Shown here: positions 1 through 64,000 of the stretch, piece after piece | Position numbering within the stretch: the stretch's first letter is position 1 | Layout: each line of letters begins with the position of its first letter | Assembly (NCBI GenBank): GCA_030698405.1 | Contig: JAUYMU010000012.1 | Location: 1-64,000, forward strand | Source: Bacteroidota bacterium | Lineage (GTDB): Bacteria > Bacteroidota > Bacteroidia > Bacteroidales > Prolixibacteraceae | Direction of reading: 5' to 3' | Length of the DNA: 64,000 nucleotides | Translations under genes and position numbers: made by a program | Notes under the pieces: model-generated | Told to the model about the DNA's origin: nothing | Seen by the model: only the letters and a program-made list of their open reading frames with translations | Database searches by the model: none

Positions 1-347
1 GCTTTTTAAATCATTTCTGCTCAGAACTGTAAAAAGCTTTCTCAGAAGCCTGATCCGATGACGGAAAATAATAGAATCCTGATCCGATGAATGGAAATTC
101 AGTATGTATGCTGCTGTTCAGTGTTAATGCTTTTTTGATCACCTTCATCGGATCAGTTGCACTGAAGGAAAGTCATCGGATCAAATAGCTTTTTAAATCA
201 TTTCTGCTCAGAACTATAAAAAGCTTTCTCAGAAGCCTGATCCGATGACGGAAAATAATTAAATCCTGAACCGATGAATGGAAAATTAATATTTATGCTG
301 CTTTCGAGCTTTAATGCTCTTTTGATCAACCTTCATCGGATCAGTTG
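1..347. repeat. Tandem 187-bp units of nested inverted repeats
   Basis: The sequence beginning at position 1 starts again at 188, giving a period of 187 bp. In unit 1 the motif TGATCCGATGAC (51-62) is the exact complement of GTCATCGGATCA (172-183), and CTGATCCGATGAA (79-91) is the exact complement of TTCATCGGATCAG (144-156), so two stems are nested. A third small stem pairs GCTTTTT (1-7) with AAAAAGC (31-37). Unit 2 keeps the inner pair (266-278 with 332-344, one substitution) but lacks the outer right arm. No reading frame crosses the block. It could be a REP or MITE-like element or a decayed hairpin array. Its left edge may lie outside the window. I see no gene in 348-524. Confidence 0.85.
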
Positions 348-524
348 AATGACAATTCGAACCTTGAAACTATTCATAAAACCAACCTATTTTATTTTCT
401 TGTAAATATTACTTTTGAATTTCAGGTTCCTATAAAACAAAGAAGAAAACTTAATTTTGAAAGCTGCCGAATCATTTGGAAATTTCTTAGGTCTGAAAGC
501 TGAAATAAAAACAAGGTAACCTGG

Positions 525-2144
525 CTAAAAGCCGTTCAAATGTATGGTTACTGTAGGTATCAGTAATAAAGCTCCCAATAAAAATAGAATTGCAATCAAC
601 GGAAAAACCCATTTCACCCATTTTTGATACGGAATCCGGGCAACGCCAAGAACTCCGATTAAAACTCCTGAAGTTGGAGTGATCATGTTGGTAAACCCGT
701 CGCCAAACTGGAATGCCATCACAGTTGCCTGCCGCGAAATGCCAATCAGGTCGCCAAACGGAGCCATCAATGGCATGGTAATCGCCGCTTTAGCCGATCC
801 GCTCGGAATGATAACATTGATGAGTGTTTGGATGCCATACATGATTTCGACCGATGCAATTTTGCCAAACTGACCAAGTGATTTAGACAATCCGTACAAA
901 ATACTGTCGATTACACCGCCATCTTCGAGCACAACAATGATTCCTCCGGCCAAGCCTACAATCAGGGCTGCCGAATAAATATCTTTCATTCCGTCAATAA
1001 ACGATTGGGCAATTTCGTTGGCGCTTTGGTTAAATGCCATTCCCGAGGCAATTCCTGCGGCCAGAAAAAGTGTGGCAATTTCCATCACATACCAATCATA
1101 TCCCATCACGCCAACAATCAGGAAAAGAATGGTATAGCCAAGTATCAGCAGAATAAAAAAATGGATGGATTTTTTCAGGCTAAACCAACCAATCAAAGCA
1201 AATAGTGCAGCCGAAATCGGAATAATCGGCAAACTGACAGATGAATTACCAATCTTCAGCATCGATTCAGGATATTTAACTGAAAATGCAATCAGTACTG
1301 TTGTAATCAGTCCGAAAACGACCCAGGCCATTTTCGGAGTGTAATACGTTGTTGTTTCGGCATTTTGCAATATGTGTTCGCGCCAGTGTGCATCTTCTTC
1401 GTAAACAGGCGAAAGTTTTGGATTACGCCTGATTTTTGCCATATACCACAACACGAAACCAATTCCGGTAATGTTAATTGCCATCCAGCAAAACAGGCGG
1501 TATTCGATGCCCGAGAACAGTGGGATGCCTGCAAGTCCCTGTGCAATTCCAATGGTAAACGGGTTGAGAATGGCGCCTGCGAAACCAATGTGTGCGGCAA
1601 TGTAAACCATGCAAACGCCTGTTATTGAATCATAACCCATCGAAACTGCAAGTGGAACAAATATGATCGCAAAAGCAATGGTTTCTTCACTCATTCCGAA
1701 GATTGCCCCAAATGCGCTGAACAGCAACATGATAAAAACCACGACCACATTGTCGATCCCAATGTAACGCAAAAGACGCGTTTTATCGAGTTTGCGAATT
1801 CGTTTCAGGAATGAAAAAATGGCTACATCAATGGCTTTGGTTTGATTCATTATCCAGAAAGCGCCACCAATTACAAGTATAAAAACGATGATTCCGGCTT
1901 GTTTTACGAATCCGTTGAAAAGTGCCGAAAATATCTGCCATGTTTGGGCTTCCGCAACAGTTTTTGATGGATGCCCATCGGGCAATTCGTCCATCTTGTG
2001 ATAAACCATGAGCGTTTGTTCCTTACCGTCAATAATTTGTGCCTCTTTTACAAATTTTCCCGGCGGTATAATCCAGGTTAAAATGGCAGCAAAAACAATG
2101 ATACTAAAGACAATTACGAAGGTATGCGGAACTTTTTTTGTCAT
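525..2144 (-). CDS. YfcC family membrane transporter (DcuC/AbgT-like)
   Basis: A 539-residue inner-membrane protein with about 12 hydrophobic segments. The N-terminus (KKVPHTFVIVFSIIVFAAILTWIIPPG), the region around residue 445 (IIPSGSAKAAITMPLMAP) and the motif TPTSGVLIGVLGVARIPY near residue 490 are typical of YfcC proteins. These are secondary carriers related to C4-dicarboxylate and basic amino acid exchangers. The substrate cannot be read from the sequence. I start at the ATG at 2144; a TTG two codons upstream is also in frame but gives a less typical N-terminus. It lies 6 bp behind the mscS-like gene and is probably co-transcribed with it. The family call is secure, the transported compound unknown. 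Confidence 0.85.
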   Translation of the reverse strand: MTKKVPHTFVIVFSIIVFAAILTWIIPPGKFVKEAQIIDGKEQTLMVYHKMDELPDGHPSKTVAEAQTWQIFSALFNGFVKQAGIIVFILVIGGAFWIMNQTKAIDVAIFSFLKRIRKLDKTRLLRYIGIDNVVVVFIMLLFSAFGAIFGMSEETIAFAIIFVPLAVSMGYDSITGVCMVYIAAHIGFAGAILNPFTIGIAQGLAGIPLFSGIEYRLFCWMAINITGIGFVLWYMAKIRRNPKLSPVYEEDAHWREHILQNAETTTYYTPKMAWVVFGLITTVLIAFSVKYPESMLKIGNSSVSLPIIPISAALFALIGWFSLKKSIHFFILLILGYTILFLIVGVMGYDWYVMEIATLFLAAGIASGMAFNQSANEIAQSFIDGMKDIYSAALIVGLAGGIIVVLEDGGVIDSILYGLSKSLGQFGKIASVEIMYGIQTLINVIIPSGSAKAAITMPLMAPFGDLIGISRQATVMAFQFGDGFTNMITPTSGVLIGVLGVARIPYQKWVKWVFPLIAILFLLGALLLIPTVTIHLNGF

Positions 2145-2150
2145 CTGCAA

Positions 2151-2978
2151 TTATTTTGCTTGGAAAACATGTACATCGCGCTGTGGAAACGGGATAACTA
2201 TTCCTGATTTATCAAACTCTTTTTTTACATTTTCGTTGATGATAAAAAATACAGCCCAATAATTCGGGGTGTCAACCCAAACGCGTGTTACCAGGTTTAC
2301 CGAACTATCGCCCAGTGAAATTACACCGATAAAGGGAACCGGATCCTGATGAATCCGTTCGTCATCATTGATAACTTTAAGAATTATTTCCCTTGCTTTG
2401 TCAATATTCTCGGAATAGCTAATGCCAAAAGTCCAGTCAACCCGCCTCGTAGGTTCAGTTGAATAGTTGGTCATCGTGCTGTTGCTCAGGCCACCATTGG
2501 GAATAACGATTGTTTTGTTATCAACGGTTTTTAAAATGGTATGAAAGATCTGTATCTCAGCTACCGTTCCGGTTGATCCTTGCGCATCAATGTAATCGCC
2601 CACCTTAAATGGCTTGTAAATAAGCAACATCACCCCGCCTGCAAAGTTTTGTAAAGTACCCGAGAGAGCCAGTCCAAAAGCCAAACCTGCAGCGCCAAGT
2701 ATGGCGATAAATGAAGTCATTTGTACGCCGACCATCGTCACAACGCTGATTATTAACAGCACTTTTAGGGTGATGGCAATCAGAGAAATTAAGAATGACT
2801 GGAGCGTTTGCTCAAAAGAACGCATTTCGAATATTCGTTTCAGAATTTTAATGAGTTTGCCGATTAGCCATAAACCAACGACCAGAGTAATAAGCGCCAA
2901 TAATAACTGGCCGCCGTATGTAATGGCAATTTCCACCATTCGTTCGGAACTTGGTAATAAGGTTGTTAAATCTTTCAT
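2151..2978 (-). CDS. mscS: Small-conductance mechanosensitive channel, MscS family
   Basis: A 275-residue inner-membrane channel that opens under membrane tension to release solutes during hypo-osmotic shock. Three transmembrane segments lie in the first 120 residues. The third carries the pore-lining Gly/Ala pattern (GAAGLAFGLALSGTLQNFAGGVMLL), followed by the MscS beta-domain signature FKVGDYIDAQGSTGTV and IPNGGLSNSTMTNYS. Length matches compact MscS proteins (E. coli MscS is 286 residues), with no extra sensor domains. It probably forms a two-gene operon with the downstream transporter. The family assignment is certain from the sequence; the physiological stimulus is inferred from the family. 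Confidence 0.93.
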   Translation of the reverse strand: MKDLTTLLPSSERMVEIAITYGGQLLLALITLVVGLWLIGKLIKILKRIFEMRSFEQTLQSFLISLIAITLKVLLIISVVTMVGVQMTSFIAILGAAGLAFGLALSGTLQNFAGGVMLLIYKPFKVGDYIDAQGSTGTVAEIQIFHTILKTVDNKTIVIPNGGLSNSTMTNYSTEPTRRVDWTFGISYSENIDKAREIILKVINDDERIHQDPVPFIGVISLGDSSVNLVTRVWVDTPNYWAVFFIINENVKKEFDKSGIVIPFPQRDVHVFQAK

Positions 2979-3014
2979 GGTATAATATTTTTAGTGATAA
3001 GGCAGTACAATATA

Positions 3015-3803
3015 CTACTTTTCAATTAAGTAATAATCGTCGGCATCGTTCAGTACCGGGAATTTACTGCGGAAATCTGATAGTTCAGGAAAAGAAAGTG
3101 ATGCAGACAATAATTCATTTTGAACAGATAACATTTGTATAATTTGTTTCCCTTTTGGATTAAAAACCTGCGAGTCACCTGAATAGTCAATTCCATTTCC
3201 ATCAGTGCCAATACGATTTACACCAACTACATAACATTGGTTTTCGATGGCCCGGGCTTTCAGCAAAGTATTCCAGACATCATTCCTTGCATTTGGCCAA
3301 TTGGCCGAATAAACCAGCAAATCGTATTCGTTGCGGTTGCGGCTCCACACCGGGAAACGCAAATCATAACAAATTAACGGGCAAATTCTCCAGCCTTTGT
3401 ACTGAACAATCAATCGCTCTGTGCCCTTCTGAAAATGGGATTCCTCATTACCCATGGTAAAAAGGTGGCGTTTATTGTAAAAATGTATTTTCCCTGAAGG
3501 TTCAACAAACAACAACCGGTTAAAGAATTGTTCGTTCTCCTGAATAATCAAACTTCCGCAAATGGCTAGCTGATGTTCAGCACTGCGTCTTTTCATCCAT
3601 TGCACCGTTTCGCCTTCCATCGTTTCGGCCAGTTCCGAAACATTCATCGAAAATCCGGTTGTAAACATTTCAGGAAGGAAAGCGATATCGGTATTGGTGT
3701 TAATTTTTTGAAGCAATTCATCAATTTTTGCAAGGTTCGCAGAAGAGTTTTCCCAAACCAAATCGAGTTGAAAAACGGCGATGTTCAAAAGGTCTTGTTG
3801 CAT
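3015..3803 (-). CDS. Carbon-nitrogen hydrolase, omega-amidase (YafV/Nit2) type
   Basis: A 262-residue cytoplasmic nitrilase-superfamily enzyme. The catalytic triad is visible: Glu in FLPEMFTTGFSM (about residue 44), Lys in YNKRHLF (about 115) and Cys in ICYDLRFPVWSRN (about 148). The FTTGFSM block and the RFPVWSR context fit the YafV/Nit2 branch, whose members hydrolyse 2-oxoglutaramate or 2-oxosuccinamate to the oxoacid and ammonia, a repair step after glutamine transamination. Length is normal for the family. It is the first of several minus-strand genes but sits alone, with about 260 bp of repeat-bearing sequence upstream. Other nitrilase branches are possible but fit less well. Confidence 0.85.
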   Translation of the reverse strand: MQQDLLNIAVFQLDLVWENSSANLAKIDELLQKINTNTDIAFLPEMFTTGFSMNVSELAETMEGETVQWMKRRSAEHQLAICGSLIIQENEQFFNRLLFVEPSGKIHFYNKRHLFTMGNEESHFQKGTERLIVQYKGWRICPLICYDLRFPVWSRNRNEYDLLVYSANWPNARNDVWNTLLKARAIENQCYVVGVNRIGTDGNGIDYSGDSQVFNPKGKQIIQMLSVQNELLSASLSFPELSDFRSKFPVLNDADDYYLIEK

Positions 3804-3952
3804 AAATGAAGTTAAGAGTTAAAAGTCTAAAGTTAAATCTTTGAGTCCACTTCTCCGAAAACTATTTTTTTTGCCACCAAAACACGAAAACACTAAATTT
3901 CACCAAAATAAATCCATTGAATTTCAGCCTTTTGTGAAATTTGGTGTCTTGG

Positions 3953-4054
3953 TCCCGAGGCCTCGGGATGGTGGCATTTTATATTTTTTGACTTTTCAGA
4001 GTGAACTCGGCATTGAATTGGACAAGCCCACTGAACACTGAACACTGAACACTG
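3953..4054. repeat. Palindrome TCCCGAGGCCTCGGGA and ACTGAAC heptamers
   Basis: The 264-bp gap 3804-4067 holds no convincing gene. It contains a perfect 16-bp palindrome at 3953-3968 and, at 4030-4054, three to four tandem copies of the heptamer ACTGAAC. An AT-rich stretch of GTTAAA-like repeats lies at 3810-3838. The palindrome resembles the CCCGAAACTTCGGG sub-motif of the in-gene repeat at 61676-61736, so it may be a related short element. Confidence 0.6.
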
Positions 4055-4067
4055 ACTACTTTTTATT

Positions 4068-4622
4068 CTAATCTTCCGCTGTGAATTTCTCCGGATGTCG
4101 GCCAATCGCGCCATATTCGCGGTAAAAAGCTTTCATTCTCCGGATGTCTGCTTCAGCATCGTCGGTCAGTTCAAAAGGTTTTACCCACCCGATTTCTTTG
4201 CGTCCGAAATCGAAAACTCCCAGGCAAACGGTTGCCCCGGTAGCTTTTGCGATGGTATGAAAACCTGCTTTCCACTTTTTGGTTAAATTTCGCGTGCCTT
4301 CCGGTGTAATGGCCAGGTGCATCGTTTCGCGGCTGTTCATTTCGTGAATAATTTGCTTGGTAATTGAAGCGCCTTTTGCACGGTCAATGGGTATTCCGCC
4401 CATTTTTTTCAGGATCGGACCAACCGGCCAAAAGAAAAATTCTTTTTTTATCATGGTATTTGCCACTCCGCCCAGAGATGTGTAAAACAAGTACGAAAGC
4501 ACAAAATCCCAACCACTGGTATGAGGTACCCCAATGATAATGGCTTTTTTATATGGAATCACTCCATTTTTCGGTTTCCAGCCGAACAGCTCTAGTAACA
4601 GTTTACAGATTGACCTCCACAT
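4068..4622 (-). CDS. 1-acyl-glycerol-3-phosphate acyltransferase family protein
   Basis: A 184-residue PlsC-type acyltransferase. Both family motifs are present: H-x4-D as HTSGWD (about residues 34-39) and the acceptor-binding PEGTR block as ITPEGTRNLTKKWKAGF (about residues 104-120). FFFWPVGPILKKMGGIPIDR matches the second conserved block. The protein is shorter than PlsC itself and has no obvious N-terminal membrane anchor, as in the small acyltransferases common in Bacteroidota. The substrate could be lysophospholipid or another membrane lipid and cannot be decided here. It starts 2 bp after the stop of the upstream B3/4 gene, so the two are probably co-translated. Confidence 0.88.
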   Translation of the reverse strand: MWRSICKLLLELFGWKPKNGVIPYKKAIIIGVPHTSGWDFVLSYLFYTSLGGVANTMIKKEFFFWPVGPILKKMGGIPIDRAKGASITKQIIHEMNSRETMHLAITPEGTRNLTKKWKAGFHTIAKATGATVCLGVFDFGRKEIGWVKPFELTDDAEADIRRMKAFYREYGAIGRHPEKFTAED

Positions 4623-4624
4623 AA

Positions 4625-5287
4625 TTACCTGATATTAAATTCAATGATGTTCGTTGCCCGACAATATTTTTTCAATAAACTGATTGCCATTTGTTTGGCA
4701 GTTTCCAACTGATCATCGCCTCCAAAATCAATAATGATCATCAGAAACCGACTGCATTGCCCTGTAACTTCGGTCCGTTGCGAATCGCTGGTTGGGGTGC
4801 CGAATGCTCCCAAACCGTCCCGAAATACAGGTAATCCTTCAATGTTCAGTTCTCCACGGCCAATGCCCTGATAGGGTTCATCGGCAAGACCAATCCCAAA
4901 ACTGATATCACCCTGAATTTTGGCAGCATCGTAACCACCAATTGAAAATCCGGAAGAAATCGAAACCAGATTAAGCTGATCGACCACATTGTTGATTTTA
5001 TACAGGTCTTTTCCTGAAACAACCCGGCGAAGCAATGCTTCAGCAGACAAGCGATAGCGCGCCGGATCTTTTCCGCAGGCTTTGTAAGCTTTGCGGGAGG
5101 CTGCAATGACCGGAATTTTTGAGATGTCTTCAATAACCCGCGTTTGCTTGATTTGTGTGATTCGGAAATTAATTTCAGAAGTAAGTTCAATAAATGATTC
5201 TGCTACAATTACATCAGCTTCAATGCAGCCCAGCCGAAGTTTTGGGCAAAGGGATTTTAGATTTTCACTGATATAAATATTGACCAT
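4625..5287 (-). CDS. B3/4 domain protein (PheRS beta-like tRNA-binding domain)
   Basis: A 220-residue protein made essentially of one B3/B4 domain, the fold that in the phenylalanyl-tRNA synthetase beta chain binds substrate for editing. Characteristic blocks are IPVIAASRKAYKACGKDPARYRLSAEALLRRV (residues about 57-88), LVSISSGFSIGGYDAAKI (about 107-124) and FGTPTSDSQRTEVT (about 162-175). The stand-alone form is widespread and usually annotated only by domain; a role in clearing mischarged aminoacyl-tRNA or free aminoacyl compounds is inferred. It precedes the acyltransferase gene by 2 bp. Length and motifs look intact. Confidence 0.85.
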   Translation of the reverse strand: MVNIYISENLKSLCPKLRLGCIEADVIVAESFIELTSEINFRITQIKQTRVIEDISKIPVIAASRKAYKACGKDPARYRLSAEALLRRVVSGKDLYKINNVVDQLNLVSISSGFSIGGYDAAKIQGDISFGIGLADEPYQGIGRGELNIEGLPVFRDGLGAFGTPTSDSQRTEVTGQCSRFLMIIIDFGGDDQLETAKQMAISLLKKYCRATNIIEFNIR

Positions 5288-5361
5288 ATACAGAAAGTGA
5301 TTGACTCTTTTAATATAAACCGACCCTGCAAATGTAGAAATTTAGACTGCAACAACTATTT

Positions 5362-7950
5362 TTAAAAATGGATTAACTTTTTGCTTACACTTAATCCGTT
5401 CAAATTAACCTTCAGAATATATAATCCTTTTGGATATCCGGCTAAATTGAAGTTAAATTGGGTGGAATACATATTGACCTCGTATTTTTTTGAAAACAAT
5501 ATCCTGCCATTTAAGTCGGTAACGAATGCTTCTGCAGTTCCATGGTCAGGATGAAAAATATTTATATTGAAGATGCCATTTGACGGATTCGGAAATACAA
5601 GCGCTTCCAGCGAATTGCCCACAAGATCTATTGTAACATTGCCGAAAGCGCGATTGTGCCCGTCAATCTGCAACCAGTGTTGCTTTCCCGGCTCGAGAGC
5701 CAGATTTTCGATGAGTGCAGTTTTGTCGCTGTTCGACCGGTTGTCGTTGGCTGCAACCATGGAATATTGCTTTTTGTCGTTTGATAAAATTCCCCGGTAA
5801 TCCGATGCTTTGTAAACCGCAATCTGGTTGTCAAATCCGTAGGTATTGATTGTAATTATGCCATTTTCCGGAGCAACGAACGTAAACCAAATGGAATTAT
5901 CCAGTAAACTTTTGGTAGGCTTGAAGTCGGGACACCAGCCATTTTTCACCAAACATCCCAATGAAGGTGGATTAGGTTCGTTTATTTCAACTGTTGCACA
6001 TTTGTTTGAATATCCGGCATTTCGTCCCAGAAACAATTTTGTTGCATTGGCTATTTGATCGTTTTCCTGAATTATTACATGAAGCAAAATACTGTCGGAA
6101 GCAATACAGTGCCCGTTTGTTCCGGTAACCTTTAGCCAGGTATCAAACGATTTTGTGTAATTGGCTGATGATTTTAATGTAAGAAATACGCTGTTCGAAC
6201 TATTTTCTGCATCAATTAATTCAGGTCGGTCAATTTTGAAACTATAGGCCACAGCACCACCCGCGATCAGCGGAAATCCTTTCAGGTCGCCTCCGCAAAT
6301 TACACTGTCCCTTCGGGCTTTCAGGAACCTGACATCCAGCTTACTTCGGGCAATAATATATTTATTCTGAAGAAGTTCATGGGCTCCATATTTGTTTGAT
6401 GTTTTTAGTTTTACAGAATAAGTTCCATCTTTCAGAAACAGTATTTGCGGATTCTGTGAAGCACTGTCGGTACCATTTGCAAAGCTGTACGTTGGTGGAT
6501 CAACCTGCCAATGCCATTCGGTTGGCCTGTGCGTAGTTCTGTCGGTAAACAAAACCGGAGAATTCACACATACTTCCTGCAATTCGGCGCGAAAATTAGT
6601 TCTCGGTGGCATTTTCCATATTCCGTCAAGTGTTTTTCTCGTATTAAAAGGATCGAGCCAATAAGCCAATTGTTTGTTGTTGGCCGAATTAAAGTCCCAT
6701 GAAACCGACAATTTTCCATAAAGCAAAACCGAGCCAACCCCTCCGTGAAGTTGCCCGACAATACGTTGATTCTGGTCGAAAAGCGGAGCTCCCGATGATC
6801 CGGTCTCAGGCAAACCAACATTAAATTGTGAATACCAATGTGTTCCGGGCAATGTTGTTGAAACCAATATTAATTCCTCCGAAAACCATTGAATTTTTTC
6901 AGGATAACTGAAAGAAGTGTTGTGAGCCGTAGCAATGCTTTTTGGCGCTCCGTCGGGATGATGGATGCTGGCACTGGTTTTGGGATTTTCGCCGCTTACA
7001 TCCCATCCGGCATAAAACGGATTGTATTCATCGGGCGGATATTCCTTCAATAGCAACAAGGAAAAATCTGAATCCTGACTTCCTGATTTAAATGTTGCAC
7101 CAGACAGTGTCTGCGAAAACGATGCATCTTCAGATTCACAAGTTGAATTTTCGAAATTGAAATAGGTAACAAGTGTATTTGCTACCAACTCGGTATTAAT
7201 GCAATGGTTGGCAGTCAGAAAATAAGGTGTCTCATCATCTTTTACATTGTTTATCAGAGACCCGGTACAAAAATAGGAATTCTGAAAATTATGAAACGTC
7301 ATCATGCAGACCGCGTGTTTTACAATTTGCCAATCGGCACCTGCCTGGCAATTGATACCAATACGGTTTTCAGCTTTTTGCTGAATATTGACATAAGCCT
7401 GCGATACTGAACCTAAAATCAGTTCTCCAGAAAATTCAGCCGACATTGGCTCAAAATATTCTATAATCAGGTTCTTTCCCTGAAATTCGGCAACGGGTAA
7501 AATTTTATCTGGGTTGTTATTTTTGTGTGTAAATGCCCCCCGAAGCTGGGTTTTGGAGGAATTGTAAATAAACACTTTGGCATTTGGAGGAAGGTGGTAT
7601 TTTCTGAAAAATATTCCAAGTGACAAAGCATTCTCAGACTCTATTTTATATTGCCAGATGGTACCTTTGCCCCGAATTTCAGTACTAATTCCTGATTCTT
7701 TTATATTGATCTCACATGTTTTAACAACTCCATACCGGTTGTCAATCCTGAATTTTTTGTCCTCCTCCAGCATTTTCCCGAAACGAACCGAATCAAGTTT
7801 CAAAACGGGAATAATTACTGCTTGTTTTTGCTCAATGAGAAAGCTTTCAGGCAAACCTTTTTCACTTACCTGAGCTTTCGATTCGAAACAATTAATACCA
7901 ATTCCAAAAGTCAGGCAGAAAACAAACCAACAGTAAATTAAGTGTTTCAC
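5362..7950 (-). CDS. Secreted trypsin-like serine protease with T9SS sorting domain
   Basis: An 862-residue exported protein. Residues 1-26 form a signal peptide ending in KAQ. A chymotrypsin-fold domain (about 195-450) shows His in FLTANHC (249), Asp in DSDFSLLLL (about 295) and Ser in GSSGAPLFD (386), and resembles lysyl endopeptidase-type proteases. A PKD-like segment follows (about 455-540, ending in GTYSVKLKTSNKYG). The C-terminus (about 785-862) begins FPNPSNGIFNI and ends GLYILKVNLNG...KKLIHF, a type A T9SS sorting domain. It is therefore likely to be moved across the outer membrane by T9SS and attached to the surface or released. Cleavage specificity cannot be read safely. Confidence 0.9.
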   Translation of the reverse strand: MKHLIYCWFVFCLTFGIGINCFESKAQVSEKGLPESFLIEQKQAVIIPVLKLDSVRFGKMLEEDKKFRIDNRYGVVKTCEINIKESGISTEIRGKGTIWQYKIESENALSLGIFFRKYHLPPNAKVFIYNSSKTQLRGAFTHKNNNPDKILPVAEFQGKNLIIEYFEPMSAEFSGELILGSVSQAYVNIQQKAENRIGINCQAGADWQIVKHAVCMMTFHNFQNSYFCTGSLINNVKDDETPYFLTANHCINTELVANTLVTYFNFENSTCESEDASFSQTLSGATFKSGSQDSDFSLLLLKEYPPDEYNPFYAGWDVSGENPKTSASIHHPDGAPKSIATAHNTSFSYPEKIQWFSEELILVSTTLPGTHWYSQFNVGLPETGSSGAPLFDQNQRIVGQLHGGVGSVLLYGKLSVSWDFNSANNKQLAYWLDPFNTRKTLDGIWKMPPRTNFRAELQEVCVNSPVLFTDRTTHRPTEWHWQVDPPTYSFANGTDSASQNPQILFLKDGTYSVKLKTSNKYGAHELLQNKYIIARSKLDVRFLKARRDSVICGGDLKGFPLIAGGAVAYSFKIDRPELIDAENSSNSVFLTLKSSANYTKSFDTWLKVTGTNGHCIASDSILLHVIIQENDQIANATKLFLGRNAGYSNKCATVEINEPNPPSLGCLVKNGWCPDFKPTKSLLDNSIWFTFVAPENGIITINTYGFDNQIAVYKASDYRGILSNDKKQYSMVAANDNRSNSDKTALIENLALEPGKQHWLQIDGHNRAFGNVTIDLVGNSLEALVFPNPSNGIFNINIFHPDHGTAEAFVTDLNGRILFSKKYEVNMYSTQFNFNLAGYPKGLYILKVNLNGLSVSKKLIHF

Positions 7951-8108
7951 AATTAATCTTTTTGATCATTTCTGAAAGTCATACCATATTATACAGACAC
8001 TTGGACCTGAGAATAACCCTATCCCGGTTTATAACTGTACACTTTCTTATTAAACGAGAACAACCGACCGAATGTGATAATTATTTGCTGATTTTATTTT
8101 CCTGAATT

Positions 8109-8759
8109 TTAGAAAAAAACTTCGGTTCGGATATTTTCAGGGAGAAGTCCGTATTTTTCCAGTACAGTTGTAACTTCTTCAATCATTTCTGAATTTCCGC
8201 AGAGATAACAGATCGTATCCGGATCAACAGTGTTTTCCTCAAGGTATTTGGTAATGCGGCCAAAATAATTGCCATCATTGCTTCGCGAAGTACATAGAAT
8301 ATACTTTTCAGGATTAAAATCTTCTCTTCCGTATGCTTCATTGGCATACCGCACACCATGAATGACGCGGTAATTCAGGTTTGGATAAGATTTCATGTAA
8401 GAATAAAATGGCGAAATTCCGGTCCCGGTTGCAATCAGCAAAGTCGGATGACCCTGTTTCGTTTTTTCGTTCAGAATGAAATAACCTTTTGGTCCTTCCA
8501 CATCAAGCTCAGCGCCAGGATTTAGGTGACGCAGGTAGCGCGAAAATTCTCCGGCGGGAATCTCGCGGATTAAAAAATCAAGGTAATCATCGGTCGTCGC
8601 GCTGAAAATGGAATATTCGCGCCCTTTTTTCATATCCGGAATGCGGATTACCACATATTGACCGGGCTCAAATTGAAAATCCTGCCGGTCGAGCCGCAAA
8701 ATAAAAGTTTCAGGAGTTAAGCTAATAATGTCAAGTACGGTATGTTTTCTTCGTTTCAT
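8109..8759 (-). CDS. Ferredoxin/flavodoxin-NADP+ reductase family flavoprotein
   Basis: A 216-residue single-unit FNR-type oxidoreductase. The FAD-binding RxYS motif is present as REYSIFS (about residues 47-53), after FEPGQYVVIRIP. The NAD(P)-binding half contains LLIATGTGISPFYSYM (about 107-122) and ends with the family's CGNSEMIEEV and a C-terminal aromatic tail (EVFF). It moves electrons between NAD(P)H and a small iron-sulfur protein or flavodoxin. No 2Fe-2S domain is fused. It lies downstream of lipA on the same strand but is separated by 190 bp of repeats, so transcription with lipA is uncertain. Confidence 0.87.
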   Translation of the reverse strand: MKRRKHTVLDIISLTPETFILRLDRQDFQFEPGQYVVIRIPDMKKGREYSIFSATTDDYLDFLIREIPAGEFSRYLRHLNPGAELDVEGPKGYFILNEKTKQGHPTLLIATGTGISPFYSYMKSYPNLNYRVIHGVRYANEAYGREDFNPEKYILCTSRSNDGNYFGRITKYLEENTVDPDTICYLCGNSEMIEEVTTVLEKYGLLPENIRTEVFF

Positions 8760-8780
8760 AAATAAGTTTCAAATTCAAAT

Positions 8781-8910
8781 TGTCATTCATTAGTCATTGA
8801 TTGTCATTCAATAGTCATTGATTGTCATTCAATAGTCATTGGAATTGCTGCCTATCTGACCATTTAATGACGCGAAGCTAATGACAATTAATGACGTGTG
8901 GCCAATGACT
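8781..8910. repeat. GTCATT repeat array with inverted AATGAC copies
   Basis: The 20-mer GTCATTGATTGTCATTCAAT occurs at 8793-8812 and again at 8814-8833 (21-bp period), with partial copies on both sides. It is followed by AATGAC-bearing sequence in the opposite sense (about 8868-8910), so the block can fold into a hairpin. The same 20-mer occurs at 26481-26500 in a similarly organised block. Spacers are absent, so this is not CRISPR. It fills the gap between lipA and the reductase gene. Confidence 0.75.
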
Positions 8911-8950
8911 TCTCTATTCTGCTTACTGAGACTGACCACTGCGACTTCTT

Positions 8951-9814
8951 CTATCCATTCACATGTCGCTCTGCATGGTACGATGACCGAACCAGCGGAC
9001 TGCTTTCGACATACGAAAATCCTCGTTTTAAGCCTTCCTGCCGGTACATTTCAAAGATTTCAGGAGTAATGTATTCCAGAACTGGCAATAAATTAGAATC
9101 CGGCTGAAGGTATTGGCCAATGGTCAGAACTTTACAGCCTGCCGCACGAAGATCGTCCATCGCCTGCAACATTTCTTCTTCTGTTTCGCCCAGGCCAACC
9201 ATAATGCCCGATTTTGAAACAATCCCGGCTTCAGAAATAATCGAGATGGTTTTTAAACTGCGATCGTAACGTGCCGTGCTCCTGACTTTCGGGGTCAGTC
9301 GCCGGACGGTTTCCATGTTGTGCGAAATCACATCAGGAGCGGCATCAATCACTTTTTGAATGAGTTCTGCGCTGGCATTGAAATCGGGAATGAGGGTTTC
9401 AATGGTTGTTTCAGGGTTTAATTCCTTTATTTTGCGGATGGTGGTGGCCCAGAATTCGGCGCCACCATCGGACAGATCGTCGCGCGTAACCGAGGTGATT
9501 ACGCAGTGTTTTAATCCGAGGGTTTGTATTGTTTTGGCCAGTCGAAGCGGTTCAAACCAATCGACCGGATCGGGAACATCATTTTGTACATAGCAAAAAC
9601 GGCAGTTGCGGGTACATTTATCGCCCAGAATCATAAAACTTGCAGTTCCGGCATTCCAACATTCCCCTTTATTAGGGCAGTTTCCACTGGTACATATCGT
9701 ATTTAAATGATGGTCGGCTATTAAACGCTTAACTTTCATGTAATTTTCACCTTTCGGAAGAGGTGATTTCATCCAACGCGGCAATCGTTCCCGTTCTGTT
9801 TTTAATTCGGTCAT
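8951..9814 (-). CDS. lipA: Lipoyl synthase (radical SAM)
   Basis: A 287-residue enzyme that inserts two sulfurs into octanoyl groups on the E2 and GcvH lipoyl domains. The auxiliary cluster ligands are C41, C46 and C52 (CTSGNCPNKGEC), and the radical SAM cluster ligands are C67, C71 and C74 (CTRNCRFC). The conserved C-terminal RSSYHAE, whose Ser ligates the auxiliary cluster, is present. Length is normal and the start gives the expected N-terminus (RLPRWMKSPLP). No lipB or lplA is adjacent. The assignment is secure. Confidence 0.97.
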   Translation of the reverse strand: MTELKTERERLPRWMKSPLPKGENYMKVKRLIADHHLNTICTSGNCPNKGECWNAGTASFMILGDKCTRNCRFCYVQNDVPDPVDWFEPLRLAKTIQTLGLKHCVITSVTRDDLSDGGAEFWATTIRKIKELNPETTIETLIPDFNASAELIQKVIDAAPDVISHNMETVRRLTPKVRSTARYDRSLKTISIISEAGIVSKSGIMVGLGETEEEMLQAMDDLRAAGCKVLTIGQYLQPDSNLLPVLEYITPEIFEMYRQEGLKRGFSYVESSPLVRSSYHAERHVNG

Positions 9815-9869
9815 CTTACAAAATTGAGTACAGCCGTATTAACAGAAATGGGGAAATGAAGTTCATATG

Positions 9870-9914
9870 AGCTTTCCCAAAGTTTATTTAATCTGAAAAA
9901 AACTTTGGGAAAGC
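9870..9914 (-). terminator. Perfect 16-bp inverted repeat behind the DUF4276 gene
   Basis: AGCTTTCCCAAAGTTT and its exact complement lie about 14 bases apart, starting 10 bp past the stop of the DUF4276 gene. The stem should stop or protect its mRNA. There is no long U-run after the stem on the minus strand, so it may act as a 3' stabiliser or recognition site rather than a classical terminator. CAAAGTTTATTTAA also occurs twice around it. Confidence 0.55.
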
Positions 9915-9923
9915 TTACAAAGT

Positions 9924-10595
9924 TTATTTAAACGGTTGCTGTATTAACTGAAGTTTTTCTATCCAACGATTAAAGCGGGTGCATTTTTCTCTTATTCTTG
10001 TCAAGCCAATTTCATTGGCCAGCAAGGAGCCATGAATGGGTTTCTGGTAACCGGTAATAATTCGGACAAGTCGTTTTGATGGGGCTGTTTTATTGCCATC
10101 ATTGACCATTTCAGGATTCTCAAATTGGGCAAACGTTTCTTCCAGGTATTTATAGTCAGAAAATTCATGATCTTCAAAATTATCATCAAATACACGGCGA
10201 TCGCTGAAAAGTAAACCTTCAAATTCATGCAACTGAATGTAAGGGATGAACCGGTTTCCAAATCTGTCATCAATTTCATTGTGCATGGCTTGTTCCAGAA
10301 AATCCATCCGGTCATTTTTGTTCCCGATTCTCAATGATTCATCCCAACCGGGGAAACAGTGTTTTTGATGAATGCCGTAATAATCTATTAACAAGGTTAC
10401 AAAGGCAGAAGTGTCACCGTGTAAATAAATACTGATTTCCTTTTTTAGATCTTTCCAATCAATGATGCCACCTTTGGATTTTTTGATGGTCGGATTTTGA
10501 ATAAAGATGTCTTTCGTACTAAAAAAAGGTTTCAAAACATCATGACAAAAAGCTTGCTCTGTTTGGCCTTCTCCAATAATAATCAGTCGTTTCAT
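9924..10595 (-). CDS. DUF4276 family protein, TOPRIM-like, partner of AAA ATPase
   Basis: A 223-residue protein with the DUF4276 pattern: an N-terminal strand and acidic motif (LIIIGEGQTEQAF, E8 and E12), a central acidic strand (VTLLIDYYGI, about residues 62-71) and HEFEGLLFSD (about 119-128). Such proteins look like compact TOPRIM-fold nucleases and are regularly encoded next to AAA ATPases in defence loci. The start codon overlaps the stop of the ATPase gene by 4 bp (ATGA), implying translational coupling and a shared complex. Nuclease activity is inferred from family and context. No self/non-self determinant can be seen. Confidence 0.8.
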   Translation of the reverse strand: MKRLIIIGEGQTEQAFCHDVLKPFFSTKDIFIQNPTIKKSKGGIIDWKDLKKEISIYLHGDTSAFVTLLIDYYGIHQKHCFPGWDESLRIGNKNDRMDFLEQAMHNEIDDRFGNRFIPYIQLHEFEGLLFSDRRVFDDNFEDHEFSDYKYLEETFAQFENPEMVNDGNKTAPSKRLVRIITGYQKPIHGSLLANEIGLTRIREKCTRFNRWIEKLQLIQQPFK

Positions 10596-11695
10596 TTTGA
10601 AAAGGGTTGTGCCGAGTTAATAATGTTTCGTTGCCACAAATCTCCTAACGAGTAGTCTTCGAGCCATGTTTTTAGGGATTCCGGATCCAACCGTTTGAAA
10701 ATTGATTGCTTCTCGTCCTCGCTGCGGTCAACAGCAACAATATTTTCAGGATCAAAACAATCCACAAGGTTCACCGATTGGGTTGAGATAATGACCTGGG
10801 TTTTTGCCGATGCGGATTTGATCAATGCCGCCAGCTTGGAAATTGACTGAGGATGCAAGCCCAGTTCCGGCTCATCGATAATGATGACAGCAGGAGGTTC
10901 TGGTTGCATCAAAACAGTGGCAAGGGCAATAAACCGAAGTGTCCCGTCGGAAAATTGATAGGCAGAAAAACTGGATTGCAAGTCGCTCTTTTCAACCCAA
11001 CGCAACTCTATTTCTTTTTTATTTAAACGGCTTGGCTCCAATAATAAATGATCGATGTAAGGAGCAACCTGTTGTATCGTCTTCTCCAACCGTCTGAATG
11101 TCTTGGGATATTCCATTTTCAGATAATATAGAAATGCAGGCAGGTTGCGACCATCCGGTTTCAAATAAAGGTTATCTGCCAGATCGCATTCCTTTCTAAG
11201 CATGGAAGTAACTGATGTATCGTGAAAATGATAGATCTGTAAATTCTTGAGATATTTTTGTAAGTAAACGTTTCTATAACTATTAGACCCCGGAATATGG
11301 CTTTCTTCTATATTTTGGGTTCCGTAATAGCTATTAGAATCATCATGCCTTGATACATTGTAACCCGAAACTTCATGCTGTATAAAAAGTCCTCCTTCTT
11401 TTGTTTGGTTTAATTTGAATAAATAGGCATTGTTATTCTCCTTACCCTCCGTAAAAATCATCTTACCATAAAGACTTTCCGTCGTTTTTCGGCCAAAATA
11501 AAGTAAGTTGTCTGATTTTTCTTCAATAACAAAACGTTGTAACTGAAGGTTAAAAATGGCATGAACCATCCGGAAAAATGCAATAAAATTGCTCTTGCCC
11601 GAACCGTTGCTCCCAATAAGAACATTGATAGGCTTGAGTTCAAGCTCCATGGTCTTTATTGATTTAAAACCTTCTATTTTGATGTATTCCAGCAT
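10592..11695 (-). CDS. AAA family ATPase (AAA_21/OLD-like) of a putative defence pair
   Basis: A 367-residue SMC/ABC-type ATPase. It starts with the classic LEYIKIEGFKSIK strand, then Walker A GSNGSGKS (residues about 28-35), an ABC-like signature FSDGTLRFIALATVL (about 245), Walker B VIIIDEPELGLHP (about 270-282) and the switch strand STQSVNLVD. I use the ATG at 11695; an upstream ATG at 11743 adds 16 basic residues that do not fit the fold. Together with the overlapping DUF4276 gene it resembles the ATPase-TOPRIM pairs seen in OLD, PARIS, AbiL or Rlo-type systems. An hsdM relic lies just upstream, so the pair may once have been part of a type I restriction locus. Confidence 0.87.
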   Translation of the reverse strand: MLEYIKIEGFKSIKTMELELKPINVLIGSNGSGKSNFIAFFRMVHAIFNLQLQRFVIEEKSDNLLYFGRKTTESLYGKMIFTEGKENNNAYLFKLNQTKEGGLFIQHEVSGYNVSRHDDSNSYYGTQNIEESHIPGSNSYRNVYLQKYLKNLQIYHFHDTSVTSMLRKECDLADNLYLKPDGRNLPAFLYYLKMEYPKTFRRLEKTIQQVAPYIDHLLLEPSRLNKKEIELRWVEKSDLQSSFSAYQFSDGTLRFIALATVLMQPEPPAVIIIDEPELGLHPQSISKLAALIKSASAKTQVIISTQSVNLVDCFDPENIVAVDRSEDEKQSIFKRLDPESLKTWLEDYSLGDLWQRNIINSAQPFSK

Positions 11696-11756
11696 AGGTT
11701 TAAATTGTTTTTTCCTTCGAAAATGTTTGCCATTTGCAAACATTTTCCAAATATAG

Positions 11757-11858
11757 TTATAAAGGTCTTATCATTTCATCAGCATTCATTTTGCCAGGCA
11801 GGGTATTGGCAATATTCCATAACTGTTGTTCTAACAGTCGTTTCTGTTCTTCACTCAT
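11757..11858 (-). pseudogene. N-terminal remnant of type I restriction methylase HsdM
   Basis: A 33-codon frame from ATG 11858 to TAA 11757. It contains LEQQLWNIANTL followed by GKMNADE, which I recognise as the start of HsdM proteins (consensus LEQQLWNIANTLRGKMNADEFRDYILGF). The match ends after MNADE and the frame closes five codons later, so only the first fraction of the N-terminal helical domain remains. No other hsd sequence is seen. It lies 61 bp upstream of the ATPase gene on the same strand. Promoter and start of hsdM may now serve the ATPase pair. The remaining part of 11696-12051 shows no further gene. Confidence 0.75.
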
Positions 11859-12051
11859 TTTTGGTTTTTAGTTGAAAGTTCAAACATACATAATTCGACC
11901 AATTCATCCGACAGGATGCACATTTTTTTTATTTTTTATCCGGAAAAGTTGGTTATTATAATATACGAATTTACTTTCATTCCAGACATCCTATACAATT
12001 CAGAAAAGATACTTATTTTGCATCCGAAAATAAATATTCAAAAAATCAATC

Positions 12052-13041
12052 ATGAGCAAAACATACAACTGGGCCATCCTTGGATGCGGAAAAATTGCCC
12101 GAAAATTCGTTGGTGACCTGAAATTACTTCCCAATGCACGACTTTATGCCGCAGCAGCAAGATCGCTCGAAAATGCACAAAACTTTGCTTCCGAAATGGG
12201 TTTCGAAAAGGCTTATGGCGGTTACGAAGAAATGGTGAACGACCCCGAAGTGGACGTGGTTTACATTGCATCGCCACATTCGCACCATTGTGAGCATACC
12301 TTGCTGTGCCTGAACCATCAAAAAGCGGTGCTCTGCGAAAAGGCATTTGCCATGAATTCGCGTGAAGTGAATTTAATGATCGAGGCAGCCCGTAAAAACA
12401 ATACTTTCCTGATGGAAGCTTTCTGGACAAGGTTTCAGCCCAGCTTTCAGAAAGTAATGGAAATCATCCGTTCAGGAGAACTGGGAACGCTGAAAATGGT
12501 TCGTGCCGATTTTGCTTTTAATGCCGAATACAATCCTGACAAACGATTGTACAATGTCGATTTGGGTGGAGGTTCGTTGCTCGATATCGGAATTTATCCG
12601 GTTTTTATGTCGCTGACAGCTTTCGGGAAACCTTCGGAAATAAAAACGATGGCCCAATTTTGTCCGACTGGCGCCGAGGAAACAATCCTGATGTCGTTTC
12701 GATATCCGGGTGGGGAAGTGGCTTCGCTGGTTTCCAGTTTCGCATCGCACTCCTCCACGCAAACCGAGTACAGTTTCGAAAACGGATTCGTGAGGCTAAA
12801 CAGACGTTTTAACTGCCCAACATCTGTAACTTACTGGAAGGCAGGTGAAGAAGAAAGAATCATCACTTTTGAAAAAGGAATTGGCGCTGGCTATGAACTG
12901 GAAGCCGCGCATGTAATGGAATGTCTGGATAACGGAAAAACGGAAAGCGAACTGTTGCCGTTGTCGCATTCGGCTGATTTGATGGAAATTTTGGATTGGG
13001 TGCGAAAAGATGCCGGGATCGCATTTCCCAAACACGATTGA
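12052..13041 (+). CDS. Gfo/Idh/MocA family NAD(P)-dependent oxidoreductase
   Basis: A 329-residue cytoplasmic dehydrogenase. The N-terminal Rossmann fold starts WAILGCGKIARKF (about residues 6-18). VVYIASPHSHH (about 69-79) and the CEKAFAMNSREV block (about 94-105; the usual CEKP Pro is Ala here) carry the catalytic Lys. GGGSLLDIGIYPV (about 174-186) contains the conserved D-x3-H-equivalent region, here with Tyr. It resembles dihydrodiol or sugar dehydrogenases of this superfamily; substrate unknown. It is a single-gene unit, convergent with anmK with only 6 bp between the stops. A TTATTTTG box near 12014 may be its promoter. Confidence 0.85.
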   Translation: MSKTYNWAILGCGKIARKFVGDLKLLPNARLYAAAARSLENAQNFASEMGFEKAYGGYEEMVNDPEVDVVYIASPHSHHCEHTLLCLNHQKAVLCEKAFAMNSREVNLMIEAARKNNTFLMEAFWTRFQPSFQKVMEIIRSGELGTLKMVRADFAFNAEYNPDKRLYNVDLGGGSLLDIGIYPVFMSLTAFGKPSEIKTMAQFCPTGAEETILMSFRYPGGEVASLVSSFASHSSTQTEYSFENGFVRLNRRFNCPTSVTYWKAGEEERIITFEKGIGAGYELEAAHVMECLDNGKTESELLPLSHSADLMEILDWVRKDAGIAFPKHD

Positions 13042-13047
13042 ATCTTT

Positions 13048-14103
13048 TCAGGGAAGGTAAATGATTCCTCCTGAATGGTCGTGGTCGGCTCCTGTCACAG
13101 ATTTCAGGCAATTGTTATCATTTCTGAAACGAAGGACACCAAGAAATGCGAATACGATGGCTTCCTTAAAATCAATGATCTGTGCTGAAGGCAAAATTGT
13201 TTTGTGTATTGTCTTTTCGCTGAAAAGTTCCATCAGGAATACATTGTTGGCGCCGCCACCTGTAATCAGTATTTGCCCTTTCTGATATTGGTCAACTGCA
13301 ATGGTTAGCTGATCAGAAACGTGTTCGTACAATGTTCTGAGTGCGTCTTCAGGAGGAAGTTGAAAAGAATAAATCAAAGGCAGAAATTCTGTTTCAAACC
13401 ATTCGCGACCCAATGATTTTGGTCCGTCAAGCTGATAAAAATCCAGTGAATTCAGCAGATCCAGTAATTCGGGATGAATTGTTCCGGAGCGACCAAAACT
13501 TCCATTGAGATCGTATTCGTAGCCCAATTCCCTGGTGAAATGATTGAAAGCCATGTTTACAGGGCAAATATCAAATGCTTTTCTGACATCGTTTTCGCGA
13601 AACGAAACATTGGCGAAACCTCCCAGGTTCAGGCAAAATTCATATTCTCCAAACAACAATTCATCGCCAATCGGGACGAGCGGAGCGCCTTGTCCGCCAA
13701 GCGCCACATCCAGCGACCTGAAATCGCAGATGGTTTGTATTCCTGTCGTTGCCGCGATGCTGGCGCCGTTGCCAATCTGAACCGTCAGTTTCATGTCGGG
13801 CTGATGGAAAATGGTATGCCCGTGTGATGCGATCATTTCAGGTTTTTCAGGAAGATCGGCACAAAAATCAACAATTTGTTTGCCGATAAACTTACCGTAT
13901 TCGTTGTGAAGAAAGGCAAAATCAAGTGCATTCAGTTCCGAAGCAGTCGTGAGTTTGTTTACCCATTTGTGCGAATACGAAATCGTATTGGCTTTCAGAA
14001 CTTCAAAATTCCACTTCGTGTCGAAAGTAAACCTGCAGGCCACCAAATCAAGTCCATCAATTGATGTTCCCGACATACAACCTATGCATATATAACTTTT
14101 CAT
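13048..14103 (-). CDS. anmK: Anhydro-N-acetylmuramic acid kinase
   Basis: A 351-residue sugar kinase that opens and phosphorylates 1,6-anhydro-MurNAc to MurNAc-6-phosphate in cell-wall recycling. Family marks are CMSGTSIDGLDLV at residues 9-21 (phosphate-binding loop), GHTIFHQP, TICDFRSLDVALGGQGAPLVP (about 125-145), NLGGFANVSF and the adenosine motif ILITGGGANNVFL. It overlaps the upstream M23 peptidase gene by one base (TAATG), tying muropeptide release and recycling into one transcript. Length is slightly shorter than E. coli AnmK (369) but all motifs are intact. Confidence 0.94.
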   Translation of the reverse strand: MKSYICIGCMSGTSIDGLDLVACRFTFDTKWNFEVLKANTISYSHKWVNKLTTASELNALDFAFLHNEYGKFIGKQIVDFCADLPEKPEMIASHGHTIFHQPDMKLTVQIGNGASIAATTGIQTICDFRSLDVALGGQGAPLVPIGDELLFGEYEFCLNLGGFANVSFRENDVRKAFDICPVNMAFNHFTRELGYEYDLNGSFGRSGTIHPELLDLLNSLDFYQLDGPKSLGREWFETEFLPLIYSFQLPPEDALRTLYEHVSDQLTIAVDQYQKGQILITGGGANNVFLMELFSEKTIHKTILPSAQIIDFKEAIVFAFLGVLRFRNDNNCLKSVTGADHDHSGGIIYLP

Positions 14104-15827
14104 TATTTGTAGAAGTTTGCTTTATAAGTACTTGTATTGTTTCTAAAATCGGTGACAGTTAAGTTCAATTCATGATTTTTACCAAACTGAATCCTATTTT
14201 TATCAAACGTATAACTGATTAATTTGTTTTTCAGGTCGTATTCAAACAGCACCCACTGGCCATCGATGGTTCCTCGTATGGTTTCAATTCCCGAAAGATT
14301 GTCGGTAATCGTGAACCGGATTCTCGTGGTTTCAGTCAGGGTTTTTTTGTCGGTTATGCTCAGCGGAACAATTTTGGGAGCAACCGTGTCAACTGCCAGC
14401 GCATAATTTCCTAAAACCCTGATGTTTCCTTCTACCCAGCCGTCAACGAACTTTCCGGTGGCCGAGAAAATTTGTCCTGTAGCCGGGTCAACCTGGGCAA
14501 GCATCACTTTCGATTCCAGATTTTTTGGAAGGTTCACAGCTTTTATCCTCAATGGGCAGGCAAAATGCAGGGGAGTGTATGGATTGTGCAATTTATAAAC
14601 GGGTGAATAAAATTTCGGCGTCGATGGTTTTTTTTCGTACAAAAAATCCACATCGTTGTACAAGGCTCCTTCAGGAACAGTGAATTCAATTTCATCGTTT
14701 CGGATATGGTTGTTGCGGTTGAATTTGAAATGTTCCCCTTTCGGTTCTGATACTGCAAATGTCGCCTCCTTCGATTGAATTTTAAAGGAAAGAGAAGTGG
14801 CATTTCCGTATGTGTCTGTTATTTCATATTTTACATTGTGAAGTTTTCCGTCGGTAGCTTTAAATATCCCACCTTTTTCGTTTTTGTCGTAGATATTCAG
14901 TTTGTTACCCGGTTCAATCCAGGTACGGTATAGCTTGCGTTTTGAGCGGATGGCCTGTTCGTAATCAATGTGCGAATTAATATATTTGGACTCTTCAATG
15001 GCAAATTGATCCATCGTAAATGAATAAACCAATTCATCGTCGATGCTCAGTTTTAAACTGTAAATACCGCAATGGTTAAGGCTCCCGTCAAGTAAATCAA
15101 TGGCCTGAATTCCAAAGCCGACTTTTCCCCAAACCATGATAGGCTGATTGACTTTTAACTGATAAGCATTTCCATTCAATATTGTTTCAAATCGCTGCGG
15201 AACTTGTTTCCCTGAAACGCCGGCATCGTCGGAAACCGGATAAACCATCAGAGACTGAATGACCGGTTTGGTTTTGTCTTTTACCGGCATGTTGAATTGT
15301 AAGGGGTTCAGCATCATCGTTTGATTTTTAACCTGCCTGATTTCAAAATGCAGATGCGGCCCTCCTGAACTGCCTGAATTACCGCTTTTTGCAATTTGTT
15401 GACCTTTTTTCACTTTCAAAGTATCGGCAGGAACAGTCTGGTCAATGGCGAAAGTTTCTTTTTCGTACTGAATTTTTCGGATGTAATTTTCAATTTCAGG
15501 AGCAAAACTATCAAGGTGCCCGTAAAGGGTAGTAGTGCCGTTCGGATGCCCGATGTACAATGCATTTCCGTATCCAGAAGGAGAAACCACAATCCGTTCG
15601 ATATTTCCTTCCGCGGCAGCATAAACAGGCAATCCGGTTCGTCCCTGGGTTTTTATGTCGATGCCACCATGAAAATGGTTGGTTCTCAATTCGGCAAAAT
15701 TTCCGGAGAGAAGAAATGGGATTTTCATTGGCGCCTCGTAATAATTCGGATCTGGTTTATCCAAAGGTTGGGCGTTGACAGAGATTCCTGCAATCAGAAA
15801 AAGTATAATTTTAAAAAGTCGTTTCAT
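14103..15827 (-). CDS. M23 (LytM) family metallopeptidase, exported
   Basis: A 574-residue secreted protein with a signal peptide (residues 1-19, ending VNAQ). The M23 domain occupies about residues 45-180. Zinc ligands are in HFHGGIDIKTQ and in HLHFEIR, and the fold marks YGNALYIGHPNGTTTLYGHL and SGNSGSSGGPHLHF are complete, so it is probably an active endopeptidase of peptidoglycan cross-links, unlike degenerate LytM regulators. The remaining 390 residues form beta-rich domains without a clear name, including Ig-like segments near the end. The gene runs into anmK. Exact cleavage specificity is unknown. Confidence 0.9.
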   Translation of the reverse strand: MKRLFKIILFLIAGISVNAQPLDKPDPNYYEAPMKIPFLLSGNFAELRTNHFHGGIDIKTQGRTGLPVYAAAEGNIERIVVSPSGYGNALYIGHPNGTTTLYGHLDSFAPEIENYIRKIQYEKETFAIDQTVPADTLKVKKGQQIAKSGNSGSSGGPHLHFEIRQVKNQTMMLNPLQFNMPVKDKTKPVIQSLMVYPVSDDAGVSGKQVPQRFETILNGNAYQLKVNQPIMVWGKVGFGIQAIDLLDGSLNHCGIYSLKLSIDDELVYSFTMDQFAIEESKYINSHIDYEQAIRSKRKLYRTWIEPGNKLNIYDKNEKGGIFKATDGKLHNVKYEITDTYGNATSLSFKIQSKEATFAVSEPKGEHFKFNRNNHIRNDEIEFTVPEGALYNDVDFLYEKKPSTPKFYSPVYKLHNPYTPLHFACPLRIKAVNLPKNLESKVMLAQVDPATGQIFSATGKFVDGWVEGNIRVLGNYALAVDTVAPKIVPLSITDKKTLTETTRIRFTITDNLSGIETIRGTIDGQWVLFEYDLKNKLISYTFDKNRIQFGKNHELNLTVTDFRNNTSTYKANFYK

Positions 15828-15969
15828 CCTTCATTTATTTGGTCTGCGAAAATATAAAACTTATCCGTTCCATCCGTCAGATGGTAAGTTTCGGTAAAAA
15901 CGAAATAATCGGTCGCAAATTTCATCTATTGACCAAAAATGTTAATTTTGTCGATGAAAGCAGAAAAAA

Positions 15970-16263
15970 ATGACTGATCCGGAGAAAAACCTACTGTTAG
16001 AGTTTAAGCTTAAAGTGAAGCAGATGATTGCTAAACACGAAAATCTTAAACAGGAAAAGGTGCAGTTGCGTGGAAAAATTGAAAGTCTTGAAGAAACTAT
16101 CAATCATCTTCGTCAGGAAAATAGTTTGCTTGAACAGAAATATGAGAATGTAAAATTGGCAAAAATGTTGGTTGCATCAGACGATGATAACAAGGATGCA
16201 AAAAGCAAGATTCAAAAATTAGTGCGGGAAATTGATAAATGTATTGCTCTTTTAAACAAGTAA
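15970..16263 (+). CDS. Small coiled-coil protein upstream of zapA
   Basis: A 97-residue protein without a signal peptide. Heptad-like spacing of Leu/Ile runs through about residues 10-65 (LLLEFKLKVKQMI, then repeated L-x6-L in LEETINHLRQENSLLEQKY), followed by an acidic linker with DDDN and a short C-terminal helix (IQKLVREIDKCIALLNK). It sits 11 bp before zapA and is probably co-transcribed with it. It has the size and shape of a ZapB-like division coiled coil but no recognisable sequence homology that I can assert. A TAATTTTG box at 15943-15950 may be the operon promoter. Confidence 0.75.
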   Translation: MTDPEKNLLLEFKLKVKQMIAKHENLKQEKVQLRGKIESLEETINHLRQENSLLEQKYENVKLAKMLVASDDDNKDAKSKIQKLVREIDKCIALLNK

Positions 16264-16274
16264 TACAAAGATAA

Positions 16275-16568
16275 ATGACAGACAAGCTTTCTATAAAGAT
16301 CAAAATTGACGGACGTGAATATCCATTGAAGGTGGACAGGGACGATGAGGAAAAATACCGGAAAGCTGCCAAAATAATAAATGATATAATTCTTCAGTAT
16401 CGACAAAAGTATTCAAGTAGCAGCACACAGGATTTTCTGGCAATGACTGCCTTTCAGTTTGCGTTAAAAACCATTGATCTTGAAGAAAAAGTTGATCGTT
16501 CGCCGTTGTTTGACGAGCTGAAAAAGCTGGATGAAGAATTAAGTGATTATCTGTCATTGAAGGAATAA
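16275..16568 (+). CDS. zapA: Cell division protein ZapA
   Basis: A 97-residue cytoplasmic FtsZ-ring stabiliser. LSIKIKIDGREYPLKVDRDDEEKYRKAAKIIND matches the ZapA N-terminal beta-hairpin and helix; the C-terminal part is a coiled coil that dimerises and bridges FtsZ filaments. Length is normal. It follows the coiled-coil gene by 11 bp and precedes rny by 125 bp, an arrangement common in Bacteroidota. The call rests on the N-terminal signature and this context. Confidence 0.9.
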   Translation: MTDKLSIKIKIDGREYPLKVDRDDEEKYRKAAKIINDIILQYRQKYSSSSTQDFLAMTAFQFALKTIDLEEKVDRSPLFDELKKLDEELSDYLSLKE

Positions 16569-16587
16569 AATTTTATCATATATACAA

Positions 16588-16660
16588 AACCCGCATTTTA
16601 TATCTAGATTTTGGAATACTATTTCAATTCCGGGATTTTAGGTTGAAAATGCGGGTTTAT
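16588..16660 (+). ncRNA. Candidate structured RNA or long-loop hairpin between zapA and rny
   Basis: AAACCCGCATTTT (about 16588-16600) pairs perfectly with AAAATGCGGGTTT (about 16647-16659). The roughly 46-base loop contains a second pairing, GGAAT (about 16613) with ATTCC (about 16627). A U-rich tail (ATTTTTTAG) follows. It could be a terminator of the zapA operon with an unusually large apical region, a leader element of rny, or a small stable RNA. The position next to zapA recalls 6S RNA (ssrS) in other phyla, but the element is much shorter than 6S, so I do not name it. Confidence 0.45.
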
Positions 16661-16693
16661 TTTTTAGTGTAAACAAGTTTAATTTAATAACAA

Positions 16694-18244
16694 ATGGAGA
16701 TTATATATGCAATATCAGGCTTTTTAGGTGGAGGGATACTTTCCTATTTTATGTGGGATAAGGCTCTTCACAGTAAAAAACAGAAGATTGTTTCTGAAGC
16801 GGAAGCTGCAGGAGAAGTAATTAAGAAAGATAAAATTCTTCAAGCCAAGGAGAAATTTCTTCAATTGAAATCTGACCATGAGGAATACATCAATGAGAAG
16901 AATATCAAGGTCAACAATTTCGAAGCAAAACTAAAACAACGGGAAACCGGCATTAACCAACGCAGAGAGGAACTTAATCGCAGTATTAAGGACTTTGAAA
17001 CTTCAAAACACGATGTGGATGTTATCCGCGAAAACCTGACCAATCAGCTTGAACTGCTTGAAAAACGCGAACACGAAGTGGAAGCGCTTCACAGACAACA
17101 AGTTGAAAAGCTGGAAGTGTTGTCAGGCTTATCGGCAGAGGAGGCCAAAACCCAATTGGTTGATTCGCTGAAGAATGAAGCCAAAACAGAGGCCATGTCG
17201 TACATCAACGAAATTATGGAAGAAGCCAAACTTTCGGCCAACAAAGAAGCCAAAAAAGTGGTGGTAAAAACCATTCAGCGAGTTGCAACCGAAACCGCGA
17301 TTGAAAATTCGGTGACCATTTTTCACATTGAAAGTGATGAGATAAAAGGTCGTATTATTGGCCGCGAAGGTCGTAATATCCGTGCGCTCGAAGCTGCAAC
17401 CGGAGTTGAAATTATTGTTGACGATACTCCTGAAGCCATTGTACTTTCAGGATTTGATCCGGTACGTCGCGAGATTGCCCGTTTGGCGCTGCATCAACTG
17501 GTAACCGATGGCCGTATTCATCCGGCACGCATCGAAGAAGTTGTTGAAAAAGTACGCAAACAGGTGGAAGAAGAAATTATTGAAACCGGAAAACGTACCA
17601 CCATCGATTTGGGTGTTCACGGTTTGCATCCTGAATTAATCCGCATGATCGGTAAAATGAAATACCGCTCGTCTTATGGCCAGAATTTGTTGCAGCACTC
17701 ACGCGAAGTAGCGAATTTATGCGCCATTATGGCTACAGAATTGGGTTTGAACGCCAAGGCCGCCAAACGCGCCGGTTTGCTTCATGATATTGGGAAAGTG
17801 CCCGATGATGAACCGGAATTGCCACACGCAGTATTGGGTATGAAGTTGGCCGAACGTTTCAAGGAGAAACCGGATATTTGCAATGCCATTGGCGCTCACC
17901 ACGATGAAGTGGAAATGACCAGTTTGCTTTCTCCGATTGTTCAGGTTTGTGATGCCATTTCAGGAGCACGCCCCGGCGCACGCCGCGAAGTGGTTGAATC
18001 GTATATCAAACGACTGAAAACGCTTGAAGAACTTGCGCTTTCCTATCCGGGAGTACTGAAAACTTATGCCATTCAGGCTGGGCGCGAATTGAGGGTGATT
18101 GTTGGTAGCGATAAAATCAGCGACAAAGATTCAGAACAATTGTCGTTCGATATTGCAAAACGCATTCAGGACGAAATGACTTATCCGGGACAAATAAAAA
18201 TTACCGTGATCCGCGAAATGCGTGCCATCAGCTACGCAAAATAA
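16694..18244 (+). CDS. rny: Ribonuclease Y
   Basis: A 516-residue membrane-anchored endoribonuclease that initiates mRNA turnover. Residues 1-22 form the membrane segment. A long coiled coil covers about 35-190, the KH domain about 205-270 ([21 protein letters not shown]), and the HD domain about 320-425 with LLHDIGKV and [10 protein letters not shown]. The C-terminal family domain ends MRAISYAK. Length and order match canonical RNase Y. It is monocistronic, with a strong terminator at 18267-18302. Confidence 0.97.
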
Positions 18245-18266
18245 ATAGGTACAAACTACATTAATC

Positions 18267-18302
18267 AAAGGCCATTCGTCAACCGACGGATGGCCTTTTT
18301 TT
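18267..18302 (+). terminator. Intrinsic terminator of rny
   Basis: AAAGGCCATTCGTC and GACGGATGGCCTTT form a 14-bp stem with one G-U pair and a 4-base loop, directly followed by a run of T. It lies 22 bp after the rny stop. Confidence 0.9.
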
Positions 18303-18409
18303 ACGTCTTGCGTGGCATGTAATAGCTTGACTTTGCAAGTCGTTGTATTGATTGTGGTTTACGGCTATAAGCAAAGGTATTTGTTGAGGAGCGGAACAAT
18401 GAAAGAAGC

Positions 18410-18468
18410 GTTCTGCTGAGCGTTCTGCTGAGCGTTCGACTGAGCTCACGCCGAAATCTCACGCCGAA
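18410..18468. repeat. Tandem 12-mer AGCGTTCTGCTG and CTCACGCCGAA repeats
   Basis: GCGTTCTGCTGA appears twice in tandem and a third time as GCGTTCGACTGA, followed by CTCACGCCGAA repeated after a 2-base spacer. The mix resembles the TTCGACTGAGCTCACGCCGAA element scattered in many Bacteroidota intergenic regions. In the 340-bp gap 18245-18584 it is the only feature besides the two terminators; I see no gene there. Confidence 0.6.
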
Positions 18469-18507
18469 GTACAAATTTTCTGGCGATCCCTAAACTTGGT
18501 TTATAAG

Positions 18508-18560
18508 AAATAACACGCCCATCATCTTCTATATATCTGAGGATGATGGGCGTGTTATTT
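18508..18560. terminator. Strong bidirectional terminator hairpin
   Basis: AAATAACACGCCCATCATC (18508-18526) and its exact complement (18542-18560) make a 19-bp perfect stem with a 15-base loop. It lies 24 bp beyond the stop of the minus-strand glycosyltransferase gene and also faces rny, so it probably insulates both. Confidence 0.88.
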
Positions 18561-18584
18561 ACTTGTTCCGGTGGTAAGGCAGTA

Positions 18585-19718
18585 CTATTCCTTTTCCTTT
18601 TTTGTGAAAAGCAAAAGCGCAAATATTGATTTGTTTTCTTTCTCTTCTACCATAACATTTTTACCCTGCCATTTAAGTATATAAAATGGAATACTGGCCA
18701 AAACAAAACCTACAACCAACAGAAGCATAAATAGCATGTTGTTGCCGATTTCTTCGATAAGAATAAAGGAAAGTAATATGATCATTGCATTTGTTGCAAT
18801 AATAATTGAACTTGCTGCAAGGTGGTGTCCTCCTGTTAATTTTAGCAAATTGTGATGAATGTGGTTCATGTCGGGTGAAAATGGTGAGCGTTTTTGCGAA
18901 ATCCTGATCATAAAAACCCTCAGCGTATCAATAACCGGAACAATTATTATTGACAAGGCAATTGCACTGGAACCGTAAAAGGAAGTTGATGAAATTGGCG
19001 TAAACTCGATAAAGTGAATGGTAATTGAAGCTACAATAACTCCCAGAATAAGAGAACCTGTGTCGCCCATGAATATTTTATTGGCGTGTCCAAAAACATT
19101 GTACAGAAAAAAAGCGATTAAACTACCAGTTAAGCTAAAACAAGTAAGTGCATAAATGTAATCACCGGCAGTTAGAAACAACAATCCGAAAACGGTTGAA
19201 ATAACTATCCCAATTCCGGATGAAAGGCCATCAATTCCATCGATGAGGTTTAGTGAGTTGATGATTCCGACAATTACAAAAACCGAAAGGAAAATTCCTG
19301 AAAAATATTCAATTTCGTGAATGCCCAATATGCCGTGAAGATTAGTAATCTGATAATTACCAAGAATAACCAGATAAAATGCCATCAGAAGCTGAACGAT
19401 TAGTTTTGCTTTGGCAGATACCCCAATAATATCGTCTTTCAAGCCAATGAGAAACATTACAAGAACTCCGGCTGATAAATATTTTAGCTCGTCGATATCA
19501 AAACTGTTTAAAGAAATTACCTGGCTAAGTCTAAAACCGGCGAATATGGCAATCCCGCCCAATGTAGGGACGATGTGTTTGGCTGCTGAACGATGATTAG
19601 GAACATCAAACAATTTCTTGATATTTGAGACCTTAATAATCTTCGGAACTATAAAATAGACGATTGAAAAACTTATGGCAAGACTTAGAAAGATATTTAT
19701 TTGGATGATCATAGTCAT
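18585..19718 (-). CDS. WecA/TagO-like undecaprenyl-phosphate sugar-1-phosphate transferase
   Basis: A 377-residue polytopic membrane enzyme of the MraY/WecA family (glycosyltransferase family 4). It loads a sugar-1-phosphate from a UDP-sugar onto undecaprenyl phosphate and so starts synthesis of O-antigen, capsule or a similar glycan. Diagnostic motifs are DVPNHRSAAKHIVPTLGG (about residues 38-55), LKDDIIG (about 92-98), NLIDGIDGLSSG (about 156-167), IFMGDTGSLILG and the C-terminal MNHIHHNLL. The HIHH motif and length favour WecA/TagO over MraY. No other glycan genes are adjacent. The sugar (GlcNAc or a relative) is inferred. Confidence 0.9.
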   Translation of the reverse strand: MTMIIQINIFLSLAISFSIVYFIVPKIIKVSNIKKLFDVPNHRSAAKHIVPTLGGIAIFAGFRLSQVISLNSFDIDELKYLSAGVLVMFLIGLKDDIIGVSAKAKLIVQLLMAFYLVILGNYQITNLHGILGIHEIEYFSGIFLSVFVIVGIINSLNLIDGIDGLSSGIGIVISTVFGLLFLTAGDYIYALTCFSLTGSLIAFFLYNVFGHANKIFMGDTGSLILGVIVASITIHFIEFTPISSTSFYGSSAIALSIIIVPVIDTLRVFMIRISQKRSPFSPDMNHIHHNLLKLTGGHHLAASSIIIATNAMIILLSFILIEEIGNNMLFMLLLVVGFVLASIPFYILKWQGKNVMVEEKENKSIFALLLFTKKEKE

Positions 19719-19862
19719 AGTTTTGAATGCCCCAAAAATAGTCTTTTATATTTCTTCAACGTTAAATTATATGTTACGAAATTGACAAATGTCATGAACT
19801 ATTCGATTTCCGTGACGAACTGGTCATATTTATACATGAAACGCAAATCTTTTTCCTATCCG

Positions 19863-19935
19863 AGCCTTTTGGCGGACTCGAACCGCCGACCTGCTCATTA
19901 CGAATGAGCTGCTCTACCAACTGAGCTAAAGAGGC
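19863..19935 (-). tRNA. tRNA-Thr (anticodon CGT)
   Basis: The minus strand folds into a 73-nt cloverleaf: acceptor GCCTCTT/AAAAGGC, D arm GCTC-AGTTGGTA-GAGC, anticodon arm GCTCA-TTCGTAA-TGAGC with anticodon CGT, and T arm GGCGG-TTCGAGT-CCGCC. CCA is not encoded. The fifth acceptor pair is C-A, a mismatch. All other stems pair perfectly, so the gene is probably functional and decodes ACG. Confidence 0.93.
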
Positions 19936-19958
19936 AATATTTGAGTTCAAAGATAAAA

Positions 19959-19985
19959 GAAAACCATCCCCGAAGAGATGGTTTT
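19959..19985 (-). terminator. Intrinsic terminator of the alpha-oxoamine synthase gene
   Basis: On the minus strand AAAACCATC pairs with GATGGTTTT around an 8-base loop (TCTTCGGG region), followed by CTTTT. It lies about 15 bp past the stop codon at 20001. Confidence 0.8.
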
Positions 19986-20000
19986 TATGATTTAGTTTAT

Positions 20001-21248
20001 CTATTCGATAATCGTTGGAATCTGAGAAGTATTGTATTTACCTTCTTCCAGTTTTTTTCTTATTTCAGAAAATGCTTTGATGGTATATTCCACATCTTCC
20101 AGAGTATGCAAGGCTGTTGGAATCAATCGAAGCATAATCAGTCCTTTAGGAATAACCGGATAACCTACCACGGAACAGAAAATATTGTAGTTTTCGCGAA
20201 GATCCATTACGGCACTTGTGGCTTCTCCAACTCCGCCGGTGAAATAAACCGGGGTAACGCACGAGTTGGTTGCTCCCAAATCGAATCCTTCTGCTTTCAA
20301 TCCGGTTTGCAGGGCATCAACAATAAACCAAAGTTTTTCGCGCAGTTCAGGTTTTGTGCGTAGCAATTCCAGACGTTTCAATGCACCGATTACCATGGCC
20401 ATTGGCAATGATTTGGCAAACGTTTGCGAACGCATGTTGTAGCGCAAATAGTTGCAGATATCTTCATCGCCTGCAACAAAAGCGCCAATTCCGGCCATTG
20501 ATTTGGCAAAAGTTCCGAACAGAAGATCAATTTTATCGCTTACTCCAAAATGCTCAGCTGTACCTGCGCCTGTTGCTCCCATTGTTCCAAAACCATGCGC
20601 ATCGTCAACAAGCAAACGGAAAGAGAATTCATCCTTGAATTTGGCAATTTCATCCAGTTTACCAAGGTCGCCCGACATACCGAAAACACCTTCAGTAATA
20701 AGTAATATACCGCCTTTTTGTTTTTCAGCCAGACGGGTTGCTTTTTGCAGCATGTTCCTTAGGCTGTCCATATTGTTGTGGGCATACACAAAACGCTTGC
20801 CCATGTGCAACCTTACACCGTCGAGGATACATGCATGTGATTCAGAATCATAAACGATCACGTCATTGCGGCCACAAACAGCATCAATGATCGAAACCAT
20901 TCCCTGATAACCAAAATTCAGCAGGAAAGCATCTTGCTTTTCAACAAATTCGGCCAGATTTTGCTCCAATTCTTCATGTTTGTTGGTTTGTCCCGACATC
21001 ATGCGGGCTCCCATCGGGTAGGCAAGGCCATAATCCGCCGATGCCTGAGCGTCTGCTTCACGCACTTCAGGATGGTTTGCAAGTCCGATATAATTGTTCA
21101 GGCTCCAAACCAACACTTCCTTACCTCTAAATTTCATTCTGGTACCTATTTCGCCTTCCAGTTTTGGGAAAGCAAAATATCCGTGGGCCTGTTTCATGTA
21201 TTTTCCCAGGTCGCCCAAGTTGTTTCTTAATTTTTCAAAAATATCCAC
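20001..21248 (-). CDS. PLP-dependent alpha-oxoamine synthase (acyl-CoA:amino acid)
   Basis: A 415-residue cytoplasmic enzyme of the AONS family (serine palmitoyltransferase, KBL, BioF). Conserved blocks are LNNYIGLANHPEV, SMSG-type RMMSGQTNKHEELE, LLVDDAHGFGTMG (PLP-binding Asp and His, about residue 220) and TFAKSMAG with the Schiff-base Lys (about 254). The enzyme condenses an amino acid with an acyl-CoA. In Bacteroidota such genes make the sphingolipid base (SPT) or the sulfonolipid precursor (cysteate acyltransferase). The N-terminus (IFEKLRNNLGDLGKY) matches a branch distinct from the Bacteroides SPT as I remember it, so sulfonolipid synthesis is possible. It stands alone, divergent from bamD. 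Substrate unproven. Confidence 0.82.
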   Translation of the reverse strand: MDIFEKLRNNLGDLGKYMKQAHGYFAFPKLEGEIGTRMKFRGKEVLVWSLNNYIGLANHPEVREADAQASADYGLAYPMGARMMSGQTNKHEELEQNLAEFVEKQDAFLLNFGYQGMVSIIDAVCGRNDVIVYDSESHACILDGVRLHMGKRFVYAHNNMDSLRNMLQKATRLAEKQKGGILLITEGVFGMSGDLGKLDEIAKFKDEFSFRLLVDDAHGFGTMGATGAGTAEHFGVSDKIDLLFGTFAKSMAGIGAFVAGDEDICNYLRYNMRSQTFAKSLPMAMVIGALKRLELLRTKPELREKLWFIVDALQTGLKAEGFDLGATNSCVTPVYFTGGVGEATSAVMDLRENYNIFCSVVGYPVIPKGLIMLRLIPTALHTLEDVEYTIKAFSEIRKKLEEGKYNTSQIPTIIE

Positions 21249-21383
21249 TTGATTTGGGTTTTAAATTAACATCGCAAAAGTAATTCTTTTTAATAAGTCT
21301 GCAAAATTGTTAATTTATACTAAACAGGATTGTAATCTGGATAAAACATTCTAATTTTCGCCCTTTAATTTTCGATAAAAATG

Positions 21384-21391
21384 TATATTTG
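21384..21391 (+). promoter_or_regulatory. Bacteroidota-type -7 box TATATTTG upstream of bamD
   Basis: TATATTTG fits the TAnnTTTG consensus recognised by the primary sigma factor of Bacteroidota. No good -33 TTG is visible at the usual distance. It lies so close to the gene that the first in-frame ATG (21381) would precede the transcript, which favours a start at 21402 or 21408. Confidence 0.5.
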
Positions 21392-21401
21392 CGCCATGTT
21401 A

Positions 21402-22214
21402 ATGAAAATGAGAAATTTCACACCAATTGCTATTGTGTTTGTACTGTTGTTGAGTTCGTGCGGCGATTATAATAAAATTGTAAAAAGCACCGACTATGAA
21501 TTCAAGTACAAAAAATCACTTGAATATTACGAAGCCGGAGAATTCGTGCGCTCGTCCACACTTCTGAAAGAATTGTTGAATATATACCGTGGCACCAGCC
21601 GTGCTGACAAAGTGTATTATTATTATGCCAAAAGCCAATTCGGCATGAAGGACAATATGATGGCAGGGCATTATTTCAAAACACTGGTAAAAGAGTTTCC
21701 GCGAAGTGAATATGCCGAAGAATCGCAGTTCATGGTCGGATATTGTTTTTATCTCGATTCGCCAAACCCTCGTCTTGATCAACAAGTGTCGCAAAATGCG
21801 ATAGATGCGTTGCAGTTGTTTATTAACTTGTATCCAAAATCAACAAGGGTTGAGGAAGCCAACAGGTTGATCATTGAATTGCGCGACAAGTTGGTGTATA
21901 AATCGTATGTAAGCGGAAAACTTTACTATGATTTGAAAAATTACAAGGCTGCTGTGGTTGCTTTATCATCGTCGTTAAAAGATTTTCCGGATACAAAATA
22001 CCGCGAAGAACTAATGTACATGCTGCTAAAAGCGAAATATCTGCTGGCAGTAAATAGTGTTGAAGAAAAAAAGCGTGAACGTCTGAGTTCAGCTTTGGAT
22101 GAATATTTTACCTTTGCGGACGAATACCCGGAGAGTAAATACATGAAAGAAGTAGAAAAATATCATTCTACCACAGCAAAATTATTAAATTATAAAGGTG
22201 ATTCTAATTTATAG
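21402..22214 (+). CDS. bamD: Outer membrane protein assembly lipoprotein BamD
   Basis: About 270 residues. A lipoprotein signal peptide ends LLLSSCG, so the protein is lipid-anchored to the inner face of the outer membrane. TPR-like helical repeats follow (KKSLEYYEAGEFVRSSTLLKELL, YYYAKSQFGMKDNMMAGHYFKTLVKEFPRSEYAEES). It partners BamA to insert beta-barrel proteins. An earlier ATG at 21381 overlaps the promoter box, so I start at 21402; 21396 and 21408 are alternatives. It heads the tightly packed operon bamD-rpoZ-coaBC-DUF4835-recN. Confidence 0.92.
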   Translation: MKMRNFTPIAIVFVLLLSSCGDYNKIVKSTDYEFKYKKSLEYYEAGEFVRSSTLLKELLNIYRGTSRADKVYYYYAKSQFGMKDNMMAGHYFKTLVKEFPRSEYAEESQFMVGYCFYLDSPNPRLDQQVSQNAIDALQLFINLYPKSTRVEEANRLIIELRDKLVYKSYVSGKLYYDLKNYKAAVVALSSSLKDFPDTKYREELMYMLLKAKYLLAVNSVEEKKRERLSSALDEYFTFADEYPESKYMKEVEKYHSTTAKLLNYKGDSNL

Positions 22215-22219
22215 ATAAT

Positions 22220-22558
22220 ATGGATTTTAAGAAAACAAAAGCAGAAACAACAACAATTTCAAGAGATTTAAGAGAATTGGAAACAAGGACCGGCAATGTC
22301 TATGAATCGGTAATGATATTGGCAAAGCGTTCAAATCAGATTGCATCTGAAATGAAGGAAGAGCTGAGTACCAAACTTCAGGAATTCGCTTCCTATACCG
22401 ATAATCTGGAAGAAGTGTTTGAAAATCGCGAACAGATCGAGATTTCTAAATACTATGAACGCCTTCCAAAACCAACTTTGATTGCTTACGAGGAATTTGT
22501 AAACGATCAGATTTATCATCGCAATCCTGCAAAGGAAGCCCGCAACAAAGAATTGTAA
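22220..22558 (+). CDS. rpoZ: RNA polymerase omega subunit, Bacteroidota type
   Basis: A 112-residue protein 5 bp after bamD. TGNVYESVMILAKRSNQIA (residues about 25-43) is the omega/RPB6 signature that clamps the beta-prime C-terminus; the rest is the longer acidic tail typical for this phylum (LEEVFENREQIE...YEEFVNDQIYHRNP). Proteobacterial omega lacks this tail, and automatic pipelines often leave the gene hypothetical. The conserved neighbourhood with bamD and coaBC supports the call. Confidence 0.88.
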   Translation: MDFKKTKAETTTISRDLRELETRTGNVYESVMILAKRSNQIASEMKEELSTKLQEFASYTDNLEEVFENREQIEISKYYERLPKPTLIAYEEFVNDQIYHRNPAKEARNKEL

Positions 22559-22569
22559 TACAAGCCTTT

Positions 22570-23793
22570 ATGAGGCTAAAAGGAAAACATATCGTTCTCG
22601 GGGTTACCGGAAGTATAGCTGCTTACAAGGCAGCTTATCTTTTAAGGGGTCTTGTGAAAGAAGGCGCTGAGGTTCAGGTTGTGATGACCCCCGCAGCCAA
22701 GGAGTTCATAACTCCTGTTACCATGTCCGCATTGTCTGGAAAACCGGTCGCTTCCGATTTTTTTTCAGCCAATGATGGAACATGGTATTCTCACGTAGAT
22801 ATGGGTCAATGGGCTGATTTAATGATAATTGCTCCTGCAACGGCTACCACCCTCGGAAAAATGGCCAATGGTGTTTGCGACAATCTTCTTGTTACGACTT
22901 ATTTATCGGCAAAATGCAAGGTGATGATTGCACCTGCAATGGATCTTGACATGTTCAGGCACCCTGCAAACCTTCGGAATATTGAAATTTTACGGTCTTT
23001 TGGAAATTTCATTATTGAACCAGGCGAGGGAGAACTTGCCAGCGGTTTGCATGGAAAAGGCCGGATGGAAGAGCCTGAAAATATCGTTGAAGAAGTTGTC
23101 AGATTCTTCAATCAAAAAAAAAAATTAGGGAATAAACATTTCCTTGTAACTGCCGGCCCTACCCACGAAAAAATTGATCCTGTGCGCTTTATCGGGAATT
23201 ATTCTTCAGGAAAAATGGGTTATGCAATTGCCGGTGAACTTGCTGATGCCGGTGCAAAAGTTACGCTGGTTTCTGGTCCGGTGCAAATTAAATGTTTAAA
23301 TGCAGGAATAACAGTTATTCCGGTTGAGTCTGCCAGAGAAATGCATGAAAAATGCCTCGAAATATTTCCTGAAACCGATGGGGCGGTGATGTGTGCAGCT
23401 GTAGCCGATTATTCTCCTGAAACATATTCTGGTTCAAAAATCAAAAGGGAGAAAGACGATTTAGCTATCCGACTCAAACCTACCGCAGATATTGCAGGTG
23501 ATTTGGGGCGCATAAAATCAGATAATCAACTGCTTATAGGATTTGCACTTGAAACCAACGATGAACTTTCGAATGCGTTCGCAAAGCTGAAACAAAAAAA
23601 CCTCGACTTGATTGTTTTAAATTCACTGAACGATGCAGGTGCCGGATTTGGAGTTGATACCAATAAAATAACATTGATCGATAAAGGCAATAATCAGACT
23701 TTTTTTGAGTTAAAATCCAAGACTGAAGTTGCTGCAGATATTGTGTCTGCCATCATTTCTGAAATGGAGAAAAGGGAAGAGCTTCAGGATTAA
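22570..23793 (+). CDS. coaBC: Bifunctional CoaBC (phosphopantothenoylcysteine synthetase/decarboxylase)
   Basis: A 407-residue coenzyme A biosynthesis enzyme. The N-terminal FMN-dependent decarboxylase (about 1-180) carries the active His in YSHVDMGQWAD (about 74) and the PAMDLDMF variant of the PAMN motif. The C-terminal ligase (about 190-407) starts FLVTAGPTHEKIDPVRFIGNYSSGKMGYAIA and holds AAVADYSPE and KIKRE-type motifs. It uses CTP and cysteine to convert phosphopantothenate to phosphopantetheine. It lies 11 bp after rpoZ. Both halves look complete. Confidence 0.96.
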   Translation: MRLKGKHIVLGVTGSIAAYKAAYLLRGLVKEGAEVQVVMTPAAKEFITPVTMSALSGKPVASDFFSANDGTWYSHVDMGQWADLMIIAPATATTLGKMANGVCDNLLVTTYLSAKCKVMIAPAMDLDMFRHPANLRNIEILRSFGNFIIEPGEGELASGLHGKGRMEEPENIVEEVVRFFNQKKKLGNKHFLVTAGPTHEKIDPVRFIGNYSSGKMGYAIAGELADAGAKVTLVSGPVQIKCLNAGITVIPVESAREMHEKCLEIFPETDGAVMCAAVADYSPETYSGSKIKREKDDLAIRLKPTADIAGDLGRIKSDNQLLIGFALETNDELSNAFAKLKQKNLDLIVLNSLNDAGAGFGVDTNKITLIDKGNNQTFFELKSKTEVAADIVSAIISEMEKREELQD

Positions 23794-23817
23794 TTTGTTA
23801 ATATTGAATAAGATAAA

Positions 23818-24732
23818 ATGACCGGTATGAAGAGAATTTGGTTGATTATTATTGTTTTCCTCGTGACCCAGCATTTATTTGCTCAGGAGTTGCGCTGCAA
23901 TATCAGCATATCGTCACAGAAAATACAGGGAACCAACCGCACCGTTTTTGAAACCATGCAATCTGATTTGTATGAATTCATGAACAACCGTAAATGGACC
24001 GATCATAAATATTCAATGGATGAACGTATTGAATGCAGCTTTTTTATCAATTTGGAAGAACAAATTTCATCCGACGAATTTAAAGGTAGCATTCAGGTTC
24101 AGGTTCGCCGCCCGGTTTTTGGTTCATCCTACGAAACTATTTTGCTGAATATTAAGGACAAGGATTTTCATGCAAAATATGTTGAATATCAAACACTTGA
24201 ATTTAATGAAACTTCAAACAAAGACAATCTGACCAATATTCTGGCTTTTTATGCCTACGTTATTTTAGGTATGGATTACGATTCATTTTTTCCTGAAGGA
24301 GGAACTGAATATTTCCAGAAAGCGCAGTCGATTGTAAATAATTCGCAGAATGCCCGCGAAAAGGGCTGGAAAGCTTTTGAGAGTGAACGCAACCGCTATT
24401 GGCTGGTCGAAAATATTCTGAATAAATCTTATTCCGGTTTCAGAAGTTGTATGTATCAATATCATCGTCAAGGGCTTGATATAATGGCTGATAAGTCGCC
24501 TGAAGGGCGTGGTGTAATTGCCGAATCATTGAAATCTATTCAGAAAGTTTTCAGGGCACGTCCATCCTTGTACATTTTACAGGTATTTTTTGATGCGAAA
24601 TCGGATGAATTGGTCAATATTTTTTCAAAATCTTTTCCTGATGAAAGGAACCGGGTTTCGGTTATTTTAAACGAATGTGACCCTTCGAACGGCAGTAAAT
24701 ACGAAAAAATACTCAAATCAGAGAGTTTTTGA
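23818..24732 (+). CDS. DUF4835 family protein (T9SS component PorD-like)
   Basis: A 304-residue exported protein; the signal peptide ends HLFAQE (about residue 23). The mature part begins LRCNISISSQKIQGTNRTVFETMQSDL, and FFINLEEQISSDEFKGSIQVQVRRPVFGSSY is the hallmark of DUF4835, a family also named PorD and linked to type IX secretion. This agrees with the T9SS-sorted protease elsewhere in the window. It lies 24 bp after coaBC and 76 bp before recN. ATG 23827 is an equally plausible start. Periplasmic location is inferred. Confidence 0.88.
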   Translation: MTGMKRIWLIIIVFLVTQHLFAQELRCNISISSQKIQGTNRTVFETMQSDLYEFMNNRKWTDHKYSMDERIECSFFINLEEQISSDEFKGSIQVQVRRPVFGSSYETILLNIKDKDFHAKYVEYQTLEFNETSNKDNLTNILAFYAYVILGMDYDSFFPEGGTEYFQKAQSIVNNSQNAREKGWKAFESERNRYWLVENILNKSYSGFRSCMYQYHRQGLDIMADKSPEGRGVIAESLKSIQKVFRARPSLYILQVFFDAKSDELVNIFSKSFPDERNRVSVILNECDPSNGSKYEKILKSESF

Positions 24733-24808
24733 TATTTGAATAAACAACTATCTTTAGGATCTGAATGTTGTTGTTTCGGTCATCAAAAATCTAATTTGAA
24801 TTATTCCT

Positions 24809-26461
24809 GTGTTAAAATCTCTTTCAATTAAAAATTATGCCCTGATTGATTCACTAAATATTGGATTTAGTGACGATTTAAATATCCTGACTGGTGAAAC
24901 CGGAGCCGGGAAATCAATCTTGCTGGGAGCCATCGGACTGATTATCGGGCAAAGAGCCGATTTGTCGGTTTTGAGAGATAAATCGAAAAAATGTACCGCT
25001 GAGGGAGCTTTTGAGATCATCAATTATGGTCTTCATGGCTTTTTTGCCGAGAATGAGCTCGACTATGAAGATGTTACCATCCTGCGCCGGGAAATTACCC
25101 CTGCCGGCAAATCAAGGGCTTTTATCAACGATACCCCAGTAAATGTGAAAATTCTGCATGATCTTGGTCTGAAGCTGATCGACATTCATTCACAGCATCA
25201 GAACCTCGACCTGAACGAAAAGAACTATCAGTTGCGAATTGTCGATCTGGTAGCAGGCAACGAAGATCTGTTAAAGCAGTACCGTGAAGTTTTTCGGAAA
25301 TACAGCCAACTTCAGGAAGTTCTCAACAAAACACTTCTTTTATCTGTAAAATCGAAAAAGGACTTGGATTATTTTGAGTTTCAGTTTAAGCAACTGGAAG
25401 AAGCCAAATTGATTGAAAACGAGCAGGATAGTTTGGAGATTCAGCTTGAAAAACTAACACATGCCGAAGAAATTAAGTTGGTTTTCGGAAATGCTTACCA
25501 AATACTTGCAGAAGACGACCGTTCGGTTTTGGCTATTCTTAAAGAAAACCTGAACAGTATGGGCAAATTACGTCCGGTACTTCCTGAGGCGGATCAGATT
25601 TTTAACCGCCTCGAATCAGTTTATATCGAGATGAAAGACATTGCCGCTGAAACATCTGTAATTGCTGATAAAACGGAAAACGATCCGGAGAAAATAGAGA
25701 AAGTCAACCAGCGCCTCGACCTGATTTATACGCTTCAACAAAAACACAGGGTATCTTCGGTAAATGAACTTCTGCAGATTCAGGCGGATTTGAACGCAAA
25801 AATTGATCAGGTGAATTCGTATGATATTGAGATTGAAAAAATACAGAAGGACATCCAAATTAAAAAGGAGGTTTTGACTGACCTTGCTGCAAAAATGAGC
25901 AAAAAGCGTTTTTCTGTTTCGCAGCAAGTTGAAAATAAGGTAATTGAAGTATTGCAGAATCTTGGAATTCCCAACGCAGCTTTTAAATTGAAATTTGAAA
26001 ATCTATCTGATTTTTCAATTTCCGGGCTGGACGAGGTCAGTTTCATGTTTTCGGCAAACAAAAGTCAGGAATTGCAGGAAATTGCCAAAGTTGCATCTGG
26101 CGGTGAAATGTCGCGGCTGATGCTGGCAGTAAAAACATTGATTACCGACACCAAATCGTTGCCAACCATTATTTTTGATGAAATTGATACCGGGGTTTCG
26201 GGCGAAGTAGCAGTTAAAATGGGAATCATACTTGGACAGATGGCAAAAACAGTTCAGGTATTGAATATCACACACTTACCGCAAATTGCAGCCAAAGGCA
26301 AACATCATTACAAGGTTTTTAAATTCGACGAGGCTGATCAGACTTACACTTCAATCAGAAAACTGAACGAACAGGAACGAATTGACGAAATTGCCCAGAT
26401 GTTAAGCGGCGAGAACTTCTCCCAAACGTCTGTTGCGGCTGCAAAAGAGATGCTCCAGTAG
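24809..26461 (+). CDS. recN: DNA repair ATPase RecN
   Basis: A 550-residue SMC-like protein for recombinational repair of double-strand breaks. The Walker A motif GETGAGKSILLGAI lies at about residues 29-42. A coiled coil covers about 155-370. The C-terminal ATPase lobe carries VASGGEMSRLMLAVK (signature) and TIIFDEIDTGVSGEVA (Walker B), then NITHLPQIAAKGKHHYKVFK. The start is GTG; the next residues, LKSLSIKNYALID, match the family. It ends the bamD operon and converges with an alcohol dehydrogenase gene. Confidence 0.96.
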   Translation: MLKSLSIKNYALIDSLNIGFSDDLNILTGETGAGKSILLGAIGLIIGQRADLSVLRDKSKKCTAEGAFEIINYGLHGFFAENELDYEDVTILRREITPAGKSRAFINDTPVNVKILHDLGLKLIDIHSQHQNLDLNEKNYQLRIVDLVAGNEDLLKQYREVFRKYSQLQEVLNKTLLLSVKSKKDLDYFEFQFKQLEEAKLIENEQDSLEIQLEKLTHAEEIKLVFGNAYQILAEDDRSVLAILKENLNSMGKLRPVLPEADQIFNRLESVYIEMKDIAAETSVIADKTENDPEKIEKVNQRLDLIYTLQQKHRVSSVNELLQIQADLNAKIDQVNSYDIEIEKIQKDIQIKKEVLTDLAAKMSKKRFSVSQQVENKVIEVLQNLGIPNAAFKLKFENLSDFSISGLDEVSFMFSANKSQELQEIAKVASGGEMSRLMLAVKTLITDTKSLPTIIFDEIDTGVSGEVAVKMGIILGQMAKTVQVLNITHLPQIAAKGKHHYKVFKFDEADQTYTSIRKLNEQERIDEIAQMLSGENFSQTSVAAAKEMLQ

Positions 26462-26465
26462 AGAG

Positions 26466-26575
26466 GATTGTCATTAAGTGGTCATTGATTGTCATTCAAT
26501 TGTCATAAAATGGTCACTGAAAATCCATCATGTTATTTGACTGATTCGATTTTCAATGACCACCAATGACAATAA
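26466..26575. repeat. Second GTCATT repeat block, hairpin between convergent genes
   Basis: GTCATTGATTGTCATTCAAT (26481-26500) is identical to the 20-mer found twice near 8800. TGGTCACTGAAAATC (about 26510) pairs with GATTTTCAATGACCA (about 26547) with one mismatch, and the outer ATTGTCATT/AATGACAAT arms extend the stem. It separates recN from the dehydrogenase and may also serve as a bidirectional terminator. Confidence 0.7.
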
Positions 26576-26590
26576 ATTACAATTTTCCTC

Positions 26591-27745
26591 TTATAATCGA
26601 TCTTCCAGAATCAAACGAATCGCATCCGGGCCAATGTCGGCTTTTTCACCAATCTTGAACCTGCGTTTTTTGAACCGATCACATATTTTATCGATGGTAT
26701 CTGTTGAAACACCATAATCAGGTAATTTGGTGGGTAAACCAACTGATTCAAAAAAATCAATAGTTTTCTGGATTGTCATGTCAATTCGTTCCTCCGCATT
26801 TCCATCATTTATGCCCCAAACACGTTCGCCAAGTTGCAATAACTTATCTTTTTTTAGTTCACGTTTGATGTGCATCACTCCCGGCAAAACAATTGCAAGC
26901 GTGCGTGCATGGTCAATTCCATGATAAGCAGTCAGTTCATGTCCGATCATGTGCGAAGTCCAGTCCTGAGGGACACCTACTCCGATCAGTCCGTTCAAAG
27001 CCATGGTTGCACTCCACATAAAATTAGCAGCAGCTTCGTAGTCTGTCCGGTTGGCCAATACTTTCGGGCCTTCTTCAACCAAAGTCATCAGGATACTTTC
27101 AGCAAAGCGATCCTGAATGGGGGAGTTAACCGGGAAAGTCAGGTACTGCTCAATTACATGCACAAAAGCATCAACGATGCCATTGGCCACCTGTTTTTCT
27201 GGCAGTGAAAAAATTACTTCAGGATCGAGAATCGAAAAAAGCGGCATCACTTTTTGCGAAGCGAATGACAGTTTTTCAGTTGTCTCAACACGCGTAACTA
27301 CTGAATTACCGTTCATCTCTGAACCGGTTGCCGGCAAAGTCAAAACAGCGCCAATTGGAATAGCTTCCACCACGGGCGCTTTCATAGACAAAATCAGCCA
27401 GGGATCACCTTTCTGGAAACAAGTGGCAGCTGCAATAAACTTGGTGCCGTCGAGCACAGAGCCGCCACCAACAGAAAGTAAAAAAGTGATATTCTCTTGT
27501 TTTACCACTTCCACCGCTTTCATCAGGGTTTCGTAGTGTGGATTGGGTTCAATTCCGCCAAATTCAACTACTTCAAAGCCCTTAATTGCAGCTTTTACCT
27601 GTTCGTAAACTCCATTTTTAAAAATACTTCCGCCGCCATAGGTCAGCAGAATTTTTGATCCTGCCGGAATATTTTCGCCAACTTTCTGAATTTCACCTTT
27701 CCCAAAGATGATTTTTACCGGATTTTGATATTCGAAATTATACAT
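26591..27745 (-). CDS. Iron-containing alcohol dehydrogenase (YqhD/butanol dehydrogenase type)
   Basis: A 384-residue group III alcohol dehydrogenase. Cofactor-binding blocks are FGGIEPNPHYETL (about residues 78-90) and SVGGGSVLDGTKFIA (about 108-122). The metal-binding His residues lie in HVIEQYL and in DWTSHMIGHELTAYHGIDHARTLA (about 260-283). The N-terminus (YNFEYQNPVKIIFGKGEI) is typical of YqhD/BdhA enzymes, which reduce short aldehydes with NADPH. Length is normal. It stands alone. Physiological substrate not determinable. Confidence 0.93.
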   Translation of the reverse strand: MYNFEYQNPVKIIFGKGEIQKVGENIPAGSKILLTYGGGSIFKNGVYEQVKAAIKGFEVVEFGGIEPNPHYETLMKAVEVVKQENITFLLSVGGGSVLDGTKFIAAATCFQKGDPWLILSMKAPVVEAIPIGAVLTLPATGSEMNGNSVVTRVETTEKLSFASQKVMPLFSILDPEVIFSLPEKQVANGIVDAFVHVIEQYLTFPVNSPIQDRFAESILMTLVEEGPKVLANRTDYEAAANFMWSATMALNGLIGVGVPQDWTSHMIGHELTAYHGIDHARTLAIVLPGVMHIKRELKKDKLLQLGERVWGINDGNAEERIDMTIQKTIDFFESVGLPTKLPDYGVSTDTIDKICDRFKKRRFKIGEKADIGPDAIRLILEDRL

Positions 27746-27817
27746 GATATGAAATTTAAGTTTTACTTTTAAAGGAGCATAAAATTACCTTTAATTCTGA
27801 AATATGTATTTTATTAC

Positions 27818-27846
27818 TTGTTAATAAATTTTAAGGCCTATTTTTG
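27818..27846 (+). promoter_or_regulatory. Promoter TTG-N18-TATTTTTG
   Basis: TTG at 27818-27820 and TATTTTTG at 27839-27846 match the Bacteroidota -33/-7 pattern with an 18-base spacer. The ATG of the membrane protein gene follows 14 bases after the -7 box. Confidence 0.6.
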
Positions 27847-27860
27847 TAAAAAAAACTGCG

Positions 27861-28469
27861 ATGAACAAGAATGAACAAGAACTGGATAATCCTGGTAGTT
27901 TTTACGAACGATATGCTGATTATTCTGATAGCCAGATTAAAGCGATATTGAAAAATCACAGGAATTATCAGGAACCAGCAGTTGGGGCGGCTGTGAAAAT
28001 AGCGATTGAACGCCAGTTAATTCATACCGAACAGGATTTGCTTGGTCCTGAATATCAATCTGTACCTTCAGCAGGATTGTCGATTTTTCCTGAAATAACT
28101 GATGCCTATCAGTACAAAAAAGTGGTTGCGAGTATTTTTCGCGTATTATTTTTTGTGGCGCTTATTCCAATCATATTCGGTGCGCTTAAATATTCAGAAG
28201 GTCAGATAAATATGACTTATATTGGAGCTGGTCTTGGCCTGATGTGGATATTGCTTACTTTTTTGTTACTGAAAACAGAAAGGATGCTGATCGCGAATAT
28301 CCAGATAATTCTGCTTATTCTAGCTTTGTTTATAATTGGATACCGCCTTCTTCTTCAGCCTACTGTTCAGGTGACTGATTTGATCATATTGGTGATTGGA
28401 ACGCTGTTGTCGCTTTATTTTCTTTTGTACCTTAAACAATTGATTAAATCAAAATCCGGCCAATTTTGA
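27861..28469 (+). CDS. Hypothetical four-helix membrane protein
   Basis: A 202-residue protein of unknown function. Residues 1-85 are soluble, hydrophilic and contain FYERYADYSDSQIKAILKNHRNYQEPAV, a pattern suggesting short helices that sense or bind something in the cytoplasm. Four hydrophobic segments follow at about 87-105, 116-135, 140-158 and 165-185. I do not recognise the family. It has its own promoter and no operon partner on the same strand except the DUF2807 gene 128 bp downstream. Confidence 0.7.
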   Translation: MNKNEQELDNPGSFYERYADYSDSQIKAILKNHRNYQEPAVGAAVKIAIERQLIHTEQDLLGPEYQSVPSAGLSIFPEITDAYQYKKVVASIFRVLFFVALIPIIFGALKYSEGQINMTYIGAGLGLMWILLTFLLLKTERMLIANIQIILLILALFIIGYRLLLQPTVQVTDLIILVIGTLLSLYFLLYLKQLIKSKSGQF

Positions 28470-28597
28470 ATTTTCCAATATCCTGTTAAACCCGCAAATT
28501 TCCGTTTCACCTAAGTATTTCCGTTGTTCATCGAATATTTCATAGGTTTTTAGGGCTGGAATAATATTTTTGATTCAGAATTTTAAAAACTGAATAT

Positions 28598-29326
28598 ATG
28601 TTCTTACTACGTTTAACCAGCTTGATTTTTGCCCTTGGTTTGTTGATCAGCAAACTTTTCGCAGCGCCGGTTTCGCCGGTTTCACCGGTTTCTTCTGATT
28701 GGGGCGATAAAGATACCCGTACTTATAAAGTTCAGCCCTTTACCAAGATTTATCTTGAAGGCGCTTACAAAGTGATACTGGAACAAGGTCCGGAGCAGGA
28801 ATTGAGAATTAAAACCGATAAAGATAATTTTCAATACATTGATGTTCAGTCGGATGCTTCGTCGTTAAGTCTCAAAATCAAAAAGAAACATTTTAATTTT
28901 GATGAGTTGGTTTTATACATCACATTCAAAGATTTGGAAAATCTTGTGATTGAAGGGGGAATCAGTCTTGAGACAAAAGGCTATGTCGATTTAAAGGATT
29001 TTTACCTTCATGTTGAGGGAGGCGCAAATATTGAAATGAATCTGAAAGCCCAAAAGATAAAGGTGATAGGGCAGGGAGGCGTGAAGTTTGAATTCGACGG
29101 AATTGCAGAAGAATTGGATGCAACTATTTCAGGAGCAGGCCACCTTGATGCAATTGATTTGAAAACCAAGAGGACTAACTGCAAACTTGAAGGTGTTGTG
29201 GCAGCAAGTGTTTATGCAACAGAAACCTTAAATGCCACTATTAGCGGTGTCGGAAAAATAAGATACCGTGGTGATCCGGAGGTGTACAAGAAAGTAGAAG
29301 GCATTGGTTCAGTATCCCGTGATTAG
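28598..29326 (+). CDS. Head-GIN (DUF2807) domain protein, exported
   Basis: A 242-residue protein with a hydrophobic N-terminal export signal (residues 1-22). The spacer that follows contains a triple PVSPVSPVS repeat. The DUF2807 beta-helix (about 45-235) shows FTKIYLEGAYKVILEQGPEQELRIKTD and repeated turns such as VIEGGISLET, ATISGAGHLDAI and ATISGVGKIRY. Such proteins are periplasmic or surface-located and of unknown function, often near sigma factors. A TATTTTTG box at 28565-28572 may be the promoter. A terminator follows at 29349. Confidence 0.85.
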   Translation: MFLLRLTSLIFALGLLISKLFAAPVSPVSPVSSDWGDKDTRTYKVQPFTKIYLEGAYKVILEQGPEQELRIKTDKDNFQYIDVQSDASSLSLKIKKKHFNFDELVLYITFKDLENLVIEGGISLETKGYVDLKDFYLHVEGGANIEMNLKAQKIKVIGQGGVKFEFDGIAEELDATISGAGHLDAIDLKTKRTNCKLEGVVAASVYATETLNATISGVGKIRYRGDPEVYKKVEGIGSVSRD

Positions 29327-29348
29327 AATCTATTTTGTTAATATTTAG

Positions 29349-29377
29349 GAGGTTATCTGTTTCAGATAGCCTTTTTT
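29349..29377 (+). terminator. Intrinsic terminator after the DUF2807 gene
   Basis: AGGTTATCTG pairs with CAGATAGCCT (one G-U) around TTT, followed by TTTTTTGTTTT. The rest of 29378-29547 shows no further feature. Confidence 0.85.
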
Positions 29378-29547
29378 GTTTTATCACTTTTTTTTGCTCT
29401 TGAACTATTCCTTTTTCATGCTGTTTAATATTTTTTCAGACAGAGTTCGCTTGTTTATTTTATTTTAATAAAATATGGCAGACTAATTCATTGAATGTAA
29501 GACGTTAGGTAGTGTAATGATGAATAAATGTTTAAACTAAATTAAAA

Positions 29548-29619
29548 ATGTCTAAACAATATTTGATGCCCGCTGTTTTAGGATTAGAAAACAATTTTAA
29601 AAAGGAGAAACCAATATGA
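29548..29619 (+). CDS. Putative 23-residue leader ORF coupled to folE
   Basis: ATG at 29548 opens 23 codons (starting MSKQYLMPAV, ending KKEKPI) closed by a TGA that overlaps the folE ATG as ATGA. The strong AAGGAG for folE lies inside this frame. The arrangement would allow translational coupling. No homology is recognised; it could also be chance, since it is short. Confidence 0.4.
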   Translation: MSKQYLMPAVLGLENNFKKEKPI

Positions 29620-30347
29620 AAGTAAATGGGTTTTTAAAAACAGAAACGGCAAAACCAAAATATAACGGAAAACATTTGCCACTCAATAATAATCAAAACG
29701 GACATGATTTAATAGGTGATAACCATGTAGCAACCTCGCTGGAAACTCCAATGCGCGAAGATGCTTTTTTGCTCAGTGACGAGCAAAAAATATTGCTTAT
29801 CGAGGATAAATTCCGTGAAATCATGAATGTATTGGGGCTTGACTTAAGGGATGACAGTTTAAACGGAACCCCACACCGGGTAGCCAAGATGTTTGTCAAA
29901 GAAATATTTTCGGGCTTGAACCCTCAGAATATGCCGAAAATTTCGGTATTCGATAATAAATTCAAGTATGGTGAAATGCTGGTCGAAAAAAACATCAACA
30001 TGAATTCAACCTGCGAGCATCATTTTTTGCCGATTGTTGGAAAAGCGCATGTTGCCTATGTTTCAAGTGGTCAGGTGGTTGGATTGTCGAAAATTAACCG
30101 GGTGGTCGATTATTTTGCGCGTCGCCCTCAGGTTCAGGAGCGTTTAACTGTTCAAATTGCCAATGAATTAAAACGGATTCTTAAAACTGAAGATGTGGCA
30201 GTAATTATAGATGCGAAGCATTTGTGTGTTTCTTCACGCGGAATTCAGGACGAAAGTAGTTCAACAATTACTGCCGAATATGGCGGAGTATTCAAAAATC
30301 CGCATCGTAAAGACGAATTTCTAAAGTATTTATCGCTGGATATATAA
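29616..30347 (+). CDS. folE: GTP cyclohydrolase I
   Basis: A 243-residue enzyme that converts GTP to 7,8-dihydroneopterin triphosphate for folate or pterin synthesis. Zinc ligands are in CEHHFLPIVGKAHVAY (about residues 132-147) and HLCVSSRGIQDESSSTITAEYGG (about 203-225). GTPHRVAKMFVKEIFSGL is also typical. The first about 50 residues are an extra hydrophilic extension rich in Asn and Lys, as seen in several Bacteroidota FolE. The start is fixed by AAGGAG at 29602-29607, an unusually strong site for this phylum. Confidence 0.96.
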   Translation: MKVNGFLKTETAKPKYNGKHLPLNNNQNGHDLIGDNHVATSLETPMREDAFLLSDEQKILLIEDKFREIMNVLGLDLRDDSLNGTPHRVAKMFVKEIFSGLNPQNMPKISVFDNKFKYGEMLVEKNINMNSTCEHHFLPIVGKAHVAYVSSGQVVGLSKINRVVDYFARRPQVQERLTVQIANELKRILKTEDVAVIIDAKHLCVSSRGIQDESSSTITAEYGGVFKNPHRKDEFLKYLSLDI

Positions 30348-30394
30348 GAAACTGAAAAATTTGATTTTTTTTTGTGATTTGAAAAATGGGATAG

Positions 30395-30422
30395 GAAGCC
30401 TTTCGTGAGAAGGGCTTTTTTA
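30395..30422 (+). terminator. Intrinsic terminator after folE
   Basis: AAGCCTTTC pairs with GAAGGGCTT around a short loop and is followed by TTTTATTTTAT, 48 bp past the folE stop. Confidence 0.8.
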
Positions 30423-30469
30423 TTTTATCCGGTATTTTTTGTTCTTTTACGTTTAAAATATTCAAAAAA

Positions 30470-30670
30470 ATGGACGGAAGAAAAAGATCGGATGTGAAAC
30501 CGGGTTTATTGGTAAACATCGTGCAAAAACATCATCAGCGAACCGGCGAATTAACCGAAGGAATTGTGAAGAACCTTCTGACCAATTCTCCAAACCATCC
30601 GCATGGAATAAAAGTCAGGCTTGAAACCGGCGAGGTTGGCCGTGTTCAGGAAATTCTTGATGAAGATTAA
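30470..30670 (+). CDS. YwbE family protein (DUF2196)
   Basis: A 66-residue protein matching the small YwbE family almost end to end: RSDVKPGLLVNIVQKHHQRTGELTEGIVKNLLTNSPNHPHGIKVRLETGEVGRVQEIL. The fold is a small SH3-like barrel; function is unknown. It is followed after 28 bp by the MOSC protein gene and may share its transcript. Confidence 0.9.
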   Translation: MDGRKRSDVKPGLLVNIVQKHHQRTGELTEGIVKNLLTNSPNHPHGIKVRLETGEVGRVQEILDED

Positions 30671-30698
30671 CTTATTGTTTCTCAAATAAACTGTTCAA

Positions 30699-31334
30699 AT
30701 GCAAGTTTTATCTGCAAATATTGCTCAGCCTGCCACTATTATTTGGCGTGGGCAGGAAGTATTGACTGGTATTTTTAAGTACGCTGTTGATACACCAATT
30801 TTTCTTAATTCGGAAGATGTTGACAATGACCATGTGCTCGATCGACGTTACCACGGTGGAGTTGATAAAGCCTGCTATCTCTATTCAGCCGATCATTATC
30901 CGTTCTGGAAAGATAAATTTCCGGAATTGAAATGGGAGTGGGGTATGTTTGGCGAAAATCTGACAGTCAGTGGATTGGATGAATCAACTATTCGGATTGG
31001 CGACCGTTTTCAAATAGGTGGAGCGATTGTGCAGGTTTCGCAACCGAGGCAGCCATGTTTTAAACTGGGTGTCAGGTTTGGTGATCAGAAAGTGGTGGAT
31101 GATTTCTGGAATTCACCTTTCCCGGGAGTTTATATCAGGGTTTTACAGCCTGGCCATGTTACAAAAGGCGATCGGTTTACGTTGTTGGAAAGCAATCCGG
31201 AAAGTCTTTCTGTAAGCCAGGTATTTTCAATTTTCAGGAGCAACAGAACCGATATTAATTTGATCAAGAAAGCAATTGACGAACCTTTTTTGGCAGAATC
31301 GTGCCGGAAGGATATCCATAAACTTCTGAAATAA
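30699..31334 (+). CDS. MOSC domain protein (YiiM-like)
   Basis: A 211-residue protein with an MOSC domain (about residues 25-165) and a short C-terminal three-helix domain (about 170-211), the YiiM architecture. Key blocks are RRYHGGVDKACYLYSADHY, FGENLTV and the conserved Cys in QPRQPCFKLGVRFG (about 117). MOSC proteins bind sulfurated molybdenum cofactor; YiiM-like ones reduce N-hydroxylated base analogues. The biochemical role here is inferred from the family. Confidence 0.88.
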   Translation: MQVLSANIAQPATIIWRGQEVLTGIFKYAVDTPIFLNSEDVDNDHVLDRRYHGGVDKACYLYSADHYPFWKDKFPELKWEWGMFGENLTVSGLDESTIRIGDRFQIGGAIVQVSQPRQPCFKLGVRFGDQKVVDDFWNSPFPGVYIRVLQPGHVTKGDRFTLLESNPESLSVSQVFSIFRSNRTDINLIKKAIDEPFLAESCRKDIHKLLK

Positions 31335-31360
31335 CTAGTTTTCCGATGTTCGTATCCTCA

Positions 31361-31392
31361 TTGAATTCATTCTCCGAAATACTTTATCTTTG
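31361..31392 (+). promoter_or_regulatory. Promoter TTG-N21-TATCTTTG of cmk-ispH
   Basis: TTG at 31361-31363 and TATCTTTG at 31385-31392 match the primary Bacteroidota promoter with a 21-base spacer. The ATG of cmk follows 18 bases downstream, which supports the start at 31411 and excludes the in-frame upstream start codon at 31390. Confidence 0.75.
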
Positions 31393-31410
31393 CGGCAAAC
31401 CTTCAGAAAT

Positions 31411-32109
31411 ATGACCAATCACAAAATAGTGGTAGCCATCGACGGGCATTCATCGTGCGGAAAAAGCACAATAGCCAAGGCTTTAGCTGCTAAATTCGGA
31501 TATGTATTTATCGACAGCGGAGCCATGTACCGTGCTGTAACGCTTTACGCTTTGCGTCATAATCTGGTCGCCGGCGGCGAATTGAAAAGGGATGAACTTA
31601 TTGGCGCGCTTTCTGAGATTAAAATCGAATTCAAATACAATCCGGTAAGTAAAAAAAACGATACCTTTCTGAATGGAGAGAATGTGGAGGAAGAAATCAG
31701 ACAGTTACCGGTTTCTCAAAATGTGAGCCCGGTAGCAACCATTGCCGAAGTGCGTGCAGCCATGGTGCGTTTACAGCAGGAAATGGGCAAAAATAAAGGA
31801 ATTGTGATGGATGGCCGCGATATTGGCACAGTGGTTTTTCCTGATGCAGAATTAAAGTTGTTTGTAACTGCAACTGCTGAAATTCGCGCTCAACGGCGTT
31901 TTGATGAGTTAAAAGCAAAAGGTGAAGATGTTTCGTATTCCGAAATTCTGGAAAATGTGAAGGAGCGCGATTTCATTGATTCAACCCGCGAAGCCAGTCC
32001 TCTGCGAAAAGCCGATGACGCATTGGTTTTGGATAATAGCTACCTGACCCGTGAGGAGCAAATGGAATGGGCGATAGAAAGAGTGGAGGAAAGGTTAGAT
32101 GATCGTTGA
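31411..32109 (+). CDS. cmk: (d)CMP kinase
   Basis: A 232-residue nucleotide kinase phosphorylating CMP and dCMP. P-loop GHSSCGKSTIAKAL lies at about residues 12-25, then FIDSGAMYRAVTLYAL and VMDGRDIGTVVFPDAELKLFVTA (about 131-153), all diagnostic. The start follows the promoter at 31361-31392; the upstream in-frame codon lies inside the promoter. The 3' end overlaps ispH by 11 bp, so the two are translationally linked. Length is normal. Confidence 0.96.
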   Translation: MTNHKIVVAIDGHSSCGKSTIAKALAAKFGYVFIDSGAMYRAVTLYALRHNLVAGGELKRDELIGALSEIKIEFKYNPVSKKNDTFLNGENVEEEIRQLPVSQNVSPVATIAEVRAAMVRLQQEMGKNKGIVMDGRDIGTVVFPDAELKLFVTATAEIRAQRRFDELKAKGEDVSYSEILENVKERDFIDSTREASPLRKADDALVLDNSYLTREEQMEWAIERVEERLDDR

Positions 32110-32953
32110 AATTGACCAGAAATCGGGATTTTGTTTCGGTGTGCTGAACGCCATCGGGAAAGCTGAAGAAACGCTGGCAACTGAAGCTGTGCTTTATTCG
32201 CTTGGTCAGATTGTACACAACGAGCTGGAAGTAAAGCGGCTTCAGAAAACTGGATTAATTACGATAAGTCATAAGGAATTCTTTCAGTTAAAGGATTGTA
32301 AAGTTCTGATCCGTGCCCACGGCGAACCGCCATCGACCTACGAATATGCTGCAAAAAACAATATTACCCTGATTGATGCTACCTGCCCGGTGGTTTTAAA
32401 ACTTCAGCAAAGAGTGAAAAATGCAGCCGAAAAAATGCGCAGCGAAAATGGACAAGTGGTTATTTTCGGGCATTTGGGTCATGCAGAAATAACCGGATTG
32501 GTTGGACAAACCAACAATGAAGCAATTGTAATCGAACATTCGGACGATCTCCAAAAGATAGATCCGACACGACCTGTGGTTGTATTTTCGCAAACTACAA
32601 AATCGGTGGATGAATTTGAAAAACTGACCGGAAACATCAAATCCCTGTCGCAAAATGGAATAGTGAAGGCGCACGACACCATTTGCAGGCAGGTTTCGAA
32701 CCGTGTTCCGCATTTACAGAAATTTGCCACCCGTTTCGAAGTCGTCATTTTTGTGGGAGGTCAACGCAGTTCGAATGCAAAAGTGCTTTTCGATGTTTGT
32801 AAGAAATCCAACGAGCGCAGCTATTTTGTTTCCTCTCCTGAAGATTTGCGTGCTGATTGGTTTTCAGGAATTGAAACTGTAGGCGTTTGCGGAGCAACCT
32901 CAACACCGCAATGGCTGATGGAAAAGGTTGCCGGAGAAATAAATGAAATTTAA
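32099..32953 (+). CDS. ispH: 4-hydroxy-3-methylbut-2-enyl diphosphate reductase
   Basis: A 284-residue 4Fe-4S enzyme making IPP and DMAPP in the last step of the MEP pathway. Cluster ligands are C12 (GFCFGV), the Cys in DATCPVV (about 96) and the Cys in GVCGATSTPQWL near the C-terminus. Substrate His residues lie in IVHNELEV and RAHGEPP, and GHLGHAEITGL is present. It overlaps the end of cmk by 11 bp, an order common in Bacteroidota. Secure. Confidence 0.97.
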   Translation: MIVEIDQKSGFCFGVLNAIGKAEETLATEAVLYSLGQIVHNELEVKRLQKTGLITISHKEFFQLKDCKVLIRAHGEPPSTYEYAAKNNITLIDATCPVVLKLQQRVKNAAEKMRSENGQVVIFGHLGHAEITGLVGQTNNEAIVIEHSDDLQKIDPTRPVVVFSQTTKSVDEFEKLTGNIKSLSQNGIVKAHDTICRQVSNRVPHLQKFATRFEVVIFVGGQRSSNAKVLFDVCKKSNERSYFVSSPEDLRADWFSGIETVGVCGATSTPQWLMEKVAGEINEI

Positions 32954-33049
32954 TACTTCATTAAACTTGCAATAGTTCTCTACTGATATTTGAACTATTC
33001 GGAATAATTCATCTTACTTTATGCTTCATTCTTTTAAAGCTAAAAAAAT

Positions 33050-34075
33050 ATGACAATGATCCAGAATGAGAATCAGAAAGAAACTTCCCCAAGGAGAAAA
33101 AAATTACAAAAAATAGGTGTTTTTACCTCAGGAGGTGATGCGCCGGGAATGAATGCTGCCATTCGCGCTGTGACACGTGCTGCTATTGCAAACAAACTCA
33201 AGGTTGTTGGCATTCGTCGCGGCTATCAGGGAATGATTGAAGGCGATTTTATTCCATTAAAATCAAATGATGTGAGCGGAATCCTTCAGACCGGAGGAAC
33301 GATGCTGAAAACAGCTCGCAGTGCAGAATTCAGAACGCCTGAAGGCCGGGAAAAAGCCTATCAGCAATTAAAAAAAGCTGAAATTGATGCAGTAGTTGTA
33401 ATTGGTGGCGATGGTTCGTTTACTGGCGCATTGGTTTTGTCGCAGGAGTACGATATTTCGTTTGTAGGTATTCCGGGAACAATTGACAATGATTTGTACG
33501 GAACTGATTATACCATCGGATACGACACCGCATTGAATACTGTTGTTGAAGCTGTTGATAAAATTAAGGACACGGCACGCTCGCACGGACGTATCTTTTT
33601 CGTTGAAGTAATGGGTCGGGAGGCTGGTTTACTCGCGTTAACCAGTGGAATTGCCTGTGGCGCTGAAGTAATTTTAATTCCGGAGTCGAATGAACAACAC
33701 TCTGAGTTGCAGAAATTCCTCAAAAAAGGATACCGGAAAAAGGAAACCAGTGGAATCATAATGGTTGCCGAAGGTGATGAAGCAGGTGGAGCTATAAAAA
33801 TTGCAGAACAGGTAAGAAGGGAACATCCTGATCTGGATGTGCGTGTTTCAATATTGGGGCATATCCAGCGGGGCGGAAGTCCAACTGCCAAAGATCGGGT
33901 GAATGCCACAAAAATGGGCGTTGCTGCTGTTGAGGCTTTGCTCGACGATCAACAAAGTATCATGATTGGGTTAAACAATGAGAAAATTGTACACGTTCCA
34001 TTCAATAAAGCGGTAAAAATGAATCATGCGATCGACATAAATCTGCTTGAAATTCAGAAATTGCTGAATATCTAA
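33050..34075 (+). CDS. pfkA: ATP-dependent 6-phosphofructokinase
   Basis: A 341-residue glycolytic enzyme. TSGGDAPGMNAAIRAVTR binds ATP; VVIGGDGSFTGA has GGDGS with Gly-Asp-Gly typical of ATP-dependent forms; PGTIDNDLYGTDYTIGYDTALN holds the catalytic TIDND. MGREAGLLAL and LGHIQRGGSPTAKDR complete the substrate site. The N-terminus has about 20 extra charged residues; ATG 33056 is an alternative start. Monocistronic; converges with the chemoreceptor gene. Confidence 0.96.
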   Translation: MTMIQNENQKETSPRRKKLQKIGVFTSGGDAPGMNAAIRAVTRAAIANKLKVVGIRRGYQGMIEGDFIPLKSNDVSGILQTGGTMLKTARSAEFRTPEGREKAYQQLKKAEIDAVVVIGGDGSFTGALVLSQEYDISFVGIPGTIDNDLYGTDYTIGYDTALNTVVEAVDKIKDTARSHGRIFFVEVMGREAGLLALTSGIACGAEVILIPESNEQHSELQKFLKKGYRKKETSGIIMVAEGDEAGGAIKIAEQVRREHPDLDVRVSILGHIQRGGSPTAKDRVNATKMGVAAVEALLDDQQSIMIGLNNEKIVHVPFNKAVKMNHAIDINLLEIQKLLNI

Positions 34076-34117
34076 GTGACAAAATCGGATGTGTTAATTT
34101 TGGGTACCTGAACATTT

Positions 34118-36019
34118 TTATTCCTCAACATGGAAATAGGCAACCAGATTCTTCAGGTTTTCAGCTTGTTCCGAAATGTCTTTTGAATTGATCGACAGTT
34201 CAAATGACGATTCAGCATTTTGCTGTGTAACCAAATTCAACTGCTGGATTCCCTGATTAATTTCTTCTGAACTTATTTTTTGTTCGAGGCTAGAAGCCGC
34301 AATTTGCTGGACCAGTTTGGCGGTATGCTCAATATCAGGAAATATATCGAGTAGTTTCTGAGCGGTTTCCTGCGCCTGGTGCAATCCTTGCGACGAAAGT
34401 TGATTGATTTCCTTGGCTGCTGACTGCGATTTTTCGGCCAGTTTTTTAATTTCGGCTGCGACAACTGTAAAACCCTTTCCCTGAATTCCATATCTCGAAG
34501 CTTCAATGGCCGCATTGATTGCCAGCAGGTTGGTTTGTCGGGCAATTTCGCCAACAACTGTTACTTTTTCAGCAATATTGTTCATCGACAGGATCATTGC
34601 TTTTGTCACTTCATTTCCGGCCTGAATACCAAGCGCTGCCTTAATGGCTATTTTTTCGGTTTCCTGCGCATTCAGTGTATTGAGCTGAATTCTCGAAAGC
34701 ATTAATTCCATCGAGGTTGAAATTTCTTCCGAAGAAGCAGCCTGATTATTTGCTCCTTCAGAAAGTCGTCCTGACGATTCCAATAAATTCAAACTGCTAT
34801 TGGCAATGGCTTCCGAACTATGAATTATTTCTCTCATGATGGTCGTAAGTTTATTGGCCATTAATGATAATGATTCAGCCAAATCCCCAATTTCGTCATT
34901 TTGCCTGACCGATAGTTTTGTGCTCAGGTTGCCTGCTGAAATCGACTTTGCAAAATCAACCCCTTTAACAATCGGATCACTAATTTTGACAGCAATGAAA
35001 TAAATAATAATATACAAGAGAATTAAACCCAAAACGCCAGTCAATATGGCCTGAATCAAGACTTTTCTTGCATCTTTTAATATTACCCGTGTGGGAACCT
35101 CGACACCAATAATCCAATTGGTGGGCTGATTGTCAATTGTGATGGGCTCAAACGAAACAAAATATTCTTCTCCATTACTGAAGTTATTGTAAGTAAAAGA
35201 GCTTGATGAGTTGTTTTTAACTTGATTGTAACTTGTCCTAAAAACAGTGCTGTCAGTCCCCATGGTTTCAAAGAAGTTTTCGCCGGTCAATGTTTGATCG
35301 GTATGGGCAACGATCATCTGGTTGCCTCCAACAATGTACGAAATGGCTTCCTCAAAAGGTTTTATTCCGGCAATCAGTTTGTTCATTTGTGTAAGCGAAA
35401 TGTCAATACCGACCAATCCTTCAAATTTTCCGGCGGGATTTTGAATCGGAACAAAAAGCGCAGTCATCAGCATTCCTTCCAATTCTTTGGTTACAACATC
35501 GTAATAAGGATCCCAAATCATTTCTTTGTTCAAATCCCTGGCTGTATAATAAATCCCTTTTATTTCGGAGTTGGTTGTATCAACAATTGCTTTCTGCATT
35601 TTAATTTGATTGCCTGCACGGTACCAAATGTTTCTTATTCGCCCGTTTTTTTTATTGTAGTTTTCGTCAAGGGCATTTAATTCCCAGTAAAGTCCAACCG
35701 ACAGAAAATCAGGGTTTTTCTCCAGATTGCTGTAAAGAATGGTTTCAAAAAAAGCATCCCGCTGTGCAGGTTGGTATTTTTTGTGGGTGCTGAACACATT
35801 GCGCAGGGTTCGTGCCGATTCCATCATAACATTCAGTTCATCAGAAATTTTGTTTCTGTATTCACGGGTCGAACCTTTTACTATCTCGATTGAGTTACTG
35901 TATGCGATGCTATTTAAACGGTAACTGATGTATCCGATTGCCAGGCAGTAAATTACGGTTGCAGCACTTAAAATGTAAACATTCAGTTTTACTTTGAGAT
36001 TTAATCTTTTACGACGCAT
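34118..36019 (-). CDS. Methyl-accepting chemotaxis protein with dCache sensor
   Basis: About 633 residues. TM1 (about 12-32), a periplasmic double-Cache region (about 35-330, with WDPYYD and GLVGIDISLTQM), TM2 (about 335-355), HAMP (about 358-410) and a methyl-accepting signalling domain (about 430-633). The hairpin tip reads VGEIARQTNLLAINAAIEASRYGIQGKGFTVVAAEIKKLAEKS, normal except for Tyr-Gly at the usual AG position. I start at the ATG at 36019, just before the TM1; the longer frame to 36136 overlaps priA. It presumably senses small organic ligands; no che genes are nearby. Confidence 0.9.
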   Translation of the reverse strand: MRRKRLNLKVKLNVYILSAATVIYCLAIGYISYRLNSIAYSNSIEIVKGSTREYRNKISDELNVMMESARTLRNVFSTHKKYQPAQRDAFFETILYSNLEKNPDFLSVGLYWELNALDENYNKKNGRIRNIWYRAGNQIKMQKAIVDTTNSEIKGIYYTARDLNKEMIWDPYYDVVTKELEGMLMTALFVPIQNPAGKFEGLVGIDISLTQMNKLIAGIKPFEEAISYIVGGNQMIVAHTDQTLTGENFFETMGTDSTVFRTSYNQVKNNSSSSFTYNNFSNGEEYFVSFEPITIDNQPTNWIIGVEVPTRVILKDARKVLIQAILTGVLGLILLYIIIYFIAVKISDPIVKGVDFAKSISAGNLSTKLSVRQNDEIGDLAESLSLMANKLTTIMREIIHSSEAIANSSLNLLESSGRLSEGANNQAASSEEISTSMELMLSRIQLNTLNAQETEKIAIKAALGIQAGNEVTKAMILSMNNIAEKVTVVGEIARQTNLLAINAAIEASRYGIQGKGFTVVAAEIKKLAEKSQSAAKEINQLSSQGLHQAQETAQKLLDIFPDIEHTAKLVQQIAASSLEQKISSEEINQGIQQLNLVTQQNAESSFELSINSKDISEQAENLKNLVAYFHVEE

Positions 36020-36134
36020 AAAATTTACAGTTAATATGAAACAGATATCAAAGATATATTTATCCTTGACGTATCTCATGAAATTTGACCAGGTTATAAT
36101 TAGTTTCCGAAATCTTTTTCGGTATTTTGCAGAC

Positions 36135-38621
36135 ATGATGGAAAACGAACTTTTTGCCGACGTTATATTGCCATTGCCGCTTGAAGGCCATTTTACTTAT
36201 CGGGTGCCCGTTGCCTTTCATGCGAAAATTAAAACCGGAATCCGCGTTATTGTGCAGTTCGGAAGGCGGAAATTTTTTTCGGCCCTGGTTTATCGTTTGC
36301 ATGAAAATGCTCCTTCAGGCGATTTCGAAATAAAAGATATTGACGCCATTCTGGACGAAGAGCCCATCATCGACCAAAAACAGCTGAAACTTTGGGAGTG
36401 GATAGCCGCCTATTATTGCTGTACTTTGGGCGAGGTTTTTAAAGCGGCGCTGCCTTCAGGCCTGAAACTGGAGAGCCAGACGAAAATCAGCCTCAATCCT
36501 GAAACAAACCTTCCGGAGAATTTAAGTGACAAGGAAAGTGCGGTGATTTTGCTGCTCGAAAGCCGGAAAACGGCCACCGTTCAGGATCTCAACCAATTTC
36601 TTGGGCAACAGTCGTCGTATGCTGTCCTGAAATTGCTGCTCGAGAAAAATGCGGTGATCATGGAAGAGCAATTGCGCGATAGTTACAAACCACGTGTGGT
36701 CACTTTTGTGAAACTTAATCCTGAATACAATTCTGAAGAAAAACTGAATGCCTGCCTCGATTCGCTTAAAAAAGCCAAAAAGCAGGAACAACTCCTGAAA
36801 GTGTTTCTGGACGAAACCATGTTTGGTGAAGGCGGTCTGACCGAAATCAGCAAAAAGGAACTGCTTGAAATCGCAAATGCAACCGACACAGCGCTGAAAA
36901 GTCTGGAAGAAAAGAATATTCTGGAACTGTTTTCGAATGAAATTGGAAGAATCGACCGGCTGCAAAATGCTGATTTGCTGATCAAAGAACTGTCAGCCCC
37001 GCAACAAATCGCGATAGATGAAATAAAAACCCAGTTCGAAACCCATTCAACAATTCTGCTCAACGGGGTAACTTCAAGCGGAAAAACCGAAATTTACATT
37101 CAACTGATTCAGGAGCAGCTCGAATTGGGCAAACAGGTTTTGTACCTTGTTCCTGAAATTGGACTTACCACACAAATTATTAACCGGTTAAAAGTTGCAT
37201 TTGGCGATTTGGCCGGAATTTATCATTCCAAATTCAACGATGCCGAAAGGGTTGAGATCTGGTTCAATGTGCTGAATGAAAAACCGGGAAAGACCGGTCA
37301 GCAATACAAAGTAATTCTGGGAGCGCGGTCGGCAATATTTCTTCCGTTTAAAAATCTGGGATTGATCATTGTTGACGAGGAACACGAAAATTCGTACAAG
37401 CAGTTTGACCCGGCGCCGCGCTACAATGCCCGCGATATGGCCATTCTGATGGGAAATATTCACGGTGCAAAAGTGCTTTTGGGGTCGGCGACGCCTTCGT
37501 ATGAAACGTATTTCAATGCGCGAAGCAACAAATACGGATTGGTTGACCTGACCGAACGTTTTCAGGGTGTTGAAATGCCCGAGCTCATTGCCGCGAATAC
37601 GCAGGAAGCTTACAAGCGTAAACTGATGCGCTCGGTTTTTACTCCTGAACTTTTTGACGGGATTACCGATGCCCTCGCCAACAAGGAACAAGTGATCCTC
37701 TTCCAGAACCGGCGTGGCTTTGCACCATTTGTACAGTGCGGCAAATGCGGCTGGATACCGAAATGCAAATATTGCGACGTAAGCAAAACCTATCATAAAA
37801 ACCAATCGCGACTGATTTGTCATTATTGCGGGCACACCACTTCGCTGATTACAAAATGTGAAGAATGCGGTTCAGACGAGATAAAACCTCGTGGTTTCGG
37901 AACGGAAAAAATTGAGGATGAAATTCAGCTTTTATTTCCTGAAGCGCGTGTTGCCCGGATGGATTTGGATACAACCCGCGCGAAAAAAGCCTACGAACAG
38001 CTTATTTACCAGTTCGAGAACCGTAAAATTGATATTCTGGTCGGAACACAAATGGTTACCAAAGGTTTGGATTTTGACCATGTTCGCATTGTGGGTGTTT
38101 TGAATGCCGATAATTTGCTGAATTATCCCGATTTCAGATCGTACGAGCGAAGTTTTCAGTTGATCATGCAGGTGAGTGGGAGAGCAGGGCGTAAAAATCG
38201 TCGTGGAAAAGTAATTGTTCAGACATCGCAGCCAACCCATCCGGTGATTCAGGATGTAATTGAGTACGATTATATCCGGCTATTTAACCGGCAAATGGCC
38301 GAACGCAAGATTTTCAGGTATCCGCCATACTTCCGGCTTATTAAAATTGTGGTGAAACATCAGAACCGCGACCGGCTCGATCTGGCAGCCACGCATCTGG
38401 CGGCAGCTTTTAAAACTCATTTTAACCGGAATGTGCTGGGGCCGGAATATCCGGTTGTGAGCCGAATTCAACTGTGGTTTCAGAAAGAAATCCTGATTAA
38501 ATTACCACGCGACGGGAAAATTCAGGAGGCAAAATCGAAAATCATGGAGATCATCCATCGCACTAAATCGCAACCAAACAACAGCCAATTGATAGTTTAT
38601 GCGGATGTGGATCCGATGTAG
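36135..38621 (+). CDS. priA: Primosomal protein N' (replication restart helicase PriA)
   Basis: About 828 residues. The N-terminal 3'-OH-binding domain starts LFADVILPLPLEGHFTYRVP. The helicase core carries GVTSSGKTEIYIQLIQ (Walker A), IVDEEHENSYKQ (DEEH box) and LLGSATPSYET. The zinc-binding insert has eight cysteines (CGKCGWIPKCKYC, CHYCGHT, CEECGSD). VGTQMVTKGLDFDHV and QVSGRAGRKNRRGKV are motifs V and VI. I start at 36135 where the family homology begins; an upstream extension to 35994 overlaps the divergent chemoreceptor gene. Complete and typical. Confidence 0.95.
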   Translation: MMENELFADVILPLPLEGHFTYRVPVAFHAKIKTGIRVIVQFGRRKFFSALVYRLHENAPSGDFEIKDIDAILDEEPIIDQKQLKLWEWIAAYYCCTLGEVFKAALPSGLKLESQTKISLNPETNLPENLSDKESAVILLLESRKTATVQDLNQFLGQQSSYAVLKLLLEKNAVIMEEQLRDSYKPRVVTFVKLNPEYNSEEKLNACLDSLKKAKKQEQLLKVFLDETMFGEGGLTEISKKELLEIANATDTALKSLEEKNILELFSNEIGRIDRLQNADLLIKELSAPQQIAIDEIKTQFETHSTILLNGVTSSGKTEIYIQLIQEQLELGKQVLYLVPEIGLTTQIINRLKVAFGDLAGIYHSKFNDAERVEIWFNVLNEKPGKTGQQYKVILGARSAIFLPFKNLGLIIVDEEHENSYKQFDPAPRYNARDMAILMGNIHGAKVLLGSATPSYETYFNARSNKYGLVDLTERFQGVEMPELIAANTQEAYKRKLMRSVFTPELFDGITDALANKEQVILFQNRRGFAPFVQCGKCGWIPKCKYCDVSKTYHKNQSRLICHYCGHTTSLITKCEECGSDEIKPRGFGTEKIEDEIQLLFPEARVARMDLDTTRAKKAYEQLIYQFENRKIDILVGTQMVTKGLDFDHVRIVGVLNADNLLNYPDFRSYERSFQLIMQVSGRAGRKNRRGKVIVQTSQPTHPVIQDVIEYDYIRLFNRQMAERKIFRYPPYFRLIKIVVKHQNRDRLDLAATHLAAAFKTHFNRNVLGPEYPVVSRIQLWFQKEILIKLPRDGKIQEAKSKIMEIIHRTKSQPNNSQLIVYADVDPM

Positions 38622-38744
38622 AGGATCATTTGTTGATATTCTATTTCGGTAGCGATGATTTTTAATTTCATGATTACTGCTTTTTAATCAAATCCTTCAA
38701 CTGTTTCTGTTATCGCTCGAACGATGAGAAATGTGCGTTAATTT

Positions 38745-41396
38745 TCAAGTGTTTAATTCGGGCACAGACGAAACTCTCTTATAAATAACATCATCAAAAT
38801 TCTCAAAATGTGCTTTCCCGCATTCAATTTTCAATTTCTCGGTTACCCTCAACTCCTGACCGGAAGATTTTGTCTCAGCAACAAAGTAAATTTTCTTTTC
38901 TCCTTTGAAAACTACTGCCCAGTCTGGATTATAAGTGCCAATTGGAGTCGGAATTTTAAACCAGAATGGAAGTTTGAAATAGAATTCAATGTCTTCACTG
39001 CTCTCGCAATCCCTCGCAAACTGATTTTCAACATTGCTGTCGAGCGGCATATAATTTTCATAGATCGTTTTTGAACTGTCGGCAATTGTATGTGTAAAAT
39101 CATCCAGGTAGATTTCAAAATCGCTGTCATCAAACAAAGCCATTTCATAAATTTTGCCTCCAATCTTCTCGTATTTAATTCCATCAATCATCAACTTATG
39201 TAATTCGTTTTTAATAGTTGAAACAGCATTGTCCATAAACAACTGAGGATTGATTAATAACTCTTTCAACCGTTTCGAGCCTTTCAGTATTTCCAAAATG
39301 GTGCTGCGTGTCAATTCTGTTTTATTTTGAATGTATGCAAGCATATCAGGAATTTCAAAACCAATACCATAATCGTCATTTGCACTATCGCTTAATAATT
39401 GCCCGGCCACACCTTCGTCAGTAATCAAAACTCTTTTCTTGGTTGATCGGATGGTTGGCTTTTTCGTTTCATCCATTTTGCTGACAGCATTAGCAGCAAT
39501 CGTAATCAGTTTCCTGGTGTCATAATCGACACTGTATTTTGTTTGGAATCTGATCTTCTCCCAAATTTGTAAAAATTTAGGATCCGCTTCAAATCCTTTT
39601 CGGTAACTAACCTTCTCACTTTTACTTTTATCCTTTATTTTGCCAGTGAAATTTACGCCGCAATCTTCCTGAATCTCTTTTTGCAACGCCTTTGCAAAAT
39701 CTTCGTAACGTTCGTTTGCAATAACTGTAAGCTTATTGATATTTCGGTCAAAAATGCGCTGTCCTTCCTGATTTACCGACAAGCGCAGTCCTCTCCCTAT
39801 TTCCTGTCGCTTTTTTATGACTGATTTGGTTTCATTCAAGGTACAAATCTGAAATACATTGGGATTGTCCCAACCTTCACGCAAAGCTGAATGACTGAAT
39901 ATAAACCGAAGCGGAACATTTGCATCAAGCAACTTTTCTTTATCCTGCATGATCAATTTGTAGGTGTCGTCGTCTAACTGTGTTTCTCCTCCAGTGTCTT
40001 TTACCCTGCCTTTGTTGTCTTGCGAAAAATATCCGTTATGAAGGTCATTAACTGGATAATTATTTAACCCTTTATAAACTGGTTTCGAAATTTCTTTTTG
40101 ATAAATCTCTTCAAACCATTGGGCAAACTTTCCTTTAAGTGTATTCCCATCGGAATCATATTCGCGGTAATTTTTTACTTTGTCGATGAAGAAAAGCGAC
40201 AAGACTTTTATTCCCTTATCCTTGTAGCTTTTTTCCTTTTTGAGATGTTCTTCTACTGTTTTGCCAATCATAAAGCGCATAATCTCATCGTTCATTCCGC
40301 CTTGCGTTTCACCTTTCTTTAAAATAATTCCGTTGTTCAATTCAATTTGTTCGTTGCCAAAATCAATTTCGTAGATTTTCAATCCTTCGTATTTTTCATT
40401 TCGATTCGAGAGCAAAAATAAATCGAGATTTTTCCCGCTTGCTGTAACCGATTTTCTGTTAATCCCATCAGTAGTAGCAAAATCAATTTTTACTTTTGCC
40501 TTAATCGCATTTCCGGTTCGGGTAATATTTTCCAATTGGAGAAATGGACTGTTAAAATCATTTTCGCTTACAACAGAATCAACCTCGATCTGTTTTACCA
40601 GTCCCAAATCATAAGCTTTTACCGGATTGAGGGAATAAACCAGATTATAAAGGTTGGTATGTGTGGCAGAATAACGAAGCGTACAAAGAGGATTTAGGTT
40701 TGCTATTGCCCGCTTACGGATTTCTGTTTCCATATTCTGCGGTTCGTCAACAATTACAAACGGATTGCAACTTTGAATAAATTCAATTGGTTTTTTCCCG
40801 GTAAGTTTATCGTTTGGTTTATTGATGATGTTTTCATCCTTAGCAAACGAATCGATGTTGATGACCAATACCTGAATGGTATTTGCAGATGCAAAACCTC
40901 TAAGACCAGAAACTTTTCTGCTGTCGTAAACATTCGAAGTTACCGGAACTTTGTCGTAAAGATTCTGGAAATGTTCGTGTGTAATTTCAAGATTCTTCAT
41001 TACCCCTTCGCGAATAGCCACCGAAGGCACAACAATTACAAATTTTTTGAACCCGTAAAGTTTGTTCAGTTCATAAATTGTGCGGAGATAGACATACGTT
41101 TTGCCGGTGCCGGTTTCCATCTCAACCGAAAAATTCCAGCCATTGCTGATGATTTCATCTTCAGTTGAAATTTTCAAACCGTTATTTTTCTGAACCTGCT
41201 GAATGTTTTCGGTCAACTGGGTAAGTTCTGAAAAGCGGATTTTATTCCCAAATCCATTTTCGGTCAATAATTCGCCAGTCTGACTGATGGTAAATTCAAA
41301 ATCACTATTGTTTAATGGTTGTCCTTCAAAAATATCGGTAATGGCTTTTACCGCCTCTAACTGAAATTCCTGTTTGCTGTCGAAGTGTAGTTTCAT
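38745..41396 (-). CDS. Type III restriction enzyme, Res subunit
   Basis: An 883-residue helicase-nuclease. The SF2 helicase core has Walker A METGTGKTYVYL (about residues 93-104) and the DExx box FVIVDEPQNME (about 213-223), then RYSATHTNLYN and the C-terminal helicase motif QEIGRGLRLSVNQEGQRI. The nuclease is at the C-terminus: PDWAVVFKGE...YFVAETKS (about 824-844) is a PD-x-ExK site. It acts with Mod; Res cuts after ATP-driven communication between two head-to-head sites. It is separated from mod by two inserted genes, and lies 88 bp after the TOPRIM-like gene. Confidence 0.93.
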   Translation of the reverse strand: MKLHFDSKQEFQLEAVKAITDIFEGQPLNNSDFEFTISQTGELLTENGFGNKIRFSELTQLTENIQQVQKNNGLKISTEDEIISNGWNFSVEMETGTGKTYVYLRTIYELNKLYGFKKFVIVVPSVAIREGVMKNLEITHEHFQNLYDKVPVTSNVYDSRKVSGLRGFASANTIQVLVINIDSFAKDENIINKPNDKLTGKKPIEFIQSCNPFVIVDEPQNMETEIRKRAIANLNPLCTLRYSATHTNLYNLVYSLNPVKAYDLGLVKQIEVDSVVSENDFNSPFLQLENITRTGNAIKAKVKIDFATTDGINRKSVTASGKNLDLFLLSNRNEKYEGLKIYEIDFGNEQIELNNGIILKKGETQGGMNDEIMRFMIGKTVEEHLKKEKSYKDKGIKVLSLFFIDKVKNYREYDSDGNTLKGKFAQWFEEIYQKEISKPVYKGLNNYPVNDLHNGYFSQDNKGRVKDTGGETQLDDDTYKLIMQDKEKLLDANVPLRFIFSHSALREGWDNPNVFQICTLNETKSVIKKRQEIGRGLRLSVNQEGQRIFDRNINKLTVIANERYEDFAKALQKEIQEDCGVNFTGKIKDKSKSEKVSYRKGFEADPKFLQIWEKIRFQTKYSVDYDTRKLITIAANAVSKMDETKKPTIRSTKKRVLITDEGVAGQLLSDSANDDYGIGFEIPDMLAYIQNKTELTRSTILEILKGSKRLKELLINPQLFMDNAVSTIKNELHKLMIDGIKYEKIGGKIYEMALFDDSDFEIYLDDFTHTIADSSKTIYENYMPLDSNVENQFARDCESSEDIEFYFKLPFWFKIPTPIGTYNPDWAVVFKGEKKIYFVAETKSSGQELRVTEKLKIECGKAHFENFDDVIYKRVSSVPELNT

Positions 41397-41484
41397 CTGT
41401 TTTTTAATTTGTTTTTTAATTGCCAGATGGAACTCGCCATAATAATCATCCTTCTATGTGCTAGATTTTCTCTCATGGCTCGTT

Positions 41485-42156
41485 TCATGCCAAATAATTT
41501 AGATCACGATAAGCCTCTCGAATAGCATCTTTAAATTTTAAAAATGAAGGCAAAGTATTTAGTTTCTCAATGGTTATTTTCTGTCCAATAGGTAAATAGA
41601 GCTCACTAATTGTCAAATCCTTTCTTTTTCTTTTAGTTAATTCTGCTCTTGCAATTCGAATAGCTTCTTCAATTACTGTTTTTGGATTAGCTATATCTTC
41701 GGGTTGGCGGTTTATATTTAATTCGTTGTTGGTTTTGGTTGTGCCAATTTCCCTTTTCAATAATTCTTTATCAGCCAACATCCAAGCTTCTATCATTTGT
41801 ACAGGAACAACAGCAGTTATAATCTTACAATATTCATTTTCATCTTTTGGATCAATTTCATTCTTTGCAGGAATAATTTTATTTTGGAATGTATTGAAAT
41901 CAGTTGTACTATCAGCATCCGAATGAACACATAAAATCATTATTCCAAATTCTTCTATTCCTTTTTTTGATGAGGCTAATACTTGCTCAACAAACCCTAA
42001 TCCCGCTTTATCAATTGTTATAAAACGCACATAGGTTTCAACGTCTCCATTGCACTCAAACCCGATTTCATCAAAAGTCTTCTTAACAATACTTTCCAAA
42101 AAACGGTTATCTGTAGTTCCTTCGGTCATCAGACCAATAAATATTTGCCTGCTCAT
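41485..42156 (-). CDS. DUF4276/TOPRIM-like protein embedded in a type III R-M operon
   Basis: A 223-residue protein with the TOPRIM-like layout: GLMTEGTTDNRFLESIV (acidic E12, D15) at the N-terminus and MILCVHSDADS (DxD, about residues 72-82) at the next strand, then VPVQMIEAWMLADKELLKREIG (about 113-134), a block shared with DUF4276 and RloB-like proteins. It has the same length as the DUF4276 protein at 9924-10595 and occupies the same position relative to its ATPase, overlapping it by 4 bp (ATGA). Nuclease activity is inferred. Its role inside the restriction operon is unknown. Confidence 0.75.
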   Translation of the reverse strand: MSRQIFIGLMTEGTTDNRFLESIVKKTFDEIGFECNGDVETYVRFITIDKAGLGFVEQVLASSKKGIEEFGIMILCVHSDADSTTDFNTFQNKIIPAKNEIDPKDENEYCKIITAVVPVQMIEAWMLADKELLKREIGTTKTNNELNINRQPEDIANPKTVIEEAIRIARAELTKRKRKDLTISELYLPIGQKITIEKLNTLPSFLKFKDAIREAYRDLNYLA

Positions 42157-43568
42157 TTTGAATCCAATGTTTTAATCGTGTTTTCAAAATCGGCAGTTTG
42201 CAAATATTCTTTTATGGTAGCAAGAGTCAGTTTTCGATCTTGTTCAGTAAATGAAATTATAGTTTGCTGTTCAACATCCTTTGAGACCGGTGTAATTTTA
42301 GTAACATTCATTTTAATTTTTGTCCCTTCCACTTCTGTTATTCGGGTTCTCATTTGTGAAAAATGTACAGAAACATTCATGTCATTTTTCCATTTAATCA
42401 TTTCATTTACTAAAACAGGCGAATGTGTATTTACAATTGCTTGTCGCAAGGGCATGTCAGTATTGATAAAATCAGTAGTTAAGTCCTTGAGCATCCGGGC
42501 CATTGATTTGATTCGGAATGGATGAATTCCATTTTCAGGTTCTTCAAAACAAAGCAATCCAGTATGTTTTTCATCATATTCTAAAATACACAAAGCCAAT
42601 AACCGCAAAGTTCCTTCTGATAGCACTCTTGAAGTAAATTCTTTACCATCCTCTCCTTTAACCGAGATAAGGTATTGTTTATTCTCTTTATCATCAATAA
42701 CACTGACTTCAGTGAAATTGGGTAAGAAACTATTTAGTTTACGTGATATTTCAATCAAATTGTATTCGTCTTGTTGCTGAATCCGATAAAGTGCAGCAGC
42801 TAAATTTTGTCCACTTGAACTAATGGTATCTTCCCCTGTTTTTTTACTCGTTGGCTGCCTTAAATCTTCAGGATTAAGTTGTAGAAATTTCCAGCTTTTC
42901 ATTTCTTCTTTAGCCGCCAGAATATGTCTGAAATCAATTGAATCGAAACTGCTTAATACCGTTTTTGAAGCATTTATTAAAGGAAAATTTCTTTTATTGC
43001 CGCCTTGTACCCCATCCTGAGGTACAACAACAGTAGGGAAGCCATTACGTTCTTCAGTGAAGATATATGGTATTGCCCGCCTTCCACCCTTAAGAATCTT
43101 AGGTCGCCAATATTCAAGCTTGTCTTTTGGAATTAGTTTAATCCACAAATCATCATTGTGTTTTAAGTTTTCTAAATGTTCAAAAACAACGGCCAAATCT
43201 TCGATACCCGATTCGTTTTTAAATCTTTTGATTTTTAATTCGTATCGCAAACGGGTATATTTTAAATCTGCAATTCCTCCCCAGGCGTCTTTTACTTTTT
43301 TATTCACTATCATCTCCACTGTAAACTCCATTTCAGAGGCACAATTTTCTTCATCATATTGAGTAAACAACTCAATCATTTCGCCTCGTTGCTCTTTGAA
43401 AGCATTTTGAAGTTTATCTGTTTCGGCTAGTCGCGAAAGCAACATCAAAGCATCAAACAGATTACTTTTCCCGGAAGCATTTGTACCCGCGATAATCGTT
43501 AGCGGCGTAAATTCCATTTCAAAGTTTTGAAATGATTTAAACCCGTTTATTTTTAAATATGTTATCAT
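42153..43568 (-). CDS. AAA family ATPase embedded in a type III R-M operon
   Basis: A 471-residue SMC/ABC-type ATPase starting TYLKINGFKSFQNFE with Walker A GTNASGKS (residues about 28-35), signature VLSEGTLRLLALCILEY (about 318), Walker B GLLCFEEPENGIHP (about 338) and switch VNTHSPVLVNEM. The middle region (about 100-300) is a long insertion without named domain. It begins 11 bp after mod and overlaps the TOPRIM-like gene. Related ATPases (RloA, AriA, OLD-family) act as oligomeric sensors that hold or feed a nuclease partner; that role is inferred here. Confidence 0.87.
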   Translation of the reverse strand: MITYLKINGFKSFQNFEMEFTPLTIIAGTNASGKSNLFDALMLLSRLAETDKLQNAFKEQRGEMIELFTQYDEENCASEMEFTVEMIVNKKVKDAWGGIADLKYTRLRYELKIKRFKNESGIEDLAVVFEHLENLKHNDDLWIKLIPKDKLEYWRPKILKGGRRAIPYIFTEERNGFPTVVVPQDGVQGGNKRNFPLINASKTVLSSFDSIDFRHILAAKEEMKSWKFLQLNPEDLRQPTSKKTGEDTISSSGQNLAAALYRIQQQDEYNLIEISRKLNSFLPNFTEVSVIDDKENKQYLISVKGEDGKEFTSRVLSEGTLRLLALCILEYDEKHTGLLCFEEPENGIHPFRIKSMARMLKDLTTDFINTDMPLRQAIVNTHSPVLVNEMIKWKNDMNVSVHFSQMRTRITEVEGTKIKMNVTKITPVSKDVEQQTIISFTEQDRKLTLATIKEYLQTADFENTIKTLDSK

Positions 43569-43579
43569 ATCCTAAAAAT

Positions 43580-45553
43580 TTAGATCGTTTTAAAATCAAT
43601 TTCCGCATCTTTCATCTGTAACACTGCATTGGTTTTCAGTTGGTCGTTGCCGGTGAAAAGCTGATCAAGGGTAATTACTTTTTGAAGCCCCACCCCAACC
43701 CTCCCCGAAGGGGAGGGAGTTAGGATCGAATCTATAATTTCCTGGTTCATTGCTTCCAAAGCGACAATCAATTCTCCATCTTTAACTGAATAATAGCTGT
43801 CTGTACCCTGAGCTTGTCGAAGGGCGACTTTATCTGTTAACAAATACCCCGCTTTGAGGATTAACTCATAAAGCATATTTTCTTTTTCGCTTCCTTCGCG
43901 TACCGGATCGGTAAACAGTTCGAGTTCTTGTTCCAGATTTTCTTCCGTTATTTCACTGCCCCTCCATATTTTGAAATTGGAAGAGGAGAGTTTGAATACT
44001 TTGAAACCTAAATCCTGAGTTGTTTGATTTTCCTGATTCGAGGCATCTTCAAATTTGATTTCTCCGGCTTTTTTGGCTTTCAATTGTTCATTTTCAATTA
44101 ACAGTTTATTGATTACCCGGCGTATTCTTTCTTTTGAGATATCGGCAATGGTTTTATACCCAGCTTTGAATGCTTCGCTGCCTTCGTCGCATGGTTCGGG
44201 CAACTGCACCAAAATAAATTTACGATTGCCCCCATCTTCTTTGTTGAGTTCTAATACTGCTTGGGCGGTTGTACCTGAACCACCGAAAAAATCCAAGATA
44301 ATATCTAGTTCATTTGTTGATTGCAAAACAATCTTTTTAAGCAAATTAACAGGTTTAGGAAAGGCAAAATATCTTCCATCAAAAAGCTCTGAAAATTCTT
44401 GTGTCCCATTTGTTGTAAATCCGACTTCTTCCTTCTTCAAAATTGAAGAAAATCCAGTTTGTGTAGATAATAAATCCTTTAAAAATTTCTTTTGTCTTGG
44501 TCTGCCGTTGGGATTAGTTGGGAAAAGAATCTCTTTGTTTTCAATCATTTTAAGAATATTCTCCTTTGATTTAGACCAACCTCTTGCCGGATTTGGAGGG
44601 AAAGAGAACCCAGTTCTAGGATCGACAATATCATAATGCAGATTTGGTCGCTGATCTTTAGTCGCTAATCCTGATAAATCTATACTTGCCCAAGGCCCTC
44701 TAGAATCGTGATCGGGGTTTTTATATTTATTTATGTCAATTTCTTTCCCTTTGAATGAAAAAAGTGCATTTTTCGAATATGCTAAAACATATTCATGATC
44801 AGTAGAAGCAAAATTTTCATTGCGATTATCTGCATTTTGTCTTCTGTGCCAAATCATATTTAGTAAAAAATTCTCCTCCCCAAAAATTTCATTCATCAAC
44901 AACCTCAGGTTGTGCACTTCGTTATCGTCGATATGCACAAAAATTACCCCATCATCACGCAATAGGTTTTTTGCAAGGAACAAACGGGGATACATCATGC
45001 TTAGCCAGTTGCTGTGGTAATGCCCACTGTCGCGGCTGTTTCGGCGGAAGAAACCTTCTTTCATCAAATAGCCTTCTTCGTCTTTTTCGCCAATGCGTTT
45101 CTGGTATTCTTCACGGCTTTCTTTAAAACTGTCGGGGTAAATAAAACTGTCGTTTCCGGTATTGTAAGGCGGGTCAATAATGATGCACTTAATTTTATTG
45201 TAGTATGCTTTTTGCAGAACCTTCAGCACTTCGAGGTTTTCGCCTTCAATAAAAACATTTTCGGTAGCCTCTCCCCGGCCCTCTCCAAAGGAGAGGGAGT
45301 CAAAACCATCGTTGATCCCTTCACCTGGACAAGGTTTTAGAGTGGCAGTGGTGGTTTGTTGCAGAACCTTAAATGCTTCCGATTTTCCAGCCCAATTCAA
45401 AACATAGCGTTCGTTACTGAATTCGATGTTTTCTTTTCCAAGCGTTGCCTGAAGTTTTTCCCAATCAATCTTTCCTTCTGTAATGGTTTCAGGAAAAAGT
45501 TGTTTTAGCTTTTCCAACTGATCCTGAACTATGCTTAATGATTCGCCTGTCAT
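43580..45553 (-). CDS. Type III DNA methyltransferase, Mod subunit
   Basis: About 657 residues. Beta-class N6-adenine methylase order: DPPYNTG (motif IV, residues about 127-133) before DFFGGSGTTAQAVLEL (motif I, about 425). The recognition domain lies between. Mod gives sequence specificity and modifies one strand; alone it methylates, with Res it restricts. I start at the ATG at 45553. The protein carries three short in-frame repeat-derived inserts: residues about 74-98, about 577-583 and about 610-623. None hits a catalytic motif. No simple-sequence tract typical of phase-variable mod genes is seen. Confidence 0.92.
   Translation of the reverse strand: MTGESLSIVQDQLEKLKQLFPETITEGKIDWEKLQATLGKENIEFSNERYVLNWAGKSEAFKVLQQTTTATLKPCPGEGINDGFDSLSFGEGRGEATENVFIEGENLEVLKVLQKAYYNKIKCIIIDPPYNTGNDSFIYPDSFKESREEYQKRIGEKDEEGYLMKEGFFRRNSRDSGHYHSNWLSMMYPRLFLAKNLLRDDGVIFVHIDDNEVHNLRLLMNEIFGEENFLLNMIWHRRQNADNRNENFASTDHEYVLAYSKNALFSFKGKEIDINKYKNPDHDSRGPWASIDLSGLATKDQRPNLHYDIVDPRTGFSFPPNPARGWSKSKENILKMIENKEILFPTNPNGRPRQKKFLKDLLSTQTGFSSILKKEEVGFTTNGTQEFSELFDGRYFAFPKPVNLLKKIVLQSTNELDIILDFFGGSGTTAQAVLELNKEDGGNRKFILVQLPEPCDEGSEAFKAGYKTIADISKERIRRVINKLLIENEQLKAKKAGEIKFEDASNQENQTTQDLGFKVFKLSSSNFKIWRGSEITEENLEQELELFTDPVREGSEKENMLYELILKAGYLLTDKVALRQAQGTDSYYSVKDGELIVALEAMNQEIIDSILTPSPSGRVGVGLQKVITLDQLFTGNDQLKTNAVLQMKDAEIDFKTI
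43687..43724. repeat. Palindromic CCCTCCCC-GAAG-GGGAGGG repeat inside mod, 3' part
   Basis: CCCCAACCCTCCCCGAAG runs into GGGAGGGAG, forming a GC-rich hairpin core. In the mod frame it reads as SPSGRVGVG near the C-terminus, a low-complexity insert unlike the surrounding sequence. The frame stays open through it. Confidence 0.8.
43806..43824. repeat. CCCTGAGCTTGTCGAAGGG repeat inside mod
   Basis: This 19-mer is a well-known dispersed repeat that I recognise from many genomes, usually intergenic. Here it is read in frame by mod as RQAQGT (residues about 577-583). Confidence 0.75.
45268..45300. repeat. Palindromic GC-rich repeat inside mod, 5' part
   Basis: CCTCTCCCCGGCCCTCTCC and the following AAAGGAGAGGGAG form the hairpin; in the mod frame it reads SLSFGEGRGE, upstream of the catalytic DPPY. 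The neighbouring CCTTCACCTGGACAAGG (45316-45333) may be part of the same element. Confidence 0.8.
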
Positions 45554-45640
45554 TATCTGGATTTGAAATTTTTGTTGTAAATATAACCGTAATCTTTGAA
45601 CTACCTTGTGCAAAATGCCCGACAAATTGCCCTAAAAACA

Positions 45641-45673
45641 AAACCCATCGAACAGAATTTGTTCGATGGGTTT
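45641..45673 (-). terminator. Terminator hairpin between mod and the membrane protein gene
   Basis: AAACCCATCGAACA pairs exactly with TGTTCGATGGGTTT around a 5-base loop. On the minus strand the stem is followed by TGTTTTTAG. It separates the transcript arriving from 46448 from the restriction operon. Confidence 0.88.
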
Positions 45674-45821
45674 CTTTTCGACCTCAGTCTCGGATATTTT
45701 AACTTACACATCGAGGTTCTTGTCTCCGGTAGGTTTCATTTTTTGTTCAGCGTCTTTCATTTTTACAAACGCATCGAGGTCGATGATCCCGATATCTGGC
45801 TCTTTAGCAGAATTAAAAGTT

Positions 45822-46448
45822 TTAGAATTTTCCGAATTTAATAACGAGTCCGATATTGGTTCCTTCCAGAATATCGGGATTGGTATCGACCATTTCAATT
45901 TTGGAAGTAAAACGATAGCCCAGTGATGCTGCAAGCCGCAAATAGCGTGTCATGTTAAATTCCAGTTCGACCGAAGGTTCCAAAACCAGAAATACATCCT
46001 CGCTCGAATCATCAAATAACCAGTCATTGTCCCAATGAGGACGATCTTCGATTTTCGCAATGCCACCAACTCCGAACAACACCGGAAACGACACATGGAC
46101 CGGCAGTCGCGGGAAGAGAATTGGCTCGAGGTAGAGACCGCCATAACCTCCGGCCAGATTGTAATCCAGATCGTTATCGCGCCAGTTGTGGTAATTTATG
46201 TCGTTTACAAAGCCATTACCACCCAAACCGATGGCAAACGAATGGTCGATGATCCAGGCACCACGGGCGCCCATCATAAATGCATCTTTTCCATCAATTT
46301 GGGTATAATTGAATGAAAGGGCTCCGTAGCCACCGTTTTTTCGGTCTTTTGAGAAGATGGTAGAAATCTGGTCATTATCATTGTATTCCTGAGCATTGGC
46401 CAACAGGAAACCTAACCCCAGAAAAATCAGGAGAGTTAACTTTTTCAT
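45822..46448 (-). CDS. Outer-membrane beta-barrel-like protein, unknown function
   Basis: A 208-residue exported protein; the signal peptide ends LLANAQ (about residue 19). The mature part has alternating hydrophobic/polar strands rich in Gly and aromatic residues (SFAIGLGGNGFV, LAGGYGGLYLEPI, FPVLFGVGGIA) and ends in a strand with C-terminal Phe (GLVIKFGKF), as in small outer-membrane barrels. I do not recognise a named family. It lies 29 bp after a second barrel-like gene. Coding-like sequence continues in another frame downstream (45704-45821), which might reflect a frameshift. Confidence 0.75.
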   Translation of the reverse strand: MKKLTLLIFLGLGFLLANAQEYNDNDQISTIFSKDRKNGGYGALSFNYTQIDGKDAFMMGARGAWIIDHSFAIGLGGNGFVNDINYHNWRDNDLDYNLAGGYGGLYLEPILFPRLPVHVSFPVLFGVGGIAKIEDRPHWDNDWLFDDSSEDVFLVLEPSVELEFNMTRYLRLAASLGYRFTSKIEMVDTNPDILEGTNIGLVIKFGKF

Positions 46449-46477
46449 TTTAAATTGTTTAATTGTTTTGTGTTTTC

Positions 46478-46984
46478 TTAAAAAGTATATTTCACGGTAA
46501 AGGCAAAATCAAAAGGCTGAAGCTGGAAGAAGTCTCTTCCGAATAGGTTAAAATATGGTTTTGCCTCAACACCCACCACAAGGGGAATTTGCGGAATGGT
46601 GTATTCAAGGGCTGCCAATGCATCGAGGCCTGCGATAACTCCGGTTCTGCGTTCCGGGTACAAATAGGTATAAGGATATACAACATCATAATGGTAAATG
46701 TTCCAGGTTTCGAAACCAGCATGTGCGCCAAAACCGTAAACCAGAGAAATAGGTTCACCAATATCAAAAACATCCGGAATATGGAATTCTTTCAGACCTG
46801 TAAGTTGCAGCCCTCTTTTGCGGGTTGAAAGCAATACTTTATACGAACTCAGGTCGCCCGAAAAAACACGGTATTCAAAGCCCGATGACAGTCCGCCACG
46901 GATACCAACAGCCTTTTGCGGACCTTGTGAAAAACCCGAAAGGGTCAGTAGGAACAGGATAATCAGAGAATAAACTTTTTTCAT
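46478..46984 (-). CDS. Exported beta-barrel-like protein, unknown function
   Basis: A 168-residue protein with a signal peptide ending LSGFSQG (about residue 20). Strands such as AVGIRGGLSSGFEYRVF, LVYGFGAHAGFETW and the C-terminal FDFAFTVKYTF suggest a small outer-membrane barrel. Its size and composition resemble OmpW/opacity-like proteins but no specific family is evident. It is followed by a similar gene and probably forms an operon with it. Confidence 0.75.
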   Translation of the reverse strand: MKKVYSLIILFLLTLSGFSQGPQKAVGIRGGLSSGFEYRVFSGDLSSYKVLLSTRKRGLQLTGLKEFHIPDVFDIGEPISLVYGFGAHAGFETWNIYHYDVVYPYTYLYPERRTGVIAGLDALAALEYTIPQIPLVVGVEAKPYFNLFGRDFFQLQPFDFAFTVKYTF

Positions 46985-47071
46985 GATATGGTTTTAGATG
47001 CAAATTTTTGAATAAACGTTTGAATTAAGAAATGATTGTTTTAGGTGAAAACCATGTGCTGAAAATGCACC

Positions 47072-47794
47072 TTAATTCTTATCAACCACTTCGCCCGAAC
47101 CCGAAATGCTTGTGTGAATAACCGGATGATTGATATAGAATACCCTTCCGCTTCCAGAAATACGGGCATCGATGGTATGACTTGCATTTACATACATATC
47201 GCCTGATCCGGAAATTGTTGCCTGACAATAGCGGTGCGGAAAGTTGTACGCTTTTATCTTGCCCGAACCACTGACGACGAATTCGGTTTCAGTGGCATCG
47301 CCTTCAAGAAAAACAGTACCCGAACCCGAAATGCTGACTTTCATTTTATCGGTACTTATTTCGGTATCAATATCGCCCGATCCTGAAATTGCAATTTTGA
47401 AATCGTCACTCAAAAAGCTGCCGGTTTTCATAATTCCCGATCCGCTTAATGACAATCCTTTGAGTACCGGTGTTGTTATATACACCTCAATCGGATAATT
47501 CAGGCGAAGTGAATGCACGCCGCGGGTTCTGATTTTGAGTGTTTTACCAACCACATCAGTTTCGATGTATGACAGCAGGTTCGATTCGGCGCTTACTTCA
47601 ACCGAATAGCTGCTACCCGGAACAATTGTTACGTCAAAATCGCCACTCGAAGTTATCTCCTCGAAACCGGAGGCTCCGCGGGATTCTGTTCGAAGGTTTC
47701 CGTTGCCTTCCAGAAATAGTTCGTCAACGCAGGAACTTGTTCCGAAGAAAAGGCCAAAAAGCGAAAGTACCAGGGATAATTTAATTGTGTTCAT
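47072..47794 (-). CDS. Head-GIN (DUF2807) lipoprotein with SGSG repeats
   Basis: A 240-residue lipoprotein; the lipobox is SSC (Cys about 22). The DUF2807 beta-helix (about 35-235) contains repeated turns SGSG: LSGSGIMKTG, ISGSGDIDTE, ISGSGTVFLE, VSGSGKIKAY, ISGSGDMYVN, ISGSGRVFY and ISGSGEVVD, each about 18-24 residues apart, one rung per repeat. Function unknown; cell-envelope location is inferred. The upstream region has a TGCAACC-N16-GTC element shared with the ECF sigma gene at 52360, so it is a likely target of that sigma factor. Confidence 0.88.
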   Translation of the reverse strand: MNTIKLSLVLSLFGLFFGTSSCVDELFLEGNGNLRTESRGASGFEEITSSGDFDVTIVPGSSYSVEVSAESNLLSYIETDVVGKTLKIRTRGVHSLRLNYPIEVYITTPVLKGLSLSGSGIMKTGSFLSDDFKIAISGSGDIDTEISTDKMKVSISGSGTVFLEGDATETEFVVSGSGKIKAYNFPHRYCQATISGSGDMYVNASHTIDARISGSGRVFYINHPVIHTSISGSGEVVDKN

Positions 47795-47845
47795 GACTTT
47801 GAGAATTTGATGTTTCTAAAATGTTTTTGTTTTCTGATTTTTATA

Positions 47846-47871
47846 GACATCATTTTTTCGAAGTGGTTGCA
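47846..47871 (-). promoter_or_regulatory. Candidate ECF promoter TGCAACC-N16-GTC of the DUF2807 gene
   Basis: On the minus strand TGCAACC (47865-47871) and GTC (47846-47848) are separated by 16 bases containing CTTCGAAAAAA. The element in front of the ECF sigma gene (52384-52409) has the same boxes, the same spacing and a matching CTTACGAAAAAA spacer. Confidence 0.65.
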
Positions 47872-48013
47872 AATCCGAAGAAAAAAAAATGGCTTTTTTT
47901 CCGGAACAAAGAAAAATTTTCAATCATTGCATTTTACTATTTGTATTCAACTCACATTTATAATTAGATTTACGCAATGAAGAATTTCAACCAGGTGCAA
48001 AAAAATAAGTAGA

Positions 48014-50158
48014 ATGATACTATTAAGCATTTTTGAAACAACGCTTCCACTTACAAATCCGGTATTAAAATTTCTGGTAATACTGGTCATTATATTGTTT
48101 GCACCAATTCTGCTGAACAAGATCAGGATCCCACAAATACTTGGGCTTATTATAGCTGGTGCCATTATCGGGCCGAATGGTATTAATTTACTTTTGCGCG
48201 ACAGCAGTATTATCTTGTCAGGTACGGCTGGATTGCTTTACATCATGTTCCTTGCCGGATTGGAAATTGATTTGGCTGAATTCAAAAAGAATAGTTCAAA
48301 GAGTCTGATCTTCGGAATGTTTACCTTTCTGATTCCCATGACGATGGGCATACTGGCAGGGCTTTATGTGTTGAATTATTCTTTGCTGACATCAGTATTA
48401 CTGGCGAGTATGTTTGCATCACATACATTGATCGCCTATCCAATTTTAAGTAAGTTAGGTGTAACAAAAAACAGGGCGGTTAATATTGCTGTTGGAGGTA
48501 CATTGATTACTGACACACTTGCACTTTTGGTTCTTGCTGTCATTGTTGGAATGACAACCGGAGAGGTAAATTCTCAATTCTGGACTAAACTTACAATTTC
48601 AATTATCCTGTTTGGATTGACTGTCATGATTCTTTTCCCAATTATTGGCCGGTGGTTTTTAAAACGTTATGACGACAATGTTTCTCAGTATATTTTTGTT
48701 CTTGTAATGGTTTTTCTTGGGGCCGTTCTTGCTGAAGTGGCAGGTATTGAGGCCATTATTGGCGCATTTCTTTCAGGATTGGCATTGAACCGTTTAATTC
48801 CGACGACTTCGCCATTAATGAACAGGATTGAATTCGTCGGAAATGCCATTTTTATTCCCTTTTTTCTGATCGGGATTGGAATGCTTGTCGATTACAGGGC
48901 TTTTTTCCTTGACTTTGAAACCATAAAAGTTGCAGCAGTTATGACAGTGGTTGCTACTTCAGCAAAATTTATAGCTGCCTGGTTAACTCAGAAATCTTTT
49001 AAATTCACAGTTGACGAGCGACGGTTGATTTTTGGATTGAGCAATGCACAGGCCGCCGCTACTTTGGCCGCAGTTCTGGTTGGTTACAATGTTATTCTGG
49101 GGCAAACAGCCAACGGTGAACCTATTCGTTTGCTGAGCGAGAGCGTTTTAAACGGAACAATTATCATGATCCTGATAACCTGCACAATTGCAACTTTTGT
49201 CGCACAGAAAGGCGCCCGCAATATTTCATTGGAATCGTCTTCTTTGGAAAGTAGTGAAGCGGATAGTGAGGAAAAAATATTAATTCCGGTTAGTAATCCG
49301 GAAACCATTGAAGAATTAATTCATCTGAGTACAATAATTAAATCAAAGGAAAATAAGACCGGGCTATATGCACTAAGTATTATTAACAATGACACGAATG
49401 ATTTGGATGCCGGCAGAAAAGCAAATAAATTACTTGACAAAGCTATGCATACAGCTTCGGCTACCGATGTTATTTTAAACAAGTTATTGCGGTACGACCA
49501 GAATATTACAAATGGAATTACCAGTGTTATCAGAGAAAACAATATAACCGATCTGATTTTGGGGCTTCATGTTAAAAAGGGAATTTCGGAATCTTTTTTG
49601 GGTAATTTAACGGAAGGGATATTGACGAAAAGTAACACGACAACCTTTGTTTATAAACCGGCACAACCTATTTCGACTATAAAAAGACATATTATTATTG
49701 TACCAAACGATGCTGAACATGAAATCGGATTTCCGTTTTGGCTGTTGAAAATTTGGAATATTTCGCGCAACACAGGTTCAAAACTATTATTCTATGGAAC
49801 TGTGCAAACAAATCAACTGATTAAGGATATCCATTCAAATTATCCGATTGAAGCAGAATTTAGAAATTTCGAGAATTGGAACGAATTCCTGATTCTTTCA
49901 AGTGATATAAAAAATGACGACAATCTGATAATTGTTTTGAGCAGAGAAAATAAACCTTCCTTTCACCCCATTATGAAGAATATTCCCAACTGGTTAAACA
50001 AATATTTTCAATCAAATAGTTTTATACTGGTATATCCGATGCAAATTGGTGTAGCCGAAAATAGACCAATTGACTTAAATTATCCTTCACTTCTGGAGCC
50101 AATTGAAAAGCTTGATGAAGTCAGAAAAACAATCGTCAGCATATTCACGCGAAAATAA
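48014..50158 (+). CDS. CPA2 cation:proton antiporter with C-terminal UspA-like region
   Basis: A 714-residue membrane protein. About 12 transmembrane segments fill residues 1-400; GLIIAGAIIGPNGINLL, GGTLITDTLALLVLAVIVG (with Thr-Asp pair) and VAGIEAIIGAFLSGLALNR are typical of the KefB/NapA branch exchanging Na+ or K+ for H+. Residues about 420-714 are soluble and look like tandem universal-stress (UspA) domains (ILIPVSNPETIEELIHLS, TDLILGLHVKKGI). No TrkA-N domain is seen. It may sense nucleotides or redox state; inferred. Divergent from the DUF2807 lipoprotein. Confidence 0.9.
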   Translation: MILLSIFETTLPLTNPVLKFLVILVIILFAPILLNKIRIPQILGLIIAGAIIGPNGINLLLRDSSIILSGTAGLLYIMFLAGLEIDLAEFKKNSSKSLIFGMFTFLIPMTMGILAGLYVLNYSLLTSVLLASMFASHTLIAYPILSKLGVTKNRAVNIAVGGTLITDTLALLVLAVIVGMTTGEVNSQFWTKLTISIILFGLTVMILFPIIGRWFLKRYDDNVSQYIFVLVMVFLGAVLAEVAGIEAIIGAFLSGLALNRLIPTTSPLMNRIEFVGNAIFIPFFLIGIGMLVDYRAFFLDFETIKVAAVMTVVATSAKFIAAWLTQKSFKFTVDERRLIFGLSNAQAAATLAAVLVGYNVILGQTANGEPIRLLSESVLNGTIIMILITCTIATFVAQKGARNISLESSSLESSEADSEEKILIPVSNPETIEELIHLSTIIKSKENKTGLYALSIINNDTNDLDAGRKANKLLDKAMHTASATDVILNKLLRYDQNITNGITSVIRENNITDLILGLHVKKGISESFLGNLTEGILTKSNTTTFVYKPAQPISTIKRHIIIVPNDAEHEIGFPFWLLKIWNISRNTGSKLLFYGTVQTNQLIKDIHSNYPIEAEFRNFENWNEFLILSSDIKNDDNLIIVLSRENKPSFHPIMKNIPNWLNKYFQSNSFILVYPMQIGVAENRPIDLNYPSLLEPIEKLDEVRKTIVSIFTRK

Positions 50159-50179
50159 AGGCTTCTGTTCTGAAGTCTT

Positions 50180-51286
50180 TTAGTACGCCAGTACATTTGT
50201 TTCTCCGCCCACGGCATTGATAATGAGCTGATCATCTTTCATCTTTTTGCTGAAATAACCGGTGTGCTTTATTTTTCCGGCTTTTGAATCAAGCACCTCT
50301 TTGTCCTCCACTTTCATTTCACGGCCTAGTTTCAGGTTGGTTTTTGTTTCGGTAATTTCGAAGTTGAATTTTGCTTCAGGACTGAAATACAGGTTTGCAT
50401 CTGTTGAGCGTGCTTCGATATAAATATTACTGAAAGAACTTAACACTTTTTCAATGTTGAGATTTCCAAAGCTCATTCTGAAATTTGCTTTTCCTTTCAG
50501 TTCGTTCACCATAAAATTGCTGAAATTGCCCATTGCTTCTATTTTGTCGGCCAGCCTGATCCGGTATTTATCGCGGCGGGAGTCAATGTTCAGGTTGTCG
50601 GAGTTTTGTATTTCGATGGTCGATGATTTGCTTTCGAGTCGCATTGTACCGGCATTTTTAAGGTTTATGTCGCTGTAGTTGCTTGTAATTCTGGCATTTG
50701 GAAGGTTGTTAATGTTGGCATCGGCAAAATTCAGGTTAAGAGTAGCGCGGTTTGGAAGGTCACCGGCTTTCAGTTTTCCGTTGCTCAGATTTATTTGTGT
50801 TTCGCCCTGATAATCTCCCATGATGATGTCGCCAAATTTGTTTTCAAGCCGAAGATCGCGGTTGTCGGGCAGCCAAACAACCAGATCAATACGAATGCTG
50901 CCACTGGTTTGCAGGATGGTTTCCTTAAATTTCAGGAACTCACTTTCAACCTGACTGCGGTATCTATCCACCTGAGTTTTTACAATCAGGTAATGCTGGC
51001 TGTTGCTGATATCGAAATCCAGGTTGTCAAGCGTTTTCTTTAGCTTGTCCTGCTTTTTCTCGTTTATTTCCATTCTGAACTGTATCACCACCGAATCTTT
51101 TTTCCAGGTATTCAGTTCAATCCGGCCATATTTATTGGTAATGTCGATGCGGGTGTCAGGCTGTATCTTAAAACGTCTGACAAATTCACGGGTTTCGCTG
51201 AATTGTGCGTTGACCGACAGGCTTGTCAGGATAAAAAATCCCGCAATTAAAACCTGAAAGCATATTCTTTTTGAGTTTTTATTCAT
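50180..51286 (-). CDS. Exported DUF4097-like beta-helix protein of the sigma operon
   Basis: A 368-residue protein with a signal peptide ending SVNAQF (about 27). The rest consists of short beta repeats (DIIMGDYQGETQINLSNGKLKAGDLPNRATLNLNFADANI, RLESKSSTIEIQNSDNLNIDSRRDKYRIRL), the pattern of DUF4097/adhesin-type periplasmic beta helices that are related to head-GIN domains. It follows the anti-sigma gene by 10 bp, so it is the third gene of the sigma operon and perhaps the target or sensor of that signal. Function unproven. Confidence 0.78.
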   Translation of the reverse strand: MNKNSKRICFQVLIAGFFILTSLSVNAQFSETREFVRRFKIQPDTRIDITNKYGRIELNTWKKDSVVIQFRMEINEKKQDKLKKTLDNLDFDISNSQHYLIVKTQVDRYRSQVESEFLKFKETILQTSGSIRIDLVVWLPDNRDLRLENKFGDIIMGDYQGETQINLSNGKLKAGDLPNRATLNLNFADANINNLPNARITSNYSDINLKNAGTMRLESKSSTIEIQNSDNLNIDSRRDKYRIRLADKIEAMGNFSNFMVNELKGKANFRMSFGNLNIEKVLSSFSNIYIEARSTDANLYFSPEAKFNFEITETKTNLKLGREMKVEDKEVLDSKAGKIKHTGYFSKKMKDDQLIINAVGGETNVLAY

Positions 51287-51296
51287 CGCCTTTTGG

Positions 51297-51812
51297 TTAA
51301 CAGTTTATTTGTTCCAGAACATCGTCCACCAGTTTCATCCGGTTCCGGTTGTTTTCAATCATGGCCTCAATTACTTCTTTGTTAGAAATATTCTCTCTCA
51401 GATCGTTTTTTAACGACATATACATGGTTTCCAGTTCGTTCAAATCACCTTCAATTTCCGATTTCAGTTCAGGATAAACCTGGTAGCATTTCTGTATTTC
51501 AGCCAGTTTTCCTGAAACTTCCTGCGCGTAAAAAGCTTCGGCCTCCATCAATTCAAGAACATCAGGATCAACCTGTACAGCTTTTGCAGTTTGCGCCTTC
51601 TCCGAAAATTTCACCTGATACAATATTGTGGGAATTAATGCCATAACAGCCAGCACAGCAGCAACTTTCATCCAGCCGAATTTTCTGATTTTCTGCTTGG
51701 GTGTTTCATTCAGTTTGTTGCTGATGGCGTCCCACATCTTGTCCGAGGGTTCCATGTTGTCAAACTCGTGGCGGTTCTCATTTACAAACGATTCCAATCT
51801 ATCCTGTTTCAT
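51297..51812 (-). CDS. Anti-sigma factor-like single-pass membrane protein
   Basis: A 171-residue protein. The N-terminal 40 residues are cytoplasmic (FVNENRHEFDNMEPSDKMWDAIS), one transmembrane segment lies at about 46-63 (WMKVAAVLAVMALIPTILY), and an extracytoplasmic helical domain (about 75-171) with acidic coiled-coil character follows. It overlaps the sigma gene by 4 bp, the standard arrangement of sigma/anti-sigma pairs. There is no zinc-binding ZAS motif (HxxxCxxC), so the sigma-binding mode is unlike RsrA-type factors. Role inferred from context. Confidence 0.82.
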   Translation of the reverse strand: MKQDRLESFVNENRHEFDNMEPSDKMWDAISNKLNETPKQKIRKFGWMKVAAVLAVMALIPTILYQVKFSEKAQTAKAVQVDPDVLELMEAEAFYAQEVSGKLAEIQKCYQVYPELKSEIEGDLNELETMYMSLKNDLRENISNKEVIEAMIENNRNRMKLVDDVLEQINC

Positions 51813-52360
51813 ATCGCTCTTGATTTTGTTTGTTTCATTATTTCATAAACCTTGCGTTTCGCGCGCATATATTGTGTTTTGGAAGTCGATTCGGTGATGT
51901 TCAGTATTTGTGCGATTTCGGCGTGATCGTATCCTTCCAGCAGATAAAGTGAGAAAACAATCCGCCCACCTTCCGGAAGCAGACTCATCGCTTCCCGTAT
52001 ATTTTCGGTGGTGTACAAAGCTTCTTCCGGTTCTTCTTCCGCAATTTCGAAACGATTCATTTCATCGAAATAGCGCAATTCCAGTTTCCGTTTATTTAGC
52101 GCGTTGATGCAGGTATGAACTGTAATTGTCTTCAGCCATGTTCCAAAACTTGATTCATTTCTGAAGGTTTCCAGCTTCTGAAACGCCAGGACAAAAGTTT
52201 CCTGCAACATATCTTCAGCATCCTCGCGGTTGTTCATCATGCGGAAACACACGTTGAACATCGCTTTGGAATACAACTGATAAAGCTGGTAGCGGGCTTT
52301 GTTGCTGCCTTTTATGCTTTCGGCTATCAAATCCTGATGTATGAATGCTGACTGACTCAA
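51809..52360 (-). CDS. ECF-type RNA polymerase sigma factor
   Basis: A 183-residue sigma-70 family factor. Region 2 covers about residues 20-90 (YSKAMFNVCFRMMNNREDAEDMLQETFVLAFQKLETFRNESSFGTWLKTI), region 4 about 122-175 (LPEGGRIVFSLYLLEGYDHAEIAQILNITESTSKTQYMRAKRKVYEIM). There is no region 1 or 3. It is encoded with its anti-sigma factor and a periplasmic beta-helix protein. Its own upstream region has TGCAACC-N16-GTC, which suggests autoregulation. Confidence 0.93.
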   Translation of the reverse strand: MSQSAFIHQDLIAESIKGSNKARYQLYQLYSKAMFNVCFRMMNNREDAEDMLQETFVLAFQKLETFRNESSFGTWLKTITVHTCINALNKRKLELRYFDEMNRFEIAEEEPEEALYTTENIREAMSLLPEGGRIVFSLYLLEGYDHAEIAQILNITESTSKTQYMRAKRKVYEIMKQTKSRAI

Positions 52361-52383
52361 ATTATTTAGATTTCAGTTTCAGT

Positions 52384-52409
52384 GACAATGTTTTTTCGTA
52401 AGGGTTGCA
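52384..52409 (-). promoter_or_regulatory. Candidate autoregulatory ECF promoter TGCAACC-N16-GTC
   Basis: Minus-strand TGCAACC (52403-52409) and GTC (52384-52386) with a 16-base spacer, 24 bp upstream of the sigma gene start. The same element precedes the DUF2807 lipoprotein gene at 47794. Confidence 0.65.
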
Positions 52410-52486
52410 ATTGTGTAATCCTTTTCCTGATTTTTAATTTTCCGGAACAAATTTGGAAAAATATTTCTGAATGAGCGGCATATAAA

Positions 52487-52522
52487 AAGGACCACCAAAG
52501 TTATACGAACTTTGATGATCCT
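52487..52522 (-). terminator. Terminator of the former tldD/tldE transcript
   Basis: On the minus strand AGGATCATCAAAGTT pairs with AACTTTGGTGGTCCT (two U-G pairs) around a short loop, followed by TTTTTATATG. It lies about 40 bp past the last codon of the pseudogene. Confidence 0.75.
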
Positions 52523-52562
52523 GATTAATTGACAATATGAGATGCAGTGGTCGGTGAGAATG

Positions 52563-53488
52563 TCAAATCCCAGATATTACAACATCGTCGAATACCAAAC
52601 TTGGAACCATGAGGGAGCTGTAAATCCACGGGTCGTTGGCAACTTCCGTGAGCTTGTGCCAGAATTTGAGATGGTTGTCGGCCATGTTCATTTCTGCTAC
52701 ATTCTGAACAAATTTGCCTTTGTCGAATAGTTTACCAATGATACCAATCGAAAAATCACCGGTAGTAGAATTTGAGTTTCCTCCAATAAAGTCGGTGATT
52801 AAGATACACCGCCCCAAATCCTTTACAATTTCATCTACGCTGCGGGATCCGGGAGGCAAAATCAGATTTGAAATTGAACCGGAGGTTGGTTCCCAGCCCA
52901 ATTTCCGACTGTAATACCAGTCAACCAGAAACTCAGCCACTTTCTTGCCAATCATGGTACTGAAGGTGGATATTTTCTTGCGGTTAAAATCGACTTCCAT
53001 GCCATGACCAATGGCTTCGTGCAATAAAATTCATGTAACTCCCGGGCCAAGTACAACCGGTACTTCTCCGGCTGGTGGCTGAATGGCATCAAAAAGAGTC
53101 AGCGCATGTTCACCGCTTTGGTTGAAACTTTGTTAACGACCTCGTCGGTATAAAACGAAAAATCGCGGTGACCGCCCATGTTGTAAAATGACTGTTCACG
53201 TTTGCCGTTTCTTTCGGCTACCACCGAAGCATAAACATTACCGGTTTTAAGTTTGTTGAATGAAGTGGCCACCGGGGCAGCGTTCATGTTGCACAAGGTT
53301 GAAGCGGTTGCTGCAGCCGACAACATTGATTCGGGAGTAAGTTCCTGGGTAAAACCGTATCCTATCTGGTCGCCTTTTACCGCGCGGATTCCAACTCCCA
53401 GTGAGATATTGCCATAAGACCGGTTCACTTTACCATCTTCAAGTCCGAGGTAATTCGAAACCGAGTATTGCAAATTAATTTTTTTCAA
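52563..53488 (-). pseudogene. Broken TldD/TldE-family metalloprotease gene
   Basis: The minus strand encodes recognisable pieces of a TldD-type protease: GLEDGKVNRSYGNISLGVGIRAVKGDQIGYGFTQEL (N-terminal domain), then after a frameshift near 53100 ALTLFDAIQPPAGEVPVVLGPG, then an in-frame TGA at about 53032 where the family has Trp, then LLHEAIGHGMEVDFNRKK with the zinc motif HEAIGH. After about 20 more residues the sequence changes to YYSRKLGWEPTSGS...FIGGNSNSTTGDFSIGI, which resembles the C-terminal half of TldE/PmbA rather than TldD. So the gene is N-terminally truncated, frame-broken, and perhaps a tldD-tldE deletion fusion. The 5' side abuts the divergent isomerase gene. Confidence 0.82.
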
Positions 53489-53547
53489 TTTGTATTCTCC
53501 ACTGGAACAAAATTCAATGTTTTGTTTCAGAAGTGGTTTTTTGAACT

Positions 53548-53555
53548 TACTTTTG
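53548..53555 (+). promoter_or_regulatory. Promoter -7 box TACTTTTG of the isomerase gene
   Basis: TACTTTTG fits TAnnTTTG; a TTG at 53522-53524 lies 23 bases upstream, slightly long for a -33 box. The ATG follows 50 bases downstream. Confidence 0.45.
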
Positions 53556-53605
53556 TTGAAATTTCAACATACAACAAACAATCACAATCAATTAAATTTT
53601 CAATC

Positions 53606-54472
53606 ATGAGTTTAAAATTAAATGTTAAAAAGTCATTAACAGTCATTGCACTGGCCATTTTTGTTGCCGGTGGAATCGTTTCATGTACACCTGCCAAACC
53701 TGCCAAAGAAATTGGTTTACAGTTATGGTCAGTTAAAGACGACATGAAAACCGATGCAAAAGGTACCATCGAAAAAGTTGGCGCTATGGGTTACTCGTTT
53801 GTGGAGGCTGCCGGTTATGGCGATGCTAAATTCTACGGAATGGAGCCTGTTGATTTCAAAGCTTTGGTGGAAGCCAATGGTATGAAATTCCTGGCTTCAC
53901 ATTGCGGACAGGCTGTTCCTGATTCAGCTGGCTGGGAAGCTTCGATGGCATGGTGGGACACTTGTATTGCTGCCCACAAAACTGCTGGAGTAAGTTACAT
54001 TGTTCAGCCTTTTATGGACAATGTTGGCTATGAAAGCCTTGCAGGAGTCCAGCGCTATTGCGACTATTTCAATGCAATTGGCGAAAAATGCAATGCCGCC
54101 GGAATTCGTTTCGGATACCACAACCACGATGGAGAATTCAAAGAAGTGGAAGGCCAGATCATTTATGATTATATGCTTCAAAATACCGATCCTGCAAAAG
54201 TGATGTTTCAGCTCGATTTATTTTGGATTACTGAAGGTGGTAAAAACGCAGTTGATTATTTCAACGCTTATCCGGGTCGTTTCGAATTGTGGCATGTAAA
54301 AGACAAAGCTGAAGTTGGCGCCGGTCCGATGGATTTCAAACCAATTTTCGAAAATGCAGCATTATCAGGAATGAAAAAAATTATCGTTGAAGTGGAGGAA
54401 TACAATTTCGCCCCAATTGAAAGCGTTCAGAAATCATTGGAATTTCTGCAAAATGCTGAATACGTAAAATAA
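53606..54472 (+). CDS. Sugar phosphate isomerase/epimerase-like lipoprotein
   Basis: A 288-residue protein. The signal peptide ends GGIVSC (lipobox Cys about 26). The rest is a xylose-isomerase-like TIM barrel (EIGLQLWSVKDDMKTDAKGTIEKV, SHCGQ, GIRFGYHNHDGEFKEV with metal-binding His-Asn-His, MFQLDLFWITEGG, WHVKDKA, IIVEVEEYNF). Such exported TIM barrels are frequent in Bacteroidota glycan clusters; the substrate is unknown. I start at ATG 53606; the longer frame upstream covers the promoter. A strong terminator follows. Confidence 0.88.
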   Translation: MSLKLNVKKSLTVIALAIFVAGGIVSCTPAKPAKEIGLQLWSVKDDMKTDAKGTIEKVGAMGYSFVEAAGYGDAKFYGMEPVDFKALVEANGMKFLASHCGQAVPDSAGWEASMAWWDTCIAAHKTAGVSYIVQPFMDNVGYESLAGVQRYCDYFNAIGEKCNAAGIRFGYHNHDGEFKEVEGQIIYDYMLQNTDPAKVMFQLDLFWITEGGKNAVDYFNAYPGRFELWHVKDKAEVGAGPMDFKPIFENAALSGMKKIIVEVEEYNFAPIESVQKSLEFLQNAEYVK

Positions 54473-54492
54473 CCCGTATTCAAATTCAATAG

Positions 54493-54528
54493 AAAAACCG
54501 TTTCAGAACCAAATCTGAAACGGTTTTT
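54493..54528 (+). terminator. Intrinsic terminator after the isomerase gene
   Basis: AAAAACCGTTTCAGA pairs exactly with TCTGAAACGGTTTTT around a 6-base loop and continues into a T run. The rest of the gap to 54766 shows no gene. Confidence 0.9.
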
Positions 54529-54766
54529 TTTATGTGCATATTCAACTATATCGGTTGACAATCACCCCCAATGTTCATTTCCCCAAAATAATGTTCCCGT
54601 GTGCGGTACAAATCCATTTTAAAATCAATATAATTTTGAAACTAATTTATTAGGAATGACTCTGTATGGCAGTAATATTTGAAGATGATTAATATAATTT
54701 ATGCCCTGAATCGCTGGAGATTCATTAGCCTTTTGGTGCCAATGTTTTAAATGATATGCCAGTCGT

Positions 54767-55636
54767 TTATCTATGGCGGTATTCTCTAGGCGACATGCTC
54801 ATAACTTTTCTGAATTGCCGCGAGAAGTAAAACTGGTCCTCAAATCCCATTTCACGGGCAACATCGGCAATCATCCAACCCGAATTGTCGAGTAGCCGGC
54901 AGGCGCGCTGAATTTTAAGCTGAATAAAATAATCGATGGGCGAATGTCCTGTACGAGATAAAAATAGTCGTGAAAAATGTGATGATGATAGGTTAACATT
55001 TTTGGCTAATTCTTCCAGGCTAAATTTTTTGCTGATATTTTCGAGCATATAATTTATGCTAAGACTTGCCGGATCGTTTTCGCCCGATTCTTTAATCAGC
55101 CTGAAATGACTTAAATGGGTGAACGAAGCCAGTAAAAGTGGCAGACACAGATTCACATATTCCAGTGTTTCGATGCTGAACCCGCGGTCGAGATTGCGGA
55201 ATAACTCTGAAAATAAATCGACCCGGTCGGCTATTCGCGAAGTTTTTCCACGTTCAATGGCTATTGGCTGACAAGCAAACCGAGAATAAATGCCTGATTT
55301 ATTTCCTGCAAAATGGATCCAGTAAATAGACCATGGATTTTGTAGGTCGGCCGCATACGAATGAGGAACACCTGCCGGAATTAGGAAAAAATGGTCGGCT
55401 GCAAGTCGGTATTCTTGCTTGTTTATCGTTATTATCCCCTGTCCTTCAATGGCATAGATGAGAATTGTTTGTTCGACACCTTTTTTCCTTTTGCGAAAGT
55501 GATGCCTTGCGTTTGGGTAGTATCCAATATCTGTAATAAACAAATCGCTGCAAAATGGATTCTTTTCGATAAGCAGTAAAATACGGTCAGGTATCACATA
55601 ACTTAACTGGCCGGGAAATCCGTCTTGTTTTTTCAT
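54767..55636 (-). CDS. AraC family transcriptional regulator
   Basis: A 289-residue regulator. The N-terminal cupin-like sugar-sensing domain spans about 15-165 (GYYPNARHHFRKRKKGVEQTILIYAIEGQGIITI, FFLIPAGVPHSYAADLQNPWSIYWIHFAG). The C-terminal double helix-turn-helix covers about 190-289 (SLEELAKNVNLSSSHFSRLFLSRTGHSPIDYFIQLKIQRACRLL, DVAREMGFEDQFYFSRQFRKVMSMSPREYR). It is transcribed divergently from the sugar symporter, so it probably controls that operon in response to its sugar. Confidence 0.93.
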   Translation of the reverse strand: MKKQDGFPGQLSYVIPDRILLLIEKNPFCSDLFITDIGYYPNARHHFRKRKKGVEQTILIYAIEGQGIITINKQEYRLAADHFFLIPAGVPHSYAADLQNPWSIYWIHFAGNKSGIYSRFACQPIAIERGKTSRIADRVDLFSELFRNLDRGFSIETLEYVNLCLPLLLASFTHLSHFRLIKESGENDPASLSINYMLENISKKFSLEELAKNVNLSSSHFSRLFLSRTGHSPIDYFIQLKIQRACRLLDNSGWMIADVAREMGFEDQFYFSRQFRKVMSMSPREYRHR

Positions 55637-55822
55637 TCTATAAATGTCTTAATTGTGTATAAAATTGATGTTTTATTCTTGAATGAAATGTTTGTTCCAG
55701 ACACAAATATAATTTATTTAAGCTGTTATGAATTTATTTTGATGAACTGTTGAATAGTATGATTTGGTAATATCATCCATATTTTGGTGAAATTGTTCAT
55801 TTTAATAAGCCAAAAAGAATTC

Positions 55823-55830
55823 TATTTTTG
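55823..55830 (+). promoter_or_regulatory. Promoter -7 box TATTTTTG of the sugar cluster
   Basis: TATTTTTG fits TAnnTTTG and lies about 22 bases before the GTG start proposed for the symporter. It makes the in-frame TTG at 55828 an unlikely start. Coordinates may be off by one base. The 55637-55822 stretch between the divergent genes would hold the AraC operator, but I see no obvious direct repeat. Confidence 0.5.
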
Positions 55831-55851
55831 TTTCAACTAAATTCTGAACTT

Positions 55852-57264
55852 GTGAGCAAATTGAATTTAAACCGACAATTTATTCTGGGCATCACAATGG
55901 TATCTGCCATGGGCGGATTACTTTTTGGCTACGACTGGGTAGTTATTGGGGGCGCCAAACCTTTTTACGAGCGTTTTTTCGATATCGCAAATTCGCCGCA
56001 TCTGCAAGGCTGGGCGATGAGCAGTGCGCTGATCGGCTGCTTGTTTGGCGCCATGATCTCAGGCTACCTCTCCGACCGTTTTGGCCGTAAAACTCCCTTA
56101 ATTATAGCTGCGGCTTTGTTTACCATTTCGGCCATTGGAACAGGGGCAGTTGATCAGTTTACGCCTTTCATCATTTTTCGTTTGGTTGGTGGTCTTGGAA
56201 TCGGATTGGCTTCAGCCATTTCGCCCATGTACATTGCCGAAATTTCGCCTGCAAAAATGCGCGGACGCTTAGTTTCCATTAATCAGTTAACTATTGTGAT
56301 CGGTATTTTAGCCGCGCAAATCATTAATTTCCTGATTGCCGATAAAGTTTCGGAAGGTGTTTCCGACCTGGAAATCGTTCAGTCGTGGAACGGACAAATG
56401 GGATGGCGTTGGATGTTTTGGGCAGAAACGCTGCCTGCTTCCGCTTTTTTTGTGCTCGCATTTTTCATTCCTGAAAGTCCCCGCTTCCTGGCTAAATCAG
56501 GCAAATCGGAAGCCGCATTTTCTATTCTGAAACGAATTGGCGGACACGATTATGCCCTTCAGGAGCAAAAGGAAATTGCTGAAACGTTGCACGGAACAGA
56601 TTCGAAAATTGACTGGAAATCGCTGAAATCGAAAAAAGTACGACCAGTACTGGTTTTGGGAATTGTGTTGGCTGTATTTCAGCAATGGTGCGGCATCAAC
56701 GTAATTTTCAATTATGCCGAAGAAATTTTTACTTCAGCCGGATATTCTGTGGGCGACATGCTTTTCAATATTGTGATTACCGGAACGGTGAACCTGATTT
56801 TCACCCTTTTGGCCATGCGAATGGTCGATAGCTGGGGTCGGCGCAAATTAATGCTTCTCGGTTCAATCGGACTGGCGCTCATTTATTTTATGCTTGGAAC
56901 AAGTTACTTTTTCGAACTGAAAGGTCTGGCCATTCTGGTTTTGGTGATGCTTGCAATTGCCACTTATGCCATGACCCTGGCTCCGATAACCTGGGTTGTG
57001 TTGTCCGAAATATTTCCGAATAAAATTCGCGGGGCAGCCATGGCTTTGGCAACCACTGCTTTATGGAGTGCCTGCTTTGTGCTAACCTATACATTTCCAA
57101 TCCTGAATAAATTGCTGGATGCCAGCGGAACTTTCTGGCTCTACGGATTTATCTGCCTGTCGGGCTTTCTGTTTATCCTGAAAAAACTTCCTGAGACCAA
57201 AGGAAAATCGCTGGAAGAAATTGAAAAAAGTAGCCTCCCCAACCCCTCCGAAGGAGGGGCTTAA
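55852..57264 (+). CDS. MFS sugar:proton symporter (XylE/GalP-like)
   Basis: About 470 residues with 12 transmembrane segments. Sugar-porter signatures are present: GYDWVVIGGAKPFYE (TM1), YLSDRFGRKTPL, RLVGGLGIGLASAISPMYIAEISPAKMRGRLVSINQ, PESPRFLAKSGK, QQWCGINVIFNYAEEIF (QQ-x-GIN sugar site) and PETKGKSLEEIE. Xylose, galactose or rhamnose-type sugars are candidates. GTG 55852 is chosen as start. The last eight residues (LPNPSEGGA) come from a GC-rich palindromic repeat that also supplies the end of the gene. Confidence 0.9.
   Translation: MSKLNLNRQFILGITMVSAMGGLLFGYDWVVIGGAKPFYERFFDIANSPHLQGWAMSSALIGCLFGAMISGYLSDRFGRKTPLIIAAALFTISAIGTGAVDQFTPFIIFRLVGGLGIGLASAISPMYIAEISPAKMRGRLVSINQLTIVIGILAAQIINFLIADKVSEGVSDLEIVQSWNGQMGWRWMFWAETLPASAFFVLAFFIPESPRFLAKSGKSEAAFSILKRIGGHDYALQEQKEIAETLHGTDSKIDWKSLKSKKVRPVLVLGIVLAVFQQWCGINVIFNYAEEIFTSAGYSVGDMLFNIVITGTVNLIFTLLAMRMVDSWGRRKLMLLGSIGLALIYFMLGTSYFFELKGLAILVLVMLAIATYAMTLAPITWVVLSEIFPNKIRGAAMALATTALWSACFVLTYTFPILNKLLDASGTFWLYGFICLSGFLFILKKLPETKGKSLEEIEKSSLPNPSEGGA
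57231..57262. repeat. Palindromic repeat forming the symporter C-terminus
   Basis: GCCTCCCCAACCCCTCC and the following GAAGGAGGGGC form a hairpin element. The symporter frame runs through it and stops at the TAA immediately behind. Confidence 0.8.
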
Positions 57265-57387
57265 AAAGGCCTTCGGTGAGTATTTTATTTGCCAACTTAT
57301 ATTTTTCAGAAATGATTGCAACACGTAATAATTATAAGATTTGTAGGTACTGATATTGAAAATCAACTTATAACAAGGCGCCTTAAG

Positions 57388-57417
57388 CCTCCCCTTCGGG
57401 GAGGTTTGGAGGGGCTT
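57388..57417. repeat. Palindromic GC-rich repeat between symporter and GH2 gene
   Basis: CCTCCCCTTCGGGGAGG followed by TTTGGAGGGGCTT, the same family as the element at 57231 but in inverted sense, 13 bp before the GH2 start. The two elements flank the 166-bp gap and could pair with each other in the transcript. Confidence 0.75.
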
Positions 57418-57430
57418 CTAAATACAACTT

Positions 57431-60259
57431 ATGAAAACCAAATTAATTCTGATCGCTATTCTGTCAGTTTTGTTATTTTCCTGCCAAAAACCTGCAATTC
57501 AGCAAAAAATTGATCTTGCCGGAACCTGGCAATTTGCGATGGATCCTTCTGATAAAGGCATCCCAGAAGCCTGGTACAATCAGGTTTTGCCGGATAAGCT
57601 CATACTTCCCGGATCGCTGACAACGAACGGAAAAGGTGATGATGTCACGTTGACCACTCAATGGATTGGTCAGATTGTTGACAGTTCGTTTTATAAAAAA
57701 CCGAAATACGCCAAGTTTCGTGAGCCGGGAAACATCAAAATTCCGTTCTGGTTGCAGCCGGTGAAATATTACAAAGGCGCTGCGTGGTATCAGAAAGAAG
57801 TAACCATTCCTGAAGAATGGAACGGTCAGTTTGTAGGTTTGTTTCTCGAACGCTGCCACTGGGAAAGCCGTTTGTGGGTTGACGACAAGGAAGTTGGTAT
57901 GCAAAATTCGCTGGGAACGCCACATCAATACGACCTGACCAATATCCTGACTCCCGGCAAACATCGCCTGACTTTGTGCATCGACAACCGTGTGAAAGAC
58001 TTTGATCCTGGCGTAAACTCGCACAGTATTTCAGACCACACCCAAAGCAACTGGAATGGGGCAGTGGGGCAACTGTATCTCGAAGCCCGACCAATGATGA
58101 AAATCCAAAATATTCAGGTTTTTCCTGATGTTCAGAATAAAAAGATAGCCGTAAAAGTCAAGGTTCAGAACCTGACAGGAAAAGCAACTTCTGCAAAACT
58201 GAATCTGCAAGTTACAGGAACTTCGCAGAAAAAATCAGCAGATTTTGAATTGAAGAAAGGTGAAAACGAACTGGAAATGAATCTCGGATTGGGTGCAGAT
58301 GTGAAACTTTGGAACGAATTTCATCCGAACGTTTATTCGTTGGAAGCCAGTTTAAAAGATAAAACTTCCGGGCAGACAGATATTTCAACCACGACCTTTG
58401 GAATGCGTGAGTTTAAGGTTTCAGGAAAGCAAATTTTGATAAACGGCCAACCAACATTTTTACGCGGAACTTTGGAATGCGCCATTTTCCCGAAAACAGG
58501 CTACCCTGCAACCGATCTGGCTGAATGGCTGCGGATTTTCAATGTTTGCCGTGCCCACGGGCTCAACCACATGCGTTTTCATTCGTGGTGCCCGCCAAAA
58601 GCCGCCTTCGATGCTGCTGACCAAACCGGTTTTTATCTTCAGGTGGAAGCTTCGTCGTGGGCCAACCAGTCAACCACTTTGGGTGACGGAAAACCATTCG
58701 ATAAATACCTCTATGAAGAAAGTGAACGTATGATGGCAGAATATGGTAACCATCCGTCCTTCTGCATGTTTGTTTATGGCAACGAACCGGGCGGGCCGAA
58801 TCAGCATCAATTTCTCACAGAATTCGTCAACTTCTGGAAGAACAAGGACAGCCGCCGCATTTACACTTCGGGAGCAGGCTGGCCAAACCTACCGGTTAAC
58901 GATTTTTTGAGCGATTCCAATCCGCGAATTCAGGGCTGGGGACAGGAATTGAAAAGCATTATTAACGGTGAAGCTCCTCGCACTAACTACGACTGGTCTG
59001 AATACGATGCCAAATTTCCGCAGCCAATTGTTAGTCACGAAATTGGCCAGTGGTGCGTGTATCCGAATTTCAAAGAAATTACCAAATACGATGGTGTGTT
59101 GAAAGCCCGCAACTTCGAACTTTTTCAGGAAACTTTGAAAGATCACGGCATGGAACAACTGGCCGACAGCTTTTTGCTGGCTTCGGGAAAATTGCAGGCG
59201 CTTTGCTACAAGGCCGACATTGAAGCAGCTTTGCGCACAAAAGATTTCGGCGGATTCCAGTTGCTCGATTTGCACGACTTTCCCGGACAGGGAACTGCTT
59301 TGGTGGGTGTGCTCGATCCGTTCTGGGGTGAAAAAGGATACATTTCTCCGGAAGAATACAAGCGTTTTTGCAATTCAACAGTACCGCTGGCGCGCATGAA
59401 AAAACTCATTTTTACCAATATCGAAACTTTTGAAGCAGAGGTAGAAGTGGCTCATTATGGCGATGGAGCAATTGCAGCCAGCATTCCTGAATGGAAGGTT
59501 ACCGATAAAACCGGTAAGCTGATTCAGTCTGGCAAATTTGCTCAAACCGATATTCCGTTGGGTAATGGATTTAAATTGGGAGATGTTTCGTTTCCGCTGT
59601 CGTCAATTACAACTCCTGAAATGCTTAAACTGGAAGTGACCGTGAATGGCCTGAGCAATAGTTGGGATTTCTGGGTATATCCGGCGGTGAAAGAAGCAAT
59701 TTCAGGAGAAGAAAACATTCGGGTGGTGCAGAAACTGGATGCCCAAACGGCACAGTTCCTGAAAAATGGTGGTTCTGTATTGTTAAACCTGAAAAAAGGA
59801 ACACTTTCAAAAGAAATGGGTGGTGACGTAAAAATCGGGTTCTCCAGTATTTTCTGGAACACGGCCTGGACCAAAGGACAAGCGCCGCACACGCTGGGCG
59901 TTTTGGTTAACCCGAACCACCCGGCTTTGGCAGATTTCCCGACCGAATACCACAGCAATTACCAGTGGTGGGATGCCATGAGTCATTCAGGAGCAATTAA
60001 CCTGACCAATTTCCCCGCTGATTTGAAACCCATTGTTCGGGTGATCGATGATTGGGTGACTAACCGTCCGCTGGCTTTGGTTTTCGAAGCCAAAGTTGGG
60101 AAGGGCAAACTACTTGTTTCAGGAATCGACTTAACTTCAGATTTGGACAAACGTCCCGAAGCACAACAATTGCTCTTCAGCCTGAAGAAATACATGGCTG
60201 TCGAAAAATTTAGCCCAAAAGTGGAAATAGAAACCCTATCCCTAACCCTTCTCCAATAG
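57431..60259 (+). CDS. Glycoside hydrolase family 2-type lipoprotein
   Basis: A 942-residue exported enzyme; lipoprotein signal ends LLFSCQK (Cys about 18). An N-terminal sugar-binding jelly roll (about 30-230: DLAGTWQFAMDP, GAAWYQKEVTIPEEWNGQFVGLFLERCHWESRLWVDDKEVG), an Ig-like sandwich (about 240-330) and a TIM barrel (about 335-640) with FVYGNEPGGPNQH, where the Glu is the expected acid/base. A plausible nucleophile Glu sits in PIVSHEIGQW. A C-terminal region (about 700-942) is extra. Substrate (beta-galactoside, -mannoside or other) cannot be fixed. The last residues are encoded by a repeat. Confidence 0.88.
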   Translation: MKTKLILIAILSVLLFSCQKPAIQQKIDLAGTWQFAMDPSDKGIPEAWYNQVLPDKLILPGSLTTNGKGDDVTLTTQWIGQIVDSSFYKKPKYAKFREPGNIKIPFWLQPVKYYKGAAWYQKEVTIPEEWNGQFVGLFLERCHWESRLWVDDKEVGMQNSLGTPHQYDLTNILTPGKHRLTLCIDNRVKDFDPGVNSHSISDHTQSNWNGAVGQLYLEARPMMKIQNIQVFPDVQNKKIAVKVKVQNLTGKATSAKLNLQVTGTSQKKSADFELKKGENELEMNLGLGADVKLWNEFHPNVYSLEASLKDKTSGQTDISTTTFGMREFKVSGKQILINGQPTFLRGTLECAIFPKTGYPATDLAEWLRIFNVCRAHGLNHMRFHSWCPPKAAFDAADQTGFYLQVEASSWANQSTTLGDGKPFDKYLYEESERMMAEYGNHPSFCMFVYGNEPGGPNQHQFLTEFVNFWKNKDSRRIYTSGAGWPNLPVNDFLSDSNPRIQGWGQELKSIINGEAPRTNYDWSEYDAKFPQPIVSHEIGQWCVYPNFKEITKYDGVLKARNFELFQETLKDHGMEQLADSFLLASGKLQALCYKADIEAALRTKDFGGFQLLDLHDFPGQGTALVGVLDPFWGEKGYISPEEYKRFCNSTVPLARMKKLIFTNIETFEAEVEVAHYGDGAIAASIPEWKVTDKTGKLIQSGKFAQTDIPLGNGFKLGDVSFPLSSITTPEMLKLEVTVNGLSNSWDFWVYPAVKEAISGEENIRVVQKLDAQTAQFLKNGGSVLLNLKKGTLSKEMGGDVKIGFSSIFWNTAWTKGQAPHTLGVLVNPNHPALADFPTEYHSNYQWWDAMSHSGAINLTNFPADLKPIVRVIDDWVTNRPLALVFEAKVGKGKLLVSGIDLTSDLDKRPEAQQLLFSLKKYMAVEKFSPKVEIETLSLTLLQ

Positions 60260-60267
60260 GGAAGGGA
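60231..60267. repeat. Palindromic repeat containing the GH2 stop codon
   Basis: ACCCTATCCCTAACCC and CTTCTCCAATAGGGAAGGG form the element. The GH2 frame reads into it (ETLSLTLLQ) and stops at the TAG within. The original stop codon has therefore probably been replaced. Confidence 0.7.
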
Positions 60268-60339
60268 ATTTTCAACTTGTAAATTGAGATCGGTTGCTCA
60301 AGAAAATAAGTGTTCCATTTGATTTTTGATGAAAAAAGT

Positions 60340-63300
60340 ATGACAATATTAATTAATGATGCCAAAAACTCCCCTCCTTCGGAGGGGTCGGGGGAGGCTT
60401 TTGGGGAGGCCATTGCCTGGTACGAAAAAGTAATCATTCCAACTTATGGAATCGGGAAACCAGAGAAAAATCCCATGTTTTTGGAGAAACGGGTTTACCA
60501 GGGAAGCAGTGGAGTGGTTTACCCGCATCCGGTGATTGAGAAAATTCTGGATGAAAAGGTTGACCAGGAATGGAATGCCGTTTTTCTTGAAAACCAATAC
60601 CTGAAAATCATGATCCTACCCGAATTGGGTGGCCGTGTTCAGATGGCCTTCGACAAAACCAAACAACGCCATTTTATCTACTACAATCAGGTGATCAAGC
60701 CTGCACTGGTTGGCCTTACTGGCCCCTGGATTTCAGGAGGTCTCGAATTTAACTGGCCGCAGCACCACCGACCATCAACTTACGATGCAGTTGATCATTG
60801 CATCGAAGAAAATGCCGATGGCAGCGTGACCGTTTGGTGCAGCGAGGTAGAACGCATGTTCCGCACCCGCGGTATGGCAGGTTTTACACTGCATCCGGAT
60901 AAAGCTTATCTCGAAATCAAAGCAAAACTTTATAATCGCACCAATCATGCTCAAACTTTCTTGTGGTGGGCCAATCCTGCAGTGAAAGTGAACGACGAAT
61001 ATCAATCGGTATTTCCGCCTGATGTGAATGCCGTTTTTGATCACGGAAAACGCGATGTATCTGAATTTCCGATCGCCAAAGGCACGTATTACAAGGTCGA
61101 TTATTCGCCTGGAACCGATATTTCGAGGTATAAAAATATACCTGTACCAACTTCGTACATGGCCATTACTTCGGATTATGATTTTGTTGGCGGATATGAA
61201 AACGATAGCAAAGGTGGTTTGTTGCATGTAGCCAATCATCATGTATCGCCCGGAAAGAAGCAATGGACCTGGGGACATGGCGATTTTGGCCGTGCCTGGG
61301 ACCGCAATCTGACCGACGAAGATGGTCCGTACATTGAGTTGATGTGCGGTGTTTATACCGATAATCAACCCGATTTTTCGTGGCTGATGCCGGGAGAAGA
61401 AAAATCTTTCAGCCAGTATTTTATACCGTATCGTGATTTGGGTATGGTGAAAAATGCGACCAAAGAAGCCATGGTTAACCTCGAATTTGAAGACGGAAAA
61501 GTAATTATAAAGGCTTACACAACCGGAGTTTATCCCGGTTCGAAAATTTTCCTGAAATACAAAGATGAAATCCTTCTCGAAGAATCGTTCGATTTCCATC
61601 CGGTAACTTCGTATGAAAAAACCATTTTGCTGAATAATTCTCTGGAAAATGGAAAACTAACGAAAAGAGGTGTCCTAAAGCCCCCTCTTTCGGAGAGCTT
61701 GTCCCGAAACTTCGGGAGGGTGGGGGGAGGCTTCTCTGTCTCAATAGCTTCTTCATCAGGAAAAATCCTGGTTGACTGGAAACCTGAATCAGGAGAACAA
61801 AAACCAATACCGGACGCTGCAAAAGCCGCCAAACTGCCTGAAGAAATTGAAAGCAACGAGCAATTATACCTCACCGGCCTGCATCTGGAACAATACCGTC
61901 ATGCAACCTACGATCCGCGGCCTTATTATGAAGAAGCGCTTGTTCGCGATCCGAAAGACAGCCGGTGCAACAATGCTCTTGGCTCTTGGTATCTTCGTCG
62001 CGGGCAGTTTGATAAAGCTGAAAAATATTTTCAAACCGCAGTTGATACCTGGACTGAACGCAATCCCAATCCGTTTGGTGGAGAAGCTCTTTTCAACCTT
62101 GGATTGGTAAATCGCTATTTGGGTAACACTGAAAAAGCCTATAAGTCATTCTATAAATCGGTTTGGAATGCTGCGTGGATGGACAATGGATATTTTCAGG
62201 TAGCCCGAATCGAAACATTGAATAAAAAATGGGAGGCTGCCCTTGAAGTTATTGATCGTTCGCTGATCCGTAACTGGCATAATCACAAAGCACGCCAGTT
62301 AAAAACAAGCATTTTGCGGCATTTGGGTAAAAAAGAACAAGCACTGGAGTTGATTGAAGAATCACTTCGGCTCGATCAGTTTAACTTCAGCCTGTATTTC
62401 GAAAGGTATTTGCTGACCAACGAAGAATCAGTCTTAAACGAAATGAAATCGCTGATCCGACGAAATATTCATAATTATATTGAGTTTGCACTCGATTATG
62501 CATGGGCAGGACTTTATGAAGAAGCCATTCGTTTCATTACCATCGGTATTGAAGAGCAAATGAGAGATATTTATCCGCTTGCGCTTTACTATAAAGCATG
62601 GTTTGAGTCACTGTTAGGAGAAAAAACTGTTGCAGAAGAAACATTAACCAATGCAATAAAACAGTGTCCCGATTATTGTTTTCCGAACCAACCTGAAACT
62701 GTTGTGGCTTTGCAGTGGGCACTTGAGATTAATCCGAATGATTACAAAGCTCTTTATTATCTGGGCAATTTCTGGTACGCTTTCAAAAATTACGATGAAG
62801 CTGTTGCCTGCTGGGAAAAATCGGTAACCATCTATCCTGAATTTCCAACCACTCACCGTAACTTGTCGCTGGCATACTTCAATAAACAAAACAATGCTGA
62901 AAAAGCACTGAAATCGCTTGAAAAAGCATTTGAACTCGATAAATCGGATGCCCGAATATTGATGGAACTCGACCAGCTTTATAAACGATTAAATTATCCG
63001 CTTGAACAACGACTGGATAATTTGGTTTGCTTCAGCACATTGGTCGATCAACGCGATGATCTGTACCTTGAGCTTGCCACGTTGTATAATCTTACGGGTA
63101 AATTTAAAACTGCGTATGATTTGATTCTGTCGCGGCAGTTTCATCCGTGGGAAGGCGGTGAAGGCAAAGTTACCGGGCAATATATTTTTAGCCTGACTGA
63201 ATTGGCGAAGAACGCAATTCAGGATAAGAATTTTAATGAGGCAATTAATTTGCTGACTAAAGCACGCGAATATCCGCATAACCTTGGAGAAGGAAAATTG

Positions 63301-63780
63301 CATGGCGCGCAGGAAAATGAACTGCTTTACATATTAGGCATAGCTTATGAAGGATTGAATGAAACAGAAACGGCAAACGCTTATTTCAACGAAGCATCTC
63401 ATGGATTAAATCAGGTTTCGGCCGCCATGTTTTACAACGATCAGCAACCTGACACCATCTTTTACCAGGGATTGGCGCTCAAAAAACTCGGTAAAACTGA
63501 TGAAGCTCTGAAGCGGTTTGATCTGCTGGTTGAGTTTGGTAAAGCGCATTTAAACGATCAGGTGAAAATTGACTACTTTGCTGTTTCATTGCCCGACCTT
63601 TTGATTTGGGAAGACGACCTGAATGTACGTAATCGCCAGTTATGTCAATATTTAATTGGTCTTGGAGAACTCGGCAAGGGAAATGTCATGGAAGCAAAAA
63701 AGTACTTTTCTTTTGTTCTGGAGGGGGATTCTTCCCATAAAGGGGCAATAAGCAATAAAAGCAGAACCCAAGAAAAGTAA
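60340..63780 (+). CDS. DUF5107 and tetratricopeptide-repeat protein
   Basis: About 1146 residues, cytoplasmic by the lack of a signal peptide. The DUF5107 domain (about 30-370) is a mutarotase-like beta fold with GRVQMAFDKTKQRHFIYYNQVIKPALVGLTGPWISGGLEFNWPQHHRPST and EYFIPYRDLG-type blocks (QYFIPYRDLGM). From about 500 to the end there are about ten TPR-like helical pairs (NALGSWYLRRGQFDKAEKYFQTAV, ALFNLGLVNRYLGNTEKAYKSF). Homologues accompany rhamnose or arabinose-type glycan genes; function unknown. Two in-frame GC-rich repeats are inserted (residues about 10-24 and 446-466). A GTG at 60310 is an alternative start. Confidence 0.88.
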   Translation: MTILINDAKNSPPSEGSGEAFGEAIAWYEKVIIPTYGIGKPEKNPMFLEKRVYQGSSGVVYPHPVIEKILDEKVDQEWNAVFLENQYLKIMILPELGGRVQMAFDKTKQRHFIYYNQVIKPALVGLTGPWISGGLEFNWPQHHRPSTYDAVDHCIEENADGSVTVWCSEVERMFRTRGMAGFTLHPDKAYLEIKAKLYNRTNHAQTFLWWANPAVKVNDEYQSVFPPDVNAVFDHGKRDVSEFPIAKGTYYKVDYSPGTDISRYKNIPVPTSYMAITSDYDFVGGYENDSKGGLLHVANHHVSPGKKQWTWGHGDFGRAWDRNLTDEDGPYIELMCGVYTDNQPDFSWLMPGEEKSFSQYFIPYRDLGMVKNATKEAMVNLEFEDGKVIIKAYTTGVYPGSKIFLKYKDEILLEESFDFHPVTSYEKTILLNNSLENGKLTKRGVLKPPLSESLSRNFGRVGGGFSVSIASSSGKILVDWKPESGEQKPIPDAAKAAKLPEEIESNEQLYLTGLHLEQYRHATYDPRPYYEEALVRDPKDSRCNNALGSWYLRRGQFDKAEKYFQTAVDTWTERNPNPFGGEALFNLGLVNRYLGNTEKAYKSFYKSVWNAAWMDNGYFQVARIETLNKKWEAALEVIDRSLIRNWHNHKARQLKTSILRHLGKKEQALELIEESLRLDQFNFSLYFERYLLTNEESVLNEMKSLIRRNIHNYIEFALDYAWAGLYEEAIRFITIGIEEQMRDIYPLALYYKAWFESLLGEKTVAEETLTNAIKQCPDYCFPNQPETVVALQWALEINPNDYKALYYLGNFWYAFKNYDEAVACWEKSVTIYPEFPTTHRNLSLAYFNKQNNAEKALKSLEKAFELDKSDARILMELDQLYKRLNYPLEQRLDNLVCFSTLVDQRDDLYLELATLYNLTGKFKTAYDLILSRQFHPWEGGEGKVTGQYIFSLTELAKNAIQDKNFNEAINLLTKAREYPHNLGEGKLHGAQENELLYILGIAYEGLNETETANAYFNEASHGLNQVSAAMFYNDQQPDTIFYQGLALKKLGKTDEALKRFDLLVEFGKAHLNDQVKIDYFAVSLPDLLIWEDDLNVRNRQLCQYLIGLGELGKGNVMEAKKYFSFVLEGDSSHKGAISNKSRTQEK
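60368..60411. repeat. Palindromic repeat in the 5' part of the DUF5107 gene
   Basis: CCCCTCCTTCGGAGGGG is a near-perfect hairpin, followed by TCGGGGGAGGCTTTTGGGGAGG. It encodes NSPPSEGSGEAFGEA in frame, at the point where homologues have a short N-terminus. Confidence 0.82.
61676..61736. repeat. Long palindromic repeat in the middle of the DUF5107 gene
   Basis: CCCCCTCTTTCGGAGAGCTTGTCCCGAAACTTCGGGAGGGTGGGGGGAGG-type element (the inner CCCGAAACTTCGGG is itself a palindrome). It is translated in frame as PPLSESLSRNFGRVGGGF, an insert between the DUF5107 domain and the TPR region. Confidence 0.82.
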
Positions 63781-63782
63781 CA

Positions 63783-64000
63783 TGAACTGATTCTCCTGAA
63801 GAATCTGCAAAACCCTGGGTTTTTGGTACTGGATGCATGGTGCGATTTCCAAAGATGCCATAACTGCCGATCTTGACTCTATGAAACAGATTGGATTGGG
63901 TGGTGCCTATATTTTTGCGATCAAAGATGTAACCGATCCTCCGCTTTACGATCCTTCTTTCCACCTGCCGCTCGGTGACGATAAGCACAGGTTGGAACAA
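63783..64000 (+). pseudogene. Frameshifted N-terminal fragment of a GH106-like glycosyl hydrolase
   Basis: The plus strand encodes SPEESAKPWVF up to a run of five T at 63820-63824 and then, one frame later, WYWMHGAISKDAITADLDSMKQIGLGGAYIFAIKDVTDP, which is the start of the catalytic region of alpha-L-rhamnosidase-like (GH106) hydrolases. One T more would join the two halves. The first frame has a stop (TGA 63783) and no start codon or signal peptide upstream. It is cut by the window edge, so the rest is unknown. A one-base sequencing error at the homopolymer cannot be excluded. Confidence 0.72.

What the first reader, a model, noticed from the sequence alone, without database searches (positions are those of the whole stretch)
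38745..45553. Type III R-M operon with an embedded AAA ATPase/TOPRIM-like pair
The order is mod, ATPase, DUF4276/TOPRIM-like gene, res, all on one strand. The gaps are 11 bp, a 4-bp overlap, and 88 bp. Mod and Res are normally adjacent. ATPase-nuclease pairs between restriction genes recall the Rlo (restriction-linked ORF) genes of type I loci, but I do not know a described type III version. The pair could add a second, abortive layer that senses anti-restriction or failed restriction, as PARIS-type systems do. The role is inference; the architecture is seen directly.
Basis: partly seen in the sequence, partly recalled or inferred. Interest (0 to 1): 0.78.

Follow-up and report, generated by a model that had tools for sequence, protein, structure and literature searches.

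The report
Defence pair inside type III operon
A bacterial DNA-cutting defence operon carries a second, self-contained two-gene defence candidate between its methylase and nuclease genes, and in related operons that same gap holds other, different candidates, so it looks like a plug-in slot for a backup line of defence.

Summary
The four-gene operon is real: mod, SMC/Rad50-like ATPase, DUF4276 protein, res (gaps 11, -4, 88 nt). The middle pair is a catalogued candidate, PADLOC HEC-01 (469 and 284 bits). Of 80 loci with close relatives of its ATPase, 75 show no mod or res nearby, so it is hardly an R-M subunit. Yet the architecture recurs: three HEC-01 subfamilies sit between mod and res, and embedded copies do not form one clade. 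Anchoring on Res shows a wider pattern: in 36 of 43 readable mod-res loci from the phylum and class samples, the interval holds co-directional extra genes, 33 with matches to defence or candidate families (GmrSD, YhcG, RhuM-Doc, SoFic, AlbA, Abi_2, HipA); Campylobacterota loci add PifA, a PrrC-like gene and a CBASS set. Res proteins 81-91% identical carry unrelated cargo between a conserved mod end and res start. Best reading: a modular cargo slot for second-line defence. Embedding is published; this type III slot is a new variant as far as I could search. PARIS-like triggering is untested. Many cargo labels are themselves embedding-based candidates.

The parts
43580..45553 (-). mod: type III DNA methyltransferase (657 aa from ATG 45553; frame open from TTG 45625)
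   Evidence: Pfam N6_N4_Mtase 135.9 bits; PADLOC MTase_III PDLC03634 617.1 bits; translation
42153..43568 (-). HEC-01A: SMC/Rad50/PtuA-like ABC ATPase, 471 aa
   Evidence: PADLOC HEC-01A PDLC04184 468.7 bits, profile positions 1-462 of 464; AlphaFold pLDDT 85.7; Foldseek E 1.9e-12 to an Smc4 head and 6.9e-12 to the retron Ec78 complex, query TM-scores only 0.46 and 0.41
41485..42156 (-). HEC-01B: DUF4276 protein, putative TOPRIM-like effector, 223 aa; E12, D16, H78, D80, D82, E123 invariant in 19 aligned sequences
   Evidence: PADLOC HEC-01B PDLC04212 283.8 bits, positions 3-221 of 222; Pfam DUF4276 29.9 bits, cut-off 30.2; alignment; model pLDDT 95.0, no significant fold match
41397..41484 (-). 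88-nt copy of a dispersed repeat at the res start codon; separates HEC-01B from res
   Evidence: 24 matches in own genome, this one included; 16 of 21 copies read end at the ATGAAA start of a longer open frame; L028 has a 4-nt overlap instead
38745..41396 (-). res: type III restriction endonuclease/helicase, 883 aa
   Evidence: Pfam ResIII and RE_endonuc; PADLOC REase_III PDLC03647 979.6 bits
38635..45816 (.). present/absent block: two same-genus relatives lack it; outer homology ends at 38622 or 38634 and resumes at 45817 or 45819
   Evidence: blastn against L246 and L255, gene maps
45644..45670 (.). inverted repeat between mod and the neighbouring minus-strand gene, terminator-like
   Evidence: read directly from the sequence printed; not scored by a terminator scan

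Best explanation
This is a type III restriction-modification operon carrying a self-contained two-gene defence module (HEC-01) in an exchangeable slot between mod and res. Mod and Res are the first line: methylate self, cut unmethylated DNA (established for the families, inferred here). HEC-01A, an SMC/Rad50/PtuA-like ATPase, most likely senses infection-associated DNA or its ends. It would then license HEC-01B, a DUF4276 protein with TOPRIM-like acidic motifs, to act as a nuclease, giving a second and probably self-sacrificing line (inferred). The module should work without this R-M system, because its close relatives mostly lack it (shown as gene content). The slot gives it shared transcription, translational coupling to res and joint transfer (inferred from spacing and from gain or loss as a block). 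In related operons the same slot holds other modules. Shown: gene content, different cargo at one position beside closely related Res, tight spacing, block presence/absence. Inferred: activities, trigger, abortive outcome.
For: HEC-01 assignment. Linked co-directional neighbours include housekeeping genes such as RsgA, D-Tyr-tRNA deacylase and homoserine dehydrogenase (56 scanned). Recurrent embedding: embedded ATPase copies need at least 3 changes and one clade is rejected (AU p 7e-5 for five rows; 5e-27 for six rows in the 25-row tree); other HEC-01 subfamilies are embedded in L142 and L151 (PDLC04175/04188) and L156 (PDLC04182/04202). Slot: of 43 loci of the non-EcoP15I-like part of the Res tree with mod before res, 33 hold a gene with a family match and 3 unknown genes; the EcoP15I-like part is direct in 15 of 15. 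Different cargo beside close Res: L142 HEC-01 vs L218 YhcG 90.6%; L202 PrrC-like/SoFic vs L203 CBASS/AlbA 90.6%; L145 vs L146 87.0%; window HEC-01 vs L139 GmrSD 80.7%; at least 31 changes of cargo identity on the Res tree. Spacing: last cargo gene to res overlaps by 4 nt in 23 of 42, mod to first cargo 20 nt or less in 34 of 42 (starts chosen mechanically). Block absent in two relatives.
Against: No expression or phage data. HEC-01B has no significant structural match, so nuclease activity is a motif-based guess. Several cargo labels (HEC, PDC) are PADLOC candidates named by guilt-by-embedding (passage), so counting them as defence is partly circular; firmer ones are GmrSD, Abi_2, Fic/Doc, SoFic, PifA, CBASS. 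5 of the 43 loci, 1 of 6 Campylobacterota loci and 5 of 7 hand-picked plasmid loci outside the EcoP15I-like group have no cargo. Several loci come from one genus and are not independent. FastTree warned of long branches. A clade of window, L028, L040 and L044 is not rejected (p 0.051). L057 sits in a damaged type III locus and L055 keeps only a mod remnant. Pairs show no special preference for operons (31 of 71 upstream, 28 of 74 downstream, background 49%), so why they enter this slot is unexplained.
Confidence: 0.78

Rival explanations
1. Guarded backup (PARIS/PrrC-like): HEC-01 is kept idle by, or monitors, the Mod/Res complex and is released when a phage blocks or escapes restriction. The slot is selected because co-expression with Mod and Res is needed for this guarding.
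For: Recruitment of three HEC-01 subfamilies into the same interval; two further embedded cases (L040/L044, L057) among 78 loci besides the window and L028 is far above random placement (rough p 7e-6, assuming independent placements, 3500 gaps per genome and the 67 of 395 Res frequency); tight spacing to res. Precedents: PrrC with EcoprrI (passages of PMC3710099 and PMC12707154) and PARIS with Ocr (passage of PMC12839542).
Against: The same slot takes many unrelated modules, including ones thought self-sufficient such as CBASS and GmrSD, which need no guarding by R-M; relatives of the pair mostly lack mod and res.
Confidence: 0.25
2. Passenger: the pair is neutral cargo that landed in an operon and travels with it; the interval is merely tolerant of insertions because it leaves both R-M genes intact.
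For: HEC-01 pairs also sit between co-directional housekeeping genes; 18 of 69 pairs have close co-directional genes on both sides, about what background predicts; cargo loci may decay (L055, L057); one slot holds a transposase-like gene (L147).
Against: In the gene maps no opposite-strand ORF over 64 aa lies in any interval. The EcoP15I-like loci with the same gene order hold no cargo in 15 of 15, eight of them on the assumption of a split mod. Tolerance alone does not predict this or the repeated families.
Confidence: 0.18
3. Integrated enzyme: HEC-01A/B are obligatory subunits of a new four-protein type III restriction complex.
For: Four genes tightly linked and kept together in the window and L028, with overlapping ends in L028.
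Against: Relatives of the pair mostly lack mod/res; relatives of this mod/res carry other genes instead; some have none.
Confidence: 0.04

Closest known systems
HEC-01 (PADLOC-DB candidate; 'Hma embedded candidates', passage; source preprint doi 10.1101/2024.01.29.577857 not held, known only through citing papers)
   Same: Both genes match HEC-01A and HEC-01B models over nearly full length, adjacent with a 4-nt overlap
   Different: Embedded here in a type III R-M operon, not an Hma locus. Whether HEC-01 itself was tested for activity I could not see; a citing paper says several HECs, including HEC-06, were active (PMC12988326 passage)
MADS, proteins MAD3 and MAD4 (NCBIfam NF047739, NF047734)
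   Same: Distant relatives: ATPase 159.6 bits to MAD3; partner 17.4 bits to MAD4; MADS also has a DNA methylase (layout recalled)
   Different: Far below the family cut-offs of 420 and 160 bits
PARIS (AriA/AriB)
   Same: Related ATPase plus small partner; an AriA profile matches the ATPase at 104.6 bits, though that profile looks like the general AAA_21 domain (inference)
   Different: Partner has no AriB match among its 15 PADLOC families and no Pfam family other than DUF4276 at E 0.01
PrrC within EcoprrI; HEPN, RhuM and Doc genes in R-M operons (PMC3710099, passages); DarTG2 within an E. coli type I R-M locus (PMC12255303, passages)
   Same: Second-line modules embedded in R-M operons; several of the same cargo families
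   Different: PrrC and DarTG2 are in type I loci; no passage that I saw describes an exchangeable mod-res interval of type III
OLD-ABC ATPase plus TOPRIM 'backup effectors' in BREX loci (PMC12839542, passages)
   Same: ATPase plus putative nuclease pair recruited into a methylation-based system
   Different: BREX and related systems, not type III R-M

Membership tests
Type III R-M | Mod with N6/N4 methylase domain and Res with SF2 helicase plus endonuclease domain in one operon | tested here: met
   both open frames intact
Type III R-M | Cleavage of unmethylated asymmetric sites | not testable with these tools
   needs methylome and restriction assays
HEC-01 | HEC-01A ATPase and HEC-01B DUF4276 partner, adjacent | tested here: met
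   468.7 and 283.8 bits; 4-nt overlap
HEC-01 | Embedded in an Hma locus (origin of the name) | tested here: not met
   the genes on either side of the pair are Mod and Res; no Hma model among the PADLOC rows shown for the operon genes (25 best rows shown for two of them); genes outside the operon were not scanned with PADLOC
PARIS | AriB-type TOPRIM partner | tested here: not met
   P0002 matches only DUF4276 in Pfam and HEC-01B/PDC families in PADLOC at E 0.01
RloA/RloB (restriction-linked ORFs) | RloB-family partner, in a type I hsd locus (definition recalled) | tested here: not met
   no RloB family match in Pfam; locus is type III; only a non-significant fold resemblance to an RloB-like protein (E 0.026)
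MADS | MAD3 and MAD4 over curated cut-offs | tested here: not met
   159.6 vs 420 and 17.4 vs 160 bits
TOPRIM-fold nuclease (HEC-01B) | Glu after strand 1 and DxD after strand 3 of an alternating alpha/beta core (motif order recalled) | tested here: inconclusive
   E12, D80, D82 invariant in 19 sequences and placed after strands 1 and 3 of the model; no significant fold match and no TOPRIM entry among the 50 rows shown

The most novel reading that the evidence does not exclude
One large group of type III R-M operons has a dedicated exchange platform between mod and res: second-line defence modules of many kinds are swapped in between the mod stop and res start by recombination in the conserved flanks, coupled to res, and made conditional on failure of the R-M first line. 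The window's HEC-01 pair would then be a type III counterpart of PrrC or PARIS.
Probability: 0.25. Interest if true: 0.78.

Novelty: new variant of a known kind. Interest (0 to 1): 0.57.

Why it matters
It turns one odd operon into a general, testable rule. A defined position in a common class of R-M systems collects interchangeable modules, so unknown genes found there (for example in L148, L150, L179) are defence candidates. Pairs of operons with nearly the same Res but different cargo are natural comparisons for asking whether cargo is merely carried or is triggered when restriction fails.

Tried and rejected
Rejected: 'undescribed pair' (it is PADLOC HEC-01); 'single insertion' (embedded copies are not one clade, and other subfamilies are embedded too); 'HEC-01 pairs prefer to enter operons' (no excess over background; downstream side below background, p 0.048); 'R-M subunit'; a significant TOPRIM fold match (none in PDB or BFVD; profile search of PDB sequences gave one irrelevant row at E 1.1 for the partner and none at 1e-5 for the ATPase).

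Led nowhere: viral-contig scan with the ATPase (no match); Rfam in the window at gathering score (only the tRNA). Literature: DUF4276 with 'type III restriction' gave 0 papers; searches for mod-res cargo and related terms (15 of 182, 14 and 4 papers listed) and the other searches of the held library showed me no description of a type III mod-res cargo slot, mostly from listings and abstracts. The guilt-by-embedding preprint is not held and Krishnan et al. 2020 was asked for and is not held, so absence from print is not shown.

Rows set aside: one search gave the same hits as under new handles, so I do not count it. Of 85 genomes with Res hits besides the window's own, I read 60 loci from 59; the 26 others were left out by my choice, mostly weak, partial or at contig ends. 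Eight plasmid loci were chosen by hand from 60 listed of 267 records, so they give no rate. Of the 60 loci, three (L138, L143, L177) have no visible mod and 11 have res before mod. Eight Campylobacterota loci show an extra ORF of about 195 aa that I took as the second half of a split mod, from lengths only. L149's three small ORFs were not scanned; L150 was scanned in Pfam only. In L140 the Res frame is interrupted (one TAA), so its spacing value is unreliable; L156's ATPase start is miscalled upstream.
Full report
WHAT IS THERE. On the minus strand lie mod (45553-43580), an ATPase gene (43568-42153), a DUF4276-like gene (42156-41485) and res (41396-38745), with gaps of 11, -4 and 88 nt. Domain searches confirm a type III methylase and a type III Res with helicase and endonuclease domains. 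The pair between them matches PADLOC HEC-01A (PDLC04184, 468.7 bits) and HEC-01B (PDLC04212, 283.8 bits) over almost their full length.

WHAT THE PAIR IS. The predicted ATPase structure (pLDDT 85.7) resembles SMC and Rad50 heads and PtuA ATPases of Septu and retron systems (best E 1.9e-12, query TM-scores 0.36-0.48). The partner folds confidently (pLDDT 95.0) but has no match at E 0.001 in PDB or BFVD. E12, D16, D80, D82 and E123 are invariant in 19 sequences and lie where a TOPRIM-type catalytic set would lie (motif order recalled), so an effector nuclease is plausible, not shown.

IS THE PAIR TIED TO R-M? By tblastn, 5 of these 80 loci have mod or res similarity: L028 (complete four-gene operon), L040 and L044 (two contigs of one MAG ending inside the ATPase gene, mod 11 nt upstream), L057 (mod C-terminal piece 11 nt upstream, pair, damaged res, contig end) and L055 (mod remnant only; first scored as stand-alone). 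The other 75 have none in the stretch fetched, 8 of them with under about 600 nt on one side. Of the linked co-directional neighbours of pairs (56 scanned), the commonest families are housekeeping ones such as RsgA, D-Tyr-tRNA deacylase, homoserine dehydrogenase and prolyl oligopeptidase; two carry an MmeI-type methylase domain (25 of 92 families listed). The pairs show no preference for operons over background (upstream 31 of 71, downstream 28 of 74, background 367 of 742, with L055 still scored as stand-alone).

IS IT A SINGLE EVENT? On the ATPase tree the embedded copies do not group: window with L028, L040 with L044, and L057 with L055, with stand-alone lineages between them; at least three changes are needed. 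One clade is rejected for the five embedded rows (p 7e-5) and for six rows including L055 (p 3e-51 in the 81-row tree, 5e-27 in the 25-row tree). For window, L028, L040 and L044 alone it is not rejected at 0.05 (p 0.051). Escape from an embedded ancestor is as possible as repeated entry. Independently, Res-anchored loci show other HEC-01 subfamilies at the same position: L142 and L151 (PDLC04175 with PDLC04188) and L156 (PDLC04182 with PDLC04202). The window itself holds a pair of the L142/L151 subfamily away from R-M genes at 9924-11743.

THE SLOT. I searched 395 genomes of the phylum (67 with a Res match at E 1e-30, the window's own included) and 395 of the class (23 at E 1e-60, four of them shared), and read 60 loci from 59 genomes. 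A Res tree of 90 rows splits off 18 rows that I call EcoP15I-like (label recalled; the plasmid record L225 lies there). Outside that group, 43 of the 60 loci have mod before res with both visible. In 33 of these the interval holds a gene with a Pfam or PADLOC match, or a blastp link to one; in 3 unknown genes; in 1 a transposase-like gene; in 1 a 98-aa ORF; in 5 nothing. The EcoP15I-like rows with mod before res are direct in 15 of 15 (3 from this sample, 11 Campylobacterota, 1 plasmid), eight of them if a ~195-aa ORF is the second half of a split mod. In a sample of the phylum of G733, the genome of a Sulfurospirillum contig, 20 of 150 genomes had a match and all 20 loci were read: outside the EcoP15I-like group 5 had cargo, 1 was direct, 1 had no visible mod. 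Of eight hand-picked plasmid records, 2 had cargo, annotated as PDDEXK nuclease and RhuM, 5 were direct and 1 EcoP15I-like. In the gene maps no opposite-strand ORF longer than 64 aa lies in any interval.

WHAT THE CARGO IS. HEC-01; GmrSD/HEC-06 (L139, 717 bits); YhcG/DUF1016 = PDC-S02 (L166 group, L198, L218); RhuM-like PDC-M59A with Fic/Doc (L152 group); SoFic (L161 group); SLFN_AlbA with or without a PHP-AAA protein or ParA (L140, L145, L178, L187, L193, L200); PDC-M19 (L141); Bro-N = PDC-S13 (L144); an ATPase nearest NsnB with an unmatched partner (L146); KilA-N = PDC-S22 (L181); HipA_C (L183); DndB (L192); PD-Lambda-4_A-like plus Abi_2 (L148); KAP/PifA (L201); AAA_13 = PDC-S06, PrrC-like (L202); and a cyclase, patatin effector, E1-E2 and JAB set, that is a type II-like CBASS, plus AlbA (L203). 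Grouped loci were assigned by blastp clusters, not each by its own scan; the name RhuM comes from annotation of L220 and recall. PDC and HEC labels are candidates named by guilt-by-embedding (passages), so for them 'defence' is partly circular; GmrSD, Abi_2, Fic/Doc, SoFic, PifA and CBASS are firmer.

EXCHANGE AT A FIXED POSITION. Cargo identity needs at least 31 changes on the Res tree and presence or absence 9 (FastTree, with long-branch warnings). Closely related Res proteins stand beside different cargo: L142 HEC-01 and L218 YhcG 90.6%; L202 and L203 90.6%; L145 and L146 87.0%; window and L139 80.7%; L152 and L161 95.8%, the last sharing a RhuM-like gene (truncated in L161) but with Doc or SoFic after it. 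In these pairs the last 100 residues of Mod (68-97% identical) and the first 100 of Res (70-93%) are conserved and the cargo lies between them. Last cargo gene and res overlap by 4 nt in 23 of 42; mod to first cargo is 20 nt or less in 34 of 42 (starts chosen mechanically, the window and L028 included).

THE WINDOW COPY. Same-genus relatives L246 and L255 share the flanks at 92-95% DNA identity but lack the whole block; homology stops at 38634 or 38622 and resumes at 45817 or 45819. L028 holds the same four genes and none of seven window flank proteins. The operon is thus gained or lost as a unit. The ATPase is 95% identical between window and L028 while the best Mod alignment is 57%, as expected if target recognition varies (inference). 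The 88-nt spacer before res is a repeat copy at the res ATGAAA; without it the window would have the same 4-nt overlap as L028.

HOW IT PROBABLY WORKS. Gene content argues strongly against an obligatory R-M subunit and favours an independent second-line module in a slot that gives shared transcription, coupling to res and joint transfer. Whether the module is also guarded by the R-M enzyme is open. Random placement would rarely put two further copies there (rough p 7e-6, assuming independent placements and 3500 gaps per genome), which argues for selection of the position, not for a particular trigger.

NOVELTY. R-M operons with embedded toxins were described in 2013 (PMC3710099; passages), OLD-type ATPase plus TOPRIM backup effectors in BREX loci in 2026 (PMC12839542; passages), DarTG2 inside a type I locus in 2025 (PMC12255303; passages), and HEC/PDC candidates by guilt-by-embedding (preprint not held; passages of citing papers). 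The type III mod-res interval as an exchangeable slot did not appear in the searches listed in Tried and rejected. I rate it a new variant of a known kind.

Noticed in passing
window 41397-41484 and 23 other matches in the same genome (20 read as L262-L281): A repeat of about 90 nt that mostly starts with ATGAAACGA and ends at an ATGAAA: of 21 copies read (window included), 16 lead straight into a longer open frame beginning MK. It looks like a small mobile element that inserts at start codons and rebuilds them, adding a new leader. The window copy has no Rfam match at gathering score.
   Followed up: partly
window 9924-11743: A second HEC-01 pair (PDLC04175/04188 subfamily), away from R-M genes, 30 kb from the embedded one; the same subfamily is embedded between mod and res in L142 and L151.
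   Followed up: partly
L203 3675-9269: A type II-like CBASS set (patatin, cyclase, E1-E2, JAB) plus an AlbA protein between mod and res in the Campylobacterota sample.
   Followed up: partly
L221, L222, L223, L224 (plasmids): A helicase-related/SNF2 gene followed by a DUF4391 gene (or, in L224, a hypothetical gene) lies directly upstream of mod; ORFs of like size precede mod in L154, L155, L170, L172. A possible second add-on position.
   Followed up: no
L040 and L044: Two contigs of one MAG with 98% identical HEC-01A but differently diverged mod genes upstream (51% and 56% to the window Mod), suggesting mod allele variation beside constant cargo.
   Followed up: no
site between priA (ends 38621) and the gene at 45822 in the window; L246, L255: The site is variable within the genus: instead of the R-M block, relatives carry a 175-aa ORF with a small one, or a 231-aa ORF that looks like a REP-type transposase (name from recall).
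   Followed up: partly
L032, L033, L037 and L031, L034, L035: HEC-01 pairs sit inside gene strings of alike layout in several genomes; family tallies point to RsgA / D-Tyr-tRNA deacylase and homoserine dehydrogenase / kinase (which locus has which was not scanned one by one, except L031).
   Followed up: no
L033 (labelled Limnohabitans): Possibly a mislabelled MAG: its phylum sample gave the same hits as the window's and an upstream gene matches that of Flavobacterium L032 at 261 of 322 positions.
   Followed up: partly
L282 (MT836135.1): A record labelled 'Bacteriophage sp.', UNVERIFIED, from human faeces carries a HEC-01 pair without mod or res (68% and 51% identical). It may be a bacterial contig.
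   Followed up: no
L148 7641-11471, L150 4472-5170, L179 10743-11744: Cargo genes in the mod-res interval with no Pfam match; the first resembles PD-Lambda-4_A (139 bits), L179 has no PADLOC match, L150 was not scanned in PADLOC.
   Followed up: no
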